A DNA stretch of 64,000 nt, taken from positions 62,001 to 126,000 of the forward strand of contig SVNC01000004.1 in the NCBI GenBank assembly GCA_015067025.1, given 5' to 3'. Each line of letters starts with the position of its first letter. Position 1 is the stretch's first letter. Below are positions 1 through 64,000 of the stretch, in pieces. Position numbers and translations under genes: made by a program. This DNA comes from Oscillospiraceae bacterium (GTDB lineage: Bacteria; Bacillota; Clostridia; Oscillospirales; Ruminococcaceae). Under the pieces are notes generated by a model. The model had not been told where the DNA came from. It saw only the letters and a program-made list of their open reading frames with translations, and did no database searches.

Positions 1-846
1 CGACGGCGTATAGCCTCTTGCTATAGGCGGCTCACCCGTGGATAGTCCTACCTCACGCTGTGCCATAGCAAAACGGGTGAGGTTATCCATCATAAGCAGT
101 ACGTCCTTACCCTGAGAACAGAAATATTCTGCAATGGCAGTAGCCGTCATAGGACATTTGTTTCTCATCATAGCCGGCTGGTCTGAGGTAGCAACGACTA
201 CTACTGATCTTGCCATACCCTCTTCGCCCAGATCGTTTTCGATAAATTCTCTTACTTCTCGTCCACGTTCTCCCACAAGGGCGATTACGTTAAGGTCAGC
301 CTTGACCTTTCGTGCAATCATTCCCATAAGGGTGGACTTACCAACACCCGAGCCTGCAAAAATGCCCATACGCTGTCCCTTGCCTATTGTAAGCAGTCCG
401 TCGATGGCTTTTACTCCAAGCTCGATAGGTTCTGCTATCTTAGGTCTTGCAAGGGGATTTACAGGTACGCCTGCAATAGGCACGCTATCGGTATATTCTA
501 TCGGTGGACCTCCGTCAAGGGGATTGCCTATGGCGTCAATTATTCTGCCGATAAGCTTGTTGCCCGCCTTTACCATCAGCTTGTCACCGGTGTTATCTAC
601 TATACTGCCCGGTCCTATACCTTCAATATCGGTATAAGGCATCAGCAGTACCCTGTGGTCACTGAAGCCTACCACCTCTGCAAAAATGTGGCTTTGCATA
701 TCCTTTGAATAGATACGGCATACATCACCCATATTGCAGACAGGTCCGCTCGACTCAATGGTAAGCCCTACGATTTTTTCAATTTTACCCATATACCGAT
801 AGATATCGGCAGTCTTAAGTTCATTTCTAAATCCTTTGAGATCCAT
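1..846 (-). CDS. fliI: Flagellar export ATPase FliI (C-terminal part beyond window)
   Basis: This is the ATPase of the flagellar type III export apparatus; it works at the cytoplasmic face of the basal body with FliH to energise export of rod, hook and filament subunits. The frame reads openly from ATG at 846 to the window edge, giving about 282 residues of a protein normally near 435-440. It starts MDLKGFRNELKTADIYRY and has the F1-type Walker A GSGVGKST, then VALVGERGREVREF and the Walker B strand DVLLMMDNLTR. A ribosome-site-like AAAGGAAAG lies about 14 bases before ATG. It is the last visible gene of the flgB-fliI operon, 32 bases after fliH. Identity is secure; only the 3' end is missing. 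Confidence 0.96.
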   Translation of the reverse strand, partial: MDLKGFRNELKTADIYRYMGKIEKIVGLTIESSGPVCNMGDVCRIYSKDMQSHIFAEVVGFSDHRVLLMPYTDIEGIGPGSIVDNTGDKLMVKAGNKLIGRIIDAIGNPLDGGPPIEYTDSVPIAGVPVNPLARPKIAEPIELGVKAIDGLLTIGKGQRMGIFAGSGVGKSTLMGMIARKVKADLNVIALVGERGREVREFIENDLGEEGMARSVVVVATSDQPAMMRNKCPMTATAIAEYFCSQGKDVLLMMDNLTRFAMAQREVGLSTGEPPIARGYTPS

Positions 847-878
847 TAAAAGCCGCTTTCCTTTCGGTAGCTTAACGT

Positions 879-1880
879 TTATTCTTCTTTCGCGGTTTCA
901 TTATCCGCAGGTACGTCAGCCGACGGAACACTCTCGTCAGTTACTTCCTGCTGTACAACCTGTTCCTCGGTCTGTGTCTCTTCCGTCTTTTTTCTTCTTC
1001 CGGAAGGAGCTCTGCGGTACTTGCCCTTACCAAGCTCTTCGATCATCTTGAGCTGGGTCATAATTCCTGCATCGGTTATTTCACTGCCGTTATCGATGAT
1101 GACCGTGCCGCTGGGTGCATCTTTAAGCACCTCGATCTCCACAGTCTTTACATTGGTAAGCAATTTTCTGAAAAATTCAGCATCAGCAGGCATTTCTTCG
1201 CAGATATCCGTTTTCGCAAGGCTTATCTTCACAAACTCACTGCCACGGAAGGCTTTTCCTGCCTCTTTAACCGTCTTTTTCACTATCGCCTTGTCCTTCT
1301 GGGCAAGACTGTTTAACGTAATACGGTTTACGATCTCCATAACCGTATCGAAAATTTCGCTTTCATATTCATCGTAAAGCTCAGCTCTTTCAGCCACTAT
1401 CTGCTCAGAAATGCCCTTTAATTCAAGGAGCATATCCTTGCACTTCATAAGACCTTTTTTATAGCCGTCGTCATGACCTTTTGCGAAGCCATCCTCCTGA
1501 GCCTTTGCAAATATCTCCTCCGCCTGCTTTTTAGCCTGCTCAGCGTACTGTGCCGCTTGCTGTTCGGTGGTACGGAAGATATTCTCAGCCTTTTGTTTAG
1601 CTTCTGCTAAAGCCTTTTCGCCCTCTTCACGATAAAATTCCTTTATTCGCTCTATTTCAGCGTCGATTATCTGCTCTTTTTCAGCCTGAGCCTGCATAGC
1701 CGCCGCTTTTTCAGCCGCAACCGCCGTGTTTTCCTCCGCCTCAGACCGCTCGTCTGTCCTGCCGGGCAGACTGCCCTTGTGGGCTATGGTATTATCTATG
1801 ACAACCGTTCCGCTGCTCTGGGAATTGTTTGTCACAGGATAACCGGCAAAGCCTCTCGGAGCTTTATATATTCCTGCCAA
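879..1880 (-). CDS. fliH: Flagellar assembly protein FliH
   Basis: FliH is the stator-like regulator of FliI, delivering the ATPase to the export gate at the base of the flagellum. The 333-residue protein starts at TTG 1880, which sits 7 bases after GAGGA; no ATG fits as well. The middle (about residues 45-140) is a long charged Ala/Glu/Lys-rich coiled coil, typical of FliH/HrpE/YscL proteins. The C-terminal half (about 150-270, from LLELKGISEQIVAERAELY) resembles the vacuolar ATPase E-subunit-like region of FliH. The last 60 residues are an acidic, probably disordered tail (KKTEETQTEEQVVQQE). Assignment rests on family shape plus its position between fliG and fliI, because FliH diverges quickly. 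Confidence 0.87.
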   Translation of the reverse strand: MAGIYKAPRGFAGYPVTNNSQSSGTVVIDNTIAHKGSLPGRTDERSEAEENTAVAAEKAAAMQAQAEKEQIIDAEIERIKEFYREEGEKALAEAKQKAENIFRTTEQQAAQYAEQAKKQAEEIFAKAQEDGFAKGHDDGYKKGLMKCKDMLLELKGISEQIVAERAELYDEYESEIFDTVMEIVNRITLNSLAQKDKAIVKKTVKEAGKAFRGSEFVKISLAKTDICEEMPADAEFFRKLLTNVKTVEIEVLKDAPSGTVIIDNGSEITDAGIMTQLKMIEELGKGKYRRAPSGRRKKTEETQTEEQVVQQEVTDESVPSADVPADNETAKEE

Positions 1881-1948
1881 AGCAGTTTCCTCGCTTTCGC
1901 CAAAGTATAATTCCTGTCAGATGCAGGCAACGTACGCCTGCTTTTTCT

Positions 1949-2959
1949 TTAAGCAATAACCTCGTCTTCCTTACCACCCTTGGAGATAACAAGCACGCCC
2001 TGATCTTCGAGTCCGCGGATGATGGATACGATTCTCTGCTGAGCCTCTTCAACGTCACGCATACGAATATTGTGCAGGTACTCTACGTCGGTCTGTGTGC
2101 TTTCTCTCATACGGGTCGACATATTGGAGTAGATGCACTCCGCAACCTCGGGTGTAGAACCCTTGATAGCAATAGCAAGATCCTTTGAGTCCACTTCGGG
2201 AATGAACGCCTGGATAGCCATAGTATCGAGAGATACGATATCCTCGAACACGAACATCTTTGATCGGATCTCGTCGGCAAGCTTCGGGTCTCTTAAGTTC
2301 AGTTCATCGAAGATGTGCTTTTCTGTTGCTCTGTCTACGTTGTTAAGTACGTCAGCAACGTAGTTGATACCGCCGACTTCCATACTGTCTGTAGTAATAA
2401 GGCTGGCAAACTTCTTTTCAAGAGTCTGCTCAATGGATTTGATAACGTCAGGTGAAGCCCTGTCCATCTTAGCCATACGCTCAACTACGTCAATACGGGT
2501 CTTTTTCGGCAATTCGCTGAGTATCGCCGAAGCCTGGTCGCTTCTTGCATAGGAGAGAATCAGTGCAATAGTCTGCGGATGCTCGTTCTGTACAATAGCA
2601 AGCAGGTTTTTATAGTCAGCCTTTCTTACAAAAGCAAACGCCTTCGTCTTAAGCTGTTTTGTAATCTTTTCAAAAAGTGCCTGAGCCGCCGCCTCACCAA
2701 AGGCTTTTTCAAGTACGTCACGGGCGTACTCTACACCGCCCTCGGATATAACCTTCTGGGTAAGGCAAAGCTCGTAAAACTCGTTAAGCACTTCGTCAAC
2801 CGTATCCATAGGATAATAATCCATACGGGCAAGCTCAAAGGTCACCTGCTCAACCTCTTCATCGGTAAAATGCTTGAACACCTCAGAGGCGTTCTCCGTA
2901 CCGATTGAAGAGATGATTATAGCCGCCTTCTGGGTATTTGTAAGTGATACACTACTCAT
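1949..2959 (-). CDS. fliG: Flagellar motor switch protein FliG
   Basis: FliG is the rotor protein of the C-ring; it binds FliF at its N-terminus and meets the MotA stator with its C-terminal domain. The 336-residue product has normal family length. It opens with MSSVSLTNTQKAAIIISSIG, carries the middle-domain segment EHPQTIALILSYARSDQASAIL (with the conserved EHPQ), and the C-terminal FVFEDIVSLDTMAIQAF, which holds the torque helix (F-x-F-E-D-I). ATG at 2959 follows AAGGG by about 10 bases. It lies 23 bases downstream of fliF in the operon. All three FliG domains can be seen, so identity is secure. Confidence 0.97.
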   Translation of the reverse strand: MSSVSLTNTQKAAIIISSIGTENASEVFKHFTDEEVEQVTFELARMDYYPMDTVDEVLNEFYELCLTQKVISEGGVEYARDVLEKAFGEAAAQALFEKITKQLKTKAFAFVRKADYKNLLAIVQNEHPQTIALILSYARSDQASAILSELPKKTRIDVVERMAKMDRASPDVIKSIEQTLEKKFASLITTDSMEVGGINYVADVLNNVDRATEKHIFDELNLRDPKLADEIRSKMFVFEDIVSLDTMAIQAFIPEVDSKDLAIAIKGSTPEVAECIYSNMSTRMRESTQTDVEYLHNIRMRDVEEAQQRIVSIIRGLEDQGVLVISKGGKEDEVIA

Positions 2960-2982
2960 CTATATCATCCCTTTAATCTTAA

Positions 2983-4602
2983 TTATTCGTCTCTTAAAAG
3001 CGAACGGATAAGCTGTGCCACAACGTCGGGGTTTGTATGGGAGAATTCCTTGATCTCCTTGCGGAGAAGTGCACCCTTTGACTCGTTGTTGTAGTCGTCC
3101 AGCTTCTGAACGATAAATTCCTCTTCTTCCTGAACCGCAGGCTCGTAGGTAAGCTGTGCCGCCTGAGCCTCTGCGGCTGCCGCTGCTGCCGCTGCCGCTC
3201 TTTCTCTCGCCTTTGCCTTTTTCTTCTTCTTTGAATTGCCTGCAAGAATTGCAATGATGAGAAGCATAAGCACAAAGAAGCCGAGAGAAACGATAAGCAG
3301 ATACATCCAGTCTGTGTTGTTGCCACCGCCGAGAATACCGTTGTTGCCTGTATTGCCGTGGCTGGGATTGATAACGAATGGGTAATTTGCAACCGTTACG
3401 TTTGCCACCTCTGCACCGATCGCAAAGGCTACTACCTCACGGAGAGTTTCCTTCTCCGCTTCAAGCATACTGGTTTCGTCTACCGTTACCGCCGCAGTTA
3501 TTCTGTCAATGGAGTAACCGCTCTTTTCAAGCTGTTTTATTTCAGTATTTACGAGATGCTTTACCGTTGTGGAATTCTGATAATAATATTCTCCGTCCTC
3601 GTCACCCTCGATGGTGGGGTAGTTGGGAGAGATATCGCTGTTGCCCGTAGTACCCACTACACCTGATAATGAACCGATACCGCCCCAGCCTTCGTTCTTG
3701 GTGGTACTTTCGATCATACCGCCCAGTGTGCCGTCCTCAGCAATGGAGGGGGTGTATATGGTAAGCTCGGACTTTGACTTGTCAAAGTTCAGTGCTACGT
3801 TTACGTTTATGGTGTAATCCTTATAGAGCTTTTTAAGCGTGCTGTCAAGCTGTTCTTCAAGGAGCTTCTGTACTCTTTCCTGGAAATTAAGTCTTGACTG
3901 ATAGAGTGCGTCCTCTTCGACTGTGCCTGTATCACCCGTCAGAAGCTCGCCGTTGGAATCAACCACTGATATGTTTTCCTTTTTCAATCCGGGCAGAGAA
4001 TTCAGAATAAGCGCATAGATACCTTCGACCTGGTCTGAAGTAAGAGTGTATCCGCTTCTTAACTCCAGCATCGCACTTACTCTCGGATCTTCCTCGTCGT
4101 CGGAAATAACGTAGTTGTTATTTTCGGGAAGAGTGATTATTACTCTTGAGCTTTCAACGCCCTTTATGCAGTTTATGGAATTCATCAGATGGGTCTGGAG
4201 CTGTTGTATCTGAAGTACCTTCTTTTCGGTATCGGTTGACCACATACCTATTCCGTTATTCCAGATATCAAAATTGAAGGTGGATTTCGGATAGCCCTGA
4301 ATACTCAGCTGCATTCTTATGTTGTCAGCCTGCTCCGCAGGTACTCTGATACTGCCGTCCGTACCCATAACAACGTCGGTTATGCCAAGATCGTTGATAG
4401 CCGCAACTACCTGTCCTGCCTCCTCGTTGCCAAGTCCCGTATAAATTGCAGTATAGCTTTTCTGGTTAAGTATTACCGTAAGCACGATAGCCGCCACTAT
4501 AACAACACTCAGGGCTGTTATTATGAATACCTTCGTACCCTTGGCGACGGCTTTCCACTTTTCGACAAAGCTTTTCCAGAAAGAAGAAAGTTTCTCTTTC
4601 AT
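2983..4602 (-). CDS. fliF: Flagellar MS-ring protein FliF
   Basis: FliF forms the membrane MS-ring on which the basal body and C-ring are built. The 539-residue protein has one N-terminal transmembrane helix (about residues 24-44, VFIITALSVVIVAAIVLTVI), a large extracytoplasmic part with ring-building YscJ/FliF-type domains (TAIYTGLGNEEAGQVVAAIN; VESSRVIITLPENN), a second helix near residues 435-460 (WMYLLIVSLGFFVLMLLIIA) and a cytoplasmic tail. An Ala-rich stretch (ARERAAAAAAAAAEAQAA) precedes the FliG-binding end DVVAQLIRSLLRDE. Start ATG 4602 follows AAGGA. The protein is complete and in the expected operon position after fliE. Confidence 0.97.
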   Translation of the reverse strand: MKEKLSSFWKSFVEKWKAVAKGTKVFIITALSVVIVAAIVLTVILNQKSYTAIYTGLGNEEAGQVVAAINDLGITDVVMGTDGSIRVPAEQADNIRMQLSIQGYPKSTFNFDIWNNGIGMWSTDTEKKVLQIQQLQTHLMNSINCIKGVESSRVIITLPENNNYVISDDEEDPRVSAMLELRSGYTLTSDQVEGIYALILNSLPGLKKENISVVDSNGELLTGDTGTVEEDALYQSRLNFQERVQKLLEEQLDSTLKKLYKDYTINVNVALNFDKSKSELTIYTPSIAEDGTLGGMIESTTKNEGWGGIGSLSGVVGTTGNSDISPNYPTIEGDEDGEYYYQNSTTVKHLVNTEIKQLEKSGYSIDRITAAVTVDETSMLEAEKETLREVVAFAIGAEVANVTVANYPFVINPSHGNTGNNGILGGGNNTDWMYLLIVSLGFFVLMLLIIAILAGNSKKKKKAKARERAAAAAAAAAEAQAAQLTYEPAVQEEEEFIVQKLDDYNNESKGALLRKEIKEFSHTNPDVVAQLIRSLLRDE

Positions 4603-4642
4603 TATGTAAAATTATTCCTTTTCTTTTTTTGCCATGGCGGAA

Positions 4643-4954
4643 TTATACAGTCATACGCATAATTTCGTTATATGCGTCTACTGCCTTGTTCTTTACCGTT
4701 ACCAACAGGTCTACCGCTGTTGCCGCCTTTTCAAGATTTACCTGCACCTGTGCAAGATCGTCGATATCGCCAAGCATAAGGTCGATAGCGTCCTGCTGTA
4801 CCTGTGCGTCGGTTTCCTTTACGTTGTCCACAAGGGATTTAAACACATCAAGGAATGTTGCCTCTCCCTCTGTTTCTTCTGTCTTGTTTACAGCGTTTGC
4901 ACCCATAGTTCTTTCCATAGGGGTTATACTGCTTGTGAGAGGTACGATAAACAT
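4643..4954 (-). CDS. fliE: Flagellar hook-basal body protein FliE
   Basis: FliE joins the MS-ring to the proximal rod and is among the first exported rod-side subunits. The 103-residue product has family length, with the characteristic C-terminal half: TFLDVFKSLVDNVKETDAQ, then DLMLGDIDDLAQVQVNLEKA and a final VTVKNKAVDAYNEIMRMTV helix. ATG 4954 follows AAGGAGG with good spacing. It lies between flgC (18 bases away) and fliF (40 bases away), the usual order in Gram-positive fla/che operons. Confidence 0.94.
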   Translation of the reverse strand: MFIVPLTSSITPMERTMGANAVNKTEETEGEATFLDVFKSLVDNVKETDAQVQQDAIDLMLGDIDDLAQVQVNLEKAATAVDLLVTVKNKAVDAYNEIMRMTV

Positions 4955-4972
4955 ATTAATTCCTCCTTATCC

Positions 4973-5452
4973 TTACTGTCCTATGCTGAGTGCCTGCTGA
5001 GCCATTGACTTTACAGCATTCAACACCGCTAAGTTCGCTTCGTAGGAACGGGTAGCCGCCAGAGCGTCCATTTCCTCCTCCGCCACCTCAACGTTGGGCA
5101 GATAGTAATATCCGTTTTCGTCAGCGTCAGGATGGGTGGGGTCGTATACGGGAGTGAGGGGTGTTTCGTCCTCAACTATTTCCGCTACAAGCACGCCCTT
5201 ATTCTTCGCAGCGTATAAAGGTCCGTTTATAACGCCCGTTTCGATCTGTTGCTTTCTCTTTGCGATAACCTCGTCCAATACCGAGTCAAAGCCCTTGTTT
5301 TCTCTGAACAGCACCACCTGTCTTCTGTAGGGCGTGCCGTCTTCCGTTCTTGTCGTCTTGGCATTTGCCACGTTCTGTGATATAACGTCAAGACGTAATC
5401 TTTCCGCCGCCATAGCCGATGCAGAAATGTTAAGAGAGCTTAAAAATGCCAT
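4973..5452 (-). CDS. flgC: Flagellar basal-body rod protein FlgC
   Basis: FlgC is a proximal rod subunit exported through the type III apparatus. The 159-residue protein starts MAFLSSLNISASAMAAERLR with the rod-family motif SQNVANAKTTRTEDGTPYRR (the S/A-x-N-x-A-N signature near residue 27) and ends with the typical rod/hook C-terminal helix AATRSYEANLAVLNAVKSMA. It sits 84 bases after flgB and 18 before fliE. ATG 5452 follows AAAGGAAG. Identity is secure. Confidence 0.96.
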   Translation of the reverse strand: MAFLSSLNISASAMAAERLRLDVISQNVANAKTTRTEDGTPYRRQVVLFRENKGFDSVLDEVIAKRKQQIETGVINGPLYAAKNKGVLVAEIVEDETPLTPVYDPTHPDADENGYYYLPNVEVAEEEMDALAATRSYEANLAVLNAVKSMAQQALSIGQ

Positions 5453-5536
5453 TTCAGGATTCTTCCTTTCTTAAAAATTCGGGAAATCCTTTTCCGATTT
5501 GTATATCCTTATATGATGTCAATTTTCTTTTAGTTA

Positions 5537-5923
5537 TCAGGTCGTCTTCATAGCAGAGCGAATTCTCGTAAACTGTCCGTTCATATGGTTTTTTAGTGCC
5601 TGATACTGAAGCTGAACCTTTGCAAGCTCTGTGGACTGAGAATCAACGTCAACGTTATTGCCGTCAGGCTGAGTGTTGGTGGTGGTATCCTCAAAAACCC
5701 TTGTTACAAGCTGAACCTGCTTTTCACCGGGGGCCGCCTTGCCGCCTACTACGCTGCTGTTTTCAAGCTTATCCTTAAGCACAGCGTAAAAATCAAGGTA
5801 CTTGCAGTTATAGTCGGGGGTGTCCTGATTTGCAATGTTCTGGGCAATTACCTGCTGTTTCTGCCAAAGTACAGATAATCCCTGCTCTGTCACTCTGAAT
5901 GAGTTTGTGTTAAACAGTGCCAA
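5537..5923 (-). CDS. flgB: Flagellar basal-body rod protein FlgB
   Basis: FlgB is a proximal rod subunit and the first gene of this flagellar operon. The 128-residue product carries VIAQNIANQDTPDYNCKYLD, the rod-protein N-terminal signature, and ends in VQLQYQALKNHMNGQFTRIR, the matching C-terminal helix. Start is TTG at 5923, only 8 bases after the strong ribosome site AAAGGAGG; no in-frame ATG is near. Transcription most likely begins at the sigma-A-type promoter about 155 bases upstream, so the operon has a leader of roughly 145 bases. Confidence 0.95.
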   Translation of the reverse strand: MALFNTNSFRVTEQGLSVLWQKQQVIAQNIANQDTPDYNCKYLDFYAVLKDKLENSSVVGGKAAPGEKQVQLVTRVFEDTTTNTQPDGNNVDVDSQSTELAKVQLQYQALKNHMNGQFTRIRSAMKTT

Positions 5924-6075
5924 TTTTACTACCTCCTTTATCGGTCAACATATAGTATTTTAGCGTAATTAGTTACACAATATGTTGATTTTGCCCAATA
6001 ATTTTGGCATTACCGCCCAATTTTTTGTGAGTTTTACAAAAAAGGGCATAGTTATACCTAATTATTCAATTCTAT

Positions 6076-6104
6076 ATTATACAACATTTTTCTGCTGTTT
6101 TCAA
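6076..6104 (-). promoter_or_regulatory. Sigma-A promoter of the flagellar operon
   Basis: On the minus strand TTGAAA (6099-6104) and TATAAT (6076-6081) are separated by exactly 17 bases. It is the only good promoter in the 317-base gap between flgB and the membrane-protein gene at 6241, and points to flgB. The rest of this gap is A+T-rich with no gene seen. Confidence 0.8.
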
Positions 6105-6240
6105 CCCAAAAAAGCTATTTAAATAAAGTTTTTCTTTATTTTGTACGGGTTGATGAATAATCAGACCGTTTTTTTGTTTATTTATACAACATTATCTGAA
6201 AAATTAACAAGTTATGCCGTAATTTCCGATAAAAGGTATT

Positions 6241-6987
6241 CTACCATTTGCGGTCAAAGGTGGGAATTTCAGTATACACTCTTTTGACAGGCTTTTTGTA
6301 CTGCAGTCGTTTAGGCAGCTTTGCATTCTTCTTTTCAGCTGTCTGTAACGCAAGTTTTGCCGCCTGTCTTTTTTCTGCTATTCTGATGCTGCGGTTCTGT
6401 GCCGCCTTACAACACCTTAAAATAAATTTCTGCTTATCGAAATTATGGGGCAATATCAGGCTTTTCAGTTCTGTAAAACCGTTGTTGTCATACCACCAGT
6501 TGTCAAATTTAAGTTCTCCCCTTTTTATGTGATAGCCCAAATATTCACTGTCACCCTCATATTTACGGATAGTTCCCTTAAAAATAATATTCCCGTTTTT
6601 TGCAGTTATGCTGACCTTGTCAAAGGGAATGACGTAAAGCTGTCGCACAATAGTCCTTTTACCGTAATTCCTGACGCTTCCTGCATAACGGCTGAGTATG
6701 GCGTTATTCTGCTGAAGCTCGAAATACGTAAACCTTGATTGTCGGCGTATTTTTATTTTTGCAAAGACGTAAATTATAAAGGACGAAATCATCCAGAGTA
6801 CAACGCACCCTGCAATTATAAGCAGACGTGTAAGGGTAAAGCCGTTATCATAAAGCTGTCTGAAATCAAAGAAAAGAGATATAAAGCAAAGCAGGCACGG
6901 GAGCATAAGGACTATTCCTATACCTGCAATCGCTTTGTTACTGTTTTTTGTTATACTGCCGGTATTAACGTGGAAAAAATCTCTCAC
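6241..6987 (-). CDS. Two-helix membrane protein of unknown function
   Basis: I do not recognise this 248-residue protein. It has two transmembrane helices near the N-terminus (about residues 20-40, IAGIGIVLMLPCLLCFISLF, and 53-75, LLIIAGCVVLWMISSFIIYV). A cytoplasmic beta-rich region follows (about 85-165, with LYVIPFDKVSITAKNGNIIFK), reminiscent of PH-like membrane-anchored domains. The C-terminal 80 residues are very basic (RIAEKRQAAKLALQTAEKKN, KRLQYKKPVKRV), suggesting contact with RNA, DNA or the inner lipid face. Start is GTG 6987 with GGAGG 9 bases upstream. It has its own promoter and is divergent from the PilZ-GGDEF locus. Function is unknown. Confidence 0.7.
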   Translation of the reverse strand: MRDFFHVNTGSITKNSNKAIAGIGIVLMLPCLLCFISLFFDFRQLYDNGFTLTRLLIIAGCVVLWMISSFIIYVFAKIKIRRQSRFTYFELQQNNAILSRYAGSVRNYGKRTIVRQLYVIPFDKVSITAKNGNIIFKGTIRKYEGDSEYLGYHIKRGELKFDNWWYDNNGFTELKSLILPHNFDKQKFILRCCKAAQNRSIRIAEKRQAAKLALQTAEKKNAKLPKRLQYKKPVKRVYTEIPTFDRKW

Positions 6988-7026
6988 AGACTCCGCCTCC
7001 TTCTCTTTGTTTTCTACCTATTATTA

Positions 7027-7055
7027 ATTATAGTTATATTTTCGACAATTGTCAA
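7027..7055 (-). promoter_or_regulatory. Sigma-A promoter of the two-helix membrane protein gene
   Basis: On the minus strand TTGACA (7050-7055) and TATAAT (7027-7032) are 17 bases apart, a consensus promoter about 40 bases before GTG 6987. Confidence 0.82.
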
Positions 7056-7233
7056 TGTGGTTGACAGCCGTTTCGCTGCAATTTTGTACTGCCGATTTTA
7101 TGCAGACAGCCCCCGACGACATAAATTTCCGTAAATTTGTTAAATCTTTAATTAATTTTGTCTAAAAATCACCGCCTGTTTTTTTGCAAATTGCAGAATT
7201 TTTGAATTTGAATAAAAAACCTTGCTTTTTTAC

Positions 7234-7262
7234 TTGATTTATTGTGAATTTTATTGTATACT
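7234..7262 (+). promoter_or_regulatory. Promoter of the PilZ-GGDEF-ParA-ComFB locus
   Basis: TTGATT (7234-7239), a 17-base spacer and TATACT (7257-7262) lie about 95 bases before the PilZ gene. No separate promoter was seen before the following three genes, which fits one transcript. Confidence 0.65.
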
Positions 7263-7356
7263 TAAACTTAAACTGGTATAGTAATCTGCATTTTTGCGAC
7301 TTTTTTAGAAAGCGTAGCAGATAATACCGCATAAATACGCTCGGAAAGGAGAGTTT

Positions 7357-8049
7357 TTGCCTTTGAGCCTTAACAAAGATGATTATTTATCCTTTGAGAT
7401 AACCGATCTTAACGGCTCCCGTTTGTTCTATACGGAAACAAATTTCGACTTCCCCGTGATGTATGACAGCGACGATATGCTGATTGAAAATATGCTGGTC
7501 ATAAAGGGCAGAAAGCTTCCCTTACTGCCGAAGACCGAATACGTATATGTTGTCGGCACGCAGAAAAGCGGCGACAGAGTAAGATATCACTCCACCGTCC
7601 GAGTATCATCGGAGTTTCAGATCAATATTCAACTAAGACCTGATACCGCTACCGTAATGGAGGAGCGTCGCAGATACTTCAAAATAAAAACAAACGAAAA
7701 AGCATATATTACCTTTGTGGTAGACGAGGCGGATAACACCACCACTCTTGAGCCACCTGTTGAGATACATATAACGGATATAAACGTAGGCGGAATATTC
7801 TTCATCACCTACGATATGGACGCAGATTTCAAAGCAGGACAAAAAGCCATGATCGTTATCGGCCTTGACGGCAAACGACTTGAGCTTACCGCAGAGATAT
7901 TAAGAGTCCAGCAACTGAACGCACCGCCCGGAAGAGGCTATGGGTGCCGATTTTTAGGCATCTCACGCTCTCAGGAGGAAATTATCTCAAGATATATTTA
8001 CAAGCTGCAGTTTGAACTGTTGCAGAAAGAACGTTCTGCCAAGGACTAA
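7357..8049 (+). CDS. PilZ-domain protein (putative c-di-GMP receptor, YcgR-like)
   Basis: This 230-residue soluble protein probably binds cyclic di-GMP. The N-terminal half (about residues 8-100) is a beta-barrel-like domain similar to the YpfA/YcgR N-domain. The C-terminal half is a PilZ domain, with the arginine motif EERRRYFKI and, about 40 residues later, ITDINVGGIFF in place of the usual D/N-x-S-x-x-G (here D-I-N-V-G-G). TTG 7357 follows AAAGGAGAG closely; a second TTG at 7363 is equally possible. In Firmicutes such proteins (YpfA/DgrA) slow the flagellar motor, which fits the nearby flagellar operon. The diguanylate cyclase gene follows 43 bases downstream. Confidence 0.85.
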   Translation: MPLSLNKDDYLSFEITDLNGSRLFYTETNFDFPVMYDSDDMLIENMLVIKGRKLPLLPKTEYVYVVGTQKSGDRVRYHSTVRVSSEFQINIQLRPDTATVMEERRRYFKIKTNEKAYITFVVDEADNTTTLEPPVEIHITDINVGGIFFITYDMDADFKAGQKAMIVIGLDGKRLELTAEILRVQQLNAPPGRGYGCRFLGISRSQEEIISRYIYKLQFELLQKERSAKD

Positions 8050-8092
8050 CGGCAGAAATTAAATAAAACTAAAGCATTCGGAGGTTTTTGAA

Positions 8093-10099
8093 ATGCAATC
8101 ACTAAAAATAAAAGCAATACTGCGATATCTCGCACTGATATTCACTATCGTACCCGTACTTATCGTAGGCATCATCGGTTTCTTCAGCATGATAGGTTTT
8201 GCGAACTCTACCGTTGAACAGTACGCAAAGTCCATCGGCTCTGCTCAGGGCAGCGTTGTAGACCAGGCACTCGGACAGTATGAAAGAGACGTCTTTGCCT
8301 ATTCTATCAACAACGAAATATACAATTTAGCTGCTACAGGCACTATCACCGATATGACCATGCTTACAGACAGCTTTAACGGTATCATAAACAGATCGGA
8401 AAACGATGTGCTCAACTTTGTTGTTGTTGATAAAGCAGGCAGTATCGTATACGATCACAAGAGCAAGCAAAGTAAGGGCAGTTTCTTCTTCGGCTATGAA
8501 GAGATCAAGAACCTTTCACTTGGTCAGACCTACCTTTCAGCAATCTACGGCGGTGCTGAACAGGGTTATGATACAGACGTATTCTTTGTTGCAAGAAGCA
8601 CACAGGAAGATATCATTTCATCAAACTCCAACGGATACGTAATTGAAGTTATCTCCACATCAAGAATTACAAACCTCGTACAGAACACTAAATATGACGG
8701 CGGTAACGGCTACATTGCGGTAACAGACGGCAAGGGTACGGTTATCGGCTACAACGGTTCTGCTTCTCAGAAGATAGATTCTACAGACTTAAAGAGCATT
8801 TTCCTTTCAACAGAAAAGAACTCTGAAAATACTCCCATCGACTACAGCACAGCCGGTAAGGTTGGCTGCTACGGCAGATTTACAGGCGTTTCCGGCACAA
8901 ACTGGAAATGGGTTGCAGTATTCCCTGCAGGTACGGCAACATCACAGATCATCGTTCCTGCTATCATTTCCATAGTAGTTATGTTAGTACTCGCAGCTCT
9001 CTGCGTTCTTATGGGTCTTAAGATAACTACCTCTATCGTTACACCTATCAACACAATGATAGACAATATGCGTGAGATCAAGGAAGGCGACAGAGAAAAG
9101 CGTTTCGAGATCAACACAAAGAACGAGCTTCACGAGATGGCAGTACTCTTCAATGGTCTACTTGATGAAGTATGTATGTCAGAAGAGCTTCACAAGACGA
9201 TTTCCGACATTTCGGACAATATGCTCTTTGAATGGGACTTCGCAAAAGAATATATGTACGTTTCCGACAACTTTACAGAAAGATTTGACATCAATCCTTC
9301 CGAAGCACAGCTTGCCAACGGTAAGTTCCTTGATAAGATAATGACTGAAGAATACGCTGAACAGTATAAGCGTGACATCAGTACTCTTCTCAAGAACAGA
9401 AACGGTCACAGCGGCGAATATCAGATGCTTACAAAAGCAGGTACAGTCGTATGGTTTACAGTCCGTGCACAGTGTATCACAGACCGTTTAGGCGAACCCT
9501 TAAGAGTTATCGGTGTCGTAACGGATATCGATAACGAAAAGAAGCTTGAACTTCAGCTTTCAGAACGTGCAAGCTACGACTTCTTATCACAGCTTTACAA
9601 CAGAAGTACCTTTGAAAAGGAACTCCAGTCAGAAATCGAAAGAAACGCACACGCAAAGGTTGGCGTTCTGTTCATAGACGTAGACGACTTCAAGTTCATC
9701 AACGACCGTTTCGGTCACTCCGTTGGTGACGAAGTTATCAAGTACGTTTCAGGTTGCATCAAGCAGAGAGTAAAGGGTTCAGGCTTTGCAGGACGTTTCG
9801 GTGGTGACGAATTCGTACTCTGCATCACAGACCCCGGTCAGATTCAGGATATCGAAAGCCTGTCACTTGACCTTATCGACGAGCTTTACTCCGGTTATCA
9901 TTCAGAGCTTGCAAATGTTTCTATCAACATTAAGGCAAGTATCGGTATAGCATTCTCACCCGAACACGGCGAAAACGGCAAGCAGGTAGTAGCTGCCGCC
10001 GATGAAGCTATGTACTTTGTAAAGAAAAACGGCAAGGCAAACTATCATATCTATCAGCCTGAAGATTCACAGATGGAAGGTCTTCAGCACACACTTTAA
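8093..10099 (+). CDS. Membrane PAS-GGDEF diguanylate cyclase with extracytoplasmic sensor
   Basis: Predicted to make cyclic di-GMP from two GTP. The 668-residue protein has a first membrane helix (about 10-32), an extracytoplasmic Cache-like sensor (about 35-280), a second helix (about 283-306), a HAMP linker (to about 360), a PAS domain (about 365-490, ending GVVTDIDNEKKLELQL) and a GGDEF domain. The active-site motif RFGGDEF is intact, with GGDEF at residues 570-574, and FIDVDDFKFINDRFGHSVGD carries the metal and GTP residues. At the inhibitory I-site position before GGDEF the sequence is KGSG, not RxxD, so product inhibition through that site is unlikely. ATG follows CGGAGG. The ligand of the sensor is unknown. 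Confidence 0.93.
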   Translation: MQSLKIKAILRYLALIFTIVPVLIVGIIGFFSMIGFANSTVEQYAKSIGSAQGSVVDQALGQYERDVFAYSINNEIYNLAATGTITDMTMLTDSFNGIINRSENDVLNFVVVDKAGSIVYDHKSKQSKGSFFFGYEEIKNLSLGQTYLSAIYGGAEQGYDTDVFFVARSTQEDIISSNSNGYVIEVISTSRITNLVQNTKYDGGNGYIAVTDGKGTVIGYNGSASQKIDSTDLKSIFLSTEKNSENTPIDYSTAGKVGCYGRFTGVSGTNWKWVAVFPAGTATSQIIVPAIISIVVMLVLAALCVLMGLKITTSIVTPINTMIDNMREIKEGDREKRFEINTKNELHEMAVLFNGLLDEVCMSEELHKTISDISDNMLFEWDFAKEYMYVSDNFTERFDINPSEAQLANGKFLDKIMTEEYAEQYKRDISTLLKNRNGHSGEYQMLTKAGTVVWFTVRAQCITDRLGEPLRVIGVVTDIDNEKKLELQLSERASYDFLSQLYNRSTFEKELQSEIERNAHAKVGVLFIDVDDFKFINDRFGHSVGDEVIKYVSGCIKQRVKGSGFAGRFGGDEFVLCITDPGQIQDIESLSLDLIDELYSGYHSELANVSINIKASIGIAFSPEHGENGKQVVAAADEAMYFVKKNGKANYHIYQPEDSQMEGLQHTL

Positions 10100-10215
10100 T
10101 TACGTAATTTACCTGCCCGCATCACAAGTGCGGGCTAAGGTAGTTTATCAGGGATGATTATAGGCACGAAAGGATTTCTTAAGACCAGAATTTCCGGATT
10201 AAGAAAGGCAAAACA

Positions 10216-11010
10216 ATGGCAATAACAATAGCAATAACCAATCAGAAGGGCGGCGTCGGCAAAACCACCACCTGCAGTGCGTTCTGCGGAGGACTTACCG
10301 ACTGTGGACACAGCGTCCTCGCCATAGACCTCGACCCTCAGGGCAACTTAAGCTTCAGTCTTGGCGCAGATGCAGAAGATAATTACACAATGTACGACGT
10401 ATTCAAAGGTAACTGCGACATCAAGGAAGCAATTCAATGCACTCCCAACTGCGACGTTGTGGCGGCAAATATCCTGCTTTCAGGCTGTGAGCTTGAGCTT
10501 ACGGGTGTCGGCAGAGAATACATACTGCGTGAAGCTTTATCAAAGGTAGAGGATGATTATGACTACATAATCATTGATACTCCCCCTGCTCTGTCAATTC
10601 TGACAATCAACGCATATACAGCGGCAGATCAGCTCATTATCCCTATGATCGCTGAAATTCTCAGCCTTCAGGGTATTGCTCAGCTTAAAGAAACTATCTT
10701 CGCTGTAAAGAAATACTACAACAAAAATCTTGAAATTAAAGGCATATTGCTCAACAAATATAATCCCAGACTCATTCTCACAAAAGAGGTTGAAGAGTTG
10801 GCGACAATGATTGCACAGCAGCTCGACACAAAGATACTTGACGCTAAGATAAGCACCAGCGTTGTCCTTGCAGAAGCTCCTGCCCACGGAGTAACGATCA
10901 TTGATTACGCTCCCCGCTCAAAAGCCTGTGCAGAATACCGTAAGCTTATAAGCGAGATTACGGGAGTTACAAAAAAGATACCTCCAAGAAGACCCAGACG
11001 TAAGAAGTAA
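10216..11010 (+). CDS. ParA/Soj-family ATPase
   Basis: A 264-residue ParA-type ATPase that probably positions a partner complex or DNA. The deviant Walker A is complete (KGGVGKTTT, with the signature lysine), followed by LAIDLDPQGNLSFSLG and Walker B YDYIIIDTPPALSIL. No N-terminal helix-turn-helix is present, so it resembles the short chromosomal Soj/MinD-like ATPases. No parB or origin is nearby; the next gene encodes a ComFB-domain protein. The basic tail PPRRPRRKK could touch DNA. A chromosome-partition Soj would normally sit beside spo0J, so a role in placing a polar or signalling complex is at least as likely. Between the GGDEF gene and this one is a G+C-rich hairpin (10114-10136) without a clear T-run. 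Confidence 0.9.
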   Translation: MAITIAITNQKGGVGKTTTCSAFCGGLTDCGHSVLAIDLDPQGNLSFSLGADAEDNYTMYDVFKGNCDIKEAIQCTPNCDVVAANILLSGCELELTGVGREYILREALSKVEDDYDYIIIDTPPALSILTINAYTAADQLIIPMIAEILSLQGIAQLKETIFAVKKYYNKNLEIKGILLNKYNPRLILTKEVEELATMIAQQLDTKILDAKISTSVVLAEAPAHGVTIIDYAPRSKACAEYRKLISEITGVTKKIPPRRPRRKK

Positions 11011-11037
11011 AAATCTAAAGGAAAGGAATGATCAAAA

Positions 11038-11646
11038 ATGGCTGAAGATTACAAATCAAGCAAAACGAGACACGTTATGAATTTAATCACTGCCCGTTCA
11101 GAATCCAATCCTTTTCTTCCTGCATCAACATCAACACGTCACAAAAAAGAAGAAAAAGAAGCCTCTGTAGAGGACAGACTGCAGGCGTACACCGCTTCAA
11201 AAAGAGGAAAGCCTGCTATAAAAAAACAGAAAAATCCAAATATTAAAAACCCCAGTCTGCATCTTCCCGAAACAGAAGAGGCAGAAGTAATCGAAAACGA
11301 ATTTGTCGAAGATATCTGTGAGGAAGCTCCTGCTCCGAAAAGATCAGCAGAAAAGAAAAAGGAAAAGCTTACCGAAGTTGAAAAGGTAACTATAGATATT
11401 AATCGTATCATCCTCGCCGATATGTTAGACGAGGCACTGACCCGCTTCAACACCTGCCATTGCGACAAGTGTAAGAACGCTATCACCGAACAGGTACTGA
11501 AAATAGTCCCTGTAAAGATAGTCACCATTCCTCAGGGCGAAGAAAAAGCCACCATAGAAAAATACTGTGAATACACAAAGAAGGAGATCTCCTCCGCTAT
11601 TGTCAAGGTGGTTATGGCTAATAAAAGACAGCCGTTTCATGGTTAA
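11038..11646 (+). CDS. ComFB-domain protein
   Basis: The 202-residue product has a long charged, low-complexity N-terminal part (residues 1-110) and a C-terminal ComFB-like domain (about 115-165). That domain begins VTIDINRIILADMLDEAL and carries the paired-cysteine motif CHCDKCKNAITEQVLKIVPV, matching the C-x-C-x-x-C...LN-x-L-P pattern of the late-competence ComFB family. ComFB-family proteins of cyanobacteria (for example CdgR of Anabaena) bind c-di-GMP, so this may be a second c-di-GMP effector in the locus. It lies 28 bases after parA, and its terminator ends the operon. The domain call is by eye and the function is inferred. Confidence 0.7.
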   Translation: MAEDYKSSKTRHVMNLITARSESNPFLPASTSTRHKKEEKEASVEDRLQAYTASKRGKPAIKKQKNPNIKNPSLHLPETEEAEVIENEFVEDICEEAPAPKRSAEKKKEKLTEVEKVTIDINRIILADMLDEALTRFNTCHCDKCKNAITEQVLKIVPVKIVTIPQGEEKATIEKYCEYTKKEISSAIVKVVMANKRQPFHG

Positions 11647-11647
11647 G

Positions 11648-11680
11648 AAAAAAGCTATGCAAAACTGCATAGCTTTTTTA
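11648..11680 (+). terminator. Intrinsic terminator of the c-di-GMP locus
   Basis: AGCTATGCA (11653-11661) pairs with TGCATAGCT (11666-11674) around an AAAC loop, followed by a T-run; an A-run precedes it, so it could also work on the other strand. Confidence 0.88.
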
Positions 11681-11728
11681 TATCTGTAAAGCTCTTTTCA
11701 AGCGTTTCAAATCAATACCCCATACAAC

Positions 11729-11757
11729 AAAAAGGCGGTTGCAAAAGCAACCGTCTT
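11729..11757 (-). terminator. Terminator for the 11762-13377 gene pair
   Basis: On the minus strand an AGACGGTTGC/GCAACCGCCT stem with a four-T loop is followed by a U-run (plus-strand A-run near 11728-11733), right after the stop of the gene ending at 11762. Confidence 0.8.
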
Positions 11758-11761
11758 TTAA

Positions 11762-12562
11762 TTATTTTCGTTGATAAACCTTTTTACAATATGCTATCTC
11801 TTCTTCAGTAAAGAGGGGCGCGTATTCGGGCTTGCAGACAGAGGCTTCCATCGATAAATCGAGGTCTTTGTTTTTCACCAATATTTCAAATCCCTTCAGC
11901 GTTTCTTCATTAAATTTCAGTTCGCAGCTTTTTCTGATAAGCTTTTTAGCTGTCGCTACCGCACCCTCTCTGTTAATCATATTAAGATAATAGCTCGGTC
12001 TGTACTTATATTTTCTACTACATTCTTCTGCATGTTCGATAAGTTCTTTTTTAAACTTTTCTTCAAGAAGCTTCAGACTTATTTCCCCGTCTTCGTCCGA
12101 TGATGTTCTCTCCGACTCAAGACTCTTCAGAAATTCCTCTGCAAGCTGAATGTAACCTCTATTGTTTTCAGCAACCCCTGCCCAGTCAAGTATTGCAACA
12201 AGGACAGAAACGGGATCGTCAACCGACTCACCCTCTTTTTTTCCTATATGCATTGCAATGCGACCGACAACCGTATTTTCATCACAGCCAGGTTCGCCGA
12301 ATTTCTTTCCTCTGCCATCACCCTTTGGTAATTCGTTGCCATTTTCTAACGCACCATCAACTATCTCATCAAAAACCTCGTATCCGTATTTGGGAGAAGA
12401 TTCTAACTCGTCGCAATAGAATGTATTGTCTGCTTTAGCATAAACCTCATAGATTTTGCCGGTCAGCGACAGTATGCTCGCTTTACCGCCTGCCTGCTCT
12501 AACTTTGCCTTTATAATAGCGGATGCTTTGTTGACATTTGTTTTCTTGCATAAATCTGACAT
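11762..12562 (-). CDS. Uncharacterised protein, paralogue of the neighbouring DUF2089 protein
   Basis: Function is not known. I place the start at ATG 12562: GGAGG begins one base after an upstream in-frame ATG (12577) and has ideal spacing to 12562, giving 266 residues. Residues about 10-150 form a module shared with the upstream gene (SLTGKIYEVYAKADNTFYCD; GRGKKFGEPGCDENTVVGRI; VLVAILDWAGVAENNRGYIQ). The C-terminal part has a recurrent bacterial layout I have seen in uncharacterised proteins: YKYRPSYYLNMINREGAVAT, then ETLKGFEILVKNKDLDLSME, then PLFTEEEIAYCKKVY. The two genes are co-directional with a 32-base gap. It could be a defence or regulatory protein, but nothing here shows that. Confidence 0.72.
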   Translation of the reverse strand: MSDLCKKTNVNKASAIIKAKLEQAGGKASILSLTGKIYEVYAKADNTFYCDELESSPKYGYEVFDEIVDGALENGNELPKGDGRGKKFGEPGCDENTVVGRIAMHIGKKEGESVDDPVSVLVAILDWAGVAENNRGYIQLAEEFLKSLESERTSSDEDGEISLKLLEEKFKKELIEHAEECSRKYKYRPSYYLNMINREGAVATAKKLIRKSCELKFNEETLKGFEILVKNKDLDLSMEASVCKPEYAPLFTEEEIAYCKKVYQRK

Positions 12563-12594
12563 ATCTATTACCTCCATTGATGTTTCTTGATCTG

Positions 12595-13377
12595 TTACTC
12601 GTTATTGACGGTCTTTTTATTTTTTCTTTCTATCTCTTCCAAATATTCTTTTGTAAGCTGGATATAACCTCTTTTATTTTCAGCAACTCCTGCCCAGTCA
12701 AGTATTGCAACAAGCACAGCAACGGGATCGTCAACCGACTCACCCTCTTTTTTTCCTATATGCATTGCAATGCGACCAACAACCGTATTTTCATCACAGC
12801 CAGGTTCGCCAAGTTTCTTTCCTCTACCATCGCCCTTTGGTACTTCTTTATCAACGACGATAGTGTTGTCTTTCTCTAATCTATATCCTACAATCTTGTC
12901 GAAAACTTCGTAGGTGTATTTTGGAGAGGATTCTAACTCGTTACAATAGAATGTATTGTCTGCTTTAGCATAAATCTCATATTCCTTACCGGTCAGTGAT
13001 TCGACTCTTGCTTTACCGTCTGACTGCTTCAGCTTTGCCTTTATAATGTTAGATGCTGATACATCGTTTTCGTCTACCTGTATATCTGTCTCTACATTTA
13101 TGTCTCTTTTCTTATCAGGTAGCAGCTTTGCCAGATTTGAAAGCTGTTTTCTTGCACCGGCGTAGGTAATGTCAAAATCCTCATCCTGAACTAAACTGCG
13201 AAGATTACCTTTATGTTTAACAAAGGCTATAAGAAAATCTTGTTGCTCCTTGCTAAGACTGTCAAAAAAAGAAACCTTGAAATCGCCACTTAATTTAAGA
13301 TTACAATCCTTGCATTGTAATTCGGAAATATACAGCTCACCGTTGCAAATAGGACATTTTTTTATTATTTCGGGCAT
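12595..13377 (-). CDS. DUF2089-type zinc-ribbon/HTH protein fused to the shared unknown module
   Basis: The start is ATG 13377 (GGAGGTGGCGAT just before it), giving 260 residues; an open frame further upstream overlaps the promoter. Residues 1-40 are a zinc ribbon (KKCPICNGELYISELQCKDC). Residues about 42-95 match the DUF2089 pattern (FDSLSKEQQDFLIAFVKHKG, then YAGARKQLSNLAKLL), a presumed DNA-binding helical unit. Residues about 115-250 repeat the module of the downstream gene, with near-identical DNA over roughly 130 bases. The head suggests a transcription regulator or nucleic-acid sensor; the module is uncharacterised. Both genes probably share the promoter at 13400-13428. Confidence 0.74.
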   Translation of the reverse strand: MPEIIKKCPICNGELYISELQCKDCNLKLSGDFKVSFFDSLSKEQQDFLIAFVKHKGNLRSLVQDEDFDITYAGARKQLSNLAKLLPDKKRDINVETDIQVDENDVSASNIIKAKLKQSDGKARVESLTGKEYEIYAKADNTFYCNELESSPKYTYEVFDKIVGYRLEKDNTIVVDKEVPKGDGRGKKLGEPGCDENTVVGRIAMHIGKKEGESVDDPVAVLVAILDWAGVAENKRGYIQLTKEYLEEIERKNKKTVNNE

Positions 13378-13399
13378 ATCGCCACCTCCTTTTGTACAG

Positions 13400-13428
13400 A
13401 TTGTACCACAATAATTTCCCCTTGTCAA
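13400..13428 (-). promoter_or_regulatory. Consensus promoter of the DUF2089 gene pair
   Basis: On the minus strand TTGACA (13423-13428), 17 bases, then TACAAT (13400-13405), about 20 bases before the start codon, so the leader is very short. Confidence 0.82.
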
Positions 13429-13550
13429 GTCTTTTTTGAAAATTTTTTGCTTGTACATCTAATTTTTTTCACCTTGTTTTGATTTTTAATGGAAAATTTA
13501 CTTTTATTAACATCCCTTATCAACCGTTCATAGCTTTATAAAATAGAAAA

Positions 13551-13575
13551 TCCGATGTACATAAAGTACATCGGA
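13551..13575 (-). terminator. Terminator after the YpsA-like gene
   Basis: A perfect 10-bp stem TCCGATGTAC/GTACATCGGA with a five-base loop, followed on the minus strand by TTTTCTATTTT. Confidence 0.82.
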
Positions 13576-13583
13576 CAGCAAAT

Positions 13584-14072
13584 TTATTTTGCAAGCTCAT
13601 AAATATTTATAATCTCTATTCCCTTACTTTCCGCCATACGCACAGTCTGACCCGTGCCACTGCGGAAATTGTCGCCGTCATAATAACATACACAGCAGTC
13701 TGCATTCTCTACAAGCCTTGCGTTACGTTTTTTCATACAATCCTTTGTGTAATCGCTACCGATATATTCTATCGTTTCAGCGTGCATAAGTATGGTATAG
13801 AATGTGTGCTTATCCTCATCGCTCCACTTTTTTGTCTGCTCTTCGTTGCGACAAGGGAGAACGAGATGAAGATTTATATCAAGTTGTTTTCTTTTTTTGA
13901 GGTAAAGCACCATATTGGCACAGATAGTATCCCAGCCTAAAGCACCGCCGCAATAAAACTCGGTAACACCACGTCTTGCAAGCGCACATATAGTTTTATC
14001 AAGCAGCGTCTTTATATGAAGCATATCCGCCCCGTCTATACTACGGTGTCCTGTAAAACAAGCCGACGTCAT
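13584..14072 (-). CDS. YpsA-like SLOG-family protein (DUF1273)
   Basis: A 162-residue Rossmann-like protein of the SLOG superfamily, close to YpsA/DUF1273. It begins MTSACFTGHRSIDG, where the FTGHR strand-turn is the family hallmark. It has EFYCGGALGWDTICANMVL (G-G-A-x-G-x-D nucleotide-binding turn), NLHLVLPCRNEEQTKKWSDE and the end VCYYDGDNFRSGTGQTVRMA. SLOG proteins bind nucleotide-derived ligands; YpsA of Bacillus affects cell division, while others act with defence systems. Here the gene stands alone with its own terminator. ATG 14072 follows AAGGAGGAAAGCGTT. Confidence 0.85.
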   Translation of the reverse strand: MTSACFTGHRSIDGADMLHIKTLLDKTICALARRGVTEFYCGGALGWDTICANMVLYLKKRKQLDINLHLVLPCRNEEQTKKWSDEDKHTFYTILMHAETIEYIGSDYTKDCMKKRNARLVENADCCVCYYDGDNFRSGTGQTVRMAESKGIEIINIYELAK

Positions 14073-14101
14073 AACGCTTTCCTCCTTAAAAGCAGAATAA
14101 A

Positions 14102-14134
14102 GAAAATCAGCCGTATCCGAATTTGGATACGGCT
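14102..14134 (-). terminator. Terminator after acpP
   Basis: AGCCGTATCC (14109-14118) pairs with GGATACGGCT (14125-14134); the minus-strand product continues GATTTTCT. It sits 16 bases beyond the acpP stop. Confidence 0.8.
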
Positions 14135-14149
14135 TAAAGTGATTTTTAA

Positions 14150-14383
14150 TTAGTTATCAGAATTTTCTTCGATGAACTTAACGATGTCGCCAACAGTCTT
14201 GATCTTTTCAACCTGTTCATCAGGAATTTCGAGATCAAATTCTTCTTCAAAGCTCATTACGAGGTCTACGATGTCTAAAGAGTCAGCACCTAAATCGTCC
14301 TGAATGTTAGAAGCTTCTGTTACTGCACTTTCGTCTACGTCGAGCTGATCAACGATGATTGATTTTACTTTTTCAAATACCAT
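14150..14383 (-). CDS. acpP: Acyl carrier protein
   Basis: The 77-residue carrier holds growing acyl chains on phosphopantetheine during type II fatty-acid synthesis. The attachment site is [20 protein letters not shown], with the serine in D-S-L. The acidic length and helices are typical. It is monocistronic here, with its own promoter and terminator, whereas in many Firmicutes acpP lies between fabH and fabK; here it has moved to the far end of the fab/acc cluster. ATG follows CGGAGGAAAATACAAA. Confidence 0.97.
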
Positions 14384-14432
14384 TTTGTATTTTCCTCCGT
14401 TTTTTAAAAAGAATTGGTTTTCTTTATTAATT

Positions 14433-14461
14433 ATTATACGGCATTACGCCGAAATAATCAA
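14433..14461 (-). promoter_or_regulatory. acpP promoter
   Basis: On the minus strand TTGATT (14456-14461), 17 bases, TATAAT (14433-14438), about 50 bases before acpP. The spacer contains the small palindrome CGGCGTAATGCCG, a possible protein-binding site. I saw no classical FapR operator. Confidence 0.78.
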
Positions 14462-14577
14462 GTCTGTTTTTCCCTTAAACTTAAATAAAGTTGCACTAAA
14501 TTGGCACTATATTTTCATCAATTTGCACAAAGTTATAAAGTTTTTCCACCTAAACCGACAATATCAGCTTTTTTCCT

Positions 14578-15381
14578 TTATTCTTCGCTGAAAACACCGA
14601 TTTTGCGGAACTTCTGATATCTCATTTCAAGGAGAGTATCAATGTCGATTTTTGTAAGTCTGCCGATAGCGTCAATAAGATAATCTGAGATATTTTCAGC
14701 AGTCGCCGTGGGGTCGTTGTGTGCACCGCCTACAGGCTCAGAAATTATCTTGTCGCATACGCCGAAGCTTACAAGATCTTCAGCGGTTATCTTCATAAGC
14801 TCTGCAGCTTCCTTTTCTCTTGCAGGATCCTTCCAGAGAATAGATGCAAAGCCTCTTGGTGAAATAACTGAGTAAAGTGCATTTTCAAGCATTGCCAGTT
14901 CATCGCATACCGCAAGAGCAAGTGCACCGCCTGAACCGCCTTCACCAAGTACCACCGATATAACGGGGGTTTTAAGTGTCATAAATTCTGCTATATTCTT
15001 TGCAATAGCCTCACCCTGACCTCTTTTTTCTGCCTCCACTCCGCAGAATGCACCGGGAGTGTCAACAAGGCAGATAACAGGACGGTGAAATTTCTCAGCC
15101 TGCTTTGCAAGTCTTAAAGCCTTTCTGTAGCCTTCGGGATGGGGCATTGAGAAGTTTGACTTCTTATTCTCTTCAAGGTTTCTTCCCTTTACCTGAGCGA
15201 TAACGGTAACGGGTGTGCCGTCAATGGTTGCGATACCGCTTAAAATTGCGGCATCGTCGCCATAAAGTCTGTCGCCGTGCAGCTCGGTAAAGTGATTGAA
15301 AATAGCAGGTATATAATCATTTACAGTGGGTCTTGTTTTTTCTCTTATGATTTCAAGACGCTGTGTTGCAGAAAGTGTCAT
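14578..15381 (-). CDS. accA: Acetyl-CoA carboxylase carboxyltransferase subunit alpha
   Basis: AccA with AccD transfers CO2 from carboxybiotin to acetyl-CoA, giving malonyl-CoA. The 267-residue protein has family features: HFTELHGDRLYGDDAAILSG, PGAFCGVEAEKRGQGEAIA and VLGEGGSGGALALAVCDEL (oxyanion glycines). It lacks the longer N-terminal extension of E. coli AccA, as in many Firmicutes. It is the last gene of the fabH-to-accA operon, 20 bases after accD. ATG follows AAAGGA. Confidence 0.96.
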   Translation of the reverse strand: MTLSATQRLEIIREKTRPTVNDYIPAIFNHFTELHGDRLYGDDAAILSGIATIDGTPVTVIAQVKGRNLEENKKSNFSMPHPEGYRKALRLAKQAEKFHRPVICLVDTPGAFCGVEAEKRGQGEAIAKNIAEFMTLKTPVISVVLGEGGSGGALALAVCDELAMLENALYSVISPRGFASILWKDPAREKEAAELMKITAEDLVSFGVCDKIISEPVGGAHNDPTATAENISDYLIDAIGRLTKIDIDTLLEMRYQKFRKIGVFSEE

Positions 15382-15401
15382 TTTTTGTATCCTTTCATTT
15401 C

Positions 15402-16289
15402 TTAGCCGTGCTGCCAGTTACTGCTCTGCTTCTTATAATTATGAAGCCTTAAAATATTTGAAAGAGCTTTTCTCATACCCTTACGCTCAACGATAGCATC
15501 AACAAAACCGCTCTGCTGTAAGAATTCTGCCGACTGGAAATCATCAGGAAGCTTCTGCTTTATAGTATCCTGAATTACTCTTCTGCCTGCAAAGCCGATA
15601 AGCACCTTTGGTTCTGCTAAAATGATATCGCCAAGGCTTGCAAAGGAAGCTGTAACGCCGCCTGTTGTAGGATCTGTCATAACCGTTATATAAAGTCCGC
15701 CTGCGTCACTGTGACGTTTTACTGCACCTGAGGTCTTTGCCATCTGCATAAGGGATATAATTCCTTCCTGCATTCTCGCACCGCCTGAAGCAGTAAAAAG
15801 AATAACAGGGAGCTTATTTTCTGTGGCATATTCAAAGGCACGGGTTATCTTTTCACCCACTACGCTGCCCATACTTGCCATCATAAAGTTGGAGTCCATT
15901 ATGCCGATAACTGTCTTATAACCTCTTATAGTGCAGACACCCGTTGCAATGGCATCGTTTATATCGTTCGCTTCCTGAAGGCTCTTTATCTTCTTTTCAT
16001 AATCGGGAAAGCCTATGGGATTAAGAGAGTTCATCTTATCGTCAAAGGGCTGGAAGCTGTCCTTATCCGCAGTTATCTCAAGTCTTTCCTTCCAGGTAAG
16101 TCTTGCGTGATAGTTGCAGGAGGGACAGGTCTTTCTACGCTTTTCAAACTCATCCATAAAGATGACGCTCTGACAACGGGGACATTTAAAAAGCAGGTCC
16201 TTCGGAATTTCAGGTGCTTTTACCTTTTCGGTTTCATTTTTTTCAGCATTGAAACGGTCTTTAACCGTTTTGAATAAATCCTCTAACAA
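15402..16289 (-). CDS. accD: Acetyl-CoA carboxylase carboxyltransferase subunit beta
   Basis: AccD is the zinc-finger half of carboxyltransferase. The four-cysteine finger is visible at about residues 34-56 (FKCPRCQSVIFMDEFEKR, then CPSCNYHARLTW). The crotonase-like core includes FTASGGARMQEGIISLMQMA and DPTTGGVTASFASLGDI. Start is TTG 16289, placed by AAAGGAGG at good distance; the next in-frame ATG would cut into the family's N-terminus. The product is 295 residues. It lies 15 bases after accC. Confidence 0.96.
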   Translation of the reverse strand: MLEDLFKTVKDRFNAEKNETEKVKAPEIPKDLLFKCPRCQSVIFMDEFEKRRKTCPSCNYHARLTWKERLEITADKDSFQPFDDKMNSLNPIGFPDYEKKIKSLQEANDINDAIATGVCTIRGYKTVIGIMDSNFMMASMGSVVGEKITRAFEYATENKLPVILFTASGGARMQEGIISLMQMAKTSGAVKRHSDAGGLYITVMTDPTTGGVTASFASLGDIILAEPKVLIGFAGRRVIQDTIKQKLPDDFQSAEFLQQSGFVDAIVERKGMRKALSNILRLHNYKKQSSNWQHG

Positions 16290-16304
16290 CTAAAAGCACC
16301 TCCT

Positions 16305-17648
16305 TTACATCAGATCCTTACGACTTAAAAAGCCGATATCTACGTTTCCGCTTTCCACATCCTCATCACGAAGAAGGTTAAGCTGGAAATCTATGTTTGT
16401 ATTAATTCCCTCGATAAGAAACTCGGATAAGGCAACCTTCATCTTCTGAATGGCTTCCTTTCTGTCTCTTCCCTTTACCAGTACCTTTGCTATCATACTA
16501 TCGTAATAAGGTGGTATCTCATAGCCCTGATATACCGCAGTGTCAATTCTGACGCCAAAGCCACCGGGCATATGGATAGACTTTATCTTACCGGGGCAGG
16601 GACGGAAGTTATTCTTAGGCTCTTCCGCATTGATACGACATTCAATAACGTGACCGTTTAACGTAATATCATCCTGAGTATATTCAAGGGGCAGTCCTGC
16701 CGCGATCTTTATCTGAGATTTTACAAGATCGACACCTGTCACCATTTCGGTTACGGGGTGCTCTACCTGTATTCTTGCATTCATCTCCATAAAATAGAAG
16801 TTTCTGTCCTTATCCACAAGAAACTCTACGGTACCTGCATTGGCATAACCGCAAGCCTTTGCCGCTCTTACCGCGGCTTCGCCCATTGCTCTTCTGAGTT
16901 CTTCCGTCATAATGGGGCTGGGGCTTTCTTCAAGCACCTTCTGATTTCTTCTTTGTAATGAGCAGTCACGCTCACCAAGATAGATAACGTTTCCTTGCTC
17001 GTCAGCGAGGAGCTGTATCTCAACGTGACGGGGGTCTACGATAAATTTTTCAATATAGATATCATCGTTTGCAAAGAACTGCTTTGCCTCCTGCTTTGCG
17101 GCGATTATAGCCGCTTCAAGCTCATCGGGAGTATCAACTCTTCTGATGCCTCTTCCGCCGCCGCCTGCACTTGCTTTTACCATTACGGGATAGCCTATTC
17201 TGTCAGCAATCTCCTTAGCTTCTTCGATACTTTCTACAACACCGTCAGAGCCGGGGACAACGGGTACGTTATTATCTATCATCGTCTTCTTTGCATTAGC
17301 CTTGTCACCCATAGCGTCCATAGCGTCAGCAGAAGGTCCGATAAACTTTATACCGCACTTGTCGCAAAGTCTTACAAACTGGCTGTTTTCGGATAAGAAA
17401 CCAAAGCCGGGATGTATAGCCTCTGCACCTGTTACTTCGCAAGCTGCAAGAAGTGCCTTACTATTCAGGTAGCTGTCCTTTGACATTGCAGGACCTATGC
17501 AGATAGCTTCATCTGCAATTTGTGCATGAAGAGCAGAACGGTCAGCAGTAGAATATACCGCCACCGTCTTTATACCAAGCTCACGGCAGGCTCTTATTAT
17601 TCGTATAGCGATCTCGCCACGGTTTGCAATTAAAATCTTGTTAAACAT
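16305..17648 (-). CDS. accC: Biotin carboxylase
   Basis: AccC carboxylates the biotin on AccB using ATP and bicarbonate. The 447-residue product begins MFNKILIANRGEIAIRIIRA and holds the ATP-grasp glycine loop KASAGGGGRGIRRV, the bicarbonate/biotin motif EMNARIQVEHPVTEMVTG and YDSMIAKVLVKGRDR. Length and motifs match family standards. It sits 26 bases after fabZ in the operon. Confidence 0.97.
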   Translation of the reverse strand: MFNKILIANRGEIAIRIIRACRELGIKTVAVYSTADRSALHAQIADEAICIGPAMSKDSYLNSKALLAACEVTGAEAIHPGFGFLSENSQFVRLCDKCGIKFIGPSADAMDAMGDKANAKKTMIDNNVPVVPGSDGVVESIEEAKEIADRIGYPVMVKASAGGGGRGIRRVDTPDELEAAIIAAKQEAKQFFANDDIYIEKFIVDPRHVEIQLLADEQGNVIYLGERDCSLQRRNQKVLEESPSPIMTEELRRAMGEAAVRAAKACGYANAGTVEFLVDKDRNFYFMEMNARIQVEHPVTEMVTGVDLVKSQIKIAAGLPLEYTQDDITLNGHVIECRINAEEPKNNFRPCPGKIKSIHMPGGFGVRIDTAVYQGYEIPPYYDSMIAKVLVKGRDRKEAIQKMKVALSEFLIEGINTNIDFQLNLLRDEDVESGNVDIGFLSRKDLM

Positions 17649-17674
17649 TCAAGTTACCTTTCAGCTTTATGTAA

Positions 17675-18103
17675 TTATTTTAACGCAAAAGAGATCTCAG
17701 CGGAAACCGCCTTTTCTCCGTTTACTGTGGCAAGCGCCTTGCCAACGCCTACAGGACCCTTTATCTTGATAATTTCAACTTCAAGCTTTAAAAGGTCTCC
17801 CGGTACTACCTGTCTGCGGAACTTTGCTTCCTTAACGCCACCGAAAAAGCCTATCTTGCCCTTGTTTTCAGGAAGGGAGAGCATTGCCACTGCACCTGCC
17901 TGAGCAAGCATTTCAAGCATAAGCACACCGGGTACTACGGGATAGTCGGGGAAATGTCCCTTAAACCAGAATTCATCCTCATTCATATACTTTGTAGCCA
18001 CTACGCTTACACCGGGTACCATTTCTTCGATAGTATCTATAAGCATAAAAGGATCTCTGTGGGGGATTATCTCCATAATCTGTTCTTTATTCATTAAAGG
18101 CAT
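17675..18103 (-). CDS. fabZ: 3-hydroxyacyl-ACP dehydratase FabZ
   Basis: FabZ removes water from 3-hydroxyacyl-ACP in the elongation cycle. The 142-residue hotdog protein has IIPHRDPFMLIDTIEEM (catalytic His in H-R-D-P-F) and GHFPDYPVVPGVLMLEMLAQ (catalytic Glu in the long hotdog helix). ATG follows AGAAAGGAAACAATATC. No fabM/fabA isomerase is seen in the window, so the unsaturated-chain route is not revealed here. Confidence 0.96.
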   Translation of the reverse strand: MPLMNKEQIMEIIPHRDPFMLIDTIEEMVPGVSVVATKYMNEDEFWFKGHFPDYPVVPGVLMLEMLAQAGAVAMLSLPENKGKIGFFGGVKEAKFRRQVVPGDLLKLEVEIIKIKGPVGVGKALATVNGEKAVSAEISFALK

Positions 18104-18119
18104 GATATTGTTTCCTTTC

Positions 18120-18587
18120 TTAAGAGAGCATAATGAGGGGCTGACCGAATTCTACCGCTTCGCCGTCCTTTACTGCAATAGCAGTAACAACGCCCGATTT
18201 ATCAGCGAGTACTTCGTTCATAACCTTCATACTTTCAACGATGCATACCACATCGCCCTCGTTTACTGTATCGCCCACCTTTACAAAGGGAGCTTTGTCA
18301 GGTGCGGGAGCCGCATAGAAGGTACCTACGATAGGGCTTGTAATGCTCTTGCCCTGCGCTGTGGGAGCAGCTTCATTAGAAACTTCTGCCGCTGCGGGAG
18401 CAGCCATACCCATAGCCATAGGAGGCATAACCGGCATAGGAGGCATAGGACGGGGTTCGGGGTACTTTTGTCCCAGCTCTAATTCAAATTTATCATTCTT
18501 TACGCTTATATATCCAAGTCCGCTTTCCTTCATCACTTCTATAAGCTCTTTTACTGCGGATATAAGCTCGTTCTTTTCAAACTGCAT
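18120..18587 (-). CDS. accB: Biotin carboxyl carrier protein
   Basis: AccB carries the biotin shuttled between AccC and AccA/D. The 155-residue protein has an N-terminal helix, a flexible Pro/Met/Ala-rich linker (PEPRPMPPMPVMPPMAMGMA) and a C-terminal biotinyl domain (about 80-155). The biotin lysine is in CIVESMKVMNEV, where E-S-M-K replaces the more usual E-A-M-K. It lies 16 bases upstream of fabZ and 28 after fabF. Confidence 0.96.
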   Translation of the reverse strand: MQFEKNELISAVKELIEVMKESGLGYISVKNDKFELELGQKYPEPRPMPPMPVMPPMAMGMAAPAAAEVSNEAAPTAQGKSITSPIVGTFYAAPAPDKAPFVKVGDTVNEGDVVCIVESMKVMNEVLADKSGVVTAIAVKDGEAVEFGQPLIMLS

Positions 18588-18615
18588 AATATTTAAATCC
18601 TTTCGGTCGTTGTTG

Positions 18616-19851
18616 TCAGTCTTCTACGGGGGCAAAGGCGATACAAGCGTTGTGACCGCCAAAGCCTAAGGAATTGCTGAGTGCACCTGTAATCTTCATT
18701 TTTCTGGGTGCGTCGGGTACGTAGTCAAGATCACATTCGGGATCTGCCGTCTTATAGCCTAAGGTCTGGTGTACCATTTCATTCTTTATCTGTAAAGCCG
18801 TTGCAACCGCCTCAACACCGCCTGCCGCACCTAAAAGGTGACCTGTCATAGACTTTGTGGAGTTTACCGCGATGTTCTTAGCGTGGTCGCCGAAGCAGAT
18901 CTTGATTGCCGCTGTTTCTGTCTTGTCATTCATAGGAGTTGACGTACCGTGAGCGTTGATGTAATTGAAGCTGTCAGCACTTCTGCCTGATTCTGCTACC
19001 GCATATTCCATAGCCTTTGCACCGCCCTTACCCTCAGGATCGGGGCTTGTTTCGTGATAAGCGTCGCAGGTCGCACCGTAACCTATTACTTCAGCATAGA
19101 TCTTTGCGCCTCTTGCCTTTGCGTGTTCGTATTCTTCTAAGATTACAATACCACAGCCGTCACCTAAAACAAAGCCGTTTCTTTCTGCATCAAAAGGAAT
19201 ACTTGCCTTGTCCGGGTCTGTAGATCTTGTTACTGCGTGCATGTTGTTGAAGCCTGCATAAGCAAAGCCGATGGAAGCCTTTTCTGTACCGCCTGCAATT
19301 GCACAGTCCATATAGCCGTGCTTTATAGCGTGGAAAGCTTCACCGATAGCGTGTGTACCGCTGGCACAAGCTGACACCGCACAGAAGTTTGCACCCTTGA
19401 AGCCTGTTCTTATAGCAACAGTGCCCGCAGGCATATTTCCTATCATCTTAGGGATAGTGAATACGGATACTCTCTTATTGCCCTTGTTGTGATACGTGAG
19501 TATTTCTTCCTGATTTGTTTCAATGCCGCCGATACCGCTACCGATGATAACACCGCATCTGTAAGGGTCGAGATCCTTAAAATCCGTACCTGCGTCTTCG
19601 ATTGCCTTAAGAGAAGCGTACACCGCATACTGTGTGATTATGTCTGTTCTGCGAAGCTCCTTCTTGTCAAAATATTCTTCTGCACTGAAGTCCTTTACAA
19701 GAGCCTTTACATTCTTTTCTTCGCTCTGACCGGGAAACCATTCTTCTAAAGTAAAACCGTGCTTACCTTCCGTAAGGCTGTTCCAGAATTCTTCTACCGT
19801 ATTGCCGATGGGGCTTACAACCCCAAGACCTGTTATAACTACTCTGTTCAT
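18616..19851 (-). CDS. fabF: 3-oxoacyl-ACP synthase II
   Basis: FabF condenses malonyl-ACP with acyl-ACP to elongate the chain. It is 411 residues long and complete. The catalytic cysteine lies in FCAVSACASGTHAIGEAF, the first histidine in YINAHGTSTPMNDKTET and the second in STKSMTGHLLGAAGGVEAVA. It is preceded by fabG (20 bases) and followed by accB. Confidence 0.97.
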   Translation of the reverse strand: MNRVVITGLGVVSPIGNTVEEFWNSLTEGKHGFTLEEWFPGQSEEKNVKALVKDFSAEEYFDKKELRRTDIITQYAVYASLKAIEDAGTDFKDLDPYRCGVIIGSGIGGIETNQEEILTYHNKGNKRVSVFTIPKMIGNMPAGTVAIRTGFKGANFCAVSACASGTHAIGEAFHAIKHGYMDCAIAGGTEKASIGFAYAGFNNMHAVTRSTDPDKASIPFDAERNGFVLGDGCGIVILEEYEHAKARGAKIYAEVIGYGATCDAYHETSPDPEGKGGAKAMEYAVAESGRSADSFNYINAHGTSTPMNDKTETAAIKICFGDHAKNIAVNSTKSMTGHLLGAAGGVEAVATALQIKNEMVHQTLGYKTADPECDLDYVPDAPRKMKITGALSNSLGFGGHNACIAFAPVED

Positions 19852-19871
19852 TTTATATCTTCCTTTCTAAA

Positions 19872-20606
19872 TTACATTGAAAGTCCGCCGCTTATCTCGA
19901 TTACCTGACCTGTCACGTAGCTTGCGTCAGGAGAAGCGAGGAAGGATACAACTCCTGCGATTTCATTTACTTCGCCGTATCTCTTCATAGCGATCATACT
20001 TAAAATGGAGTTTTTAACTTCATCAGAAAGCTTATCCGTCATAGGAGTGCTGATAAATCCGGGTGCTACTGCATTACAGGTGATACCACGAGAGCCAAGC
20101 TCCTTTGCGGTCGTCTTTGTCATACCGATTATAGCCGCCTTACTTGCAGAATAGTTCATCTGTCCTGCGTTGCCGTAAAGACCTGCAACGGAGGAAAGGT
20201 TTATAATTCTGCCGCTTCTCTGCTTCATCATTACAGAGCCTGCAAATTTTGTCATATTGAATACGCTCTTCTGGTTTACTGCGATTACAAGATCGAAATT
20301 TTCTTCGCTCATTCTTGCAAGAAGTCCGTCACGGATGATACCTGCGTTATTTACAAGTACGTCAATACTGCCGAAGCGTTCCTTTACCGCCTTTACCATA
20401 TCAGCACACTGCTGATGATCGGATACGTCCGCTACGTACTTTGCACACTCTACACCGAGTGCCTTTATATCGTCCATAATGCTGTTATCTTCAAACATTG
20501 CGTCTGAAATGTCGTTTAATGCGATGTTGTAGCCGTCCTTTGCAAGTCTTAATGCGATTGCCGCACCGATACCTCTTGCTGAGCCTGTTATAATTGCTGT
20601 TGCCAT
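19872..20606 (-). CDS. fabG: 3-oxoacyl-ACP reductase FabG
   Basis: FabG reduces 3-oxoacyl-ACP with NADPH. The 244-residue short-chain dehydrogenase has the TGSARGIGAAIALRL cofactor loop, VLVNNAGIIRDGLLARM and the catalytic S-Y-K set in INLSSVAGLYGNAGQMNYSA followed by SKAAIIG. The C-terminus VTGQVIEISGGLSM is typical. It lies downstream of the transposase-like gene and upstream of fabF. Confidence 0.96.
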   Translation of the reverse strand: MATAIITGSARGIGAAIALRLAKDGYNIALNDISDAMFEDNSIMDDIKALGVECAKYVADVSDHQQCADMVKAVKERFGSIDVLVNNAGIIRDGLLARMSEENFDLVIAVNQKSVFNMTKFAGSVMMKQRSGRIINLSSVAGLYGNAGQMNYSASKAAIIGMTKTTAKELGSRGITCNAVAPGFISTPMTDKLSDEVKNSILSMIAMKRYGEVNEIAGVVSFLASPDASYVTGQVIEISGGLSM

Positions 20607-20671
20607 AGTAAATTCCTTTCTTTTTTCTGATATGTAATTACGTTATTTTCTTATATATTAAAGCTTTCGCT

Positions 20672-21103
20672 TCAATTTCCTTTTCCTAAGGTGGATAAGA
20701 GCCTGTTAAGCTCTCTTCCGCCTTTTATACGGTGGCAATGATAAACCTCCTGCCACAGCTTTTTGCCCGCCTTTTTCTCTGTCAGTCTTTTAAAGATCTC
20801 CATAAAGGAGCAAACCGTCAGATTAAGAGCGTTTTTATCCTTCACCGTTCTGTCGTGCTTTGCGTAAATAAGCAGTTCCACATAGTGAGGCATAAATATA
20901 TAATAGAGTACTGATATCTTCCCTTTTCTGTTTTCTGTTTCCATAAGGATCTCCTTGACTGCCATCCCATCCTCTGTCAGTCGGTTTTCTGACTGCAAAG
21001 CGGTGTTAAGACTTGTCACGGGAACACGGATAAGATAATAACCGTCGCTGTTATAATTTTTCGAGGTTATCACTACAGATTTGAAATTTCTCTGCTTTTT
21101 CAT
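20672..21103 (-). CDS. Degenerate Y1/REP-type transposase-like protein inside the fab operon
   Basis: This 143-residue protein follows the layout of Y1 (IS200/REP-associated) transposases. YNSDGYYLIRVPVTS resembles the first strand, LYYIFMPHYVELLIYA occupies the place of the MPNHVHLLI strand, and FMEIFKRLTEKKAGKKLWQE with VYHCHRIKGGRELNRL resembles the F-K-x-x-x...W-Q...I-R-x-E segment. The catalytic H-x-H is replaced by Y-V-E, and the C-terminal part that carries the active tyrosine is missing. DNA transposition is therefore unlikely. It has an intact frame and ribosome site (AAGGAGAG) and occupies the slot between fabK and fabG where fabD usually sits. It could be a domesticated nucleic-acid-binding protein or a relic; the family call is by eye. 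Confidence 0.55.
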   Translation of the reverse strand: MKKQRNFKSVVITSKNYNSDGYYLIRVPVTSLNTALQSENRLTEDGMAVKEILMETENRKGKISVLYYIFMPHYVELLIYAKHDRTVKDKNALNLTVCSFMEIFKRLTEKKAGKKLWQEVYHCHRIKGGRELNRLLSTLGKGN

Positions 21104-21138
21104 ATCAGTACTCTCCTTGTTTTTTCCGTTCAGAACAT

Positions 21139-22065
21139 TTATCTGTTAAGAAGCTTTTCAGCTTCGGCAAACATTTCTTCGATCATTTCGCCTGCAGGCT
21201 GAATTTTCTTTACCATACCTGCAATAGCACCGCAGAGGAATGAGCCTTCTTCAAGGTTGCCGTCCTGAACAGCCTTACGCAGTGATCCTAAAGTAATCTG
21301 CTCAAACTCATCAGGGGTGATAGAGCCGTTTGCTTCGCCGCTGGCAAGTCTCTTTGAAAACTTTGTCTTTACGTTACGGCAGGGGTGACCTGTGTATCTG
21401 CCTGTTACGATGCTGTCTGTATCCTTTGCATCAACTACGAGCTGTTTATAGGTGGGGTGGATCTGACATTCTTCAGCCGCTAAAAAGCGTGTACCTATCT
21501 GTACACCCTCAGCACCTAACATAAAGCTTGCGGCAATACCTCTGCCGTCTGCGATACCGCCTGCGGCGATAACGGGGATCTCTACCGCGTCTACTACCTG
21601 AGGCACAAGGCACATTGTGGTATTTTCGCCGATGTGACCGCCTGATTCTGTACCCTCGGCAATAACTGCCGCCGCACCGCTTCTTTCCATTCTCTTTGCA
21701 AGAGCTACGCTGGGTACTACGGGGATAACCTTTACGCCTGCATTGTTCCATGCTTCCATAAACTTACCGGGGTTACCTGCACCTGTTGTTATAACGGGTA
21801 CTTTTTCGTCAATTACAAGCTGAGCCAGATCCTCAGCGTTGGGTGACATAAGCATTATATTTACACCAAAGGGCTTGTCTGTAAGCTCCTTGCAACGTCT
21901 TATCTGGTCTCTTAAATAGTCAATGGGAGCAGAGCCGCCTGCGATAAGACCAACACCGCCTGCGTTGGAAACTGCCGCCGCTAACGTGCTTTCTGCTATC
22001 CACGCCATACCACCCTGAAATACGGGGTACTTTATTCCTAAAAGTTCAGTTATTCTTGTTGTCAT
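21139..22065 (-). CDS. fabK: FMN-dependent enoyl-ACP reductase FabK
   Basis: FabK performs the last step of elongation, reducing enoyl-ACP with NAD(P)H and FMN. The 308-residue nitronate-monooxygenase-like barrel starts MTTRITELLGIKYPVFQGGM and contains AVSNAGGVGLIAGGSAP, EGTESGGHIGENTTMCLVPQ (active-site region) and IPVIAAGGIADGRGIAASFM (FMN phosphate). No fabI is visible in the window, so FabK is probably the enoyl reductase of this pathway. Confidence 0.94.
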   Translation of the reverse strand: MTTRITELLGIKYPVFQGGMAWIAESTLAAAVSNAGGVGLIAGGSAPIDYLRDQIRRCKELTDKPFGVNIMLMSPNAEDLAQLVIDEKVPVITTGAGNPGKFMEAWNNAGVKVIPVVPSVALAKRMERSGAAAVIAEGTESGGHIGENTTMCLVPQVVDAVEIPVIAAGGIADGRGIAASFMLGAEGVQIGTRFLAAEECQIHPTYKQLVVDAKDTDSIVTGRYTGHPCRNVKTKFSKRLASGEANGSITPDEFEQITLGSLRKAVQDGNLEEGSFLCGAIAGMVKKIQPAGEMIEEMFAEAEKLLNR

Positions 22066-22086
22066 ATCGTTAAATTCCTTTCAAGA

Positions 22087-23085
22087 TTAATATTCAAATA
22101 TACATGCACCGTAGGTAAGACCTGCACCAAAGCCTACAAGACATATCTTCATTCCTCTTTTAAGTCTGCCGCTTTCCATAAGCTCAGAAAGTCCCACAGG
22201 TATGCAGGCACTGGAGGTGTTTCCGTGGTTTTCAAGGTTTGTAAACACCTTTTCATCTGCAACCTTCATCTTCTTTAAAGCTGACTGGATGATGCGGATA
22301 TTTGCCTGATGGGGTACTACAAGGTCGATATCGTCTATAGTAAGACCGGATTTCTGTAACACCTTATCAACAGCGTTTGCCATAGCGTCAACTGCGAATT
22401 TATAGACTGCCTTGCCGTCCATCTGTAAATAGCACTCCTTTTCAGGAGTATCTATAAGCTCATTGAACACCTCGTTGCCGTCAAACTTAGGGAAGTTTGG
22501 CTTATAATTTGCCTTGCAGTAAAGTGCCTCGAACATATCGCCCTCTGCACCGAGTATTGAATAGTAGGGCTTGTCTTCTCCCTTTTCAACCACCACTGCA
22601 CCTGCTCCGTCACCGAAAAGGATACAGCTTCCTCTGTCGTTATAATCAACGTGAGAAGAAAGTCTTTCGCTGGAAACGATAAGGATAGTTTTATAATCTC
22701 CTGTTGCAAGATAGTTTCTTGCAATGTCAAGAGCGTTTATAAAGCCTGTGCAGGCTGTGTTGATGTCTATACAGGGGCAACCCGTTGCACCTATCTGCTT
22801 TTGCACAAGACAAGCCATATTTGGATAATAAAAATCAGGTGAGCAGGTGGATACTATTATAAAATCAATTTCCTCTGCTGTTTTTCCTGCACTTTTAAGA
22901 GCCGCCTTTGCCGCCTCTGCCGCCATCTGATAGTTTGCCTTGTCAGGACTCATAAGGCGTGTCTTAATGCCTGTTCTTGAGCTTATCCATTCATCCGATG
23001 TGTCGATGAACTCTGTCAGCATCTCATTTGTCATAGCAAATGAGGGATTGTAGCCGCCTGCCCCTAAGATCGTAATTCCGTTCAT
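22087..23085 (-). CDS. fabH: 3-oxoacyl-ACP synthase III
   Basis: FabH starts fatty-acid synthesis by condensing acetyl-CoA (or a branched primer) with malonyl-ACP. I start at ATG 23085, because GAAAGGAAG gives ideal spacing there and the next upstream ATG (23100) lies in the ribosome site. The product is 332 residues with IDINTACTGFINALDIARN (catalytic Cys), VPHQANIRIIQSALKKM (His) and NLENHGNTSSACIPVGLSEL (Asn). It is the first gene of the operon that runs to accA. Confidence 0.96.
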   Translation of the reverse strand: MNGITILGAGGYNPSFAMTNEMLTEFIDTSDEWISSRTGIKTRLMSPDKANYQMAAEAAKAALKSAGKTAEEIDFIIVSTCSPDFYYPNMACLVQKQIGATGCPCIDINTACTGFINALDIARNYLATGDYKTILIVSSERLSSHVDYNDRGSCILFGDGAGAVVVEKGEDKPYYSILGAEGDMFEALYCKANYKPNFPKFDGNEVFNELIDTPEKECYLQMDGKAVYKFAVDAMANAVDKVLQKSGLTIDDIDLVVPHQANIRIIQSALKKMKVADEKVFTNLENHGNTSSACIPVGLSELMESGRLKRGMKICLVGFGAGLTYGACIFEY

Positions 23086-23143
23086 GATACTTCCTTTCAC
23101 TACCGCTTAATGCGATATTACACTTATTTTATCTATTTCAATA

Positions 23144-23172
23144 TTGATTTTAATGACTTTTTGTTGTATAAT
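23144..23172 (+). promoter_or_regulatory. fabD promoter
   Basis: TTGATT (23144-23149), 17 bases, TATAAT (23167-23172), nearly 200 bases before fabD, leaving a long A+T-rich leader. The 279-base gap to divergent fabH also holds TAGTACACTA near 23221-23231, which only vaguely recalls a lipid-regulator operator. Confidence 0.65.
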
Positions 23173-23364
23173 AAAGCAGATATAAGCAGAGCTTTCTGCT
23201 TTGCAAAACCTACAAAATAATAGTACACTAATAATTTTACATTAATATTAACTGCCTTGTCAACAAAAAAACAAGTCGGTAATGCGGAAAAATGTAAAAA
23301 AACCAAAAAAATTTAAAAAATTTTGCACGATTTAAAAATTTTTATTAAAAAGGAGACGTAAAAA

Positions 23365-24303
23365 ATGGTAGATATTTCCAAGACGATATTTTTATTTTCA
23401 GGTCAGGGTTCACAGTATAAGGAAATGGGTAAGGAATTATATGATAATATCCCCGAGTGTAAAAAGGTACTTGAAATAGCAGAAAGCGTTCTTTCAATGC
23501 CCCTTACCGATATTATATTTAAAGGTGAAGAAAGCGAGCTTTCACGCACGGTTGTATCCCAACCTGCAATTCTTGCGATGTCGCTTATGGCACTTGAAGC
23601 GGTTAAGACAAAGGGTATTGACGCATCCGCCGTTGCAGGTCACTCCCTCGGTGAATATGCGGCAATGGCGGCAAGTGGTATGTTAAGCTATGAAGAAGCC
23701 TTCAGAGCTATAAAATACCGTAGTGAGGCTATGGAAAAGGCGGCTAATGCAAACCCCGGCGGTATGGCGGCAGTATTAGGTCTTTCAGCTGAAGCTATTG
23801 AAGAAGTCTGCAAGGAGATTGAAAACGGCGGCGACTATATCACTCCCGTAAACTACAACTCCCCTGCACAGACAGTTATAGCAGGTACTACAGATGCTCT
23901 TGCAAAGGCAGAGGAATTACTTTCTGCAAAGGGTGCAAAGAGAATAGTAAGACTTGCAGTTTCTGCGGCATTCCATTCAAAGCTTATGGTATCCGCATCT
24001 GAAGAATTTAAGGAAAAGGCACAGGATATAAAGTTCAGCGTTCCCGAAAAGACATTCTACTGTAACGTTTACGGCAACAAGCTGACCGATTTCTCCGATA
24101 TGCCCTCCTATCTTGCAAAGCACATCTGCTCACCTGTAAGATTTACAGACGAGCTTGCCTGCATCAAGGCTGACGGATATGAAAACTACATCGAACTCGG
24201 CCCCGGTAAGGTTCTTACAGGTCTTGTAAAGAAGACTCTTGACGGCGTAAACGCTCTTAACGTTGAAAATATGAAGACTCTTGAAAAGGCGGCTGAGCTT
24301 TAA
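23365..24303 (+). CDS. fabD: Malonyl-CoA:ACP transacylase
   Basis: FabD moves malonyl from CoA to ACP. The 312-residue protein has IFLFSGQGSQYKEMGKELY, the nucleophile elbow VAGHSLGEYAAMAASGML (catalytic Ser) and the histidine in AVSAAFHSKLMVSASEEF. ATG follows AAAAGGAG. It is divergent from fabH instead of inside the operon as in many Firmicutes, and leads a plus-strand run with the PAP2, aroE and aroK genes. Confidence 0.96.
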   Translation: MVDISKTIFLFSGQGSQYKEMGKELYDNIPECKKVLEIAESVLSMPLTDIIFKGEESELSRTVVSQPAILAMSLMALEAVKTKGIDASAVAGHSLGEYAAMAASGMLSYEEAFRAIKYRSEAMEKAANANPGGMAAVLGLSAEAIEEVCKEIENGGDYITPVNYNSPAQTVIAGTTDALAKAEELLSAKGAKRIVRLAVSAAFHSKLMVSASEEFKEKAQDIKFSVPEKTFYCNVYGNKLTDFSDMPSYLAKHICSPVRFTDELACIKADGYENYIELGPGKVLTGLVKKTLDGVNALNVENMKTLEKAAEL

Positions 24304-24881
24304 TGGAAGCTATACTGGGTTTTGATTTTGCTATTCTTGATTTTATAAGAGAGAATATTGCAAATCCCGTACTTGACGTTATTATGAAGATAATAACCCA
24401 TAGCGGTGACGCAGGCATAATATGGATAGCGGCGGCTTTGCTCTGTCTTATTTTTAAAAAGACACGAAAAGCGGGAGTGTGCATGGCTATTGCCCTGATA
24501 CTCGTACTACTTATCTGCAATCTAACGTTAAAGCCGATAATCGCCCGACCAAGACCATTTATGCTGAGAGAAGAAATAGAGCTTATAATATCTGCTCCAT
24601 CGGGTTTTTCCTTCCCCTCGGGGCATACCGCGTCAAGCTTTGCGGCGGCTGTCGGACTATTTATCTATCACAAAAAGCTCGGCATTGCGGCTCTTATATG
24701 GGCGTTTCTGATAGCCTTTTCAAGACTGTATATGTACGTACACTACCCCACAGACGTCCTTGCGGGAATGGTTATAGGCATACTCTGCGCAGTTGTCGCT
24801 ATGATAATTGTAAATAAAGTATATGAGCCTTTATCCGACAGGCTCAATACACTTATAAATAAGAAACAGGAGAAGAACTGA
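24303..24881 (+). CDS. PAP2-family membrane phosphatase
   Basis: A 192-residue integral membrane phosphatase, likely acting on a lipid diphosphate (undecaprenyl-PP or phosphatidate). The three PAP2 motifs are intact: KPIIARPRPF, PSGFSFPSGHTASSF and SRLYMYVHYPTDVLAG. Five or six transmembrane helices are predicted. Its ATG overlaps the fabD stop (TAATG), so translation is coupled. Substrate cannot be read from the sequence; location beside fabD favours lipid or cell-wall carrier metabolism. Confidence 0.9.
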   Translation: MEAILGFDFAILDFIRENIANPVLDVIMKIITHSGDAGIIWIAAALLCLIFKKTRKAGVCMAIALILVLLICNLTLKPIIARPRPFMLREEIELIISAPSGFSFPSGHTASSFAAAVGLFIYHKKLGIAALIWAFLIAFSRLYMYVHYPTDVLAGMVIGILCAVVAMIIVNKVYEPLSDRLNTLINKKQEKN

Positions 24882-24882
24882 T

Positions 24883-25713
24883 ATGAAGACCTATGGCATC
24901 TTAGGCTACCCCTTAGGGCATAGCTTATCCCCCCAGATACACGAAAGACTTTTCGCTTTATCTGATATAAAGGCAGATTATAAAATTTTTGAGATACCCT
25001 CTGAACAGTTAAAGGCAGAATTTGATATGCTGAAAGGAACGAATGGGTTTAATATCACAATTCCTCACAAGATAAGCATAATAGAGCTCTGCGACAGCCT
25101 TGACGATACTGCAAAGCGTTACACGAGTGTAAACTGCGTTGATATAAAGGACGGAAAAGTTACAGGCTACAATACCGACTGTGTTGGCTTCACCCTTTCT
25201 ATAAAGGCTATGGGCGCTACCCTTTCAGAAAAAACTCTTATGCTGGGTTGCGGCGGCGTCGGCAGAATGATCGCTATTGAAACTGTCAGAAGCGGTGGCG
25301 ATATCACAATAGCGGTAAGAGAAGAAGATACCGAAGTCGCAAAGAAGATGTGCGAAGAGCTTAAAAACTTCCGTAGCGACGTAAAGGCTGATTTCTGTCT
25401 TTTAAGTGAAATAAAGGGCGAATATACTCTTGTTGTAAACGCTACCCCCGTTGGTATGTATCCCAAGACGGAGTTTTCTCCCATATCCGAAGAAGTGCTT
25501 GACAACGTCAAAACAAAGCATTTCTTTGACGTTATCTATAACCCCCTTGAAACAAAGCTGATGGCTATGATGAAGGCTAAGGGAGTAAACGTTTCGGGCG
25601 GTATGGATATGCTTGTATGGCAGGCGGTTGCCGCTCATACTATCTGGGACGGCTCAGAGTATGACGAAAAGGATATAAAGCAGCTCATTGAAGATATGAA
25701 GGAGCTGATATAA
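24883..25713 (+). CDS. aroE: Shikimate dehydrogenase
   Basis: AroE reduces 3-dehydroshikimate to shikimate with NADPH, a step to aromatic amino acids. The 276-residue protein starts MKTYGILGYPLGHSLSPQIH (substrate S-x-S motif) and has the catalytic lysine in GFNITIPHKISIIELCD. It has the N-x-D pair (YNTDCVGF) and a dinucleotide loop LMLGCGGVGRMIAIE. Two bases separate it from the PAP2 stop, and it overlaps aroK. Confidence 0.95.
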   Translation: MKTYGILGYPLGHSLSPQIHERLFALSDIKADYKIFEIPSEQLKAEFDMLKGTNGFNITIPHKISIIELCDSLDDTAKRYTSVNCVDIKDGKVTGYNTDCVGFTLSIKAMGATLSEKTLMLGCGGVGRMIAIETVRSGGDITIAVREEDTEVAKKMCEELKNFRSDVKADFCLLSEIKGEYTLVVNATPVGMYPKTEFSPISEEVLDNVKTKHFFDVIYNPLETKLMAMMKAKGVNVSGGMDMLVWQAVAAHTIWDGSEYDEKDIKQLIEDMKELI

Positions 25714-26219
25714 TGAAGCCTGTATATTTATGCGGTTTTATGGGCTGCGGAAAAAGCCATATCGGCAGACTGCTCTCAAAGGAGCTTACTGCGGTATTTA
25801 TCGACCTTGATAAATATATAGTTGATAACGAGGGTATGACTATCCCCGAGATATTTGAAAAAAAAGGCGAGCCCTATTTCAGAGATACCGAGGCAAAATA
25901 CATAAAGAATTTTAAGGGCAGGACTGTGGTTGCCACAGGCGGCGGTGCAATACTCCGCGACGAGACCGCCGAGTTTGCGAGAGAAGCAGGCACAGTATTC
26001 TTTATAGACGTAAGCTTTGACACCTGCTACAGCAGAATAAAGAACGACAAGAACCGTCCTCTCGTAGTAAATAATACAAAGGAACAGCTTATAGAAATTT
26101 TCAATAAGCGTTTCCCCATCTATAAGAAAAACAGCGACTATACAATAGACGGTGAAAGAACCGATAAGGAAATAGCAAAGGATATAATTGATATTCTTAA
26201 GGAAAACGGAAAGGTATAA
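25713..26219 (+). CDS. aroK: Shikimate kinase
   Basis: AroK phosphorylates shikimate with ATP. It is 168 residues long; the P-loop is GFMGCGKSHIG, with His at the usual Thr position after the conserved K-S. Shikimate-binding VFIDLDKYIV (D-x-D type), GEPYFRDTEAKYIK and VVATGGGAIL are present, plus the lid arginine in NDKNRPLV. Its start overlaps the aroE stop. The pair gives a small shikimate block; the other aro genes are elsewhere. Confidence 0.95.
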   Translation: MKPVYLCGFMGCGKSHIGRLLSKELTAVFIDLDKYIVDNEGMTIPEIFEKKGEPYFRDTEAKYIKNFKGRTVVATGGGAILRDETAEFAREAGTVFFIDVSFDTCYSRIKNDKNRPLVVNNTKEQLIEIFNKRFPIYKKNSDYTIDGERTDKEIAKDIIDILKENGKV

Positions 26220-26224
26220 ATATA

Positions 26225-27394
26225 ATGATACTTTACAACGCCCGTATAATCACAATGGCTGAGAAAATTATTGAAAACGGCTATGTCGAAATAAAAGACG
26301 GAAAAATATCAAGTGTGGGAGATATGAGTGCATTTGCATACTCTGTCACAGCAGATGATATCAACGCTGAGGGTAAGACAGTTTACCCCGGCTTTATAGA
26401 TATCCACAGTCATATCGGCGTATGGGAGGACGGACTCGGCTTTGAGGGCGATGACGGTAATGAAGAAACCGACCCTGCGACCCCTCATTTAAGAGCTGTT
26501 GATATGATAAACCCCCTTGACAGATGCTTCACAGAAGCGGCAAAGGCGGGTATCACTTCCGTTGTAAGCGGTATGGGCAGTGCCAATGCCATAGGCGGTA
26601 CATTCCTTGCTATGAAAACGGCTGGCTCTAAAAATATAGATAAGCGGATTATTAAAAATCCTGTGGCTATGAAGTTTGCTTTAGGCGAAAATCCCAAAAG
26701 CGTATACAAGGATAAGGACACAGCCCCCATTACAAGAATGGCGACTGCGGCTATTATCAGAGAACAGCTTTACAAGGCAAAGAGATATCTTTCCGATATG
26801 GAGGAATATGAACGCCTTCAGGGAACTGAGGATGAAGTGGATAAGCCTGATTATGACGCAAAGTGCGAGGCACTTATCCCTCTTCTTAAAAAGGAGATAC
26901 CCGCCCACTTCCATTGCCACAGAGCAGACGATATATTTACAGCGATAAGAATTTCAAAAGAATTTGATATAAACTACGTGCTTATCCACTGTACAGAGGG
27001 TCATCTCATCGCTGACGAATTAAAGGAAGAAAATGCGGTTGCGGTAGTAGGTCCTGTCTTATGTGACAGAAGTAAGCCTGAGCTTCGCAATCATACTATA
27101 GAAACCGCATCGGCACTTAACAAGGCAGGAATAAAAATTGCTATCTGCAACGACCACCCGGTAGTGCCCCAGCAGTATCTGTCCTTATCGGCGGCACTAA
27201 CAGTAAGAGGCGGACTTTCTGAAGACGAGGCTCTTCGTGCAATCACCGTAAACGCCGCTGAGATTGCTGGAATTGCCGACAGAGTAGGCACAATCGAAGT
27301 GGGTAAGGATGCAGACCTTGTTATATTCAGCGGCGATCCGTTAAGTGCCATAGCAGAGCCTGATATGGTTATAATCGACGGTAAAATTATCTGA
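26225..27394 (+). CDS. Imidazolonepropionase-like amidohydrolase
   Basis: A 389-residue metal-dependent amidohydrolase of the imidazolonepropionase-related group (COG1228 type). It begins MILYNARIITMAEKIIENGY, has the metal-binding FIDIHSHIGVWEDG (H-x-H), EIPAHFHCHRADD and NYVLIHCTEGHLI as later metal histidines, ICNDHPVVPQQ as the catalytic Asp, and ends with the typical KDADLVIFSGDPL. No other histidine-degradation genes are near, so the substrate is unknown; many relatives act on cyclic amides or peptides. The Shine-Dalgarno is weak (AAAGG). It follows aroK by 5 bases. Confidence 0.82.
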   Translation: MILYNARIITMAEKIIENGYVEIKDGKISSVGDMSAFAYSVTADDINAEGKTVYPGFIDIHSHIGVWEDGLGFEGDDGNEETDPATPHLRAVDMINPLDRCFTEAAKAGITSVVSGMGSANAIGGTFLAMKTAGSKNIDKRIIKNPVAMKFALGENPKSVYKDKDTAPITRMATAAIIREQLYKAKRYLSDMEEYERLQGTEDEVDKPDYDAKCEALIPLLKKEIPAHFHCHRADDIFTAIRISKEFDINYVLIHCTEGHLIADELKEENAVAVVGPVLCDRSKPELRNHTIETASALNKAGIKIAICNDHPVVPQQYLSLSAALTVRGGLSEDEALRAITVNAAEIAGIADRVGTIEVGKDADLVIFSGDPLSAIAEPDMVIIDGKII

Positions 27395-27410
27395 AAGGGA
27401 GAAATTTTAT

Positions 27411-28253
27411 ATGCGAGAAATTGATGTAAGCGTCATATCCGAAAAGATAAGCGAGCTTTGTATAAAGGCTAATCTGTTTCTTCCTGATGGTATGAAGGAA
27501 AAGATAAGCTCCTGCATCGGCTGTGAAAAAAGTCAGCTTTGCAAGGAGGTATTATCCGACATAGTAAGAAATATCGACTGTGCAAAGGAATTAGAAATTC
27601 CCGTTTGTCAGGACACTGGTATGGCTGTCATCTTTATGGAGATAGGTCAGGACGTTCATTTTGTGGGTGGTAGCCTCGAAAAAGCGATAAATGACGGCGT
27701 CGCAAAGGGCTATATAGACGGAAAACTGAGACTGTCGGTTGTGGAAGACCCCCTTATGAGAAAGAACACAGAAAATAACACTCCTGCCATCATTCATACG
27801 AGGATAGTAGAAGGTGACAAGGTGCATATAATGGTTGCACCTAAAGGCTTCGGCAGTGAAAATATGAGTGCTGTGAAAATGTTCACCCCATCAGCCACTC
27901 CCGATGATATTATAAATTTTGTTGTCGAAACGGTATCAAAGGCAGGCAGTAACCCCTGCCCTCCGATAACGGTAGGAGTAGGTATCGGCGGCGATTTTGA
28001 ATACTGTGCGGTGCTTTCTAAAAAAGCTCTTTGCAGAGATTTGAATAAACGCAACGAAAATAAATTCTACGCAGACATGGAAGAAAAGATGTTAGAAAAG
28101 ATAAATAAGCTTGGTATAGGTTCTCAGGGCTTTGGCGGTACTGTGACCGCTCTTTACGTAAATATCGAGCAGTTCCCCACCCACATCGCAGGACTGCCCG
28201 TGGCGGTAAATATCGGTTGCCACGTAACAAGACACGCAGAGACTAAAATTTAA
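27411..28253 (+). CDS. Class I fumarate hydratase/tartrate dehydratase alpha subunit, no beta subunit beside it
   Basis: The 280-residue protein matches the alpha subunit of two-subunit iron-sulfur fumarases. EIPVCQDTGMAVIFMEIG and NPCPPITVGVGIGGDFEYCA carry cluster cysteines, PKGFGSENMSAVKMF the substrate loop, and GIGSQGFGGTVTALYVNIEQ with AGLPVAVNIGCHVTRHA the C-terminal end with a third cysteine. The beta subunit normally follows at once; here the stop is followed by a hairpin array and an unrelated lipoprotein gene. Either beta lies elsewhere or it was lost. The gene is intact with a good ribosome site. Confidence 0.92.
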   Translation: MREIDVSVISEKISELCIKANLFLPDGMKEKISSCIGCEKSQLCKEVLSDIVRNIDCAKELEIPVCQDTGMAVIFMEIGQDVHFVGGSLEKAINDGVAKGYIDGKLRLSVVEDPLMRKNTENNTPAIIHTRIVEGDKVHIMVAPKGFGSENMSAVKMFTPSATPDDIINFVVETVSKAGSNPCPPITVGVGIGGDFEYCAVLSKKALCRDLNKRNENKFYADMEEKMLEKINKLGIGSQGFGGTVTALYVNIEQFPTHIAGLPVAVNIGCHVTRHAETKI

Positions 28254-28254
28254 A

Positions 28255-28380
28255 CCCTTGGTTTAAATTTTAAATGATATATCTGCTTTGCAGATATGAG
28301 GAATGATGTTTTGCCCTATCGGGCAAAATGATGCCGCTACGCTAATTGTTGTATCCACCTTCGGTGGATGGTATTTAAAA
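28255..28380. repeat. Array of short perfect hairpins
   Basis: Between the fumarase and lipoprotein genes four mini-palindromes follow each other: around ATATCTGCTTTGCAGATAT, TTTTGCCCTATCGGGCAAAA, ATGCCGCTACGCT and ATCCACCTTCGGTGGAT, with TTTAAATTTTAAA-type bases at the edges. It resembles the array at 62549-62660, sharing the CCCTATCGGG and GCTACGC cores. No reading frame of note. Confidence 0.75.
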
Positions 28381-28393
28381 AGGAGTGTGGAAA

Positions 28394-29557
28394 ATGAAAA
28401 AAGGGAAAACCTTATGCCTTCTGTTATCAGTTATGTTTATAATTACTGCAATTTCAGGCTGTAATATGAATATCAGCATCGGTTCTGACAGCTTTGTCTT
28501 TGTTAATGACAAAGGCGCTGAACAGAGCATTTCTGCTGAGGATATACTGAATTACGTTCCCACAAGGGCTGACGCTATGGGTGAGTACTGCAAAAACGCA
28601 CTTTCAGGAAACGCTCTTTACGTCTACAATGCAGTATCTTTCGCGGTGGATAACGGATGTACGGAGATACGCATACCCGATAAATACGGCTATAAGGACC
28701 CCGGCGAATATATAAAGGCTATAACCTTCTATAGCTGTGACAGCCCCTTTTTAGAGCATAACTACACCACAGACGGCACCTTCAGACTGACTGAAAATAC
28801 CCTTTTTGGCAGCACGAGCTTCGGCTTTACCTTACCGAGAAACAGCACCATCTTCTCAAATGAAAAGCAGAAGGCATACGAAAAGGCAAAGGAGATAATA
28901 AGCTCTATGCCTGCTCAGTATCTGACCGATGCACAGAAGATGAAATACCTATACAGCTACGTAGCACAAAACGTTAAATACACCACGGCAGTAAATTCCT
29001 ACAGCTATAACACGGTGCCTATCTACGATGCACTTATGACGGATGATCACGAAACCATCTGCGACGGCTTTGCCGACACTCTTTTAATGCTTTTCAATAT
29101 GGCAGGTATTGAGTGCTTTGCCGTTGAGGGACTGAACAATAAAAATACAGGGCACGTGGTAGTTTGTGCAAAGCTTGACGGTCAGTATTACTACTTTGAC
29201 CCCACAAATGATTCAAACGTTTGCGTAAGCGGCTTTAAACCCGGTTTTTACTATGCAATGTCCGACAAGGAGCTAAGCTCCTACTTTAAAGAGGAGAGCG
29301 ATTTTTCAAACCTCCTTCCCGTATGCCCCACAAATAAGGCGAGCGACCTTGCAGACGTCGTTGCCTTCAGCGATGATGACAACACGGTAAATAACGCCAA
29401 AAGCGTTTTACTCCGCGACGGAGCGGTAAACGTGTACTTTACCGATGCAGTCTCAGACAGCGATAAAGAGAATTTCGGCAGAAAGCTTGCCACCGCCATC
29501 GGCGACTCGATAGTCAACACAAAGGCAAATAGCGTCATCGGATATGCAAAACATTGA
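28394..29557 (+). CDS. Lipoprotein with transglutaminase-like domain
   Basis: A 387-residue surface lipoprotein: MKKGKTLCLLLSVMFIITAI then SGC at the lipobox. Start ATG 28394 has GGAG at the right distance; an in-frame GTG nine bases upstream is less likely. The transglutaminase-like core lies at about residues 180-300: LYSYVAQNVKYTT, the catalytic cysteine in ETICDGFADTLLMLFNMAGI, the histidine in NTGHVVVCAKLDG and the aspartate in YYYFDPTND. Such domains usually act as proteases or cross-linkers on the cell surface, but the target is unknown. No terminator was seen before trmL. Confidence 0.87.
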   Translation: MKKGKTLCLLLSVMFIITAISGCNMNISIGSDSFVFVNDKGAEQSISAEDILNYVPTRADAMGEYCKNALSGNALYVYNAVSFAVDNGCTEIRIPDKYGYKDPGEYIKAITFYSCDSPFLEHNYTTDGTFRLTENTLFGSTSFGFTLPRNSTIFSNEKQKAYEKAKEIISSMPAQYLTDAQKMKYLYSYVAQNVKYTTAVNSYSYNTVPIYDALMTDDHETICDGFADTLLMLFNMAGIECFAVEGLNNKNTGHVVVCAKLDGQYYYFDPTNDSNVCVSGFKPGFYYAMSDKELSSYFKEESDFSNLLPVCPTNKASDLADVVAFSDDDNTVNNAKSVLLRDGAVNVYFTDAVSDSDKENFGRKLATAIGDSIVNTKANSVIGYAKH

Positions 29558-29606
29558 GCAAATTCGACAACAATTCAGCAAATTTGTTGAAATTTCAACA
29601 AAAGTG

Positions 29607-29635
29607 TTGATTTTTTATCGCTTATCGTTTATAAT
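29607..29635 (+). promoter_or_regulatory. trmL promoter
   Basis: TTGATT (29607-29612), 17 bases, TATAAT (29630-29635), 29 bases before trmL. Just upstream, TTTGTTGAAATTTCAACAAA (29583-29602) is a palindrome that could be an operator or a weak hairpin. Confidence 0.78.
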
Positions 29636-29664
29636 GTAATTTAGAAAAAGCAGGAAAAGAAAAA

Positions 29665-30171
29665 ATGGAACTTAACATCGTTCTTGTAGAGCCGCAGATA
29701 CCGCAGAATACCGGCAACATTGCCCGTACCTGTGCGGTAACGGGTGCAAGACTACACATAATAAAACCAATGGGGTTTGCCATTGACGATAAAAAGCTGA
29801 AGCATGCAGGGCTTGATTACTGGCATCATCTTGATATAACCTATTATGACGGACTTGACGATTTCTTCAGTCAAAATCCCGATGGTGAATTTTACTATTT
29901 TACCACCAAAGGCACAAACACCTACTGCGACCCACGGTATAAGGACAAGGTATATATAGTTTTCGGCAGAGAGGACAAGGGTCTGCCTGAGGAGCTTTTA
30001 TTTAAAAACAAAAGCCACTGCGTCAGAATACCTATGGGAAACAATATGAGGAGTCTTAACCTGTCAAACAGCGTAGCAATAGGAGCGTACGAGGTTTTAA
30101 GACAGTGGGATTTCCCTGAGCTTCAGAATTACGGCAGTCTTACAAAATTCGACTGGAACAGTATAGAATAA
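29665..30171 (+). CDS. trmL: tRNA (cytidine/uridine-2'-O-)-methyltransferase TrmL
   Basis: TrmL methylates the ribose of the wobble base in tRNA-Leu species using S-adenosylmethionine. The 168-residue SPOUT protein starts MELNIVLVEPQIPQNTGNIA and has the trefoil-knot segments FYYFTTKGTNTYCDPRYKDK, VYIVFGREDKGLPEELL and IPMGNNMRSLNLSNSVAIGA. Length and motifs match the family. Confidence 0.95.
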   Translation: MELNIVLVEPQIPQNTGNIARTCAVTGARLHIIKPMGFAIDDKKLKHAGLDYWHHLDITYYDGLDDFFSQNPDGEFYYFTTKGTNTYCDPRYKDKVYIVFGREDKGLPEELLFKNKSHCVRIPMGNNMRSLNLSNSVAIGAYEVLRQWDFPELQNYGSLTKFDWNSIE

Positions 30172-30244
30172 AACACGCTTTTGTGTTATACATAAAGAAA
30201 AAACAAAAGAAAGAAAAGTAAGGAAACAGAAAGGAACAAAGCCG

Positions 30245-31114
30245 ATGAAAATTAAATTTATCACCGACAGTTGCAGCGACTTATCCTACGAAGACGAGGA
30301 AAAATACGGCATTGACATAATGCCCTTTGATATAACACTCGGAGAAAGAAGTCTTGCAGAGCGTGTGGATTTTACACCTCAGGAATTTCTTACAATGATA
30401 GACAGATCCGAATTCTTACCCAAGACCTCTCAGATCGTGTCCTATCGTTTTGAAGAAAAGATGTTAAAGTACTACGAAGAAGGCTATGACGCTATCGTGT
30501 TCGTACTTATCAATTCCACAGGCTCACAGACCTATAACAATGCATTAGCCGCAAAGGAAAGCGTACTTTCCGAACGCCCTGAAATCGCGGATATGAGAAT
30601 TGAAATAGTTGATACCCACTGCTACTCGGTAGGCTACGGCTACCCTCTTGTAGAAGCCTGCAAGAAGATAAACGCAGGTCAGAGCCTTGACGTGGTATTA
30701 GCGTACTTAAATGATATGTTTAACTGCGTTGAAACCTATCTTATAGGACTTGAACTTCGTCATATGAAGAAGTCGGGCAGAATAAACGCCGCAGCCGCTT
30801 TCTTAGGCGAGCTTATGGGATTAAAGCCGCTTATCTCTCTTATTGACGGTGAAAGTGCAGTGCTCAAAAAGAGCCGTGGTGATAAAAAGGCTATTTCCGA
30901 TGCTGTTGAATACATCTCATCAAGAGCTAAGCCCGGCACTCCCTGGCAGTTCTTACGCACCACCGAAAAGGAGATCGAGGACGAATTCATAAAGCAGTAC
31001 ACTGCAAAGGTTGGTCAGCCTCCCGCAATGGTAAGCTATGCCGGTGCGGCAGTTGCCTCCAACACAGGCCCTCACACTCTCGGCATCGTTATCCGTGGCG
31101 AAGCCCGCCGCTGA
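30245..31114 (+). CDS. DegV family fatty-acid-binding protein
   Basis: A 289-residue DegV/FakB-type protein that binds a fatty acid and presents it to a kinase. It begins MKIKFITDSCSDLSYEDEEK (the FITDS strand), has FDITLGERSLAE, LPKTSQIVSYRFEEKML (P-x-T-S-Q ligand motif), INSTGSQTYNNALAA and RHMKKSGRINAAAAFLGELM. No fakA kinase is in the window. ATG follows AAAGGAAC. The stop overlaps the first unit of a tandem repeat. Confidence 0.93.
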   Translation: MKIKFITDSCSDLSYEDEEKYGIDIMPFDITLGERSLAERVDFTPQEFLTMIDRSEFLPKTSQIVSYRFEEKMLKYYEEGYDAIVFVLINSTGSQTYNNALAAKESVLSERPEIADMRIEIVDTHCYSVGYGYPLVEACKKINAGQSLDVVLAYLNDMFNCVETYLIGLELRHMKKSGRINAAAAFLGELMGLKPLISLIDGESAVLKKSRGDKKAISDAVEYISSRAKPGTPWQFLRTTEKEIEDEFIKQYTAKVGQPPAMVSYAGAAVASNTGPHTLGIVIRGEARR

Positions 31115-31347
31115 GAAGCGTGCCGCTTCTGTCATTTTCTGCGAAGCGTGCCACTTCTGTCATTTCCTGCGAAGCGTGCCGCTTCTGTCATTTCCTGCCT
31201 TTTAAAATCTTCATCTTTGCGAAGTAAAGCAAAACGGCAGGAGAATAATCGTGTTCTGAGTTATAAAAAGCTATTGCGTGCCGCTTCTGTCATTTCCTGC
31301 CTTTATAAACCCTCATCTTTGCAAAGTAAAACAAAACGGCAGGAGAA
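31113..31347. repeat. Tandem 28-bp units followed by two copies of a long inverted repeat
   Basis: Three 28-base units (31113-31140, 31141-31168, 31169-31196) share GAAGCGTGCCGCTTCTGTCA with single-base changes; a fourth, partial unit is at about 31275-31298. Units 3 and 4 are each followed by an imperfect hairpin of about 50 bases bounded by CCTGCC and GGCAGG with an inner CATCTTTGCGAAG-type segment. The first unit overlaps the degV stop codon. A small open frame across these repeats has no ribosome site and is not called. Confidence 0.8.
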
Positions 31348-31381
31348 CAAATATACTATAAATCTTAACACGTACATTTAC

Positions 31382-31415
31382 AAAAATATCCCCGCCTGAA
31401 GGCGGGGATTTATTT
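31382..31415. terminator. Bidirectional terminator between degV and the MATE gene
   Basis: ATCCCCGCC (31388-31396), loop TGAA, GGCGGGGAT (31401-31409), with T-runs on both sides, between two converging genes. Confidence 0.88.
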
Positions 31416-32797
31416 TATTCTTCTGTTGTTTCTATCGCTTCCGTCTTTACCACAAGCGTTTTGTATATCCGTCCGTAAACTATCGTCGTTATAACAAAGG
31501 TTATCATATCAGATACAAGCTGTGAGCCTACAACACCGTAAATACCAAAGAAATGATTTGCTATAAGCAGTATCGGGATGTATACTATACCCTGACGGCA
31601 TACTGCAAGTAAAAGTGACTCCTTACCCTTACCCATAGCTTGTAAGCAGAAATTCTTCTGGAAGTTACTTATCATAAAGGGAGTAGCAAGACAGGCTATT
31701 CTTAAAAAGTCCTTGCCGTAGGCTATTGTGGTGGCTTCGCCTATAAAAATCCTTACTATAGGCTCTGCGAATATTTCAAATGCCAATATGCAGGTACCCG
31801 CCATAATCATACCTGTAAGCTGTGCTGCTTTTATAAAGCCGTTCATTCGCTTATAGTTTGCCGCCGCATAGTTATAAGCTACAAGCGGCATCATTCCCTG
31901 ACAAAGCCCCATGCCGATATTAAGCGGTAGCATATCTATCTTTACAACTATACTCAAAGCCGCAAGCTCAATATCGCTGTGGCCGGAGGCTAAATTGTTC
32001 TTCAGTATTGCCGCTGTTGCCGCAAGCATTGCAGAAAGCGTTGAAGGAAGGCCTATAGCAAATACCGAGCCGATAGAGGCTTTTGACGGTATCATCAGTT
32101 TAGGTGATAAAGTCAGTACCGATTTTTTTCTGAGTCTTAAAAATTCAAAAAGGAAATATAAAAGTGCAATGACGTTTGAAAGCATTGTAGCTATCGCCGC
32201 ACCCGTTACTTCATTTCCTGAGGGAAGCACAACGAACATAAATATCGGGTCAAGGATGATATTCATAACACCGCCAAGGGCAAGTCCGAAGCTTGATTTG
32301 CCCGAATATCCCGCACTGCGAAGCAGATGTGACATTGCAACGCTTACTATCATCGGTATACCGCCTACAAATACAGTCCAGAATATATATTCCCTGCAGT
32401 AGCCTATAGTATTCTGAGATGCACCTAACAAAAATGAAATCGGATCGGCAAAGAGAAATGCCACAACAGAGCATATTATACCTATAAGGAGCGAACCGTA
32501 AAAGCTGAAAGAGCAGACCTTTTTCGCTTCCTCTTCCCTGCTTATACCGAGCAATCTTGACATAAGACTGCCGCCACCTACACCGAAAAGGTTTGTGAAG
32601 GCACTCATTACAAAGAATACGTTACCCACTACACCTGCCGCCGCCACTTTATAAGGGTCGTCAGTCATACCGATAAATATGGTATCCGCCATATTGTATA
32701 TCATCGAAATAAGCTGGCTGATGATAGTCGGTATCGCCATTGCCGCTAAAGCCTTGGCTATAGGGGCGTTTTCAAAAAGTTCCTTTTTTTCGTTCAT
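31415..32797 (-). CDS. MATE-family multidrug exporter
   Basis: A cation-coupled exporter with about 12 transmembrane helices in two six-helix halves. Start ATG 32797 follows AAAGAG; the longer frame to 32830 enters the leader hairpin. The 460-residue product opens NEKKELFENAPIAKALAAMA then IPTIISQLISMIYNMADTIF, the classic MATE N-terminus (P-T-I-x-x-x-L...N-x-x-D-T-x-F-I-G). Further MATE segments are GVVGNVFFVMSAFTNLFGVG and GLCQGMMPLVAYNYAAANYK. Substrate is unknown. The promoter lies upstream with an extra hairpin at the 5' end of the message. Confidence 0.93.
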   Translation of the reverse strand: MNEKKELFENAPIAKALAAMAIPTIISQLISMIYNMADTIFIGMTDDPYKVAAAGVVGNVFFVMSAFTNLFGVGGGSLMSRLLGISREEEAKKVCSFSFYGSLLIGIICSVVAFLFADPISFLLGASQNTIGYCREYIFWTVFVGGIPMIVSVAMSHLLRSAGYSGKSSFGLALGGVMNIILDPIFMFVVLPSGNEVTGAAIATMLSNVIALLYFLFEFLRLRKKSVLTLSPKLMIPSKASIGSVFAIGLPSTLSAMLAATAAILKNNLASGHSDIELAALSIVVKIDMLPLNIGMGLCQGMMPLVAYNYAAANYKRMNGFIKAAQLTGMIMAGTCILAFEIFAEPIVRIFIGEATTIAYGKDFLRIACLATPFMISNFQKNFCLQAMGKGKESLLLAVCRQGIVYIPILLIANHFFGIYGVVGSQLVSDMITFVITTIVYGRIYKTLVVKTEAIETTEE

Positions 32798-32826
32798 TAA
32801 TATCTCTTTTCTATTTATATTTCTAC

Positions 32827-32858
32827 GCAAAAACAGAACCGACGTCTGCGGTTCTGTC
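32827..32858 (-). terminator. Hairpin plus U-run between MATE promoter and MATE gene
   Basis: CAGAACCG (32849-32856 on the minus strand) pairs with CGGTTCTG (32834-32841), seven-base loop, then five Us. It can end the VOC transcript. Because it lies downstream of the MATE promoter it would also be at the very 5' end of the MATE message. Confidence 0.7.
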
Positions 32859-32862
32859 TATA

Positions 32863-32891
32863 ATTATATTACTGATTTTTAAAAAAGTCAA
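32863..32891 (-). promoter_or_regulatory. MATE promoter
   Basis: On the minus strand TTGACT (32886-32891), 17 bases, TATAAT (32863-32868), placed in the short gap just beyond the VOC gene. Confidence 0.78.
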
Positions 32892-32901
32892 GAAAAAACG
32901 A

Positions 32902-33285
32902 TCAAACCGTTATTTCGACAATAATATTTCCGATTTCTGCACAGCTTTCGTAATATCCATCACCCGTTGTTCTCGGACCGCTTAGTATTCTGTAGCCGTC
33001 ATCAGAAAGTCTTTTTGTAAGGTCGTCCACCTTTTTCTTACTGCCGACGCTGAAAGCAATATGATGATAGCCCTCAGAGTAATCCTCTGCAGATATGAAT
33101 TTTGTTTCAGGTCTGTTCATAATTTCAAGCCTTGCACCATCGGAAAAACTTAAAAAGTAGGAGCGAAACCCCGTATTTTTATTATGATAACCCTCGTTTG
33201 ACAGAGCACCGAAATATTTTATGAAAAATTCTCTCATTCTTTCAAGGTCGGTTACGTAAAGGGCGATGTGGTCAATTTTTATCAT
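32902..33285 (-). CDS. VOC (glyoxalase/bleomycin-resistance fold) protein
   Basis: A 127-residue vicinal-oxygen-chelate protein with two beta-alpha-beta-beta-beta units. MIKIDHIALYVTDLERMREF supplies the first metal histidine, ARLEIMNRPET a glutamate, GYHHIAFSVGSKKKVDDLTK the second histidine, and NIIVEITV the last glutamate. The four ligand positions are kept, so it may be an enzyme of glyoxalase type or a resistance protein. The substrate is unknown. ATG is preceded by a GGAG-like site (CAGGAGAAAATCA). Confidence 0.87.
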   Translation of the reverse strand: MIKIDHIALYVTDLERMREFFIKYFGALSNEGYHNKNTGFRSYFLSFSDGARLEIMNRPETKFISAEDYSEGYHHIAFSVGSKKKVDDLTKRLSDDGYRILSGPRTTGDGYYESCAEIGNIIVEITV

Positions 33286-33311
33286 TGATTTTCTCCTGTG
33301 AAAGTAAGATA

Positions 33312-33806
33312 AATTGTTATTTATCGCTCCGCTGTGGTTATTGTAGCCCCCAACCCCCTTGCCCCCTTCCCCCTTAGGGAAGGGGGATTAATGAGGGGCT
33401 ACCGCCCCTTGTGACCCTTTGGGGCTACCGCCCCAGCAGTCCAAGGGACTGCGACGCCCTTTAGGGCAATAAACCATCGTTTATTTCGGCGTTTGAGGGC
33501 AATTTACCACTTTGTTTTAATTATAATCATTTCCGTAGGGGCGACTATTAGTCGCCCGTATACAACCAACCGCCGAAGGGAGCAGTTCGCAGAACTGCGA
33601 CAATTTCGGCAAAATCTTTTTGCCGAAATATATTTCCTCGGGGGAAAGGGGGTCAGGGGGTTTGGGGCTACAATGCCTACGGCAACCCTATAAACAACAA
33701 TTTATCGTACACAATGGTGTAATCCCTGCCGTTCGCCAAGTTCCATATATAACAATGATGTAAAAAGGCAGGAGTTGCCCGCGGTGGCACACCGCAAACA
33801 ACAATT
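33312..33806. repeat. MITE-like repeat island B with AATTGTTGTTT-type termini
   Basis: The 574-base gap between the VOC gene and aguB holds no convincing gene. It begins AATTGTTATTTATCG (33312) and has matching inverted ends AAACAACAATT at 33692-33702 and again at 33796-33806. Inside are many short palindromes (GGGGCTACCGCCCC, CAGTCCAAGGGACTG, GCCCTTTAGGGC, CAGTTCGCAGAACTG, a TTCGGCAAAA.../TTTTGCCGAA pair). A block of about 158 bp (33421-33579) is almost identical to 38584-38741. It looks non-coding and non-autonomous; no transposase lies in it. Confidence 0.8.
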
Positions 33807-33827
33807 TATCTGCTAATTACATAATCT

Positions 33828-33855
33828 AAAAGCACCCTCCATAAAGAAGGTGCTT
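33828..33855 (-). terminator. Terminator of the ior-agu operon
   Basis: On the minus strand AAAGCACCTTC pairs with GGAGGGTGCTTT around TTTAT and runs into TTT; it starts 5 bases past the aguB stop. Confidence 0.8.
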
Positions 33856-33859
33856 TGTG

Positions 33860-34738
33860 TCAATGATTCATTATCCTTCCGTAAAGCTCGGGTCTGCGAT
33901 CTCTGAACACGCCCCAGCTCTGACGGAATTCTCTGTTCGCTTCAAGGTCGGTAACAGAGGTGATTATCATTTCATTTTCCCTGTCTGCCTCTGCCATTAT
34001 CTCGCCTGTCGCATCGGTTATAAAGGACGAGCCGTAGAAAGTGAGCGATGATTCCTGATACTGATTATCTTCAGAGGGGATAACCTCCTCTGTGCCTATT
34101 CTGTTTGCCGCTATAACGGGGATGAGATTGGATGCAGAATGTCCCTGCATTGCTCTTCTCCAATGAGGCATAGAATCACATTCTAAAATAGGCTCACTAC
34201 CTATGGCTGTGGGATATAAAAGCATATCCGCACCCATTAACGCCATACATCTTGCCGCCTCAGGAAACCACTGGTCCCAGCAGATACCGACACCGATATT
34301 GCCGTATCTTGTTTTCCACACCTTAAAGCCTGTATCTCCGGGAGTAAAATAGAATTTCTCCTGATAGAAATGATCATCAGGTATATGGCTTTTACGATAT
34401 ACTCCCATAAGACTTCCGTCTGCATCTATCATAGCTATAGAATTGAAAAAAGTATTGCCGTACTTTTCGTAAAAGCTTACGGGGATAACCGTACCCGTTT
34501 CTCTTGCAACCTGCATAAAGCGTTTTACCGCAGGGTTTTCCTCTGTAGTTTCGGCATAGTAGTAAAACTCGTAATTTCTTTGCTGGCAGAAGTAAGGCGT
34601 TTCAAAAAGCTCAGGGAGAAGTATTACCTTTGCCCCGTCTGCCGCCGCCTGACGCACCATATATTCAGCCTTTGCAATGTTTTCGTCACGCTCTTCATTA
34701 CAGCTCATCTGTATTGCCGCTACCTTGACCTTACTCAT
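33860..34738 (-). CDS. aguB: N-carbamoylputrescine amidase
   Basis: AguB cuts N-carbamoylputrescine to putrescine, CO2 and ammonia. Start ATG 34738 follows GAGGGG; an upstream in-frame ATG overlaps aguA. The 292-residue nitrilase-fold protein starts MSKVKVAAIQMSCNEERDEN and has the catalytic triad: Glu in VILLPELFETPYFCQ, Lys in VYRKSHIPDDHFYQEKFYF, Cys in GVGICWDQWFPEAARCMAL. The end, ANREFRQSWGVFRDRRPELY, is highly typical of AguB. It is last in the iorA-iorB-aguA-aguB operon. Confidence 0.95.
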   Translation of the reverse strand: MSKVKVAAIQMSCNEERDENIAKAEYMVRQAAADGAKVILLPELFETPYFCQQRNYEFYYYAETTEENPAVKRFMQVARETGTVIPVSFYEKYGNTFFNSIAMIDADGSLMGVYRKSHIPDDHFYQEKFYFTPGDTGFKVWKTRYGNIGVGICWDQWFPEAARCMALMGADMLLYPTAIGSEPILECDSMPHWRRAMQGHSASNLIPVIAANRIGTEEVIPSEDNQYQESSLTFYGSSFITDATGEIMAEADRENEMIITSVTDLEANREFRQSWGVFRDRRPELYGRIMNH

Positions 34739-34758
34739 TTTACTACCCCTCTTTTCTG

Positions 34759-35868
34759 TTATTTGTATTCCGGAATCTGATGTGTGATGCAATGTATATT
34801 ACCGCCACCGATAAGTATATCCCTTGCATAAACGGATATGACCTCTTTTTCGGGGAATACTGACCTTACTATTTCAAAAGCTCTCTTATCAGCCTCTTCG
34901 TTTTCGCCGCCAAAGGCAGGCATAACGACAGTTTCATTGCCGATATAGAGATTGACGTAGCTTGCGGAAAGTCTTTCGCTAACGTCCCTTGTAGGTTCAC
35001 CAAAGCAGTAATCAAGCCCCTCAACCTCGTCCTCTGTCATAAAAACCGGCTTTGGCATAGGGAGTTTTATTACTTCTATCTTTTCGCCCATAGCGTCAGT
35101 ACTGTTTTCGAGAACCTGTAAACATTCTTTGCAAACCTTATACTGCGGGTCGTTTTCATCCTCACACCATGAAAGCAAAACCTTATGCGGTGCGGCAAAC
35201 ACGCAGATATTATCAACGTGCTCGTTGGTTTCATCCCCTAAAATGCCGCGGGGTAGCCATATTACCTTTTCTGCTCCAAGACCCTCGCAAAGCTTTTGCT
35301 CTATCTCTTCCCTTGACATATCAGGATTTCTACCCTTGCTTAAAAGACAAGCTTCGGTTGTAAGTACCGTGCCAAGTCCGTCAACGCTTATACTTCCGCC
35401 CTCTAAAACAAAGTCGGAAAAATCATACATATCAATATCATAAATGTCGCAGACCTTTTTTGCTATGGCATTATCCATGTCCCAAGGGAAATAAAGCCCG
35501 TCATATAGTCCGCCCCAGGCATTGAAATACCAGTCAACTCCTCTTATGCCACCTTTACCATCTGTGACAAATTCGGGGCTGATGTCCCTTGCCCATGCGT
35601 CGTCCGAGGACATCTCAACCACCCTTATATAATCGGGGAGTAATCGTCTTGCATTGTCGTATTGAGCCGCACTTGCAAGCATAGTTACCTTTTCGCCTTT
35701 TGCAATAGCCTTTGCCACTTCGGCAAAAGCTTTTCTTGCTTTTACAGCGCCGTACTGCCAGGAATCAGCTCTTTCGGGAAATATCATTATACATCCGCTG
35801 TGGGCACTGAATTCCGCAGGCATACGGTATCCGTCTTTTTTAGGCGTACTGTTTTTTATTATTTTCAT
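34759..35868 (-). CDS. aguA: Agmatine deiminase
   Basis: AguA turns agmatine into N-carbamoylputrescine and ammonia. The 369-residue protein starts MKIIKNSTPKKDGYRMPAEF, as usual for the family. It carries WARDISPEFVTDGKGGIRGV, DFVLEGGSISVDGLGTVLTT, the histidine in GILGDETNEHVDNICVFAAP, and the catalytic cysteine in GGGNIHCITHQIPEYK at the very end. Its ATG sits one base after the iorB stop; the ribosome site (AAAG) is weak, suggesting coupled translation. With aguB and the decarboxylase at 40342 it completes an arginine-to-putrescine route. Confidence 0.96.
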   Translation of the reverse strand: MKIIKNSTPKKDGYRMPAEFSAHSGCIMIFPERADSWQYGAVKARKAFAEVAKAIAKGEKVTMLASAAQYDNARRLLPDYIRVVEMSSDDAWARDISPEFVTDGKGGIRGVDWYFNAWGGLYDGLYFPWDMDNAIAKKVCDIYDIDMYDFSDFVLEGGSISVDGLGTVLTTEACLLSKGRNPDMSREEIEQKLCEGLGAEKVIWLPRGILGDETNEHVDNICVFAAPHKVLLSWCEDENDPQYKVCKECLQVLENSTDAMGEKIEVIKLPMPKPVFMTEDEVEGLDYCFGEPTRDVSERLSASYVNLYIGNETVVMPAFGGENEEADKRAFEIVRSVFPEKEVISVYARDILIGGGNIHCITHQIPEYK

Positions 35869-35869
35869 T

Positions 35870-36448
35870 TTATACTAACTTTGTACCAAGCTCGAAAGCC
35901 TTTTCGTTGATTTCAATAACCTTCTTAGGTACACATTCTTCTACAGCCTTTTTCCAAGCCGCTTCATCAAAGCCCTTTAATACCTTTGATAAAACACCCA
36001 TAAGAACAACGTTTACTGCCTTTGCACTACCCGCTTCGTTAGCGGCGGAAAGTGCGTCAACTGCGATAAGATCAATACCCTTATCGGCAATCTTTTCGAG
36101 GAGTCCCTCGGGATACTGTGCCGCACCTGTGATAACAGGCATGGGGCTTATCTTCTGTGAGTTTGTGATAACTGTACCGCCCTTTTTGAGAGAGGAAAGC
36201 CATCTTGCAGCTTCAAGCTGTTCAAAGGATACGATGATATCAGCCTGACCCTTTTCGATAACAGGGCTGTATACCTTTTCACCATACTTGATGTAGGTTA
36301 CTACAGAACCGCCACGCTGGCTCATTCCGTGTACCTCACTTACCTTTACGTCATAGCCTGCAGAGCCTAAAACGTTACCTAATATACGGCTGGCAAGCAG
36401 AGTACCCTGACCGCCAACGCCTACGATCATAATTGAATTTGTGTTCAT
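35870..36448 (-). CDS. iorB: Indolepyruvate:ferredoxin oxidoreductase beta subunit
   Basis: IorB is the gamma-domain-like subunit of the arylpyruvate:ferredoxin oxidoreductase. ATG 36448 follows GGGGG; a longer frame would overlap iorA. The 192-residue product starts MNTNSIMIVGVGGQGTLLAS (glycine-rich CoA/TPP-side loop), then SEVHGMSQRGGSVVTYIKYG (S-x-x-x-Q-R-G-G family motif) and ADIIVSFEQLEAARWLSSLK. It sits 13 bases after iorA. The enzyme interconverts arylpyruvate plus CoA with arylacetyl-CoA, CO2 and reduced ferredoxin, and is reversible in anaerobes. Confidence 0.95.
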   Translation of the reverse strand: MNTNSIMIVGVGGQGTLLASRILGNVLGSAGYDVKVSEVHGMSQRGGSVVTYIKYGEKVYSPVIEKGQADIIVSFEQLEAARWLSSLKKGGTVITNSQKISPMPVITGAAQYPEGLLEKIADKGIDLIAVDALSAANEAGSAKAVNVVLMGVLSKVLKGFDEAAWKKAVEECVPKKVIEINEKAFELGTKLV

Positions 36449-36461
36449 ATTTCTGTCCCCC

Positions 36462-38195
36462 TTATTCTTCGATAGCACCGAACTTGCACATCTGGTTGCA
36501 AAGTCCGCAGCCTACGCAGAGTGTAGCGTCAATAGTTACACCGTTTTCGCCCCAGCATAATGCAGGACAGCCTATCTTCATACAAGCCTTGCAGTTCTTG
36601 CACTTGTCGGGATTAATTTTAAAGGGAGCTTTATGCTTTACAGTCTTGAGAAGTGCACAAGGACGGCGTGCGATAATTACAGAAGGTTCATCCTTTGCAA
36701 GCTCTTCCTTGATTACGCTTTCAGTTTCAGTAAGGTTATTGGGGTCAATAACTCTTACGCTGCTTATACCAACTGCCTTTGCAAGTGCTTCAAGATTAAC
36801 TGCCGCCGCAGGGTCGCCGTAAATATTCATACCGTTTGCGGGGTTATTCTGATGTCCTGTCATACCTGTGATGCTGTTATCAAGGATGAGGACTGTAGAA
36901 TTACTTCTGTTGTATGCGATATTGATAAGACCTGTAACGCCGCTGTGGATAAAGGTGCTGTCACCGATAACCGCTACAGACTTGCCTTCAAACTCGCCCT
37001 TTCTACCCTTATTAAAGCCGTGCAGACCGCTTACAGACGCACCCATACATACTGTAGTATCAATAGCTGATAAAGGAGCGGCAGAGCCTAACGTATAGCA
37101 ACCGATATCGCCGCTTAACATTACGCCAAGCTTCTTTAATATGTAGAATACACCTCTGTGGGGACATCCTGCGCAAAGTACGGGAGGACGAACGGGAATA
37201 GCCTCGTCAAGAACTGTAAATTCGTCAGTTTCGTTTAAGATAACCTGCTTTATCTTGCTCTGGAAATATTCGCCCTGGAGTGTAAATAATTCCTTACCCT
37301 TTACTTCAATACCGTTCTTGCGGCAATGGGTTTCGATAACGTCGTCAAGCTCTTCGATAACGTATAAGGTCTTAACCTTAGCGGCAAATTCCTTGATAAG
37401 ATTTACAGGCAGGGGATTTACCATACCAAGCTTTAAATAGCTTGCCTTGTCCCCTAAAGCTTCTTTAGCAAACTGGTAGCAGATACCTGATGTGATAACA
37501 CCGATTTCATCGCTGTTCATTTCAATAGTGTTGATACCTGAATTTTCTGCATATTCAGTAAGCTTTAAGGTTCTTTCTTCAACTACAACGTGCTTTTTGA
37601 TAGCATTTGCAGGAACCATTACGTACTTAGCGATATCCTTCTTATATTCGGGAAGAGCCTTTTCAACTCTGTCGCATTCTTCAACAGTAGACTGGGAATG
37701 GCTTACTCTTGTTGTAAGTCTTAAGATTACGGGAGTATCAAACTGCTCGGAGATCTCATAGGCTAGCTTTGTGTATTCCTTACATTCAGCAGAATCGGAG
37801 GGCTCTAACATAGGAACCTTTGCACCGATTGCATAGTGACGGGAATCCTGCTCATTCTGTGAGCTGTGCATACCCGGGTCGTCAGCAACCGCTAAAACAA
37901 AACCGCCGTTTACACCTGTGTAGGAGGCAGTGAATAAGGGGTCAGCCGCAACGTTTAAGCCTACGTGCTTCATAGCACAGAAGCTTCTTGCACCTGCAAT
38001 GCTTGCACCGATCGCTACTTCGCAGGCTACCTTTTCATTAGGAGCCCATTCACAGTACATTTCTTCCGCATTGTATTTTGATGCGAACTCTGTTATTTCG
38101 GTACTGGGTGTACCGGGATAGCTTGATACCACGCTGACGCCTGCTTCGTATAAGCCACGGGCTACAGCCTGGTTACCTAACATTAATTTTGCCAT
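36462..38195 (-). CDS. iorA: Indolepyruvate:ferredoxin oxidoreductase alpha subunit
   Basis: IorA carries the thiamine-diphosphate centre and a ferredoxin-like domain. I start at ATG 38195 (AAAGGA upstream), giving 577 residues beginning MAKLMLGNQAVARGLYEAGV. The pyrimidine domain has SSYPGTPSTEITEF; the TPP-binding domain has LCAGCPHRGVFYILKKLG and GDSTFIHSGVTGLINIAYNR. The C-terminal part has two cluster motifs, INPDKCKNCKACMKIGCPAL and DATLCVGCGLCNQMCKFGAI. The complete operon iorA-iorB-aguA-aguB runs from the promoter at 38250. The preferred acid (indole-, phenyl- or hydroxyphenylpyruvate) cannot be read from the sequence. Confidence 0.96.
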   Translation of the reverse strand: MAKLMLGNQAVARGLYEAGVSVVSSYPGTPSTEITEFASKYNAEEMYCEWAPNEKVACEVAIGASIAGARSFCAMKHVGLNVAADPLFTASYTGVNGGFVLAVADDPGMHSSQNEQDSRHYAIGAKVPMLEPSDSAECKEYTKLAYEISEQFDTPVILRLTTRVSHSQSTVEECDRVEKALPEYKKDIAKYVMVPANAIKKHVVVEERTLKLTEYAENSGINTIEMNSDEIGVITSGICYQFAKEALGDKASYLKLGMVNPLPVNLIKEFAAKVKTLYVIEELDDVIETHCRKNGIEVKGKELFTLQGEYFQSKIKQVILNETDEFTVLDEAIPVRPPVLCAGCPHRGVFYILKKLGVMLSGDIGCYTLGSAAPLSAIDTTVCMGASVSGLHGFNKGRKGEFEGKSVAVIGDSTFIHSGVTGLINIAYNRSNSTVLILDNSITGMTGHQNNPANGMNIYGDPAAAVNLEALAKAVGISSVRVIDPNNLTETESVIKEELAKDEPSVIIARRPCALLKTVKHKAPFKINPDKCKNCKACMKIGCPALCWGENGVTIDATLCVGCGLCNQMCKFGAIEE

Positions 38196-38249
38196 AATAA
38201 AAATTCCTTTCGGTAAAAATTTACATAGTTCTTCATTATAGATAGTATC

Positions 38250-38278
38250 ATTATACACTATTTTTTGCCTGTTGTAAA
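38250..38278 (-). promoter_or_regulatory. Promoter of the ior-agu operon
   Basis: On the minus strand TTTACA (38273-38278), 17 bases, TATAAT (38250-38255), about 55 bases before iorA. No T-box or terminator-like leader is present between them. Confidence 0.78.
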
Positions 38279-38301
38279 TAATAAAATGAAAAGAAGAGGT
38301 G

Positions 38302-38835
38302 AATTGTTGTTTATCGCTCCGCTGGGTTATTGTAGCCCCAAACAGTCCGAAGGACTGTAACGCCCTTTAGGGCAATATCCCACCTGACCCCCTTTCCCCT
38401 GAGGAAATATATTTCGGCAAAAAGATTTTGCCGAAATTGTCGCAGTTCTGCGAACTGCTGGGGCTGGGAGCAGTCCGATAGAACTGCGTGACTTTATGAA
38501 AATGCAATTTTCATAAAGTTTAGGCTACCGCCCCTGTAGCAGTCCAACGGACTGCGACGGTCTTTAGACCAATGACCTCTGTTTGGGGCTACGCCCCAGC
38601 AGTCCAAGGGACTGCGACGCCCTTTAGGGCAATAAACCACCGTTTATATTGGCGTTTGTGGGCAATTTACCACCTTGTTTTAATTATAATCATTTCCGTA
38701 GGGGCGACTATTAGTCGCCCGTATACAACCAACCGCCGAAGGAAGCAGTCCGTAGGACTGCGGCGGTTTTTAAAATCTTTGATTTTAAAAACAATGGGAA
38801 ACTTGGATTGAGCACCACGCGTTCAAACAACAATT
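38302..38835. repeat. MITE-like repeat island C with AATTGTTGTTT termini
   Basis: The 705-base gap between iorA and the Zn-ribbon gene carries this island of about 534 bp and no convincing gene. It is bounded by AATTGTTGTTT (38302-38312) and its exact inverse AAACAACAATT (38825-38835). It contains at least ten perfect mini-palindromes (CAGTCCGAAGGACTG, GCCCTTTAGGGC, CAGTTCTGCGAACTG, GGGGCTACGCCCC, AACTTTATGAAA.../TTTCATAAAGTT, TTTTAAAATC.../GATTTTAAAA). Block 38584-38741 repeats 33421-33579 in the same direction, while the GAGGAAATATATTTCGGCA block is inverted relative to island B, so the islands look like reshuffled modules. Confidence 0.8.
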
Positions 38836-38856
38836 TATCGGGATGTTTTTCGCCAC

Positions 38857-38885
38857 AAAAAACGGGCTTCTATGCGACGCCCGTT
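38857..38885 (-). terminator. Terminator after the Zn-ribbon gene
   Basis: On the minus strand AACGGGC, an 11-base loop, GCCCGTT and a run of six Us. Confidence 0.8.
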
Positions 38886-38900
38886 TGGTGTAATATAAAA

Positions 38901-39104
38901 TTATCTGAACAAAGTACATTCTCCGCTTTTGCGGTAATACTCTATCCTTTCCTCTATCGCCTGCCTTGTGGTCTTATAGAACTTTGCCAGACAGTCGATG
39001 CATAAAAATTCGTCTGCGTTACGGGTGACAAGCTTTCTGTAGATGGCTATATCATCACCGCCGAGCTTTGCACCGCACTCGTAACAGGTACTGTAATTTG
39101 ACAT
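38901..39104 (-). CDS. Small zinc-ribbon protein
   Basis: A 67-residue protein not recognised by name. Start ATG 39104 overlaps the alpha-galactosidase stop (TGATG), indicating coupled translation. Two C-x-x-C knuckles, STCYECGAKLGG and EFLCIDCLAKFYKTT, spaced 26 residues apart between their last and first cysteines, should bind one zinc. The C-terminal helix TTRQAIEERIEYYRKSG is basic. It may bind nucleic acid or a protein; its tie to the glycosidase gene is only positional. Confidence 0.72.
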   Translation of the reverse strand: MSNYSTCYECGAKLGGDDIAIYRKLVTRNADEFLCIDCLAKFYKTTRQAIEERIEYYRKSGECTLFR

Positions 39105-40297
39105 CAGAGCTTTACTACCTTTGCTCTCAGTACGAGACAGTCGTGGGGAGCGATCGTCGTTACAAAACGCTCTGAGCATCTGCCGATGTCCTTATGCTCC
39201 CAGCAGTCATATACTTCTAATCCTCTGCCTGCGGCAGTGGTTAAACCGATATCCCAGAGCTGTAAGGACATTTCTGCATTAACGTCGCTGAAGTTGAACA
39301 TACCGATAGCAAAATCACCGTTTGATAAAGGCTTTACAAGAGAAAATACGTTTTCAGGGTTATTCCACTGGCTGATGCGATAAGGTGCTCTACATTCAAT
39401 ATCCTGATTTAACGCAATTACGTCCTTATTTGTAAGTATTTCCTTTGTCTTTGCGGTCATGTTGCGAACGTCGCAACCGATCATAAGGGGGCTGTTCATC
39501 ATTGCCCAGAGAGAGAAGTGAGTCTTATATTCCACGTCTGTGCAACCGCCTATACCCTTGCCGTCCTTATTTGCAAACTGGTCGTCGCTGCCACCGTTTA
39601 TAAATTCGTTGTTTGAGCCACCGTGCATACCTACGACCAGCATATCTATATCGTTGTGGCAGAAGGGTGCACTATAACACTGATTGCCCATCTGAGAAAG
39701 AGCAAGTCTCTTTATACATTCCCAGTTATCCTGAATATCACCTGTAGAACGGAACATATGCGCTCCCGATTCTCTTATCCAGCGATAAACGTTATCGTTG
39801 CCCCAGTTACAAGCGGAGAAGAGGATATCTCTACCGCAGTTGCGAAGAGCTGTGCTCATTCTCTTATAAAGGATTTCACCCGGGATATGGTCGGGCTTAT
39901 AGCAATAGTCATATTTCAGGTAGTCAACACCCCAGCTTGCAAAAGTTTCAGCATCCTGGAATTCGTGCTCAAAGCTACCGGGATGACCGGCACAGGTATG
40001 AGTACCCGCACAGGAATATATACCGAATTTGAGTCCCTTGCTATGTACGTAATCAGCTACCGCCTTTATTCCGTTCGGAAATTTATAGCGGTCGGGTACA
40101 AGCTCGCCCTTTTCATTTCTCTGCTTTTCGCTCCAGCAGTCGTCAATTACGATATACTCATAGCCTGCGTCCTTAAGACCGTTTTCCACAAAAGCGTCTG
40201 CCGCCTGCTTAATTAACTCCTCATTTATTTCCCAGGTAAAGGTATTCCAGGAGTTCCAGCCAAGAGGGGGTAACATACCGATGTTTTTTACTTTCAT
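39104..40297 (-). CDS. GH27 alpha-galactosidase
   Basis: A cytoplasmic (no signal peptide) 397-residue family GH27 enzyme that removes alpha-galactose from oligosaccharides such as galactomannan fragments or raffinose-type sugars. It starts with the family's PLGWNSWNTF. It has YIVIDDCWSEKQRN, the nucleophile Asp130 in VDYLKYDYC, ILFSACNWGNDNVYRW and the acid/base Asp187 in RSTGDIQDNW. A beta-sandwich domain follows from about residue 300. It lies 44 bases downstream of the decarboxylase gene and may share its transcript. A GH26-like gene nearby is consistent with a mannan theme. Confidence 0.95.
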   Translation of the reverse strand: MKVKNIGMLPPLGWNSWNTFTWEINEELIKQAADAFVENGLKDAGYEYIVIDDCWSEKQRNEKGELVPDRYKFPNGIKAVADYVHSKGLKFGIYSCAGTHTCAGHPGSFEHEFQDAETFASWGVDYLKYDYCYKPDHIPGEILYKRMSTALRNCGRDILFSACNWGNDNVYRWIRESGAHMFRSTGDIQDNWECIKRLALSQMGNQCYSAPFCHNDIDMLVVGMHGGSNNEFINGGSDDQFANKDGKGIGGCTDVEYKTHFSLWAMMNSPLMIGCDVRNMTAKTKEILTNKDVIALNQDIECRAPYRISQWNNPENVFSLVKPLSNGDFAIGMFNFSDVNAEMSLQLWDIGLTTAAGRGLEVYDCWEHKDIGRCSERFVTTIAPHDCLVLRAKVVKL

Positions 40298-40341
40298 TTT
40301 ATAAAATTTCCTTTCTGATGACTTTTTTAGTTTTATTTTGA

Positions 40342-41691
40342 TTAATATATATTACGGAGTCCCACCGTAGTTTCTATTTTTGTAACGCCTGACTGAAGGA
40401 GGACGTCTATAGCCTCTCTCGTAATCACTTCGCCCGGCATTAAAAGGGGTATTCCGGGAGGGCAGGGTGCAATAACGCCGCCGCAAATTTTTCCTTCCGC
40501 TTCCTCTAAATTCATTGTCTGCTTCATCTTATTATAAGCGATAGCGGGAGCTGACGCGGATGTGGTCTTTATCATAACGGGAGGCTTTGGCAATTTAAAA
40601 AGTGCCGTTCTTTGCATTACACCTTCAGTAAATATCATATAAAGCGTTTCAAAATCCTGATCTGACGTATGCCAGCCCAGTAACAGAACACATCTATAAT
40701 CATCCGCATACTCGCACGTAACACCGAACTGGTCAAGCTCGTAAGCAAATCTCTGACCCGTTGTAAACATTGCACGGCAATCAAAGGTGATACGCATATC
40801 GTCGCTTTCTGATAAAACGTAACCCGATGCCTGAATATGTCTTTTAAGCTCCTTTATCCTTACTGCAAGATCCTTTATGTGATCAGGGTTTTCGCTTACC
40901 GTCGCATTGAAGCGGTCAAGGCTGTCAAGAATAAGATAGCTGGGACTTGATGAGCCGAAAAGTGACATCGTCTCCTTTGCATTGTCGCAAAAACGCTTGT
41001 TTCCGATATGAAGATATGCGCCGCCCGTCAGTACAGGCAGGGTCTTATGAGCCGAATCAGCACACATATCAGCTCCAAGAGAAATGGGGTGTCTGTCAGT
41101 TTCGGTAAACTTCAGGTATGCACCGTGGGCGTTATCCACAAGTAGCGGTATATCGTGCTTTTTGCAAACCTCGGATATTGCTCTAATATCGCTCATACCG
41201 CCGTAATAGTCGATGGAATTTATAAATACCGCAAGGGTGCGTTCGGTTATCTTGTTTTCAATATCAGCGGGAGATAAAACACAGCTCATATATTCCTTAG
41301 GATATACCCAGGAGGGAGTAAGTCCCAACAGTATGCAGGTATTTATAAAGCTACGGTGAGAATATCTGCCTGCTATAACGTGATCTCTGCCTTTGCCCTT
41401 TGCCTTTGCAAGTGCAAGCATCGTCTGGATGGCAAGGGTACTGCCGCCGCAGGAATATAAGGTCTGCTCCGTGCCGTAAATACGGGATGCTATACGCTCA
41501 CTCTGTCCGATTATTCCTCTGTTATCTGCAAAGGGGTCTGCATCATAAAGGCTGTCTGCACCCTCTATCTCGGTTATATCGAGAGGATTTTCATAACCCT
41601 TATGACCCGGCATATAACATCTCACCTTACAGTCCTGTTTATTCTTTATAAGAAAGTCGTGTATGGGAGTAAGACTGATATTTTCTTCCAT
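40342..41691 (-). CDS. Orn/Lys/Arg decarboxylase (probable arginine decarboxylase)
   Basis: A PLP-dependent fold-I decarboxylase of the short Bacillus SpeA/YaaO type, without the N-terminal wing domain. Start ATG 41691 follows AAAGGAG; product is 449 residues. Features are KVRCYMPGHKGYENPLDITE, YSCGGSTLAIQTMLALAKA, LLVDNAHGAYLKF, the PLP-lysine in MCADSAHKTLPVLTGGAYLH and the C-terminal GVIAPCPPGIPLLMPGEVIT. Arginine as substrate is inferred from agmatine deiminase and carbamoylputrescine amidase 4-7 kb away; lysine or ornithine cannot be excluded. Confidence 0.93.
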   Translation of the reverse strand: MEENISLTPIHDFLIKNKQDCKVRCYMPGHKGYENPLDITEIEGADSLYDADPFADNRGIIGQSERIASRIYGTEQTLYSCGGSTLAIQTMLALAKAKGKGRDHVIAGRYSHRSFINTCILLGLTPSWVYPKEYMSCVLSPADIENKITERTLAVFINSIDYYGGMSDIRAISEVCKKHDIPLLVDNAHGAYLKFTETDRHPISLGADMCADSAHKTLPVLTGGAYLHIGNKRFCDNAKETMSLFGSSSPSYLILDSLDRFNATVSENPDHIKDLAVRIKELKRHIQASGYVLSESDDMRITFDCRAMFTTGQRFAYELDQFGVTCEYADDYRCVLLLGWHTSDQDFETLYMIFTEGVMQRTALFKLPKPPVMIKTTSASAPAIAYNKMKQTMNLEEAEGKICGGVIAPCPPGIPLLMPGEVITREAIDVLLQSGVTKIETTVGLRNIY

Positions 41692-41732
41692 AATTTCTCC
41701 TTTCTGAATTGTCTTTAATCTTTTATTAAATA

Positions 41733-41761
41733 ATTTTAGCATAAATTAATAAATTTTTCAA
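41733..41761 (-). promoter_or_regulatory. Promoter of the decarboxylase/alpha-galactosidase run
   Basis: On the minus strand TTGAAA (41756-41761), 17 bases, TAAAAT (41733-41738), about 40 bases before the decarboxylase start. It faces the promoter of the GH26-like gene back to back. Confidence 0.72.
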
Positions 41762-41790
41762 TTTTTATTTGATTATTTTTTAAAAAATTA

Positions 41791-41819
41791 TTGAATTATC
41801 CCGAGATTTTTTATATAAT
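41791..41819 (+). promoter_or_regulatory. Promoter of the GH26-like lipoprotein gene
   Basis: TTGAAT (41791-41796), 17 bases, TATAAT (41814-41819), 41 bases before the TTG start. Confidence 0.75.
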
Positions 41820-41859
41820 TAATTATAGTATGAAAAATCAAGGCTCAGGAGGAGTACCA

Positions 41860-43509
41860 TTGCATAAAAAAAATAAAGTCGGAGTGCTCGCTCTGGCTAT
41901 TGCAACGGCATTTGTTGTCGGTTGCAGTGAAATAGATTATACAGCAAGCGGTAATGATGACAGCCTGCCTCTCCCCTCTTTCACAGATAAGAATTCTGAA
42001 AGTAAGGAAGAAGCACCACCTGCCAACATAACCACCGAAATGCTTTTAAACAGATATACAATAAATTTAACCGACTATAAATCTTCAGTAGAAATGGAAA
42101 GTCTGCTTTCAGAAGATGAAAAGCCCCTTACCGATATCGAGCTTTTCAGCGGAACGGGATATATAAGCCTTAACGCTTATCAGAGTATAGAGCTTACAGT
42201 AAATGTCCCTGCCAGTCAGCATTACGACTTTACTCTGTACGCCTGCGGAAACGGCGGTACAGTTACCCTTATATCAGGCGGTAAAAAGCTTATAGACAGC
42301 GAAAGCGGAAAATATAAGCGTATAGACGGACTGCTTCACGGTGCGTATAAAGTCCATCAGGGAAAATTATTTACCGAATACAGAGTTTCTCCTATATATC
42401 TTGAAAAGGGAGAAAACAAGATAACGCTCCAGACGGTAAACGGCTCAGCATTTTTAGACAAGCTGATAATTACCGACGCTGATATTAAAAGCGAAAGGTA
42501 TGAAAAAGCAGGTACGTCCATAGCAGGCGATGAGATAAACTACGGCAGACTGCAGACAATGAGCTATTTAAAGTCCATTTACGGAAAACAGACCTTAACT
42601 GCTCAGTACTGCACACCGAACACCAATGCAGAAATTGACGTAATCTACCGTAACACAGGCAGATATCCTGCAATTCGCTGCGGTGACCTTATGTACTACA
42701 CAAAGGCAGGAGCTTCACTGCTCAGCGGAAAGAACGAGAACATAGATACCGAGCTTGCGATAGAATGGGCAAAGCAGGGCGGTATGGTAATGTATAGCTG
42801 GTACTGGTACACGCCGATAGGCAAGACCTCGCTTTATGCGGTGGACTGCGAATTTGACGTAACAAAGACGATTACCGACAATGAAAAATACTACACTCTG
42901 TCGCAGGAGGAACTGAAAATGCTCCTTGATGACGGCAGTATAACAGAAGAATGTTACACCATCCTTTGCGATATGGACAGCATTGCAGGACAGCTTAAGC
43001 TTTTGTATAAGGAAGATATCCCCGTATTGTTCAAGCCTATGGCGGTGACCGACAATGCAATGTACTGGTGGGAAAAAGACGAAGAGGTATATAAGACCCT
43101 CTGGCAGATGATGCAGATACGCTTTGAAGAATATCACGAGCTGTCAAACCTTATATGGATATGCCCCGTTACAAAGGGCAGAATGTATCCCGGTGACGAC
43201 TACGTGGATATAATTGGTTGTGATATCTACAATAACAGCAACGTTTCAAACCTTCAGGGTATGATAAATGCTGACTCGCTTACTCTTAACACAAAGATGC
43301 TTGCCCTTACCGAGTGTTGCTTTACTCCCGACCCTGATATTCTGTACCGTGACAACGCTATGTGGTTATGGTCTGCTCCCTGGAGCGGTAAATACCTTAT
43401 AAACTCTGACGGCTATATGACGGGAAATTATATTTCCGTTTCACAGATGAAGAAGATTTATAATCACGAGCTTACAATAGCAAGAGACGAGCTTGCAATA
43501 GACGACTGA
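41860..43509 (+). CDS. GH26-like lipoprotein lacking the usual acid/base glutamate
   Basis: I start at TTG 41860, which has AGGAGGAG just upstream; earlier ATGs have no ribosome site and lie in the promoter region. The 549-residue product is a lipoprotein (GVLALAIATAFVVGC, lipobox VVGC). Residues about 80-215 look like a beta-sandwich carbohydrate-binding module (LTVNVPASQHYDFTLYACGN). From about 230 follows a GH26 mannanase-like barrel (IAWAKQGGMVMYSWYWYTPI-like segment). At the acid/base strand the family has R-P-x-H-E; here it is LFKPMAVTDNAMYWW, so Val396 replaces the glutamate. The nucleophile position is kept (ALTECCFTPD, Glu485). It may bind but not cut mannan, or use another residue. 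Confidence 0.82.
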   Translation: MHKKNKVGVLALAIATAFVVGCSEIDYTASGNDDSLPLPSFTDKNSESKEEAPPANITTEMLLNRYTINLTDYKSSVEMESLLSEDEKPLTDIELFSGTGYISLNAYQSIELTVNVPASQHYDFTLYACGNGGTVTLISGGKKLIDSESGKYKRIDGLLHGAYKVHQGKLFTEYRVSPIYLEKGENKITLQTVNGSAFLDKLIITDADIKSERYEKAGTSIAGDEINYGRLQTMSYLKSIYGKQTLTAQYCTPNTNAEIDVIYRNTGRYPAIRCGDLMYYTKAGASLLSGKNENIDTELAIEWAKQGGMVMYSWYWYTPIGKTSLYAVDCEFDVTKTITDNEKYYTLSQEELKMLLDDGSITEECYTILCDMDSIAGQLKLLYKEDIPVLFKPMAVTDNAMYWWEKDEEVYKTLWQMMQIRFEEYHELSNLIWICPVTKGRMYPGDDYVDIIGCDIYNNSNVSNLQGMINADSLTLNTKMLALTECCFTPDPDILYRDNAMWLWSAPWSGKYLINSDGYMTGNYISVSQMKKIYNHELTIARDELAIDD

Positions 43510-43530
43510 CAATAAAAAGGAGCTGATAGC

Positions 43531-44910
43531 TTGAAATACCGCTGGCACAAAAAATACCTTTACTGGGGCGTTACCGCATTTTTGGTGATCGCCGCTTCGA
43601 TAGTGTTCTTCTTAGGACTGTCACAGGTAGAACCTATACTGGAAAAGATCTTTTCCTTCCTCAGCATACTGACTCCCGTACTTTACGGTTTCATTATAGC
43701 CTACGTACTGTCCCCTGTGGCGACCTTCTTTGAAAAGCCCTGCTTCAGAAGACTTTTCTACACCATTCAGGACAAGAAAAGAGAACGCTTTATAGCAAAG
43801 AACCCGGGCAAGACACCGCCTGAAAAGACCTTCCCGGTAAGAAAGGTCGCAAGAGTACTGAGCGTTGTCGTAACAATGATTCTCGCTCTGCTGCTTCTTG
43901 GCGGTATGATATGGATATTACTCCCTCAGCTTATTGATACAGTTACTTCACTTGTAAACAATATGCCGACTTACGTAAAGCAGGTAAGTGAATGGGTATC
44001 AGGTCTTCTTGAAAACTACCCTGATATAAAGGCTTATGTACTGCAGTTTACAGGCGGCATTTCAGATATGCTGAACAACTGGCTTTCTACCGAGCTTTTA
44101 CCGCAGATGAACAATATATGGGATCTCATCTCATCAAACGTAATGAACGTTATCAACGTTACGATAAACCTTCTGCTCGGTGTTGTTATCGCCGTATACT
44201 TCCTTAACAGCAAAGAGCTTTTTGCCGCTCAGGGTAAAAAGATAGCATATTGTCTTTTCAAAACAAAGCACGCAAATAATATCATAACTACCGTAAGGGA
44301 TATCCACAAATCCTTCGGTCAGTTTATCACAGGCAAGCTTATTGACAGCTTTATTATCGGTGCTCTTTATATAATCATAATGAGCATACTCGGTATGCCC
44401 TATGCAACACTTGCAGGCGTTATCATGGGTATCACAAGTATCATCCCCTTCTTCGGGCCCTTTATCGGTGCAGTACCCTGCACACTCCTGATGCTCCTTG
44501 CAGATCCTATCCAGTGCCTGTGGTTCTTTATCCTTATGATAATTATTCAGCAGATAGACGGAAATATCTTAGCACCCAAGATCATCGGTGACTCAACGGG
44601 ACTTTCAAGCTTCTGGGTAATCTTCGGTATGCTCCTGGGTCAGGGTATATTCGGTTTTGCAGGACTTATTATCGGTATTCCTTTATTTGCAGTGGTATAC
44701 TCCTTCACAAAGAGAAGAGTTGCAAGAGGCCTTGAAGAAAAAAATCTTCCCTCAGACTCCAACGACTATCGTGATATCCATCACATTGACGATGAAACGG
44801 GCGAGCCCGTTATGTTTCCCCATCCGCCCTATATGAAAAAGGCAAAGGTAAGAGAAAAGAAATCCGTAAAAGTTTTTTTCAGAAGAAAAAAGAATAAGAA
44901 CAAAAAATAA
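43531..44910 (+). CDS. AI-2E family permease (PerM-like)
   Basis: A 459-residue membrane protein of the AI-2E exporter family with about eight transmembrane helices: two or three N-terminal (LYWGVTAFLVIAASIVFFLG), a soluble middle, and five C-terminal. The family core is recognisable in ITGKLIDSFIIGALYIIIMS and ITSIIPFFGPFIGAVPCTLL. The tail is strongly basic (KKAKVREKKSVKVFFRRKKN). Start is TTG 43531 after AAAAGGAG. Substrates in this family range from signalling molecules to ions, so no specific cargo is given. It lies 21 bases after the GH26-like gene. Confidence 0.9.
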   Translation: MKYRWHKKYLYWGVTAFLVIAASIVFFLGLSQVEPILEKIFSFLSILTPVLYGFIIAYVLSPVATFFEKPCFRRLFYTIQDKKRERFIAKNPGKTPPEKTFPVRKVARVLSVVVTMILALLLLGGMIWILLPQLIDTVTSLVNNMPTYVKQVSEWVSGLLENYPDIKAYVLQFTGGISDMLNNWLSTELLPQMNNIWDLISSNVMNVINVTINLLLGVVIAVYFLNSKELFAAQGKKIAYCLFKTKHANNIITTVRDIHKSFGQFITGKLIDSFIIGALYIIIMSILGMPYATLAGVIMGITSIIPFFGPFIGAVPCTLLMLLADPIQCLWFFILMIIIQQIDGNILAPKIIGDSTGLSSFWVIFGMLLGQGIFGFAGLIIGIPLFAVVYSFTKRRVARGLEEKNLPSDSNDYRDIHHIDDETGEPVMFPHPPYMKKAKVREKKSVKVFFRRKKNKNKK

Positions 44911-44945
44911 ACCCGCAAAGCCCCTTGATTACACGAGGTAGAATT

Positions 44946-46466
44946 ATGACGAAATACGTAGTGACCCCTGAACAGATGAAAAGAGCAGAACAAAACTGCG
45001 AGCTTAACGATATCTCCCTTGCTACCCTTATGGAGAATGCAGGTAAAGCCATTGCCCAAAGCACTATGGAGCTTATCACTTCTCCCGAAGAAGCAAAGGT
45101 GGTTATACTATGTGGTGGCGGCAACAACGGCGGCGACGGATACGTGGTCGCAAAAGAGCTATCAAAACAGGGCGTTAAAGTAGATGCAGTATGTCTTGCC
45201 GAACCCTCTACCGAGCTTTGCCGTGACGTTTTTGACAGATGCAAAGCTCACGTCAGCGGTACTTTATTAACTACAGCTGACGAGTCGGACGTTATCCGAC
45301 ACCGCATAGACAGTGCCGACGTAATAGTTGACTGTATCTTTGGCACAGGCTTTCACGGCGAGATCGAGGACGAAAACATAATCGACCTTATATCTGCAAG
45401 TAATGACTCAAAGGCTATCCGTTTTTCTGCAGATATTCCATCGGGCTGTAACGCAAAGACAGGCGAAGCGGCAAAGACCTGCTTCAAGGCAGACTACACT
45501 CTTGCTTTAGGCGCTTTAAAAAGCGGTCATATACATATCCCCTGCAGTGAATATTCAGGCGAGCTTATATTACTCGATATCGGCATACCTGATTTTTGCT
45601 ATGAGGAATATAAGGCGATAATTACCGATGACGACGTTTTTACTAAGCTCCCCAAAAGACAGAGAATAAGCAACAAGGGCGATTACGGCAGACTGCTGAA
45701 CATTGCAGGCAGCGAAAATTACGTAGGTGCGGCGTGGCTTTCCACAAATGCGGCACTGCGCACGGGTACAGGACTTGTGACCCTATGCTCTGTAAAATCC
45801 GTTACCTCAGCAGTATCCATTACTCTGCACGAAAGTACCTATCTTCCTTTAACCGACAGCGGACAGATAAAAACCGAGCATATAAACGATATCCTTTCTG
45901 CGGCAGAAAATGCAACGGCTGTACTTATCGGTTGCGGTACGGGTTGCAATGAGGATATTGCAAAAATTACTCTTTCGCTGATAAAATATGCCGGATGTCC
46001 CGTAATTATTGACGCAGATGGTCTAAATTCAATAGCTCCGCATATAAATGAGATAAAGGACAACAACGGAATGGTGGTTCTTACACCTCATTTAAAGGAA
46101 TTTTCAAGATTATCAGGCTGTGATATGGGTTATATTCTTAAGAATAAGCTTTCAGCGGCAAGGATTTTTGCCAAGGAATATAACGTTCATCTGCTGTTAA
46201 AGGATGCCTATTCTGTATACGCTGATCCCAAGGGTTTTGTGGCAGTCAATATGAGCGGCAACGACGCTCTTGCAAAGGCAGGTAGCGGTGATACTCTTGC
46301 AGGCACGATTGCAGGACTCTTAGCAGGCGGTATGGAAATAAACGACGCCGCTATGGCAGGTGCGTATCTTCTTGGCAGAGCGGCAGAGGAAATATCTCTC
46401 ACCCGTGACACAAGAGGTATTCTCCCCTCAGAGCTTCCCTCTTACTACGGCTATATAACGTTATAA
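44946..46466 (+). CDS. nnr: Bifunctional NAD(P)H-hydrate epimerase/dehydratase
   Basis: This fused enzyme repairs damaged NAD(P)HX. Start ATG 44946 follows GAGG. The 506-residue product has an N-terminal YjeF_N epimerase domain (about 1-210; LCGGGNNGGDGYVVAKELSK, DIPSGCNAKTGEA) and a C-terminal ADP-dependent dehydratase with ribokinase-like fold (about 225-500). The latter has DADGLNSIAPH, LTPHLKEFSRL and the anion-hole motif ALAKAGSGDTLAGTIAGLLA. Both halves keep their signatures. It continues the plus-strand run after the AI-2E gene. Confidence 0.96.
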   Translation: MTKYVVTPEQMKRAEQNCELNDISLATLMENAGKAIAQSTMELITSPEEAKVVILCGGGNNGGDGYVVAKELSKQGVKVDAVCLAEPSTELCRDVFDRCKAHVSGTLLTTADESDVIRHRIDSADVIVDCIFGTGFHGEIEDENIIDLISASNDSKAIRFSADIPSGCNAKTGEAAKTCFKADYTLALGALKSGHIHIPCSEYSGELILLDIGIPDFCYEEYKAIITDDDVFTKLPKRQRISNKGDYGRLLNIAGSENYVGAAWLSTNAALRTGTGLVTLCSVKSVTSAVSITLHESTYLPLTDSGQIKTEHINDILSAAENATAVLIGCGTGCNEDIAKITLSLIKYAGCPVIIDADGLNSIAPHINEIKDNNGMVVLTPHLKEFSRLSGCDMGYILKNKLSAARIFAKEYNVHLLLKDAYSVYADPKGFVAVNMSGNDALAKAGSGDTLAGTIAGLLAGGMEINDAAMAGAYLLGRAAEEISLTRDTRGILPSELPSYYGYITL

Positions 46467-46470
46467 ACGG

Positions 46471-46507
46471 AAAGTTGTCCTTAAGTATTACGAAAGGACA
46501 ACTTTTT
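46471..46507 (+). terminator. Terminator-like hairpin that contains the next gene's ribosome site
   Basis: AAAGTTGTCCTT (46471-46482) pairs with AAGGACAACTTT (46494-46505) and is followed by Ts, only 2 bases before the next ATG. The AAAGGA in the right arm is also the only ribosome site for that gene, so one hairpin could end the nnr message and mask translation of the lipoprotein. Confidence 0.72.
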
Positions 46508-46509
46508 TT

Positions 46510-47022
46510 ATGAAAGGAAAAAAGATTATTGCTGCGGCAGGAGTATCGGCTATGCTTGCCCTTACTTCCTGCAAGGAAAATATGATAATGTCCCCTCCCG
46601 ATCTTTCAGGAAACATCGAAATGAAAGGAACTGTATCCTGCGGTACATTAAAGGCAGAGGCAGAAATAAAGCGGACTGACGGAACCTGGACCATACTTTA
46701 CACCGCCCCCGACAGCCTTTGCGGTATGGAGATAGTTACCGACGGTACGGAGTGCAAGGTAACCCACAGCGGTATCGCCTTTGATTATAAGAATGAAGAC
46801 GTACCCTTTATCACCGCAGTAGATTACATAACCGCAAGCATTGACAGTACGAAGGATGCCGCAAATATATCTCTGTCACAAAACGGAAACGGAACCACCC
46901 TTTCAGGCTCAGTCTTATCAAGCGGTTTTCAGATAGTACTTGACAAGGAACAGAATATTGTATCCTTGTCTGCAGGCGATTATAAATTCACGGCGGTAAA
47001 AAATGATAAAGAGGAAAGCTAA
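46510..47022 (+). CDS. Small lipoprotein of unknown function
   Basis: A 170-residue predicted lipoprotein: KGKKIIAAAGVSAMLALTSC with lipobox L-T-S-C. The rest is beta-rich (MSPPDLSGNIEMKGTVSC, ITASIDSTKDAANISLSQN), recalling small outer-face lipoproteins of unknown role in Clostridia. Its ribosome site is inside the hairpin before it, and it overlaps the next gene by 20 bases. No enzyme motif is visible. Confidence 0.78.
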   Translation: MKGKKIIAAAGVSAMLALTSCKENMIMSPPDLSGNIEMKGTVSCGTLKAEAEIKRTDGTWTILYTAPDSLCGMEIVTDGTECKVTHSGIAFDYKNEDVPFITAVDYITASIDSTKDAANISLSQNGNGTTLSGSVLSSGFQIVLDKEQNIVSLSAGDYKFTAVKNDKEES

Positions 47023-47398
47023 GTATCCCGTTTTAAGAAAACTGAAGCCCTTTATAAAGGGTACTGTGGCAGGATTTATCGTAACCCTTTTGATGACGCT
47101 CCTTTTTTCCTTTGTCATATGTGCTTTAAGTGTAGATGAAAGTATGTATGCTATCATTGCTCTGATTGCAACGGGAGTCGGTTGCTATGTGGACGGTATA
47201 CTGATAGGCGGCGGCAAAGGCAGAAACGGATTTTTCTGGGGTGCAGTCGGCGGAATCATATTCTTTATAATATACGCCGCAGGAGCTGTAATTATCGGGA
47301 ATACTGACGGCAGTCAGCTTATAGCAAAGCTTCTTTGCTGTGTTATCTGTTCTATGGCAGGGGGAATAACAGGGGTCAATATTGAGCTTAATAATTAG
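47003..47398 (+). CDS. TIGR04086-type (YrzE-like) membrane protein
   Basis: A 131-residue integral membrane protein with four predicted helices: TVAGFIVTLLMTLLFSFVIC, YAIIALIATGVGCYVDGILI, WGAVGGIIFFIIYAAGAVII and KLLCCVICSMAGGITGVNI. Small-residue-rich helices and the basic N-terminus (IKRKAKYPVLRKLKPFIKG) fit the YrzE/TIGR04086 family, whose function is unknown. ATG 47003 lies inside the lipoprotein gene, so the two are translationally coupled. Confidence 0.8.
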   Translation: MIKRKAKYPVLRKLKPFIKGTVAGFIVTLLMTLLFSFVICALSVDESMYAIIALIATGVGCYVDGILIGGGKGRNGFFWGAVGGIIFFIIYAAGAVIIGNTDGSQLIAKLLCCVICSMAGGITGVNIELNN

Positions 47399-47472
47399 CG
47401 GCGAGTCGCCGCTGACAGTTCCCGCCTTTTTATAGCTTTGCGTATGCAAAGATCTGCGAAACGGCGGGGAAC
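47397..47472. repeat. Hairpins including a copy of the long inverted-repeat family
   Basis: First AGCGGCG/CGCCGCT around the stop region, then GTTCCCGCC (47418-47426) pairing with GGCGGGGAAC (47463-47472) over an inner CTTTGCGTATGCAAAG palindrome. The outline (outer G+C-rich arms, CTTTGC inside, GCGAAAC before the right arm) matches the copies at 31190-31347. Confidence 0.7.
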
Positions 47473-47521
47473 AAAGCCTTGTTAACAGCATTCATATAAA
47501 ATTGATACCTTCTATGACAAG

Positions 47522-47560
47522 AAGACGCTGTAAAAAAAGTTTTTACAGCGTCTTTGTGTT
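47522..47560. terminator. Strong bidirectional hairpin terminator
   Basis: AAGACGCTGTAAAAA (47522-47536) pairs perfectly with TTTTTACAGCGTCTT (47540-47554), followed by TGTGTTTTG; it lies between converging transcripts ending at 47398 and 47565. Confidence 0.85.
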
Positions 47561-47564
47561 TTGT

Positions 47565-49901
47565 TTATTCAGATTTCTTTGCGTCCTGCTCACGGATCTC
47601 GCTTCTTCTGATCTTTCCGCTGCCTACAGTCTTGGGCAGGCTGTCACGGAATTCGATAACTCTCGGATACTTATAAGGAGCCGTCTGATTCTTAACGTAA
47701 GTCTGGATCTCCTTTTTAAGCTCGTCGCTGGGTTCTGTACCCTTTGTAAGAACGATGGTAGCCTTTACGAGCTGACCTCTTATCTCATCAGGAACACCTG
47801 TAACCGCACATTCAAGAACGTAAGGAAGCTCCATGATAACACTTTCGATTTCGAAAGGTCCGATGCGGTAGCCTGATGACTTGATAAGGTCGTCAACTCT
47901 ACCGATGTACCAGTAGTAACCGTCTTCGTCCATACGGGCAGTATCACCTGTGTGGTACCAGCCGTCGTGCCATGCTTCCTTTGTGCTTTCTTCATTATTA
48001 TAATAGCTCATAAACAGACCGCAAGGTTTCTTGCCGTTTGTTCTGATGCAGATCTCACCTGTTTCGCCATCTCCTGCCTCTGTACCGTCGGCATTAAGGA
48101 TATGCACGTCATAGAGAGGATTGGGCTTGCCCATACTGCCGGGCTTTGGAGTCATACCAACGAAGTTTGCAACGGAAAGGGTGGTTTCCGTCTGACCGAA
48201 ACCTTCCATAAGAGAGATGCCTGTAGCCTTCTTAAACTGGTGGAATACTTCAGGGTTAAGAGCCTCACCTGCTATAGTTGCATACTTAAGACTTGAAAGA
48301 TCGTACTTTGACAGATCCTCCTTTATAAAGAAGCGGTACATTGTAGGGGGTGCACAGAAGGTTGTGATGTTGTACTTTGCAAACATCGGCAGGATATCTT
48401 CTGCATGGAAGCGTTCAAAGTCGTAAACGAATACGGCAGTTTCGCACATCCACTGACCGTAGAGCTTACCCCAGAGTGCTTTGCCCCAGCCGGTATCGGA
48501 GATGGTGAAGTGGATACCGTTAGGGTCTACATTGTGCCAGTATCTTGCTGTCGTATAATGACCTAAAGGATACTTAAAGTCGTGCATTGCGATCTTGGGA
48601 TAACCTGTTGTACCTGACGTAAAGAACATCAGCATAGGGTCGCTGCCGCAAGCAGTATTTTCCGTTCTGGGGAACTTGCCGCTGTAAGAAGGAAGCTCTT
48701 CGTCAAAATCGTTCCAACCATCTCTGCTGCCGCCTACTAATATCTTTGTCTTAAGGGACTTGCAGTTAGGTGCTGCTAAATCTATTTCATCTGCTACTGC
48801 GCCATCAGCAGTACATACAACTGCGGATATTTCAGCAGCGTCAAAGCGGTATTCAAAGTCGTGCTTTACAAGCTGGTTTGACGCAGGGATAACCACAGCA
48901 CCCAATCTGTGCAGTGCAAGGATAGAGAACCAGAACTGATAGTGTCTTTTCAATACCAGCATCACCTTGTCGCCCTTCTTTATGCCAAGGGACTTGAAGT
49001 AATTTGCTGTCTGGCAGGAATACTTCATTATATCCTTAAAGGTAAACTTACGCTCGCTCTTATCGTCAGCCACGTGGATCATAGCCACCTTATCGGGACA
49101 CTTTTCCGCAAGAGCGTCAACGATATCATAAGCGAAGTTGAAGCTTTCTTCATTATGGAACTTAACGCCTGATAAAAGTCCCTGCTCGTCTGTTTCGCAG
49201 GATACGAATTTATCTGCAACGGGATGAGATATACCGGCCTTGTAGAAGTTGGAGTGGGTGTACTTTCTCACCTGCTCGTGATATTCCACAGTCTGCTCAC
49301 CGTCACGGGGTGCCATAACGAAAGCGTAGATCTCACAGTCCTCACCGCCCAGTGCTATTTCATCGTGGGGCATTGAGCTGTCGTAGTAGATGCAATCGCC
49401 CTCGTGAAGTGTTTCCACGTGAGTACCGATTATCATACGTAAAGTACCCTTGACAACGATATCCATTTCCTGACCTGCGTGACTTGCAAGGTGACGGGGA
49501 GAGCTTAAAGCCTCCTCGGAATAAGGAATAACAACGTGGAAGGGTTCTGTTATCCTATCCTTGAATTTATATGCAAGGTGATTATATTCAAAGCCTGCTC
49601 TTCTTACGATAGGCTTACCCTTGCCTCTTCTTGTAACTGTGTAGCCTGTAAGCTCAGGGCTGTCGCCACCCATAAGCTCGGCAATGTCAACACCGAATAC
49701 GCCTGCACATTTGTGGATAAAGGTGAAGCTAAAGTCGGTCTCACCCTTTTCCATCTTCTTGTATTCTTCGACAGAAAGACCTGTCTTTGCCGCCATAGTT
49801 GTGGCGGAAATGCCCATATCCTCACGAAGAGTACGGATACGCTGTGCAACCTCACGGATACTCTGTTCGGTCGCATTCATAACATTGTTGTTTTCTGACA
49901 T
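47565..49901 (-). CDS. HTH-cupin-acyl-CoA synthetase fusion under T-box control
   Basis: The 778-residue protein joins three parts. Residues about 15-70 are an Xre-type helix-turn-helix (IRTLREDMGISATTMAAKTG). About 115-205 form a cupin (PRHLASHAGQEMDIVVKGTL, EGDCIYYDSSMPHDE). From about 255 to the end is an ANL-family acyl-CoA synthetase of the medium-chain/aryl type, with the P-loop MFFTSGTTGYPK near 424-434, EGFGQTETT, YWYIGRVDDLIKSSGYRIGP and the catalytic lysine in GSGKIRRSEI. It should adenylate a carboxylic acid and load it on CoA; the cupin-HTH part could sense the acid. The T-box leader implies response to an uncharged tRNA, which makes an amino-acid precursor (such as an aryl acetate) a plausible substrate. 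Confidence 0.88.
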   Translation of the reverse strand: MSENNNVMNATEQSIREVAQRIRTLREDMGISATTMAAKTGLSVEEYKKMEKGETDFSFTFIHKCAGVFGVDIAELMGGDSPELTGYTVTRRGKGKPIVRRAGFEYNHLAYKFKDRITEPFHVVIPYSEEALSSPRHLASHAGQEMDIVVKGTLRMIIGTHVETLHEGDCIYYDSSMPHDEIALGGEDCEIYAFVMAPRDGEQTVEYHEQVRKYTHSNFYKAGISHPVADKFVSCETDEQGLLSGVKFHNEESFNFAYDIVDALAEKCPDKVAMIHVADDKSERKFTFKDIMKYSCQTANYFKSLGIKKGDKVMLVLKRHYQFWFSILALHRLGAVVIPASNQLVKHDFEYRFDAAEISAVVCTADGAVADEIDLAAPNCKSLKTKILVGGSRDGWNDFDEELPSYSGKFPRTENTACGSDPMLMFFTSGTTGYPKIAMHDFKYPLGHYTTARYWHNVDPNGIHFTISDTGWGKALWGKLYGQWMCETAVFVYDFERFHAEDILPMFAKYNITTFCAPPTMYRFFIKEDLSKYDLSSLKYATIAGEALNPEVFHQFKKATGISLMEGFGQTETTLSVANFVGMTPKPGSMGKPNPLYDVHILNADGTEAGDGETGEICIRTNGKKPCGLFMSYYNNEESTKEAWHDGWYHTGDTARMDEDGYYWYIGRVDDLIKSSGYRIGPFEIESVIMELPYVLECAVTGVPDEIRGQLVKATIVLTKGTEPSDELKKEIQTYVKNQTAPYKYPRVIEFRDSLPKTVGSGKIRRSEIREQDAKKSE

Positions 49902-49945
49902 TGTGTTTTACTCCTTTCGTTGTTGTGGGGCATAGGCTGTATAAA

Positions 49946-50220
49946 TAAAAAAACCCGCCCCAAAGTGTTTTACTTTGAGACGAGATTAAACCCGCGGTAC
50001 CACTCAAATTGCGTTTTGCTATTGCTCAACGCCACTTCAGACTCGCCACTTACGGTACAAGCCCTATGCATTAACGCAGCCTCACGAGAACGCTTACTGA
50101 AATTTCAGCATTCCAACTCAGAAGGGATGCACTCTGCTTGCCGTTACTGTCTCGCACCGCCCGACAGCTCTCTGAAAACATCTCAATACAGAATGTGTGT
50201 CTTCGTCATCGTTTTTTTGA
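49946..50220 (-). ncRNA. T-box riboswitch leader (aromatic, probably Trp specifier)
   Basis: On the minus strand the leader shows Stem I with AGAGAGCTG and GGTGCGAGACAG. The specifier-loop strand CATCCCTTCTGAGTTGGAAT lies near 50108-50127, and the T-box core GAGTGGTACCGCGGGTT at 49989-50005. An intrinsic terminator ends the leader (arms 49972-49984 and 49954-49966, then seven Us). Reading TGAG, one base, then codon followed by A gives UGG (Trp). UUG (Leu) is the next register, and the UGGU bulge would need wobble with a G73 tRNA. Uncharged tRNA should stabilise the antiterminator and switch on the acyl-CoA synthetase gene. Confidence 0.92.
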
Positions 50221-50227
50221 TATTGCA

Positions 50228-50256
50228 ATTATACACCCATGTTTTTTATTTGTCAA
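50228..50256 (-). promoter_or_regulatory. Consensus promoter of the T-box transcript
   Basis: On the minus strand TTGACA (50251-50256), 17 bases, TATAAT (50228-50233), both perfect, immediately before the T-box leader. Confidence 0.9.
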
Positions 50257-50326
50257 TAGTTTTTTTAAAATTTTTTTAAAAATTATAGGCGACCATAGGT
50301 CGCCCGGTCGAATTTAATGTCAGCTT

Positions 50327-51193
50327 TTAGTCTTCAAGTCCCTTTAATGCCTGAATTTCTTCTCTGTTTACTCTTATTTTGCCGTCCTTTAATATTTTTA
50401 CATCGGCACGATTAAAGCTCTGAGCCGCCGCATCGGGATTTTTATCCAGCTTTACCTTTACGACACCCGTTAAAAGATTGGTATCCTCAACTATGCCTCT
50501 GCCCTCTGCCGTTTCTACAAGAGCGCCAAGCTTTGGTGTGATGGCAAGCAGTTCTTCATAGCAGTCCTGCTCGTATTTAAGACAGCACATAAGTCTGCCG
50601 CAGGTGCCTGATATCTTCGTAGGGTTAAGAGATAAGGACTGTTCCTTAGCCATCTTTATTGACACCGGCTGAAATTCGCCCAAGAAGGATGAGCAGCAGA
50701 ACTTTCTGCCGCAGATACCAAGACCGCCAAGCTTCTTTGCTTCATCTCTGACGCCTATCTGTCTGAGTTCTATTCTTGTTCGGTAGATCGCCGCTAAATC
50801 CTTTACAAGCTCTCTGAAGTCAACTCTGCTTTCAGCGGTAAAATAAAAAAGTATCTTACTGCCATCAAAGGTGCAGTCGATGTCTATGGGCTTCATCTCC
50901 AGCTTGTGCTCGGCGATCTTTTCTATAAACACCTTCATTATCTCCTGCTCCCTCTCACGATTTTTCTCGAGGGTTTCTTCGTCCTGCTTTGTTGCAATAC
51001 GGATAATGCTCTTTAAAGGTTGTACTACCTTGTCATCCTCAACCATACGGTTGGAGATGACCACCTCGCCGCATTCAACACCTCTTGCAGTCTCTACTAT
51101 AACCTTTTCATTTGCCTGTACCTTATTATTTCCGGGAGCAAAGTAGTAGACCTTGCCCGCATCCTTGAATCTGACTCCGATTACTTCAGTCAT
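50327..51193 (-). CDS. ricT: PSP1-domain protein RicT (YaaT)
   Basis: RicT (YaaT) works with RicA and RicF in RNase Y-dependent mRNA maturation and in sporulation/biofilm phosphorelay control in Bacillus. The 288-residue product has the PSP1 core VGVRFKDAGKVYYF-like start and the cysteine set GGLGICGRKFCCSSFLGEFQ plus GTCGRLMCCLKYEQDCYEEL, which ligates iron-sulfur clusters in the Ric complex. It is third in the darA-holB-ricT order found in B. subtilis (yaaQ-holB-yaaT). Start ATG 51193 follows AAAGGAAT. Confidence 0.94.
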   Translation of the reverse strand: MTEVIGVRFKDAGKVYYFAPGNNKVQANEKVIVETARGVECGEVVISNRMVEDDKVVQPLKSIIRIATKQDEETLEKNREREQEIMKVFIEKIAEHKLEMKPIDIDCTFDGSKILFYFTAESRVDFRELVKDLAAIYRTRIELRQIGVRDEAKKLGGLGICGRKFCCSSFLGEFQPVSIKMAKEQSLSLNPTKISGTCGRLMCCLKYEQDCYEELLAITPKLGALVETAEGRGIVEDTNLLTGVVKVKLDKNPDAAAQSFNRADVKILKDGKIRVNREEIQALKGLED

Positions 51194-51223
51194 TATTATG
51201 ATTCCTTTCTTTTATCTGTAGCC

Positions 51224-52165
51224 TTATGCGATTATTTCAAATATCTGACTGCTGCAGTATGCCGCAAAAACTCTGGCGTTTACATTAAAATCTGAAAGTG
51301 CAGTCAGCTCTTCTATTCTTCGGCTCAATAAATACAGCTTTTTAAAGGAGAGATTTTCCTTTAAGGCTGTTACAGTCTTATCCTCGTTTTCTTCGGGTCT
51401 GACAGCCCTGCATACCTTTTCATAAATAATACTCAGTATAGTGAAAAGCTCGTCTCTGTCGGTATATCGTGCAAATTCTCTTGCGGTAAGATACTCGTTG
51501 CCATCGGCAATATATTGTGCCGTTTTTTCTGCACTGTCATATAACTCAAGCTGTTTTTTATCGGCAATTGCCGATAAGATCTTACCCGGATTTGTACCGA
51601 GCTTATTTATATATTCCTTTGCCTCTTCCTCGTCTATATCTTTAAGAACAAGACAGCTTTTACACTCCTCGCTTGTCATTTCAGACACGGGGATATTCAC
51701 CACTCTTGACAGGATGGTAGAAAGCATTGAGGCGGGGTTTTCACAAGTGAAGATATATCTGTTATATTTTGAAGGCTCTTCAATAGCCTTTAACAGCAAA
51801 TTCTGCTGAACCTCACTCATCTCGTCGCAGTCCTCGAATATAACTACTCTCAGTTCTCCGTCGTTGGGGTAAAGAGAGGATTTATGCACTATATCTCTTA
51901 TACTGTCGGCACTGTATTTTTCGCCCTTTGCATATATAACGTCGGGATGCTCTTCATTCGATATATTGCGACAGCTACGGCAATGCATACAGGGTGCGTC
52001 TTCCTTTTCGCACATCATAAGCATAGTACACCAGCGTGCAAGCAGCTTTTTACCCAGTCCCTTTGCACCCGTCAGCATAATTGCGTGAGGCATTCTCCCT
52101 TCGGCGTGAAGGAATTTAAGACGGTCGGTCACGTTACGCTTGCCGAACAGCACAAAATCCTGCAT
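51224..52165 (-). CDS. holB: DNA polymerase III delta-prime subunit
   Basis: HolB is part of the clamp loader. The 313-residue AAA+ protein has HAIMLTGAKGLGKKLLARWC, where the usual Ser/Thr of the Walker A is Lys, fitting the non-hydrolysing role of delta-prime. Zinc cysteines are in CEKEDAPCMHCRSC, and FEDCDEMSEVQQNLLLKAIE and RYIFTCENPASMLSTILSR follow the family pattern. Its ATG overlaps the darA stop (TGATG), and ricT follows 31 bases on. Confidence 0.94.
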   Translation of the reverse strand: MQDFVLFGKRNVTDRLKFLHAEGRMPHAIMLTGAKGLGKKLLARWCTMLMMCEKEDAPCMHCRSCRNISNEEHPDVIYAKGEKYSADSIRDIVHKSSLYPNDGELRVVIFEDCDEMSEVQQNLLLKAIEEPSKYNRYIFTCENPASMLSTILSRVVNIPVSEMTSEECKSCLVLKDIDEEEAKEYINKLGTNPGKILSAIADKKQLELYDSAEKTAQYIADGNEYLTAREFARYTDRDELFTILSIIYEKVCRAVRPEENEDKTVTALKENLSFKKLYLLSRRIEELTALSDFNVNARVFAAYCSSQIFEIIA

Positions 52166-52488
52166 CAGACCTTTTCAAACCTTTCAACGTTGGTGACGAA
52201 TATTGTCGCACCGCCTACGAACACCTCGGCAGGCATATTGGCATAGCCTGATTCTCCGTAGGATGCAACTGAAGAAACAAACTGCTTTCTTTTATGTGAA
52301 TGATTCTTTATAACCTCGATTATGTCATTTACCTTATCATCGTCTGAGCAGATAAGGAAGGTGGTGTTACCTGCCATTAAAAATCCGCCTGTGGAGGCAA
52401 GCTTTGTAGCCTGATATCCCGCCTGGGTAAGTGAAGATGATACGGACTGAGCGTCATCGTTATTTACTATTGCATAAATAAGCTTCAT
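52165..52488 (-). CDS. darA: Cyclic-di-AMP receptor DarA (PstA/YaaQ)
   Basis: A 107-residue PII-like protein that binds cyclic di-AMP as a trimer. It starts MKLIYAIVNNDDAQSVSSSL and has QAGYQATKLASTGGFLMAGN (the T-x-G-G-F-L signature), FLICSDDDKVNDIIEVI, and the end VFVGGATIFVTNVERFEKV. The target in this family is still unclear. It is first in the darA-holB-ricT operon with its own promoter. Confidence 0.95.
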   Translation of the reverse strand: MKLIYAIVNNDDAQSVSSSLTQAGYQATKLASTGGFLMAGNTTFLICSDDDKVNDIIEVIKNHSHKRKQFVSSVASYGESGYANMPAEVFVGGATIFVTNVERFEKV

Positions 52489-52529
52489 AAAAATTCACTC
52501 CTTTTTTGAAATTGCTTATTATCTTTTAT

Positions 52530-52558
52530 ATTGTACCACAAAATTTTCTTGTTGTAAA
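52530..52558 (-). promoter_or_regulatory. darA operon promoter
   Basis: On the minus strand TTTACA (52553-52558), 17 bases, TACAAT (52530-52535), about 40 bases before darA. For divergent addB only a TATAAT (52650-52655) is clear; no good -35 was found. Confidence 0.72.
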
Positions 52559-52687
52559 GAAAAAATTACACAGCAGTTATCTTTATCAAAAGGAAAAATT
52601 TTTTTGCTTAAATTTATCTGTTGTACTGGAAAAAGGACAATTTATGTAATATAATGATAAGTGTGATAAAAACTATCGGAGGGTGCT

Positions 52688-55600
52688 ATGTTTTATTTTA
52701 TACTTGGCAGAGCAGGCAGCGGAAAATCAGACGATATCTACGACCGTCTTTATAAGACAGAAGGAAACGCCCTGATGCTCGTACCTGACCAGTTTGTTTT
52801 TGAAGCGGAAAGAATAGTCGCAAAAAAAACAGACGAAAAGACTGAAAATATAAAGATATGCGGATTTTCTTCGCTTTCCGAAGAGATACTGCGTAAATTC
52901 TGCAGAAGAAAAAGCTATGCCGATACTACCGCAAAGCATATCATTATGCAGGATGCGGTAAAGGAGCTTAAAAAAGGCTTTTCATATTACAGTACCGCCG
53001 CCAATAAAAAGGGCTTTACTTCGCTTGCCCGTTCTGCGGTGGAGGAAATGAAAAAGGGCGGTATTACTCCCGATACCCTTTCCTCTGCTGCCGAAAATCT
53101 CAGCGGGACGTTAAAGGACAAGGTGTCGGAAATTGCTCTTATCTACGGATTATATAACGAAAAGCTTACGGATATATACGATGACAGAGAGGATAATTTA
53201 CTGCTGGCAGCACGGTCTGCCTCGGAAAACGGATATTTTAAGGGCGTAACTGTGTTTATCGACGGATTTGACAGCTTTTCAGGCTCTCAGTTTAAATTTC
53301 TTGCCCCACTGATAGAGCAAAGCAAGGACTGCTATATAGCCCTTTGCCTTGACAGAAATAATCCCTCCGAGCTTAACTTCTCCGCCACGGAAAAAACTCT
53401 GGAGCAGCTTAAAAGAATAGCTGATAATTCAGGAGTTGAAGTAAGCTTTACCGATCTTCAGAGCAGCACAAGATACAGTAGTAACGAGCTTTTGCATTTA
53501 AGAAATATCCTGTCAGGCGACAAGGTAGAAAAATATGAGGAAAAGGTAAGGGATATCGTATGCAAAATGGCTAATGATGCCGATACCGAAACGGATTACG
53601 TCTTTGCCGAGATCAGAAAGCTCACCCGTAAGGGCTACCGATACAGCGATATAAATATACTCTGCCCCTCCCCTGCAAATTACGTAGACAGTATAACCTC
53701 CTCTGCTCTGCGGTACGAGGTGCCTGTTTTTACAGATATCCCCTCTCCTATAAGCAGAAAGCCGCTTGTAAAGTATCTGCTTTTCTTACTTGAAACTGCG
53801 ATAAACCCCAGCGGTAAGAACATTTTAAGGCTTGTCAAAAGTGGTTTTGTAAGAACTGCAAAAGAAAACGGCAAAACACGTCCCATAACCCTTAAGGAAA
53901 TAAATGCCCTCCAGCGATACTGCGATAAATGGGATATAGGTCATCTGACCTTTACAAAGCCCTTTTCACATCTTGAAACAGATGAGGAAAAAAGGCTTGA
54001 TGCTCTCCGTGACGGTATCGTTACCCCTCTTACACGCTTTAAAGCAGAGTGTGAGGGAAAAACAGGCAGCGAGATCACACGCCTTTTTACGGAATATCTT
54101 TTTAAGGATGCCGATATAAGTGCCGCAATCCAGGGTAAATGTCAGGACAGAACCACAAGAGATCTTAAATATAACAAGGAGCTGACAGAGGAATACAATC
54201 AGCTCTGGTCCATTATAATCACTATGCTGGAATCTGCCGATGAGGCAATGCAGAATATCAGTTGTACGCTAAGCGAATACGCTGATATCATAAAAGGGTG
54301 TGCCTCTCTCATCTCCCTGTCAAAGCCTCCTCAGGTGCTGGACAGCGTGCTTTTCGGCGATACCCACCGCACCAGATCAAAGGGTGCTAAGGTTGTATTT
54401 GTAATCGGTGCCGACGAAAACAGCTTTCCAAACTGCGATACAGATAATAACGGAGTATTCACTCTGCAGGAATATTCCGTTCTTGCAAAAAACAATATCG
54501 ACCTTTTTGCAGACGGTGACAACAGATATATATCAGAGCTTTCCGCCTGCTATAAGGCTCTCACCCTGCCCTCAGAAAAGCTTTATATAACCTACTGCGG
54601 AAATAAGGAACAGATGGGCGAAATGGTAGAAACAGTCCTTGATATCTTTGATATAAGGATAGAAAACAACGACCTTTCAAAACTTCCTGCCGAATTTTTC
54701 TGCGAGAGTATACGTTCAGCGGAAAAACAGCTTGCTGTCCGCCTTTTCGACGGAGATACGGGAGCGGATATAAAATCCGCCCTTGCCGGCGTAGAAGACA
54801 CCCGATATTTAGAGCTTATCGGAAATATCGAAAAGAAAAACCTGTCAGAAGACTCCAACAGACACCTGATCGACCCTGACAGAGCAGGACTTATTTTCGG
54901 CTTTAACAGACTTTCTCCCACAGCGATAAGGAGTCTCAACAACTGCCGCTTCGGCTATTTCTGCCAGTACGGACTGGGCATCAGAACGCCCTCAACAAAG
55001 AAGATGAGTCCTCAGAATATCGGAAATATCGTGCATTATGCCATGGACTACTGCTTTAAGAAATTCTACGACGGCACAACCGCCAACGGAGAATTTTCTG
55101 ATGATATAATAAAGGATACCGTAGCCGAAGCTTTGGCAAAATATCGTGAAGATGAGCTGATGGAGGAGCAGTACCACACAGTACGCTTTAACGTACTCTT
55201 TAAAAACCTCGGTGAAATATGCTTCTACCTGCTTAAATATATGACGGGCGAGCTTGCAAGGAGCAATTTCCATCCCAGTTATTTCGAGCTTGATTTAAAG
55301 CAGGACTTTACCACCCCTGACGGCTTTACCGCAAAGCCCTTCAGAATACCCGTCAGCGTAAACGGAAAAACGGAAGATATCGAAATTTACGGCACCGTTG
55401 ACCGTGTTGATATAGCAACTATAGAAAAAACCGATGAAAACGGCTCTGTTTCAGAGCAAAAGCAGATAAGGGTAATTGACTACAAGACAGGTCTTGAGAC
55501 TTTTGGTCTTGGTCGTGTGTATTACGGTCTCAGCCTCCAGTTGCTTATCTATCTTTTTGCCCTTGCAGAAAACAACCCCGATTATATTCCTTCTTCCGCT

Positions 55601-56083
55601 ACCTATTATCCTTCAGGTGTCGCCTGCACTCAGAGTGAGCTGGCAAAGCCCTCGGAGGACAAGCTGAGAGATATATGGCTCAGTAATCATCCTGAGGAGG
55701 GTATTGTTGTAAAGGATACCGCAGGAGATACCGAAAGGGAAAATTACAAGAGCCTTTGTCCGACCAAAACGGGAAAACATTCTGATTATTTTGCCGCAAA
55801 AACGGTAACAAGCGAAAAATTCGGCAAGCTGAAAGACCATATAACAAGCACCATCGCCAAAAACGTGGGCAATGTAAAAGAAGGCGACGTATCGGCATTT
55901 CCCTTATGCGAGGATGACAGTCCCCTATCCTGCACTTTCTGCTCCTACAACGCAATATGCGGAGCAAGACAGGAGCACAGCAGAAACATAAACAGCAAGG
56001 AAGCGGCAGAATTTATAACGGACATAACCGCAACAGACACACAAGATACACAGGACGAAACGGCAGGTGAAAAAGATGAGTAA
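52688..56083 (+). CDS. addB: AddB subunit of the AddAB helicase-nuclease
   Basis: AddB with AddA resects double-strand ends for RecA-dependent repair and degrades foreign linear DNA. The 1131-residue protein starts with the inactive-helicase P-loop MFYFILGRAGSGKS. The nuclease domain has QIRVIDYKTGLETFGL (about residue 930). The iron-sulfur cysteines are one in NNCRFGYFCQYGLGI (about 750) and three in LSCTFCSYNAIC (about 1081-1091), as expected. ATG follows GGAGGGTGCT. It overlaps addA by 8 bases. Confidence 0.96.
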   Translation: MFYFILGRAGSGKSDDIYDRLYKTEGNALMLVPDQFVFEAERIVAKKTDEKTENIKICGFSSLSEEILRKFCRRKSYADTTAKHIIMQDAVKELKKGFSYYSTAANKKGFTSLARSAVEEMKKGGITPDTLSSAAENLSGTLKDKVSEIALIYGLYNEKLTDIYDDREDNLLLAARSASENGYFKGVTVFIDGFDSFSGSQFKFLAPLIEQSKDCYIALCLDRNNPSELNFSATEKTLEQLKRIADNSGVEVSFTDLQSSTRYSSNELLHLRNILSGDKVEKYEEKVRDIVCKMANDADTETDYVFAEIRKLTRKGYRYSDINILCPSPANYVDSITSSALRYEVPVFTDIPSPISRKPLVKYLLFLLETAINPSGKNILRLVKSGFVRTAKENGKTRPITLKEINALQRYCDKWDIGHLTFTKPFSHLETDEEKRLDALRDGIVTPLTRFKAECEGKTGSEITRLFTEYLFKDADISAAIQGKCQDRTTRDLKYNKELTEEYNQLWSIIITMLESADEAMQNISCTLSEYADIIKGCASLISLSKPPQVLDSVLFGDTHRTRSKGAKVVFVIGADENSFPNCDTDNNGVFTLQEYSVLAKNNIDLFADGDNRYISELSACYKALTLPSEKLYITYCGNKEQMGEMVETVLDIFDIRIENNDLSKLPAEFFCESIRSAEKQLAVRLFDGDTGADIKSALAGVEDTRYLELIGNIEKKNLSEDSNRHLIDPDRAGLIFGFNRLSPTAIRSLNNCRFGYFCQYGLGIRTPSTKKMSPQNIGNIVHYAMDYCFKKFYDGTTANGEFSDDIIKDTVAEALAKYREDELMEEQYHTVRFNVLFKNLGEICFYLLKYMTGELARSNFHPSYFELDLKQDFTTPDGFTAKPFRIPVSVNGKTEDIEIYGTVDRVDIATIEKTDENGSVSEQKQIRVIDYKTGLETFGLGRVYYGLSLQLLIYLFALAENNPDYIPSSATYYPSGVACTQSELAKPSEDKLRDIWLSNHPEEGIVVKDTAGDTERENYKSLCPTKTGKHSDYFAAKTVTSEKFGKLKDHITSTIAKNVGNVKEGDVSAFPLCEDDSPLSCTFCSYNAICGARQEHSRNINSKEAAEFITDITATDTQDTQDETAGEKDE

Positions 56084-59000
56084 GAACGAGCAATGGACCG
56101 ATGACCAGAAAAAAGCCATAGACCACAGAGACGGCGGAGCGATAATAACCGCAGGTGCAGGCAGTGGAAAGACGGCGGTTCTTTCCGCACATATCACAGA
56201 TATATTATGTGACGAGGAGCATTATACAGACCCCTCAAAAACGGCGGTGATTACCTTTACAAAAAAGGCAGCCAACGAACTGAAAGCAAGACTTAAACGC
56301 AAGATGAGGGAAAGGCTGGCTGAAAACCCCGAAAATGCCGAATTTCTGCGTCGTCAGAATACTCTGCTTCACAATGCAAAAATATCTACGATAAGCTCCT
56401 TCTGTTTTACTCTTATAAGAGAGAATATCACCCTTTCCACCCTTGCTTCAGGCTTTGAGATTATGGAAGAATCCCGTGCCGCCATGACACGCTACGCCAT
56501 TGCAGAAATGGCAGTGGAGGAATTTTATAAGAACTCTCAGGAGAAAGACAGAGAGCTGATTTTAGAACACTTTGTCCACAAAAGCGACAGACCGCTGATT
56601 GAAGCTATTCTCAGCATCTCCTCCTTTGCCTCAAACCTTCCTGAGCCTGACGTCTGGTATGAACGATGCAAGGACCCTTCAAGACTTGATGATATTTTTG
56701 CCTGCTCTGACGATGGATATAATTCGACAAGAGAAGAACTGTTACAGTGCTGTGAGGAGATATCAAAGGCACTTGAGCTTCTGAACGCCGTGGAAAAACC
56801 AAAAGCGGCACAGGTAAGAGCAAAGGAATGCATAGAAAAACTTCTTTCCTTGTGCGAAAGTGCTGTAGCTACGCTTGATAAGGCGGTAAGCGAAAATGAT
56901 TTTTCCAACGTTTCCTTTATTGATAAAAAGGAAATCAAAAACGCAATTCCTCCCTTCACAAAGGATAAGGTGGGTGATGCCTCTGCAAGTATCAAGGCGG
57001 CGGTTGAATCTCTGGCGTTACTTTACGAAAATGCGTCTTATACAAAGGGGATGCGTTCTTCTCTTTATAAGAGTCAGCCGGTAATTGATATACTTATTGA
57101 TATTACAAGACGATTTGAACAGCTGTATGCGGCGGAAAAGCAATCGCTCAACGTGGCTGATTATACCGACGCCGAAAGGCAGCTTTACAATATGCTGAAA
57201 AACAACCCCGACCTCAGAGAAAAAATCGGATTACAGCTTATCATCGTTGATGAGTTTCAGGACAGCAACCGTCTGCAGTATGAGATATTTGAAATGCTCT
57301 CCGATAACAAGAAAAATCTTTATTTTGTAGGCGATATAAAGCAGTCCATCTATGCCTTCAGAGGCGCTCAGTCAGAGGTTTTTGACGAGGTTACCAAAAA
57401 TCCGCAGTACACCTGCCTTAATTTAAATCATAACTTCCGTAGCAGAGATAATGTGATAAAGGGCGTAAATGAGATATTCAGCCACGTTATGACAGAAAAA
57501 CTGGGCGGAGTAAATTACGCCGAAAACAGCCTGCTTAAATTAGGAGATACCCAGAATAAATCCGATAATCCCGAGGATATTACTGAAATTCTGCTTGTTA
57601 CAGACGACAACGAAGAATACCCGGAAGCGAAATACGTGGCTTATCATATAAATGAGATGATAAAATCGGGATATACGGTAGAGGGCAGACCCTGTACAGC
57701 AGAGGACTTTGCAATCATACTCCGTGCTACCAGCGATAAGGCGTCTCACTATGCCGATGCTCTGGCAGAGTATGACATCAGCTCCACAACAAAAAAAGAC
57801 GGCGGATTTTTCTCAGAGCCTGAAATATGCATTATGCTGGATTATCTTAAGGTAATTGACGACCCCTATAACGATGAAAGTCTTGCAAGACTGCTTATGT
57901 CTTGCCTGATGGGATTTTCAGCAGATAAGATGGCGGCAATAAGGACTTGTACCATAGGCTTTGATATTGCTGAGATTTCCGCAGTCTGCGGTGACGAGCT
58001 TAAAGCCTACGCAGGCTACTGGCGTAAAAAACCGCTTTATTCCTGCATTAAGGCGGCAACTGACGGTTATGAGATAAATAAGGAGCTTTACCCCTCTTTA
58101 TCTGAGCTTTGCAATGAAAAGCCGCAGCTTTTCGGCTCTATGACCGATAAGGAATGTACGGAATTTGAAACACAGCTTGACCGACTGAGAGGCGTTATGG
58201 CGGCAAGCTCACCGGCAGAGCTTATCAAATACATCTATGATACCACCTCTGTGGCAGATCTGCTCAGCGTGGGCGAAAACGGAGAAAACCGCAGAGCAAA
58301 TCTTGCAGGTCTTTTAACTATCGCTTCTGATTACGTCAGACATCATAGCGATGGAATACTGTCCGACCTGCTGAGTCATCTCATGCAGGTCAGCGACAGA
58401 GGACTAAAGGTAGTATTGCCCTCGGGCGGTGCTTCGGCAGGCGTTCAGATAATGTCTATTCACGCCTCAAAGGGACTGGAATTTCCTATTGTGTTTGTCT
58501 GCGACTGTGCAAAGCCCTTCAATATGCAGGACGCCTATAGCAACCCTATCATAAGTGCAGAGTACGGTATCTGCATTCGTGACGTGAACAAAGCTATGAT
58601 GGCAAAGATACCCTCCCCTGCCTATAAGAAAACCTCTGAGCTTATTATCAGAAAAGCCCGCAGTGAAGAGATGCGTCTTTTGTACGTAGCCGCCACAAGA
58701 GCAAAATATAAGCTTATATTCACAGGTAAAAAGAGCAACGGACTTGAAAACGTGGGTACGGCACAGTCTCTTATAGATAAAATCAGCTATCTTTCGTGGT
58801 TGCTTGTACCCTATGTTATGCAGTATGAGGTTACAAGCCTGCCGGGTGCTGACAATATCGCTCCACAGGAAGAAACTGTGGGGGCGTTAAAATACAGAGC
58901 AGTAAGTCGTTTCTCACAGCAGTCGGACTCTGATGATAAGATCTGTGCCGATGAAAGAATTTCCGAAAGCGGCGATAATACAGATGCTCAGTCGGATAAG

Positions 59001-59711
59001 GAAATTTCCACTGCCTCAGATATTATAAGAGAACAGATATCGGGAGAATACGCCTACAAAGCATCCACAGAGATTGCGGCAAAGTATACGGCAACCGGCC
59101 TTGCATCTATGAAACGCCGTGATAAGGGTGAAAAATGTGAGCTTTACGTATCCCGTCCCTCGTTTATGCAGGAATCGGAAGGTAAAAAACTCAGCGGTAA
59201 GAAAAAGGGCGACGCATACCATAAGCTTATGGAGCATATCCCCTTTGATAAGGCTGTTTCCGAGCAGGAGGCAAAGGAATATATCAAAGGTCATACCGCT
59301 GATTTTCTCAGTGATGCGGAAAGAGAGTGTATAAAACCCGCCGATATCAGCCTTTTCTTTGCAAATGAAGTGGCAGAACGTATGCTCTGCTCTGAAAAGA
59401 TATACAGAGAATTTCCGATATTCCATAAGCTTTCTGATAATATCCTTTCCGAGGTTATAGAGGACTATCAGGAGAAGAATATCACCGACGGATGCTACGT
59501 TCAGGGTATCGCAGATATGTTCTTTATCGAAAAGGATGGAATTGTGCTTGTCGACTACAAGACCGACAGCTTTTCAGATGAAGAAAAGCTGACTGAGGAC
59601 TATTCCTTCCAGCTCAGAGTATATGCCGAGGCTCTCGAAAAAGCCTTCTCCTTACCTGTAAAAGAAATGTTTATCTATTCCTTTAAAAAAGGTAAAATGA
59701 TTAAAATTTAA
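56076..59711 (+). CDS. addA: AddA subunit of the AddAB helicase-nuclease
   Basis: AddA is the UvrD-type motor and one of two nuclease subunits. I prefer ATG 56076 with AGGTG upstream over an in-frame GTG 9 bases earlier. The 1211-residue protein has Walker A AIITAGAGSGKTAVLSAH, motif II QLIIVDEFQDSNRLQYEIFE, LYFVGDIKQSIYAFRGAQSE, VQIMSIHASKGLEFPIVFVC, LYVAATRAKYKL and the C-terminal nuclease HKLMEHIPFDK...GIVLVDYKTDSFSDEE (about 1155). It is complete, and the pair is followed by a terminator. Confidence 0.96.
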   Translation: MSKNEQWTDDQKKAIDHRDGGAIITAGAGSGKTAVLSAHITDILCDEEHYTDPSKTAVITFTKKAANELKARLKRKMRERLAENPENAEFLRRQNTLLHNAKISTISSFCFTLIRENITLSTLASGFEIMEESRAAMTRYAIAEMAVEEFYKNSQEKDRELILEHFVHKSDRPLIEAILSISSFASNLPEPDVWYERCKDPSRLDDIFACSDDGYNSTREELLQCCEEISKALELLNAVEKPKAAQVRAKECIEKLLSLCESAVATLDKAVSENDFSNVSFIDKKEIKNAIPPFTKDKVGDASASIKAAVESLALLYENASYTKGMRSSLYKSQPVIDILIDITRRFEQLYAAEKQSLNVADYTDAERQLYNMLKNNPDLREKIGLQLIIVDEFQDSNRLQYEIFEMLSDNKKNLYFVGDIKQSIYAFRGAQSEVFDEVTKNPQYTCLNLNHNFRSRDNVIKGVNEIFSHVMTEKLGGVNYAENSLLKLGDTQNKSDNPEDITEILLVTDDNEEYPEAKYVAYHINEMIKSGYTVEGRPCTAEDFAIILRATSDKASHYADALAEYDISSTTKKDGGFFSEPEICIMLDYLKVIDDPYNDESLARLLMSCLMGFSADKMAAIRTCTIGFDIAEISAVCGDELKAYAGYWRKKPLYSCIKAATDGYEINKELYPSLSELCNEKPQLFGSMTDKECTEFETQLDRLRGVMAASSPAELIKYIYDTTSVADLLSVGENGENRRANLAGLLTIASDYVRHHSDGILSDLLSHLMQVSDRGLKVVLPSGGASAGVQIMSIHASKGLEFPIVFVCDCAKPFNMQDAYSNPIISAEYGICIRDVNKAMMAKIPSPAYKKTSELIIRKARSEEMRLLYVAATRAKYKLIFTGKKSNGLENVGTAQSLIDKISYLSWLLVPYVMQYEVTSLPGADNIAPQEETVGALKYRAVSRFSQQSDSDDKICADERISESGDNTDAQSDKEISTASDIIREQISGEYAYKASTEIAAKYTATGLASMKRRDKGEKCELYVSRPSFMQESEGKKLSGKKKGDAYHKLMEHIPFDKAVSEQEAKEYIKGHTADFLSDAERECIKPADISLFFANEVAERMLCSEKIYREFPIFHKLSDNILSEVIEDYQEKNITDGCYVQGIADMFFIEKDGIVLVDYKTDSFSDEEKLTEDYSFQLRVYAEALEKAFSLPVKEMFIYSFKKGKMIKI

Positions 59712-59724
59712 AAACCTTTAAGCA

Positions 59725-59760
59725 AAAAAGCCACAGAGTTTCTCTCTTCGGCTTTTTGTA
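59725..59760 (+). terminator. addBA terminator
   Basis: AAAAAGCC (59725-59732) pairs with GGCTTTTT (59750-59757); the T-run is part of the stem arm, with an inner AGAG/CTCT pair. Confidence 0.75.
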
Positions 59761-59820
59761 CAATGTGCTAAAAAGTGATAAGAAATTTTCAGTCCATTAT
59801 ACAAATATCACAATAAATTA

Positions 59821-59849
59821 TTGACTTATAGCCTTAAAAGTGGTAAAAT
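59821..59849 (+). promoter_or_regulatory. Chemoreceptor gene promoter
   Basis: TTGACT (59821-59826), 17 bases, TAAAAT (59844-59849). The leader of nearly 100 bases has a GGCTAT/ATAGCC hairpin (about 59865-59886). I checked for a c-di-GMP riboswitch and did not find its core. Confidence 0.72.
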
Positions 59850-59945
59850 TATAACACACAAAAACGGCTATAAGAGATAAAATAGCCTACAGCGAAGGGA
59901 GGAAAGTATTTCCTTACATTTGTTTGGAGATACGCACATTATATT

Positions 59946-61631
59946 ATGTTAAAAGTGTTTAAAAATGCGAAGGTAAGAAGCAAGCTGTATATTTCATTTG
60001 GAATAGTTCTTGCCTTTCTGATACTCGTCACAATATTCTCAAGCACTGCATTTTTATCTGTTCGAGCAATCGTTTCAGAATTCTACCACAACACATTTGA
60101 GAGTGTTGAGCTTGCCGATGAGATCGATATCAAGATTCAGGAAAGTGCCAAGGATCTTTTACAGGCTATCAGCGAAACAGACGCCGCTCTGACAGATAAA
60201 TATCTTACCGAAGCACAGAACAATTTAGCTACCATCGAGTCAGACGTAACTGAGCTTGAAAATATATACACAGGTGATAAAGCGGCACTTGAAAAAATAA
60301 AGAGCGAATGCGAAACGGCTCACGGATACTTTGACGAGCTTGCTTCAAAGGTAAAGTCGAACGACGCAGAGGGTGCATATAACGTATATAAGACATACCT
60401 TATGCCCTCTCTCGAAACTGTAATAAAAACGGTCGACGAAATACAGAGCTACGCAGACGCAACAGCTGACGAGGAATACAAGGCTATCGGCACAAGAGTT
60501 GACCTTACGATTCTTATCGTTTCTGCAATCGGTGTTTTAGCTGTTATATTCGCAGCATTCACAGCATTCTACGTAACAAAACTTATCAGCACAGGTATCA
60601 AGCAGGTACAGAAGGCGGCTGAAAGCATGAGTGCAGGTAACTTCAAGGTTGATATCTCCTATCAGTCAAAGGATGAGATCGGTACACTTGCTGAAAGCAC
60701 GAGAGATCTTTCCAAGCGTATGGGCAAGGTTATTGCAGATATCGACACAGTTCTTGAAGCATTATCAATCGGTAATCTTACAGCAAGATCCACTGATGAA
60801 AAGATGTACATAGGCGACTTTGAAAATATCCTCGCTTCTATCAACAACTTAAGAACGAACCTCAACGATACAATGACACAGATCAACATTGCGGCAGATC
60901 AGGTTTCTGCAGGCTCTGATCAGGTATCAGCAGGTGCTCAGGCACTTTCTCAGGGTGCTACAGAGCAGGCTTCTTCCGTACAGGAATTAGCGGCTACTAT
61001 CACAGTTATTGCTCAGCAGATCAAGGAAAATGCAAACAGTGCAGAAAATGCCAGCAAGAAAACAGGCGAAGCCGGTGCAGAAATGGGCGAAGCAAATCAG
61101 AAGATGGCAGAGCTTGTTTCCGCTATGGAAGAGATCAGCACTTATTCAAACGAAATTCAGGCTATCATCAAGACTATCGAAGATATTGCCTTCCAGACAA
61201 ATATACTTTCTCTCAATGCGGCTGTTGAAGCTGCAAGAGCAGGCGAAGCAGGTAAGGGCTTCGCAGTAGTTGCTGACGAAGTAAGAAACCTTGCAGGTAA
61301 ATCAGCAGAGGCTGTAAACAATACTACAGCTCTTATCGAAAGCACGGTTGCTTCTATCGCAAAGGGTAACGCACTTGTTGACGAGGTTGCTCAGAGAATG
61401 AACGTTGTATCAGATGCGGCGGGAGAAGTTGCAAAGATAAACGGTGAGATATCCACAGCATCAAGACGTACAGCAGAATCCATCGAGCAGATCACAGTAG
61501 GCGTAGACCAGATCTCCAGCGTAGTTCAGACAAACTCTGCTACAGCAGAAGAATCCGCAGCAGCGTCTGAAGAGCTTTCAGGTCAGGCTACAATGCTGAA
61601 GGAACTCATCAGCACATTTACAGTAGAATAA
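59946..61631 (+). CDS. Methyl-accepting chemotaxis protein
   Basis: A 561-residue chemoreceptor. One membrane helix at about 15-37 ([18 protein letters not shown]), a four-helix-bundle type sensor (about 40-185), a second helix (about 190-212, [20 protein letters not shown]), a HAMP unit (to about 266) and a long signalling coiled coil. The hairpin tip is [20 protein letters not shown] then [19 protein letters not shown]. Ligand unknown. The nearest GGAG is 16 bases before ATG, longer than normal; a non-ATG start just upstream is possible. The flagellar genes elsewhere in the window supply its output. Confidence 0.95.
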
Positions 61632-61659
61632 TTAATCTCTTCATTTTTTCTCCTATGTT

Positions 61660-61693
61660 TTGTACCGTCGCATAATGCGACGGTACAATTTTT
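61660..61693 (+). terminator. Terminator of the chemoreceptor gene
   Basis: TTGTACCGTCGCA pairs with TGCGACGGTACAA (61660-61687) around a 2-3 base loop, followed by TTTTT. The stem is unusually long and perfect. Confidence 0.88.
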
Positions 61694-61717
61694 AGAAAAA
61701 TAAGGAAAGGAACAAAT

Positions 61718-62548
61718 ATGGCTCAGCAAAGAGGATATAACAAGACCCCGTCCACCATAAAGCAACAGATCGAGATACTCGAAGAACGAGGATGTGAAAT
61801 AAACGATATTGAATATGCAAAAAAATGTCTTACCAATATAAACTATTATCGCCTTGCCCACTACTTTGCTCCCTTTAAGGAAAGCAAAAAAGGCAGATAT
61901 AAAAAAGGGACTACCTTTGAGGACGGTATGCGGTTATATGAGTTTGACAGACAGCTCCGCCGTCTTATTATGACGTTTCTTGAGGAGATAGAGATAAGCT
62001 TCCGTGCGATAGTATCAAACTATCACGCCATGAAATATGGTGCTTTAGGCTATCTCAACGCATCTACCTTTGATTCGGGGCATAACCACGCTTCTCACCT
62101 CACCCGTATCGAAAGACTTATGGAGCTTAACGAATCGGAGGATTTTGTAAAGCATCATAAAAATAAATACGGCGGCGTTATGCCGGTATGGGTAGCTATG
62201 GAGCTTTTCAGCTTCGGAAATCTTACCTACTTCTATATTGATATGAAGGAAGCCGACCAGAAGGAGCTGTCGGCAAAATATTACAACCTCAATTATCGTA
62301 TGGTAGAAAACTATCTGCTTTGTCTGTCAGATCTCAGAAATGCATGTGCTCATTATACAAGGCTTTATGAAAATCCCCTGCCTATGATACCGAAGGGCGA
62401 GCCTGACGGAACACTCCGTTCTTATCTTAATATTGCAAAGGCTCTTTATCCCGACAAGGAAAAATGGGAAAACGAATTTGATACAGCCCTTGCCGAGCTT
62501 ACAAGGAAGTATCATATGGAGGATAAAATGGACGGGTACGGGTTCTGA
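61718..62548 (+). CDS. Abi-family (AbiD/AbiF, Abi_2) HEPN abortive-infection protein
   Basis: A 276-residue Abi_2-type protein, a family known from lactococcal phage-resistance (AbiD, AbiF) and related to the HEPN nucleases. It begins with STIKQQIEILEERGCEINDI, then CLTNINYYRLAHYFAPFK and LYEFDRQLRRLIMTFLEEIE (family core). It ends with the putative RNase motif SDLRNACAHYTRLYENPL, Arg207-x4-His212. Some relatives form toxin-antitoxin or RNA-guided systems; here it stands alone with its own ribosome site (GGAAAGGAAC) and no partner gene. Defence is inferred from family. Confidence 0.88.
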   Translation: MAQQRGYNKTPSTIKQQIEILEERGCEINDIEYAKKCLTNINYYRLAHYFAPFKESKKGRYKKGTTFEDGMRLYEFDRQLRRLIMTFLEEIEISFRAIVSNYHAMKYGALGYLNASTFDSGHNHASHLTRIERLMELNESEDFVKHHKNKYGGVMPVWVAMELFSFGNLTYFYIDMKEADQKELSAKYYNLNYRMVENYLLCLSDLRNACAHYTRLYENPLPMIPKGEPDGTLRSYLNIAKALYPDKEKWENEFDTALAELTRKYHMEDKMDGYGF

Positions 62549-62660
62549 AATTTGCGGAGCAAATTTCAGAATGAAGTTTCGTGCTACGCACGAAGTGAAG
62601 AATGTGAAGTATGCCCTATCGGGCAAGTGAAGTTGCATCTTACGGTGCAGATTTTATTCA
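62549..62660. repeat. Array of short perfect hairpins after the Abi gene
   Basis: Four mini-palindromes are joined by GAAGT-type linkers: GAAATTTGCGGAGCAAATTTC (loop CGGA region), TTCGTGCTACGCACGAA, TGCCCTATCGGGCA and TGCATCTTACGGTGCA. Loops and linkers resemble the array at 28255-28380. No gene was seen here. Confidence 0.75.
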
Positions 62661-62670
62661 AATGATGCAA

Positions 62671-62698
62671 AAAAATCCGTGATTGCTCACGGATTTTT
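62671..62698. terminator. Bidirectional terminator between the Abi and lipoprotein genes
   Basis: AAAAATCCGTGA (62671-62682), loop TTGC, TCACGGATTTTT (62687-62698), with U-runs possible on both strands. Confidence 0.88.
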
Positions 62699-62700
62699 CT

Positions 62701-63564
62701 TTATCGTATTCGAATATTATAGTACTCTGATCCGTACTTTAATTTTGGAAAGCGTGCAAGCAGTTCTGTCGCATAAAAGTGACATTGATCTATCAGATAA
62801 CCGTTTTCAGTCTTTTTTAAAATCACTTGTTCTTCTTCTATAAGATCTTCATCTGTTCCCCAGTCCTCTTTGTAACCGATGCAGGTGAAATTCAGTATAA
62901 GGGTATTTTCATCGGGCTTTTCGTAAGAATCAAGGATAAGCTCTGACTGTCCGAGACCTATACCTCCTCCGCCGCCTGTCGGTCTGATATACCATTCATT
63001 TTGATAGACATAAACGCGTTCGTTCACAATATTTTTTTTCATATTTTCGGTTACCATACCGTTAAGCTCATTTATCCAGCTTTCCTTCGCCCTGTACAGT
63101 ATATTGAACCTCTGTGCATCCTCCGGTGAAGAAATAACCTCATTTGTGTCCATATCAATATATATTTTATCTTCTTCGTAAGCAATATCAAAATTCCATT
63201 TATTTACAGGAAAGGATGTTATAAATATAAAATGGCTATAATCATAGAGAATCTTCAGTATCTGCTCATTTTCTGTAAGCTCTTTAGGCGGATCAGATTC
63301 AGAGGTTACAGTTTCTTCCGACTGAGTTGTCGTAGTCTCAGGCATAGAGGTTACAGCTTCTTCCGACTGAATTGTTGTGGTTTCAGGTATAGAGGTTACT
63401 GTAGCTGAAGTCTGCTCTGTTGATGTGGTAGTAGATGTCGAATCCGAAACATCTGAAAGCAAGTTGTCATTACTGCTTGATATTTGGTTTTCTGTTATCG
63501 AGCATCCTGCACCGCAAAATGCAAATGCGATAACTATTAAAAACGACATTATTTTTTTCTTCAT
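62701..63564 (-). CDS. Lipoprotein with Thr/Ser/Glu-rich repeat linker
   Basis: A 287-residue predicted lipoprotein (KKKIMSFLIVIAFAFCGAGC, lipobox G-A-G-C). Residues about 25-95 are a flexible Ser/Thr/Glu-rich stalk holding two near-identical 16-residue repeats, PETTTIQSEEAVTSM and PETTTTQSEETVTSE. The C-terminal domain (about 100-287) is not recognised; it has YDYSHFIFITSFPVNKWNFD and LILNFTCIGYKEDWGTDEDL. It probably sits on the cell surface. It follows the C39-like peptidase gene by 19 bases and probably shares its transcript. Confidence 0.8.
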   Translation of the reverse strand: MKKKIMSFLIVIAFAFCGAGCSITENQISSSNDNLLSDVSDSTSTTTSTEQTSATVTSIPETTTIQSEEAVTSMPETTTTQSEETVTSESDPPKELTENEQILKILYDYSHFIFITSFPVNKWNFDIAYEEDKIYIDMDTNEVISSPEDAQRFNILYRAKESWINELNGMVTENMKKNIVNERVYVYQNEWYIRPTGGGGGIGLGQSELILDSYEKPDENTLILNFTCIGYKEDWGTDEDLIEEEQVILKKTENGYLIDQCHFYATELLARFPKLKYGSEYYNIRIR

Positions 63565-63583
63565 CAGGGTTACCGCCTTTCTG

Positions 63584-64000
63584 TTAATATAGATTAGAGA
63601 TGATCGTATAGTCTAAGATCTCTCCCATTTCATCTCCGCTATATCCTATACCATAAATCTCCATTTCATCCAGTGTGCGTTCCGTTCCATCCCAAGGATC
63701 TATAATAATGTATTCTCCGTTTTCTTTTCCTATTACAGTTGCCCAATGTTCGGACGGTTGTCCATTTCTGTCTGTACCATTTGCATGTATAAGAACGGGA
63801 TTACCGAGATACAGCTGTGCGTCAATACCTCTGAAAGTTTCTGCAGGACTATCCGAAGTTATCCAATATGCCGTACCTGAGACGTTTCCGTCGTTCCAGT
63901 TTATATTATCTACATTTTCGTCTATCCTAACATTTGCCCAGGAACCGTTACCGTCTGTTACGATATGTTCGGGTGTTATCTGCCTATTATATTTAATGCT
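63584..64000 (-). CDS. C39-like cysteine peptidase domain protein (C-terminal part)
   Basis: The frame enters from the right window edge and ends at TAA 63584-63586, giving 138 residues. AETFRGIDAQLYLGNPVLIH, PSEHWATVIGKENGEYIIID and PWDGTERTLDEMEIYG match the second half of papain-like C39/C39-like peptidase domains (catalytic His in H-W-A-T-V and Asp/Asn in D-P-W). The cysteine would lie beyond the window. Because the N-terminus is missing, secretion and full architecture cannot be judged. It is upstream of the lipoprotein gene. Confidence 0.75.
   Translation of the reverse strand, partial: SIKYNRQITPEHIVTDGNGSWANVRIDENVDNINWNDGNVSGTAYWITSDSPAETFRGIDAQLYLGNPVLIHANGTDRNGQPSEHWATVIGKENGEYIIIDPWDGTERTLDEMEIYGIGYSGDEMGEILDYTIISNLY

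Follow-up and report, generated by a model that had tools for sequence, protein, structure and literature searches.

A T-box leader ahead of an acyl-CoA synthetase gene

The 64-kb stretch of DNA analyzed here, which comes from a gut bacterium and is referred to as the window, carries on its minus strand a promoter, a T-box leader, and a gene for an acyl-CoA synthetase with an N-terminal HTH-cupin part. The individual features, with the basis of each call in brackets, are as follows.

50228 to 50256, minus strand: sigma-70 consensus promoter TTGACA-17-TATAAT (12 of 12 consensus positions)
49973 to 50218, minus strand: T-box leader RNA, RF00230 (cmscan)
50116 to 50212, minus strand: Stem I (Stem I alignment A2 and model R1)
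50204 to 50201 and 50124 to 50121, minus strand: Stem I lower helix, GAAG pairing with CUUC (alignment A2, model R1, covariation, letters checked)
50126 to 50128, minus strand: specifier codon AUC, isoleucine (Rfam alignment column, R1 column, letters checked)
49993 to 50006, minus strand: T-box core UGAGUGGUACCGCG (sequence)
50002 to 49999, minus strand: UGGU bulge for the tRNA NCCA end, within the T-box core (sequence)
49954 to 49984, minus strand: intrinsic terminator competing with the antiterminator (13-pair stem plus T tract, fold)
47565 to 49901, minus strand: gene for an HTH-cupin-acyl-CoA synthetase fusion of 778 aa, a proposed 2-methylbutyrate-CoA ligase (Pfam, NCBIfam, PDB)
48483 to 48485, minus strand: codon of Gly473 in the motif SDTGWGK, Gly with isoleucine and Ala with valine specifiers (column scan, codon checked)

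The leader matches RF00230 over the full length of the model (positions 1 to 219 of 219, cmscan), scoring 112.9 bits against a gathering score of 93 (E 3.7e-24), and the 64-kb window holds no other RF00230 match at gathering level. The segment from 49940 to 50050, which includes the terminator hairpin, folds with a z score of -3.3 relative to shuffled sequences, and the UGGU bulge is compatible with a discriminator A73. With family match, promoter, terminator, and antiterminator bulge all present, the T-box is real; the original prediction had placed promoter, Stem I, T-box core, and terminator correctly, and the Pfam domains AMP-binding and AMP-binding_C confirm the acyl-CoA synthetase that it saw behind them. 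The leader has the same Stem I, specifier, core, antiterminator, and terminator as the isoleucine-class RF00230 T-boxes on ileS and ilv operons, but its target is an acyl-CoA ligase rather than a tRNA synthetase, a transporter, or a classical biosynthetic gene.

An isoleucine specifier with valine variants in relatives

The specifier column of the Rfam alignment reads AUC in the window leader (L001), in agreement with our covariance model R1, and AUC is also the codon in the ileS and ilvABCD leaders of the same genome. R1 replaced earlier regular-expression callers, which returned ambiguous or wrong codons: 118 of 126 called leaders had AUC, GUA, or GUC, the other 8 being judged miscalls by eye, further leaders went uncalled, and several controls were wrong. 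The model was trained on 58 Stem I leaders, pre-filtered as AUC, GUA, or GUC leaders with a Watson-Crick lower helix, so that the absence of lower-helix mismatches is partly a product of selection; the other two helices are unaffected by this. In the Stem I alignment of the 58 leaders, 98.4% of cells are paired, 103 cells show changes on both sides (24 in shuffles), and the covariation score is 0.521 (0.189 when shuffled); sliding the partners by one base lowers pairing to 50% or less.

As controls, we used the other leaders of the window's own genome, which holds 12 T-boxes, the window leader and 11 more. R1 detects 10 of the 12, missing cysE (UGC in the Rfam alignment) and pheST, and in each of the eight control leaders detected the codon fits the gene: leuA CUC, ilvABCD AUC, ileS AUC, proS CCC, DAHP/tyrS UAC, DAHP UUC, aspS-gat AAC, and PALP/trpB-like UGG, the last at E 0.006. 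Here the names ilv, leu, ileS, proS, cysE-cysS, pheST, DAHP synthase, gatB, and tyrS were recognized from translations; Pfam was used to check the identity of the aspS-type gene, the PALP gene, and the AMP-binding fusion. The window leader also shares the sequence CCCUUCUGAG after the specifier with three other leaders of its genome, those of ilvA-ilvB-ilvC-ilvD (AUC), RidA-leuA (CUC), and an 852-aa TIM-barrel-AMP-binding protein (CUC).

We then turned to orthologues. Within the family, 190 of 297 genomes contain a ligase match with an E value no higher than 1e-100. The sample comprises 170 loci (30 + 60 + 80, the last being the best 80 of at least 594 confirmed stretches), and R1, run over 94, 80, and 30 loci, took in 162 of the 170. 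Left out were L021, L043, L046, L048, and L050, the genes of which entered the search as L001, L060, L052, L051, and L057, and L028, L038, and L039, with fewer than 210 nt upstream. Among 142 related ligase units (not deduplicated, and counted without the window leader), R1 called AUC in 120, GUA in 18, GUC in 3, and UUC in 1. In the lone UUC case, L162 from Neglectibacter timonensis, an insertion shifts the match and by eye the leader holds AUC C CUUC CGAGC, so we take UUC for a misregister and AUC for the real codon. Both Ruminococcus flavefaciens SAb67 (L116) and MAG UBA1190 (L119) have AUC; the contig of a third R. flavefaciens record, L118, stops short of Stem I. Once identical copies and fragments shorter than 480 aa are removed, the 194 ligase hits leave 182 distinct sequences. 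Of these, 44 are without a called specifier, 8 having fewer than 330 nt upstream; in the other 36, no T-box was detected despite at least 330 nt of upstream sequence.

Two features of the leaders bear on the register of the call. In the window leader the specifier is followed by C, where a purine is usual, and in the pheST leader of the same genome the Rfam specifier column reads UCG, with the fitting UUC one base upstream; a one-base uncertainty thus exists in principle, the specifier column fitting the gene in all other Rfam alignments of own-genome leaders shown. A shifted specifier, UGC (cysteine) or GCA (alanine), could draw on this pheST offset and, for cysteine, on the A that follows UGC in the window leader alone. 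Yet triplets shifted by 1 to 4 bases vary across the 58 leaders and AUC/GUA/GUC stays constant, a set pre-filtered for these very codons but with which the unfiltered 142 units agree; the bulge is UGGU here and UGGA in the genome's own cysteine T-box, tRNA-Cys having U73. We therefore rejected both registers and give them virtually no credence.

An aromatic specifier (UGG, UUY, or UAY) was likewise rejected. The original prediction had assigned the leader to an aromatic amino acid, probably tryptophan, and the UGGU bulge would be compatible, by wobble, with G73 of tRNA-Trp. Comparison of the RF00230 alignment with the orthologous leaders shows instead a conserved nonaromatic specifier, AUC with valine variants, on which the aromatic assignment fails; among the 142 units only the misregistered L162 reads otherwise, and the UGG T-box of this genome sits elsewhere, ahead of a PALP gene that looks tryptophan-synthase-beta-like. 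The discriminators in this genome are A for tRNA-Val, -Leu, and -Phe, G for tRNA-Trp, and U for tRNA-Cys. tRNA-Ile(GAU) was not found among the 44 tRNA hits of the 29-contig assembly, presumably an assembly gap, as ribosomal clusters may be missing. Altogether, the leader is almost certainly an isoleucine-specific T-box.

The ligase and its characterized relatives

The 778-aa protein comprises HTH_3 (residues 22 to 76), Cupin_2 (131 to 193), AMP-binding (265 to 633), and AMP-binding_C (684 to 758) domains. Its best PDB match is 3ETC, MacsMa from Methanosarcina acetivorans (669 bits, E 5.7e-200, over residues 245 to 774), and its best NCBIfam model is MbcS (NF047394), at 447.8 bits below the equivalog cutoff of 850. 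In common with MacsMa, the ligase has the AMP-binding and C-terminal domains and a conserved pocket tryptophan: W455, invariant among 13 orthologues, aligns with a residue of index 260 in the 3ETC chain, which we take for MacsMa Trp259. The archaeal enzyme differs in that its solved chain (580 aa) is without the HTH-cupin part. According to the sections of the MacsMa report available to us, 2-methylbutyrate is the preferred substrate and Trp259 is critical for substrate binding (PMC10455477). For MbcS of Staphylococcus aureus, the available text gives Km values below 10 µM for both 2-methylbutyrate and isobutyrate, 144 µM for butyrate, and above 500 µM for isovalerate (PMC10026030). These MbcS substrates match the isoleucine and valine specifiers seen here, but the S. 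aureus enzyme serves membrane lipids, not amino acids, and our ligase falls below the MbcS cutoff.

Given that the closest solved enzyme prefers 2-methylbutyrate and that MbcS takes both 2-methylbutyrate and isobutyrate, the ligase probably activates 2-methylbutyrate. Indoleacetate or phenylacetate, proposed originally, would suit neither the isoleucine and valine specifiers nor the nearest characterized enzymes, which act on small branched acids as far as the portions of the two reports at hand describe; two proteins with a PaaK-type C-terminal domain, encoded elsewhere in this genome, are likelier aromatic-acid ligases. Of the 182 distinct enzymes, 140 carry the HTH-cupin part as a fusion and 40 have it in a separate neighboring gene; for the other 2, none was detected. 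That ligase and HTH-cupin part occur together almost without exception points to a dedicated regulator, which probably acts as a ligand-sensing repressor on this operon or a related one.

A ligase residue that tracks the specifier

We scanned the ligase domain column by column for differences between 117 isoleucine-controlled and 14 valine-controlled enzymes and found one perfect column, position 473 of the window protein, which two outlying valine-controlled enzymes follow too. Over all distinct enzymes with a called specifier, the residue is Gly in 119 of 119 under isoleucine control (118 with AUC, the window included, plus L162) and Ala in 19 of 19 under valine control (16 GUA and 3 GUC). 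The 44 enzymes without a called specifier divide into 31 with Gly and 13 with Ala, and MacsMa has Gly at the equivalent position, in the aligned GWGK motif. By analogy with acetyl-CoA synthetases, and with the residue that follows their GW motif, position 473 presumably lines the acyl pocket; Ala, being bulkier, would favor isobutyrate as the smaller acid. In a quick tree built from 112 domains, the valine-controlled copies form one group of 18 rows (14 labeled valine and 4 unlabeled; SH-aLRT 98), with L074 and L083 as two deep rows outside it, so that two isoleucine/valine changes are needed; with about two independent switches, the independent support for this coupling is small in number.

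The window's genome holds a second ligase copy (G000:C28:85194-86816), which has Ala at 473 and is preceded by a separate gene for the HTH-cupin part. Its fetched locus showed no T-box core, and none of the 12 T-boxes of the genome lies nearby. Four genomes of the same genus have one ligase copy each (at E 1e-60), with Gly at 473, and no T-box core was found in their fetched ligase loci. It is tempting to speculate that the second copy shifted to isobutyrate once the isoleucine-controlled gene was present.

Tandem ligases, VOR, and a leucine counterpart

Among the loci listed, 20 have two consecutive ligase genes, and in 17 of them (16 distinct, since L177 repeats L051) AUC stands on the first gene and GUA or GUC on the second; one other has AUC and then none, and two are uncalled. 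Of the 170 loci, 24 have an operon for VOR (ketoisovalerate:ferredoxin oxidoreductase) downstream in the same orientation; they represent 20 distinct contigs (L043, L046, L048, and L177 repeat L060, L052, L051, and L051), and the distance from ligase to VorB is 0.8 to 2.8 kb. In all 24, a P-loop ATPase gene lies between ligase and VOR, 40 to 50% identical to the ATPase beside the VOR of the window's genome. There, VorDBAC lies on another contig than the ligase, in the same ATPase-VorDBAC order as in the relatives (VorB 538 bits, cutoff 399), and PFOR and IorAB are present as well. Where at least 3 kb downstream of the ligase was covered, VorB fell within the flank in only 19 of 119 loci, indicating that linkage to VOR is mostly a feature of the tandem group. 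Counted separately across the 297 genomes of the family, VOR is found in 160 and IOR in 171 (both at E 1e-80).

IorAB, which had been proposed as the next step after the ligase, does lie in the same window, 9.3 kb away, and this would speak for a tryptophan T-box whose enzyme supplies IorAB by activating indoleacetate or phenylacetate. In none of the 170 orthologue loci, however, was IorA or IorB found above threshold (200 and 90 bits) within the flanks covered, four weak IorB matches (52 to 55 bits) coinciding with VorC. We consider this explanation very improbable.

A different fate of the same product deserves more weight. Under the same isoleucine T-box, 2-methylbutyryl-CoA could prime branched-chain (anteiso) membrane fatty acids, the role of MbcS in S. 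aureus according to the text available (PMC10026030), with the T-box sparing isoleucine when it is scarce; in 100 of the 119 sufficiently flanked loci no VOR adjoins the ligase. Against this, the recurrent downstream metabolic neighbor, where there is any, is VOR, and the valine T-box copies, together with separate leucine T-box ligases, suit amino acid supply better; we therefore regard the lipid route as rather unlikely.

The leucine T-box ligases in question are of the TIM-barrel-AMP-binding type; 106 of the 297 genomes contain a match (E 1e-100) to the fusion or to just its AMP-binding part. A Stem I match was found at 11 of the best 30 such loci, every one of them CUC, and the other 19 are without a match. 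In L053 and L054, a CUC leader follows VOR, with the TIM-barrel fusion no more than a few kilobases away, in the same direction. On balance, it seems rather probable that, within this family, isoleucine, valine, and leucine specifiers label a set of branched-acid CoA ligases, for 2-methylbutyrate, for isobutyrate (tandem HTH-cupin ligases beside VOR), and for isovalerate (the unrelated TIM-barrel-AMP-binding fusion). If specifier and pocket switch together in this way (Gly to Ala at 473), the leader codon would read out the substrate of the enzyme.

Proposed mechanism and significance

In the reading that we consider likely, the ligase makes 2-methylbutyryl-CoA in response to uncharged tRNA-Ile and so supplies VOR and, through it, isoleucine synthesis. 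Uncharged tRNA-Ile would pair with the AUC specifier and the UGGU bulge and so stabilize the antiterminator, whereupon RNA polymerase would read into the gene for a MacsMa/MbcS-like acyl-CoA synthetase acting on branched short-chain acids. The ligase would convert 2-methylbutyrate from the surroundings, an acid that other microbes discharge as waste, to 2-methylbutyryl-CoA, VOR would carboxylate this reductively to 3-methyl-2-oxopentanoate, and transamination would yield isoleucine; paralogues under valine T-boxes may run the same route from isobutyrate. Of the pathway logic first proposed, the combination of a T-box-controlled CoA ligase with a 2-oxoacid:ferredoxin oxidoreductase stands, with reductive carboxylation as the direction that we infer; the amino acid and the IorAB partner do not.

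The salvage of 2-methylbutyrate is supported by the conserved AUC, the AUC-then-GUA/GUC tandems, the downstream VOR, and the Gly473/Ala coupling. We counted against it the partial VOR linkage, the location of the genome's own VOR on another contig, the enzymes with no detected T-box, the C after the specifier, the pheST register, the lack of a tRNA-Ile(GAU) hit, the score below the MbcS cutoff, and Ala in 13 of the 44 enzymes without a called T-box. A complete-looking ilv operon in the same genome, its genes recognized from translations, also counts against it and implies that the isoacid route would be a salvage supplement. VOR is reversible, and ligase and VOR might accordingly work oxidatively, fermenting branched-chain amino acids. 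An AMP-forming synthetase, however, normally consumes ATP, and a T-box that is on when charged tRNA-Ile is lacking would act under the wrong condition for isoleucine breakdown, so that we hold the oxidative direction to be improbable.

The salvage route to isoleucine has a classic precedent. Rumen bacteria that degrade cellulose depend on isobutyrate, 2-methylbutyrate, and isovalerate, from which they make valine, isoleucine, and leucine, as decades of labeling have established. Allison, Robinson, and others reportedly described the rumen carboxylation of isoacids to isoleucine, valine, and leucine in papers of 1966 and 1971. A study of rumen fermentation, in the part available, names 2-methylbutyrate as the precursor of isoleucine and isobutyrate as that of valine (PMC7356843). 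The chemistry predicted here is the same, from acid to acyl-CoA to carboxylation to transamination; what we propose in addition are a gene, a regulator, and a VOR partner. In the accessible portions of the open-licence literature, we found no report naming the activating CoA ligases of the rumen isoacid route and none of T-box control over such ligases; the terms acyl-CoA, AMP-binding, and CoA ligase are absent from the main texts of two T-box surveys, and supplements or TBDB tables may list individual leaders.

Thus, the isoleucine and valine versions in relatives suggest candidate activating enzymes for the classic rumen isoacid pathway, R. flavefaciens (L116, AUC) being among the carriers. 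Because the specifiers name the amino acid and the carboxylating partner can be read from gene clusters in some relatives, these candidates, their substrates, and the single-residue switch are testable. The finding may be relevant to isoacid feed supplements and to cross-feeding in the gut, and it would extend T-box control to carbon salvage.

Specifier loops and other T-boxes of the genome

By eye, the Ile/Val ligase leaders (window 50116-50212 and the Stem I alignment of 58 such leaders) lack the AGUA/GAA motif usual in T-box specifier loops; their loop is short and asymmetric, and the base 3' of the codon is mostly A, C or G. In the window's own genome (G000), the pheST leader has its Phe codon UUC shifted upstream by one base relative to the column that normally holds the specifier.

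G000:C10:42247-42484, (-), pheST leader (L009)
G000:C11:23821-24347, divergent, back-to-back T-box pair (L004/L012)
G000:C6:34394-34616, Asn T-box (AAC) upstream of an aspS-type gene (L005/L014)

One T-box of the divergent pair carries UGG and precedes a PALP/trpB-like gene, the other carries AUC and precedes ileS. The aspS-type gene is followed by genes resembling part of an amidotransferase operon, the arrangement expected for indirect Asn-tRNA synthesis.

Second ligase copy and IorAB

G000:C28:85194-86816, split HTH-cupin and ligase pair without a T-box, second copy in the genome (L260)
Window 35870-38258, (-), IorAB

At the position aligned to ligase Gly473, the T-box-less copy has Ala; four same-genus genomes with one ligase copy have Gly. 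Genes for agmatine deiminase and N-carbamoylputrescine amidase come after IorAB, the partner enzyme in the aromatic reading of the original prediction, and IorA is also present in 171 of 297 family genomes.

Leu T-boxes and probable branched-acid ligases

L018:13077-15635 (contig C11 of G000), (-), TIM-barrel-AMP-binding fusion gene (leader L011)
L056:2616-4211, (-), LeuA-like gene with HMGL and LeuA_dimer domains; Stem I match at 4223-4316

The fusion, a xylose-isomerase-like TIM barrel joined to an acyl-CoA synthetase, is the genome's second AMP-binding enzyme under T-box control, and its leader specifies Leu (CUC). Stem I was matched in 11 of 30 relative loci, all 11 with CUC. The LeuA-like gene, whose T-box carries CUG, adjoins such a fusion, with Ile/Val ligases and VOR (ketoisovalerate:ferredoxin oxidoreductase) alongside. 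Isovalerate-CoA ligase is a candidate role for the fusion.
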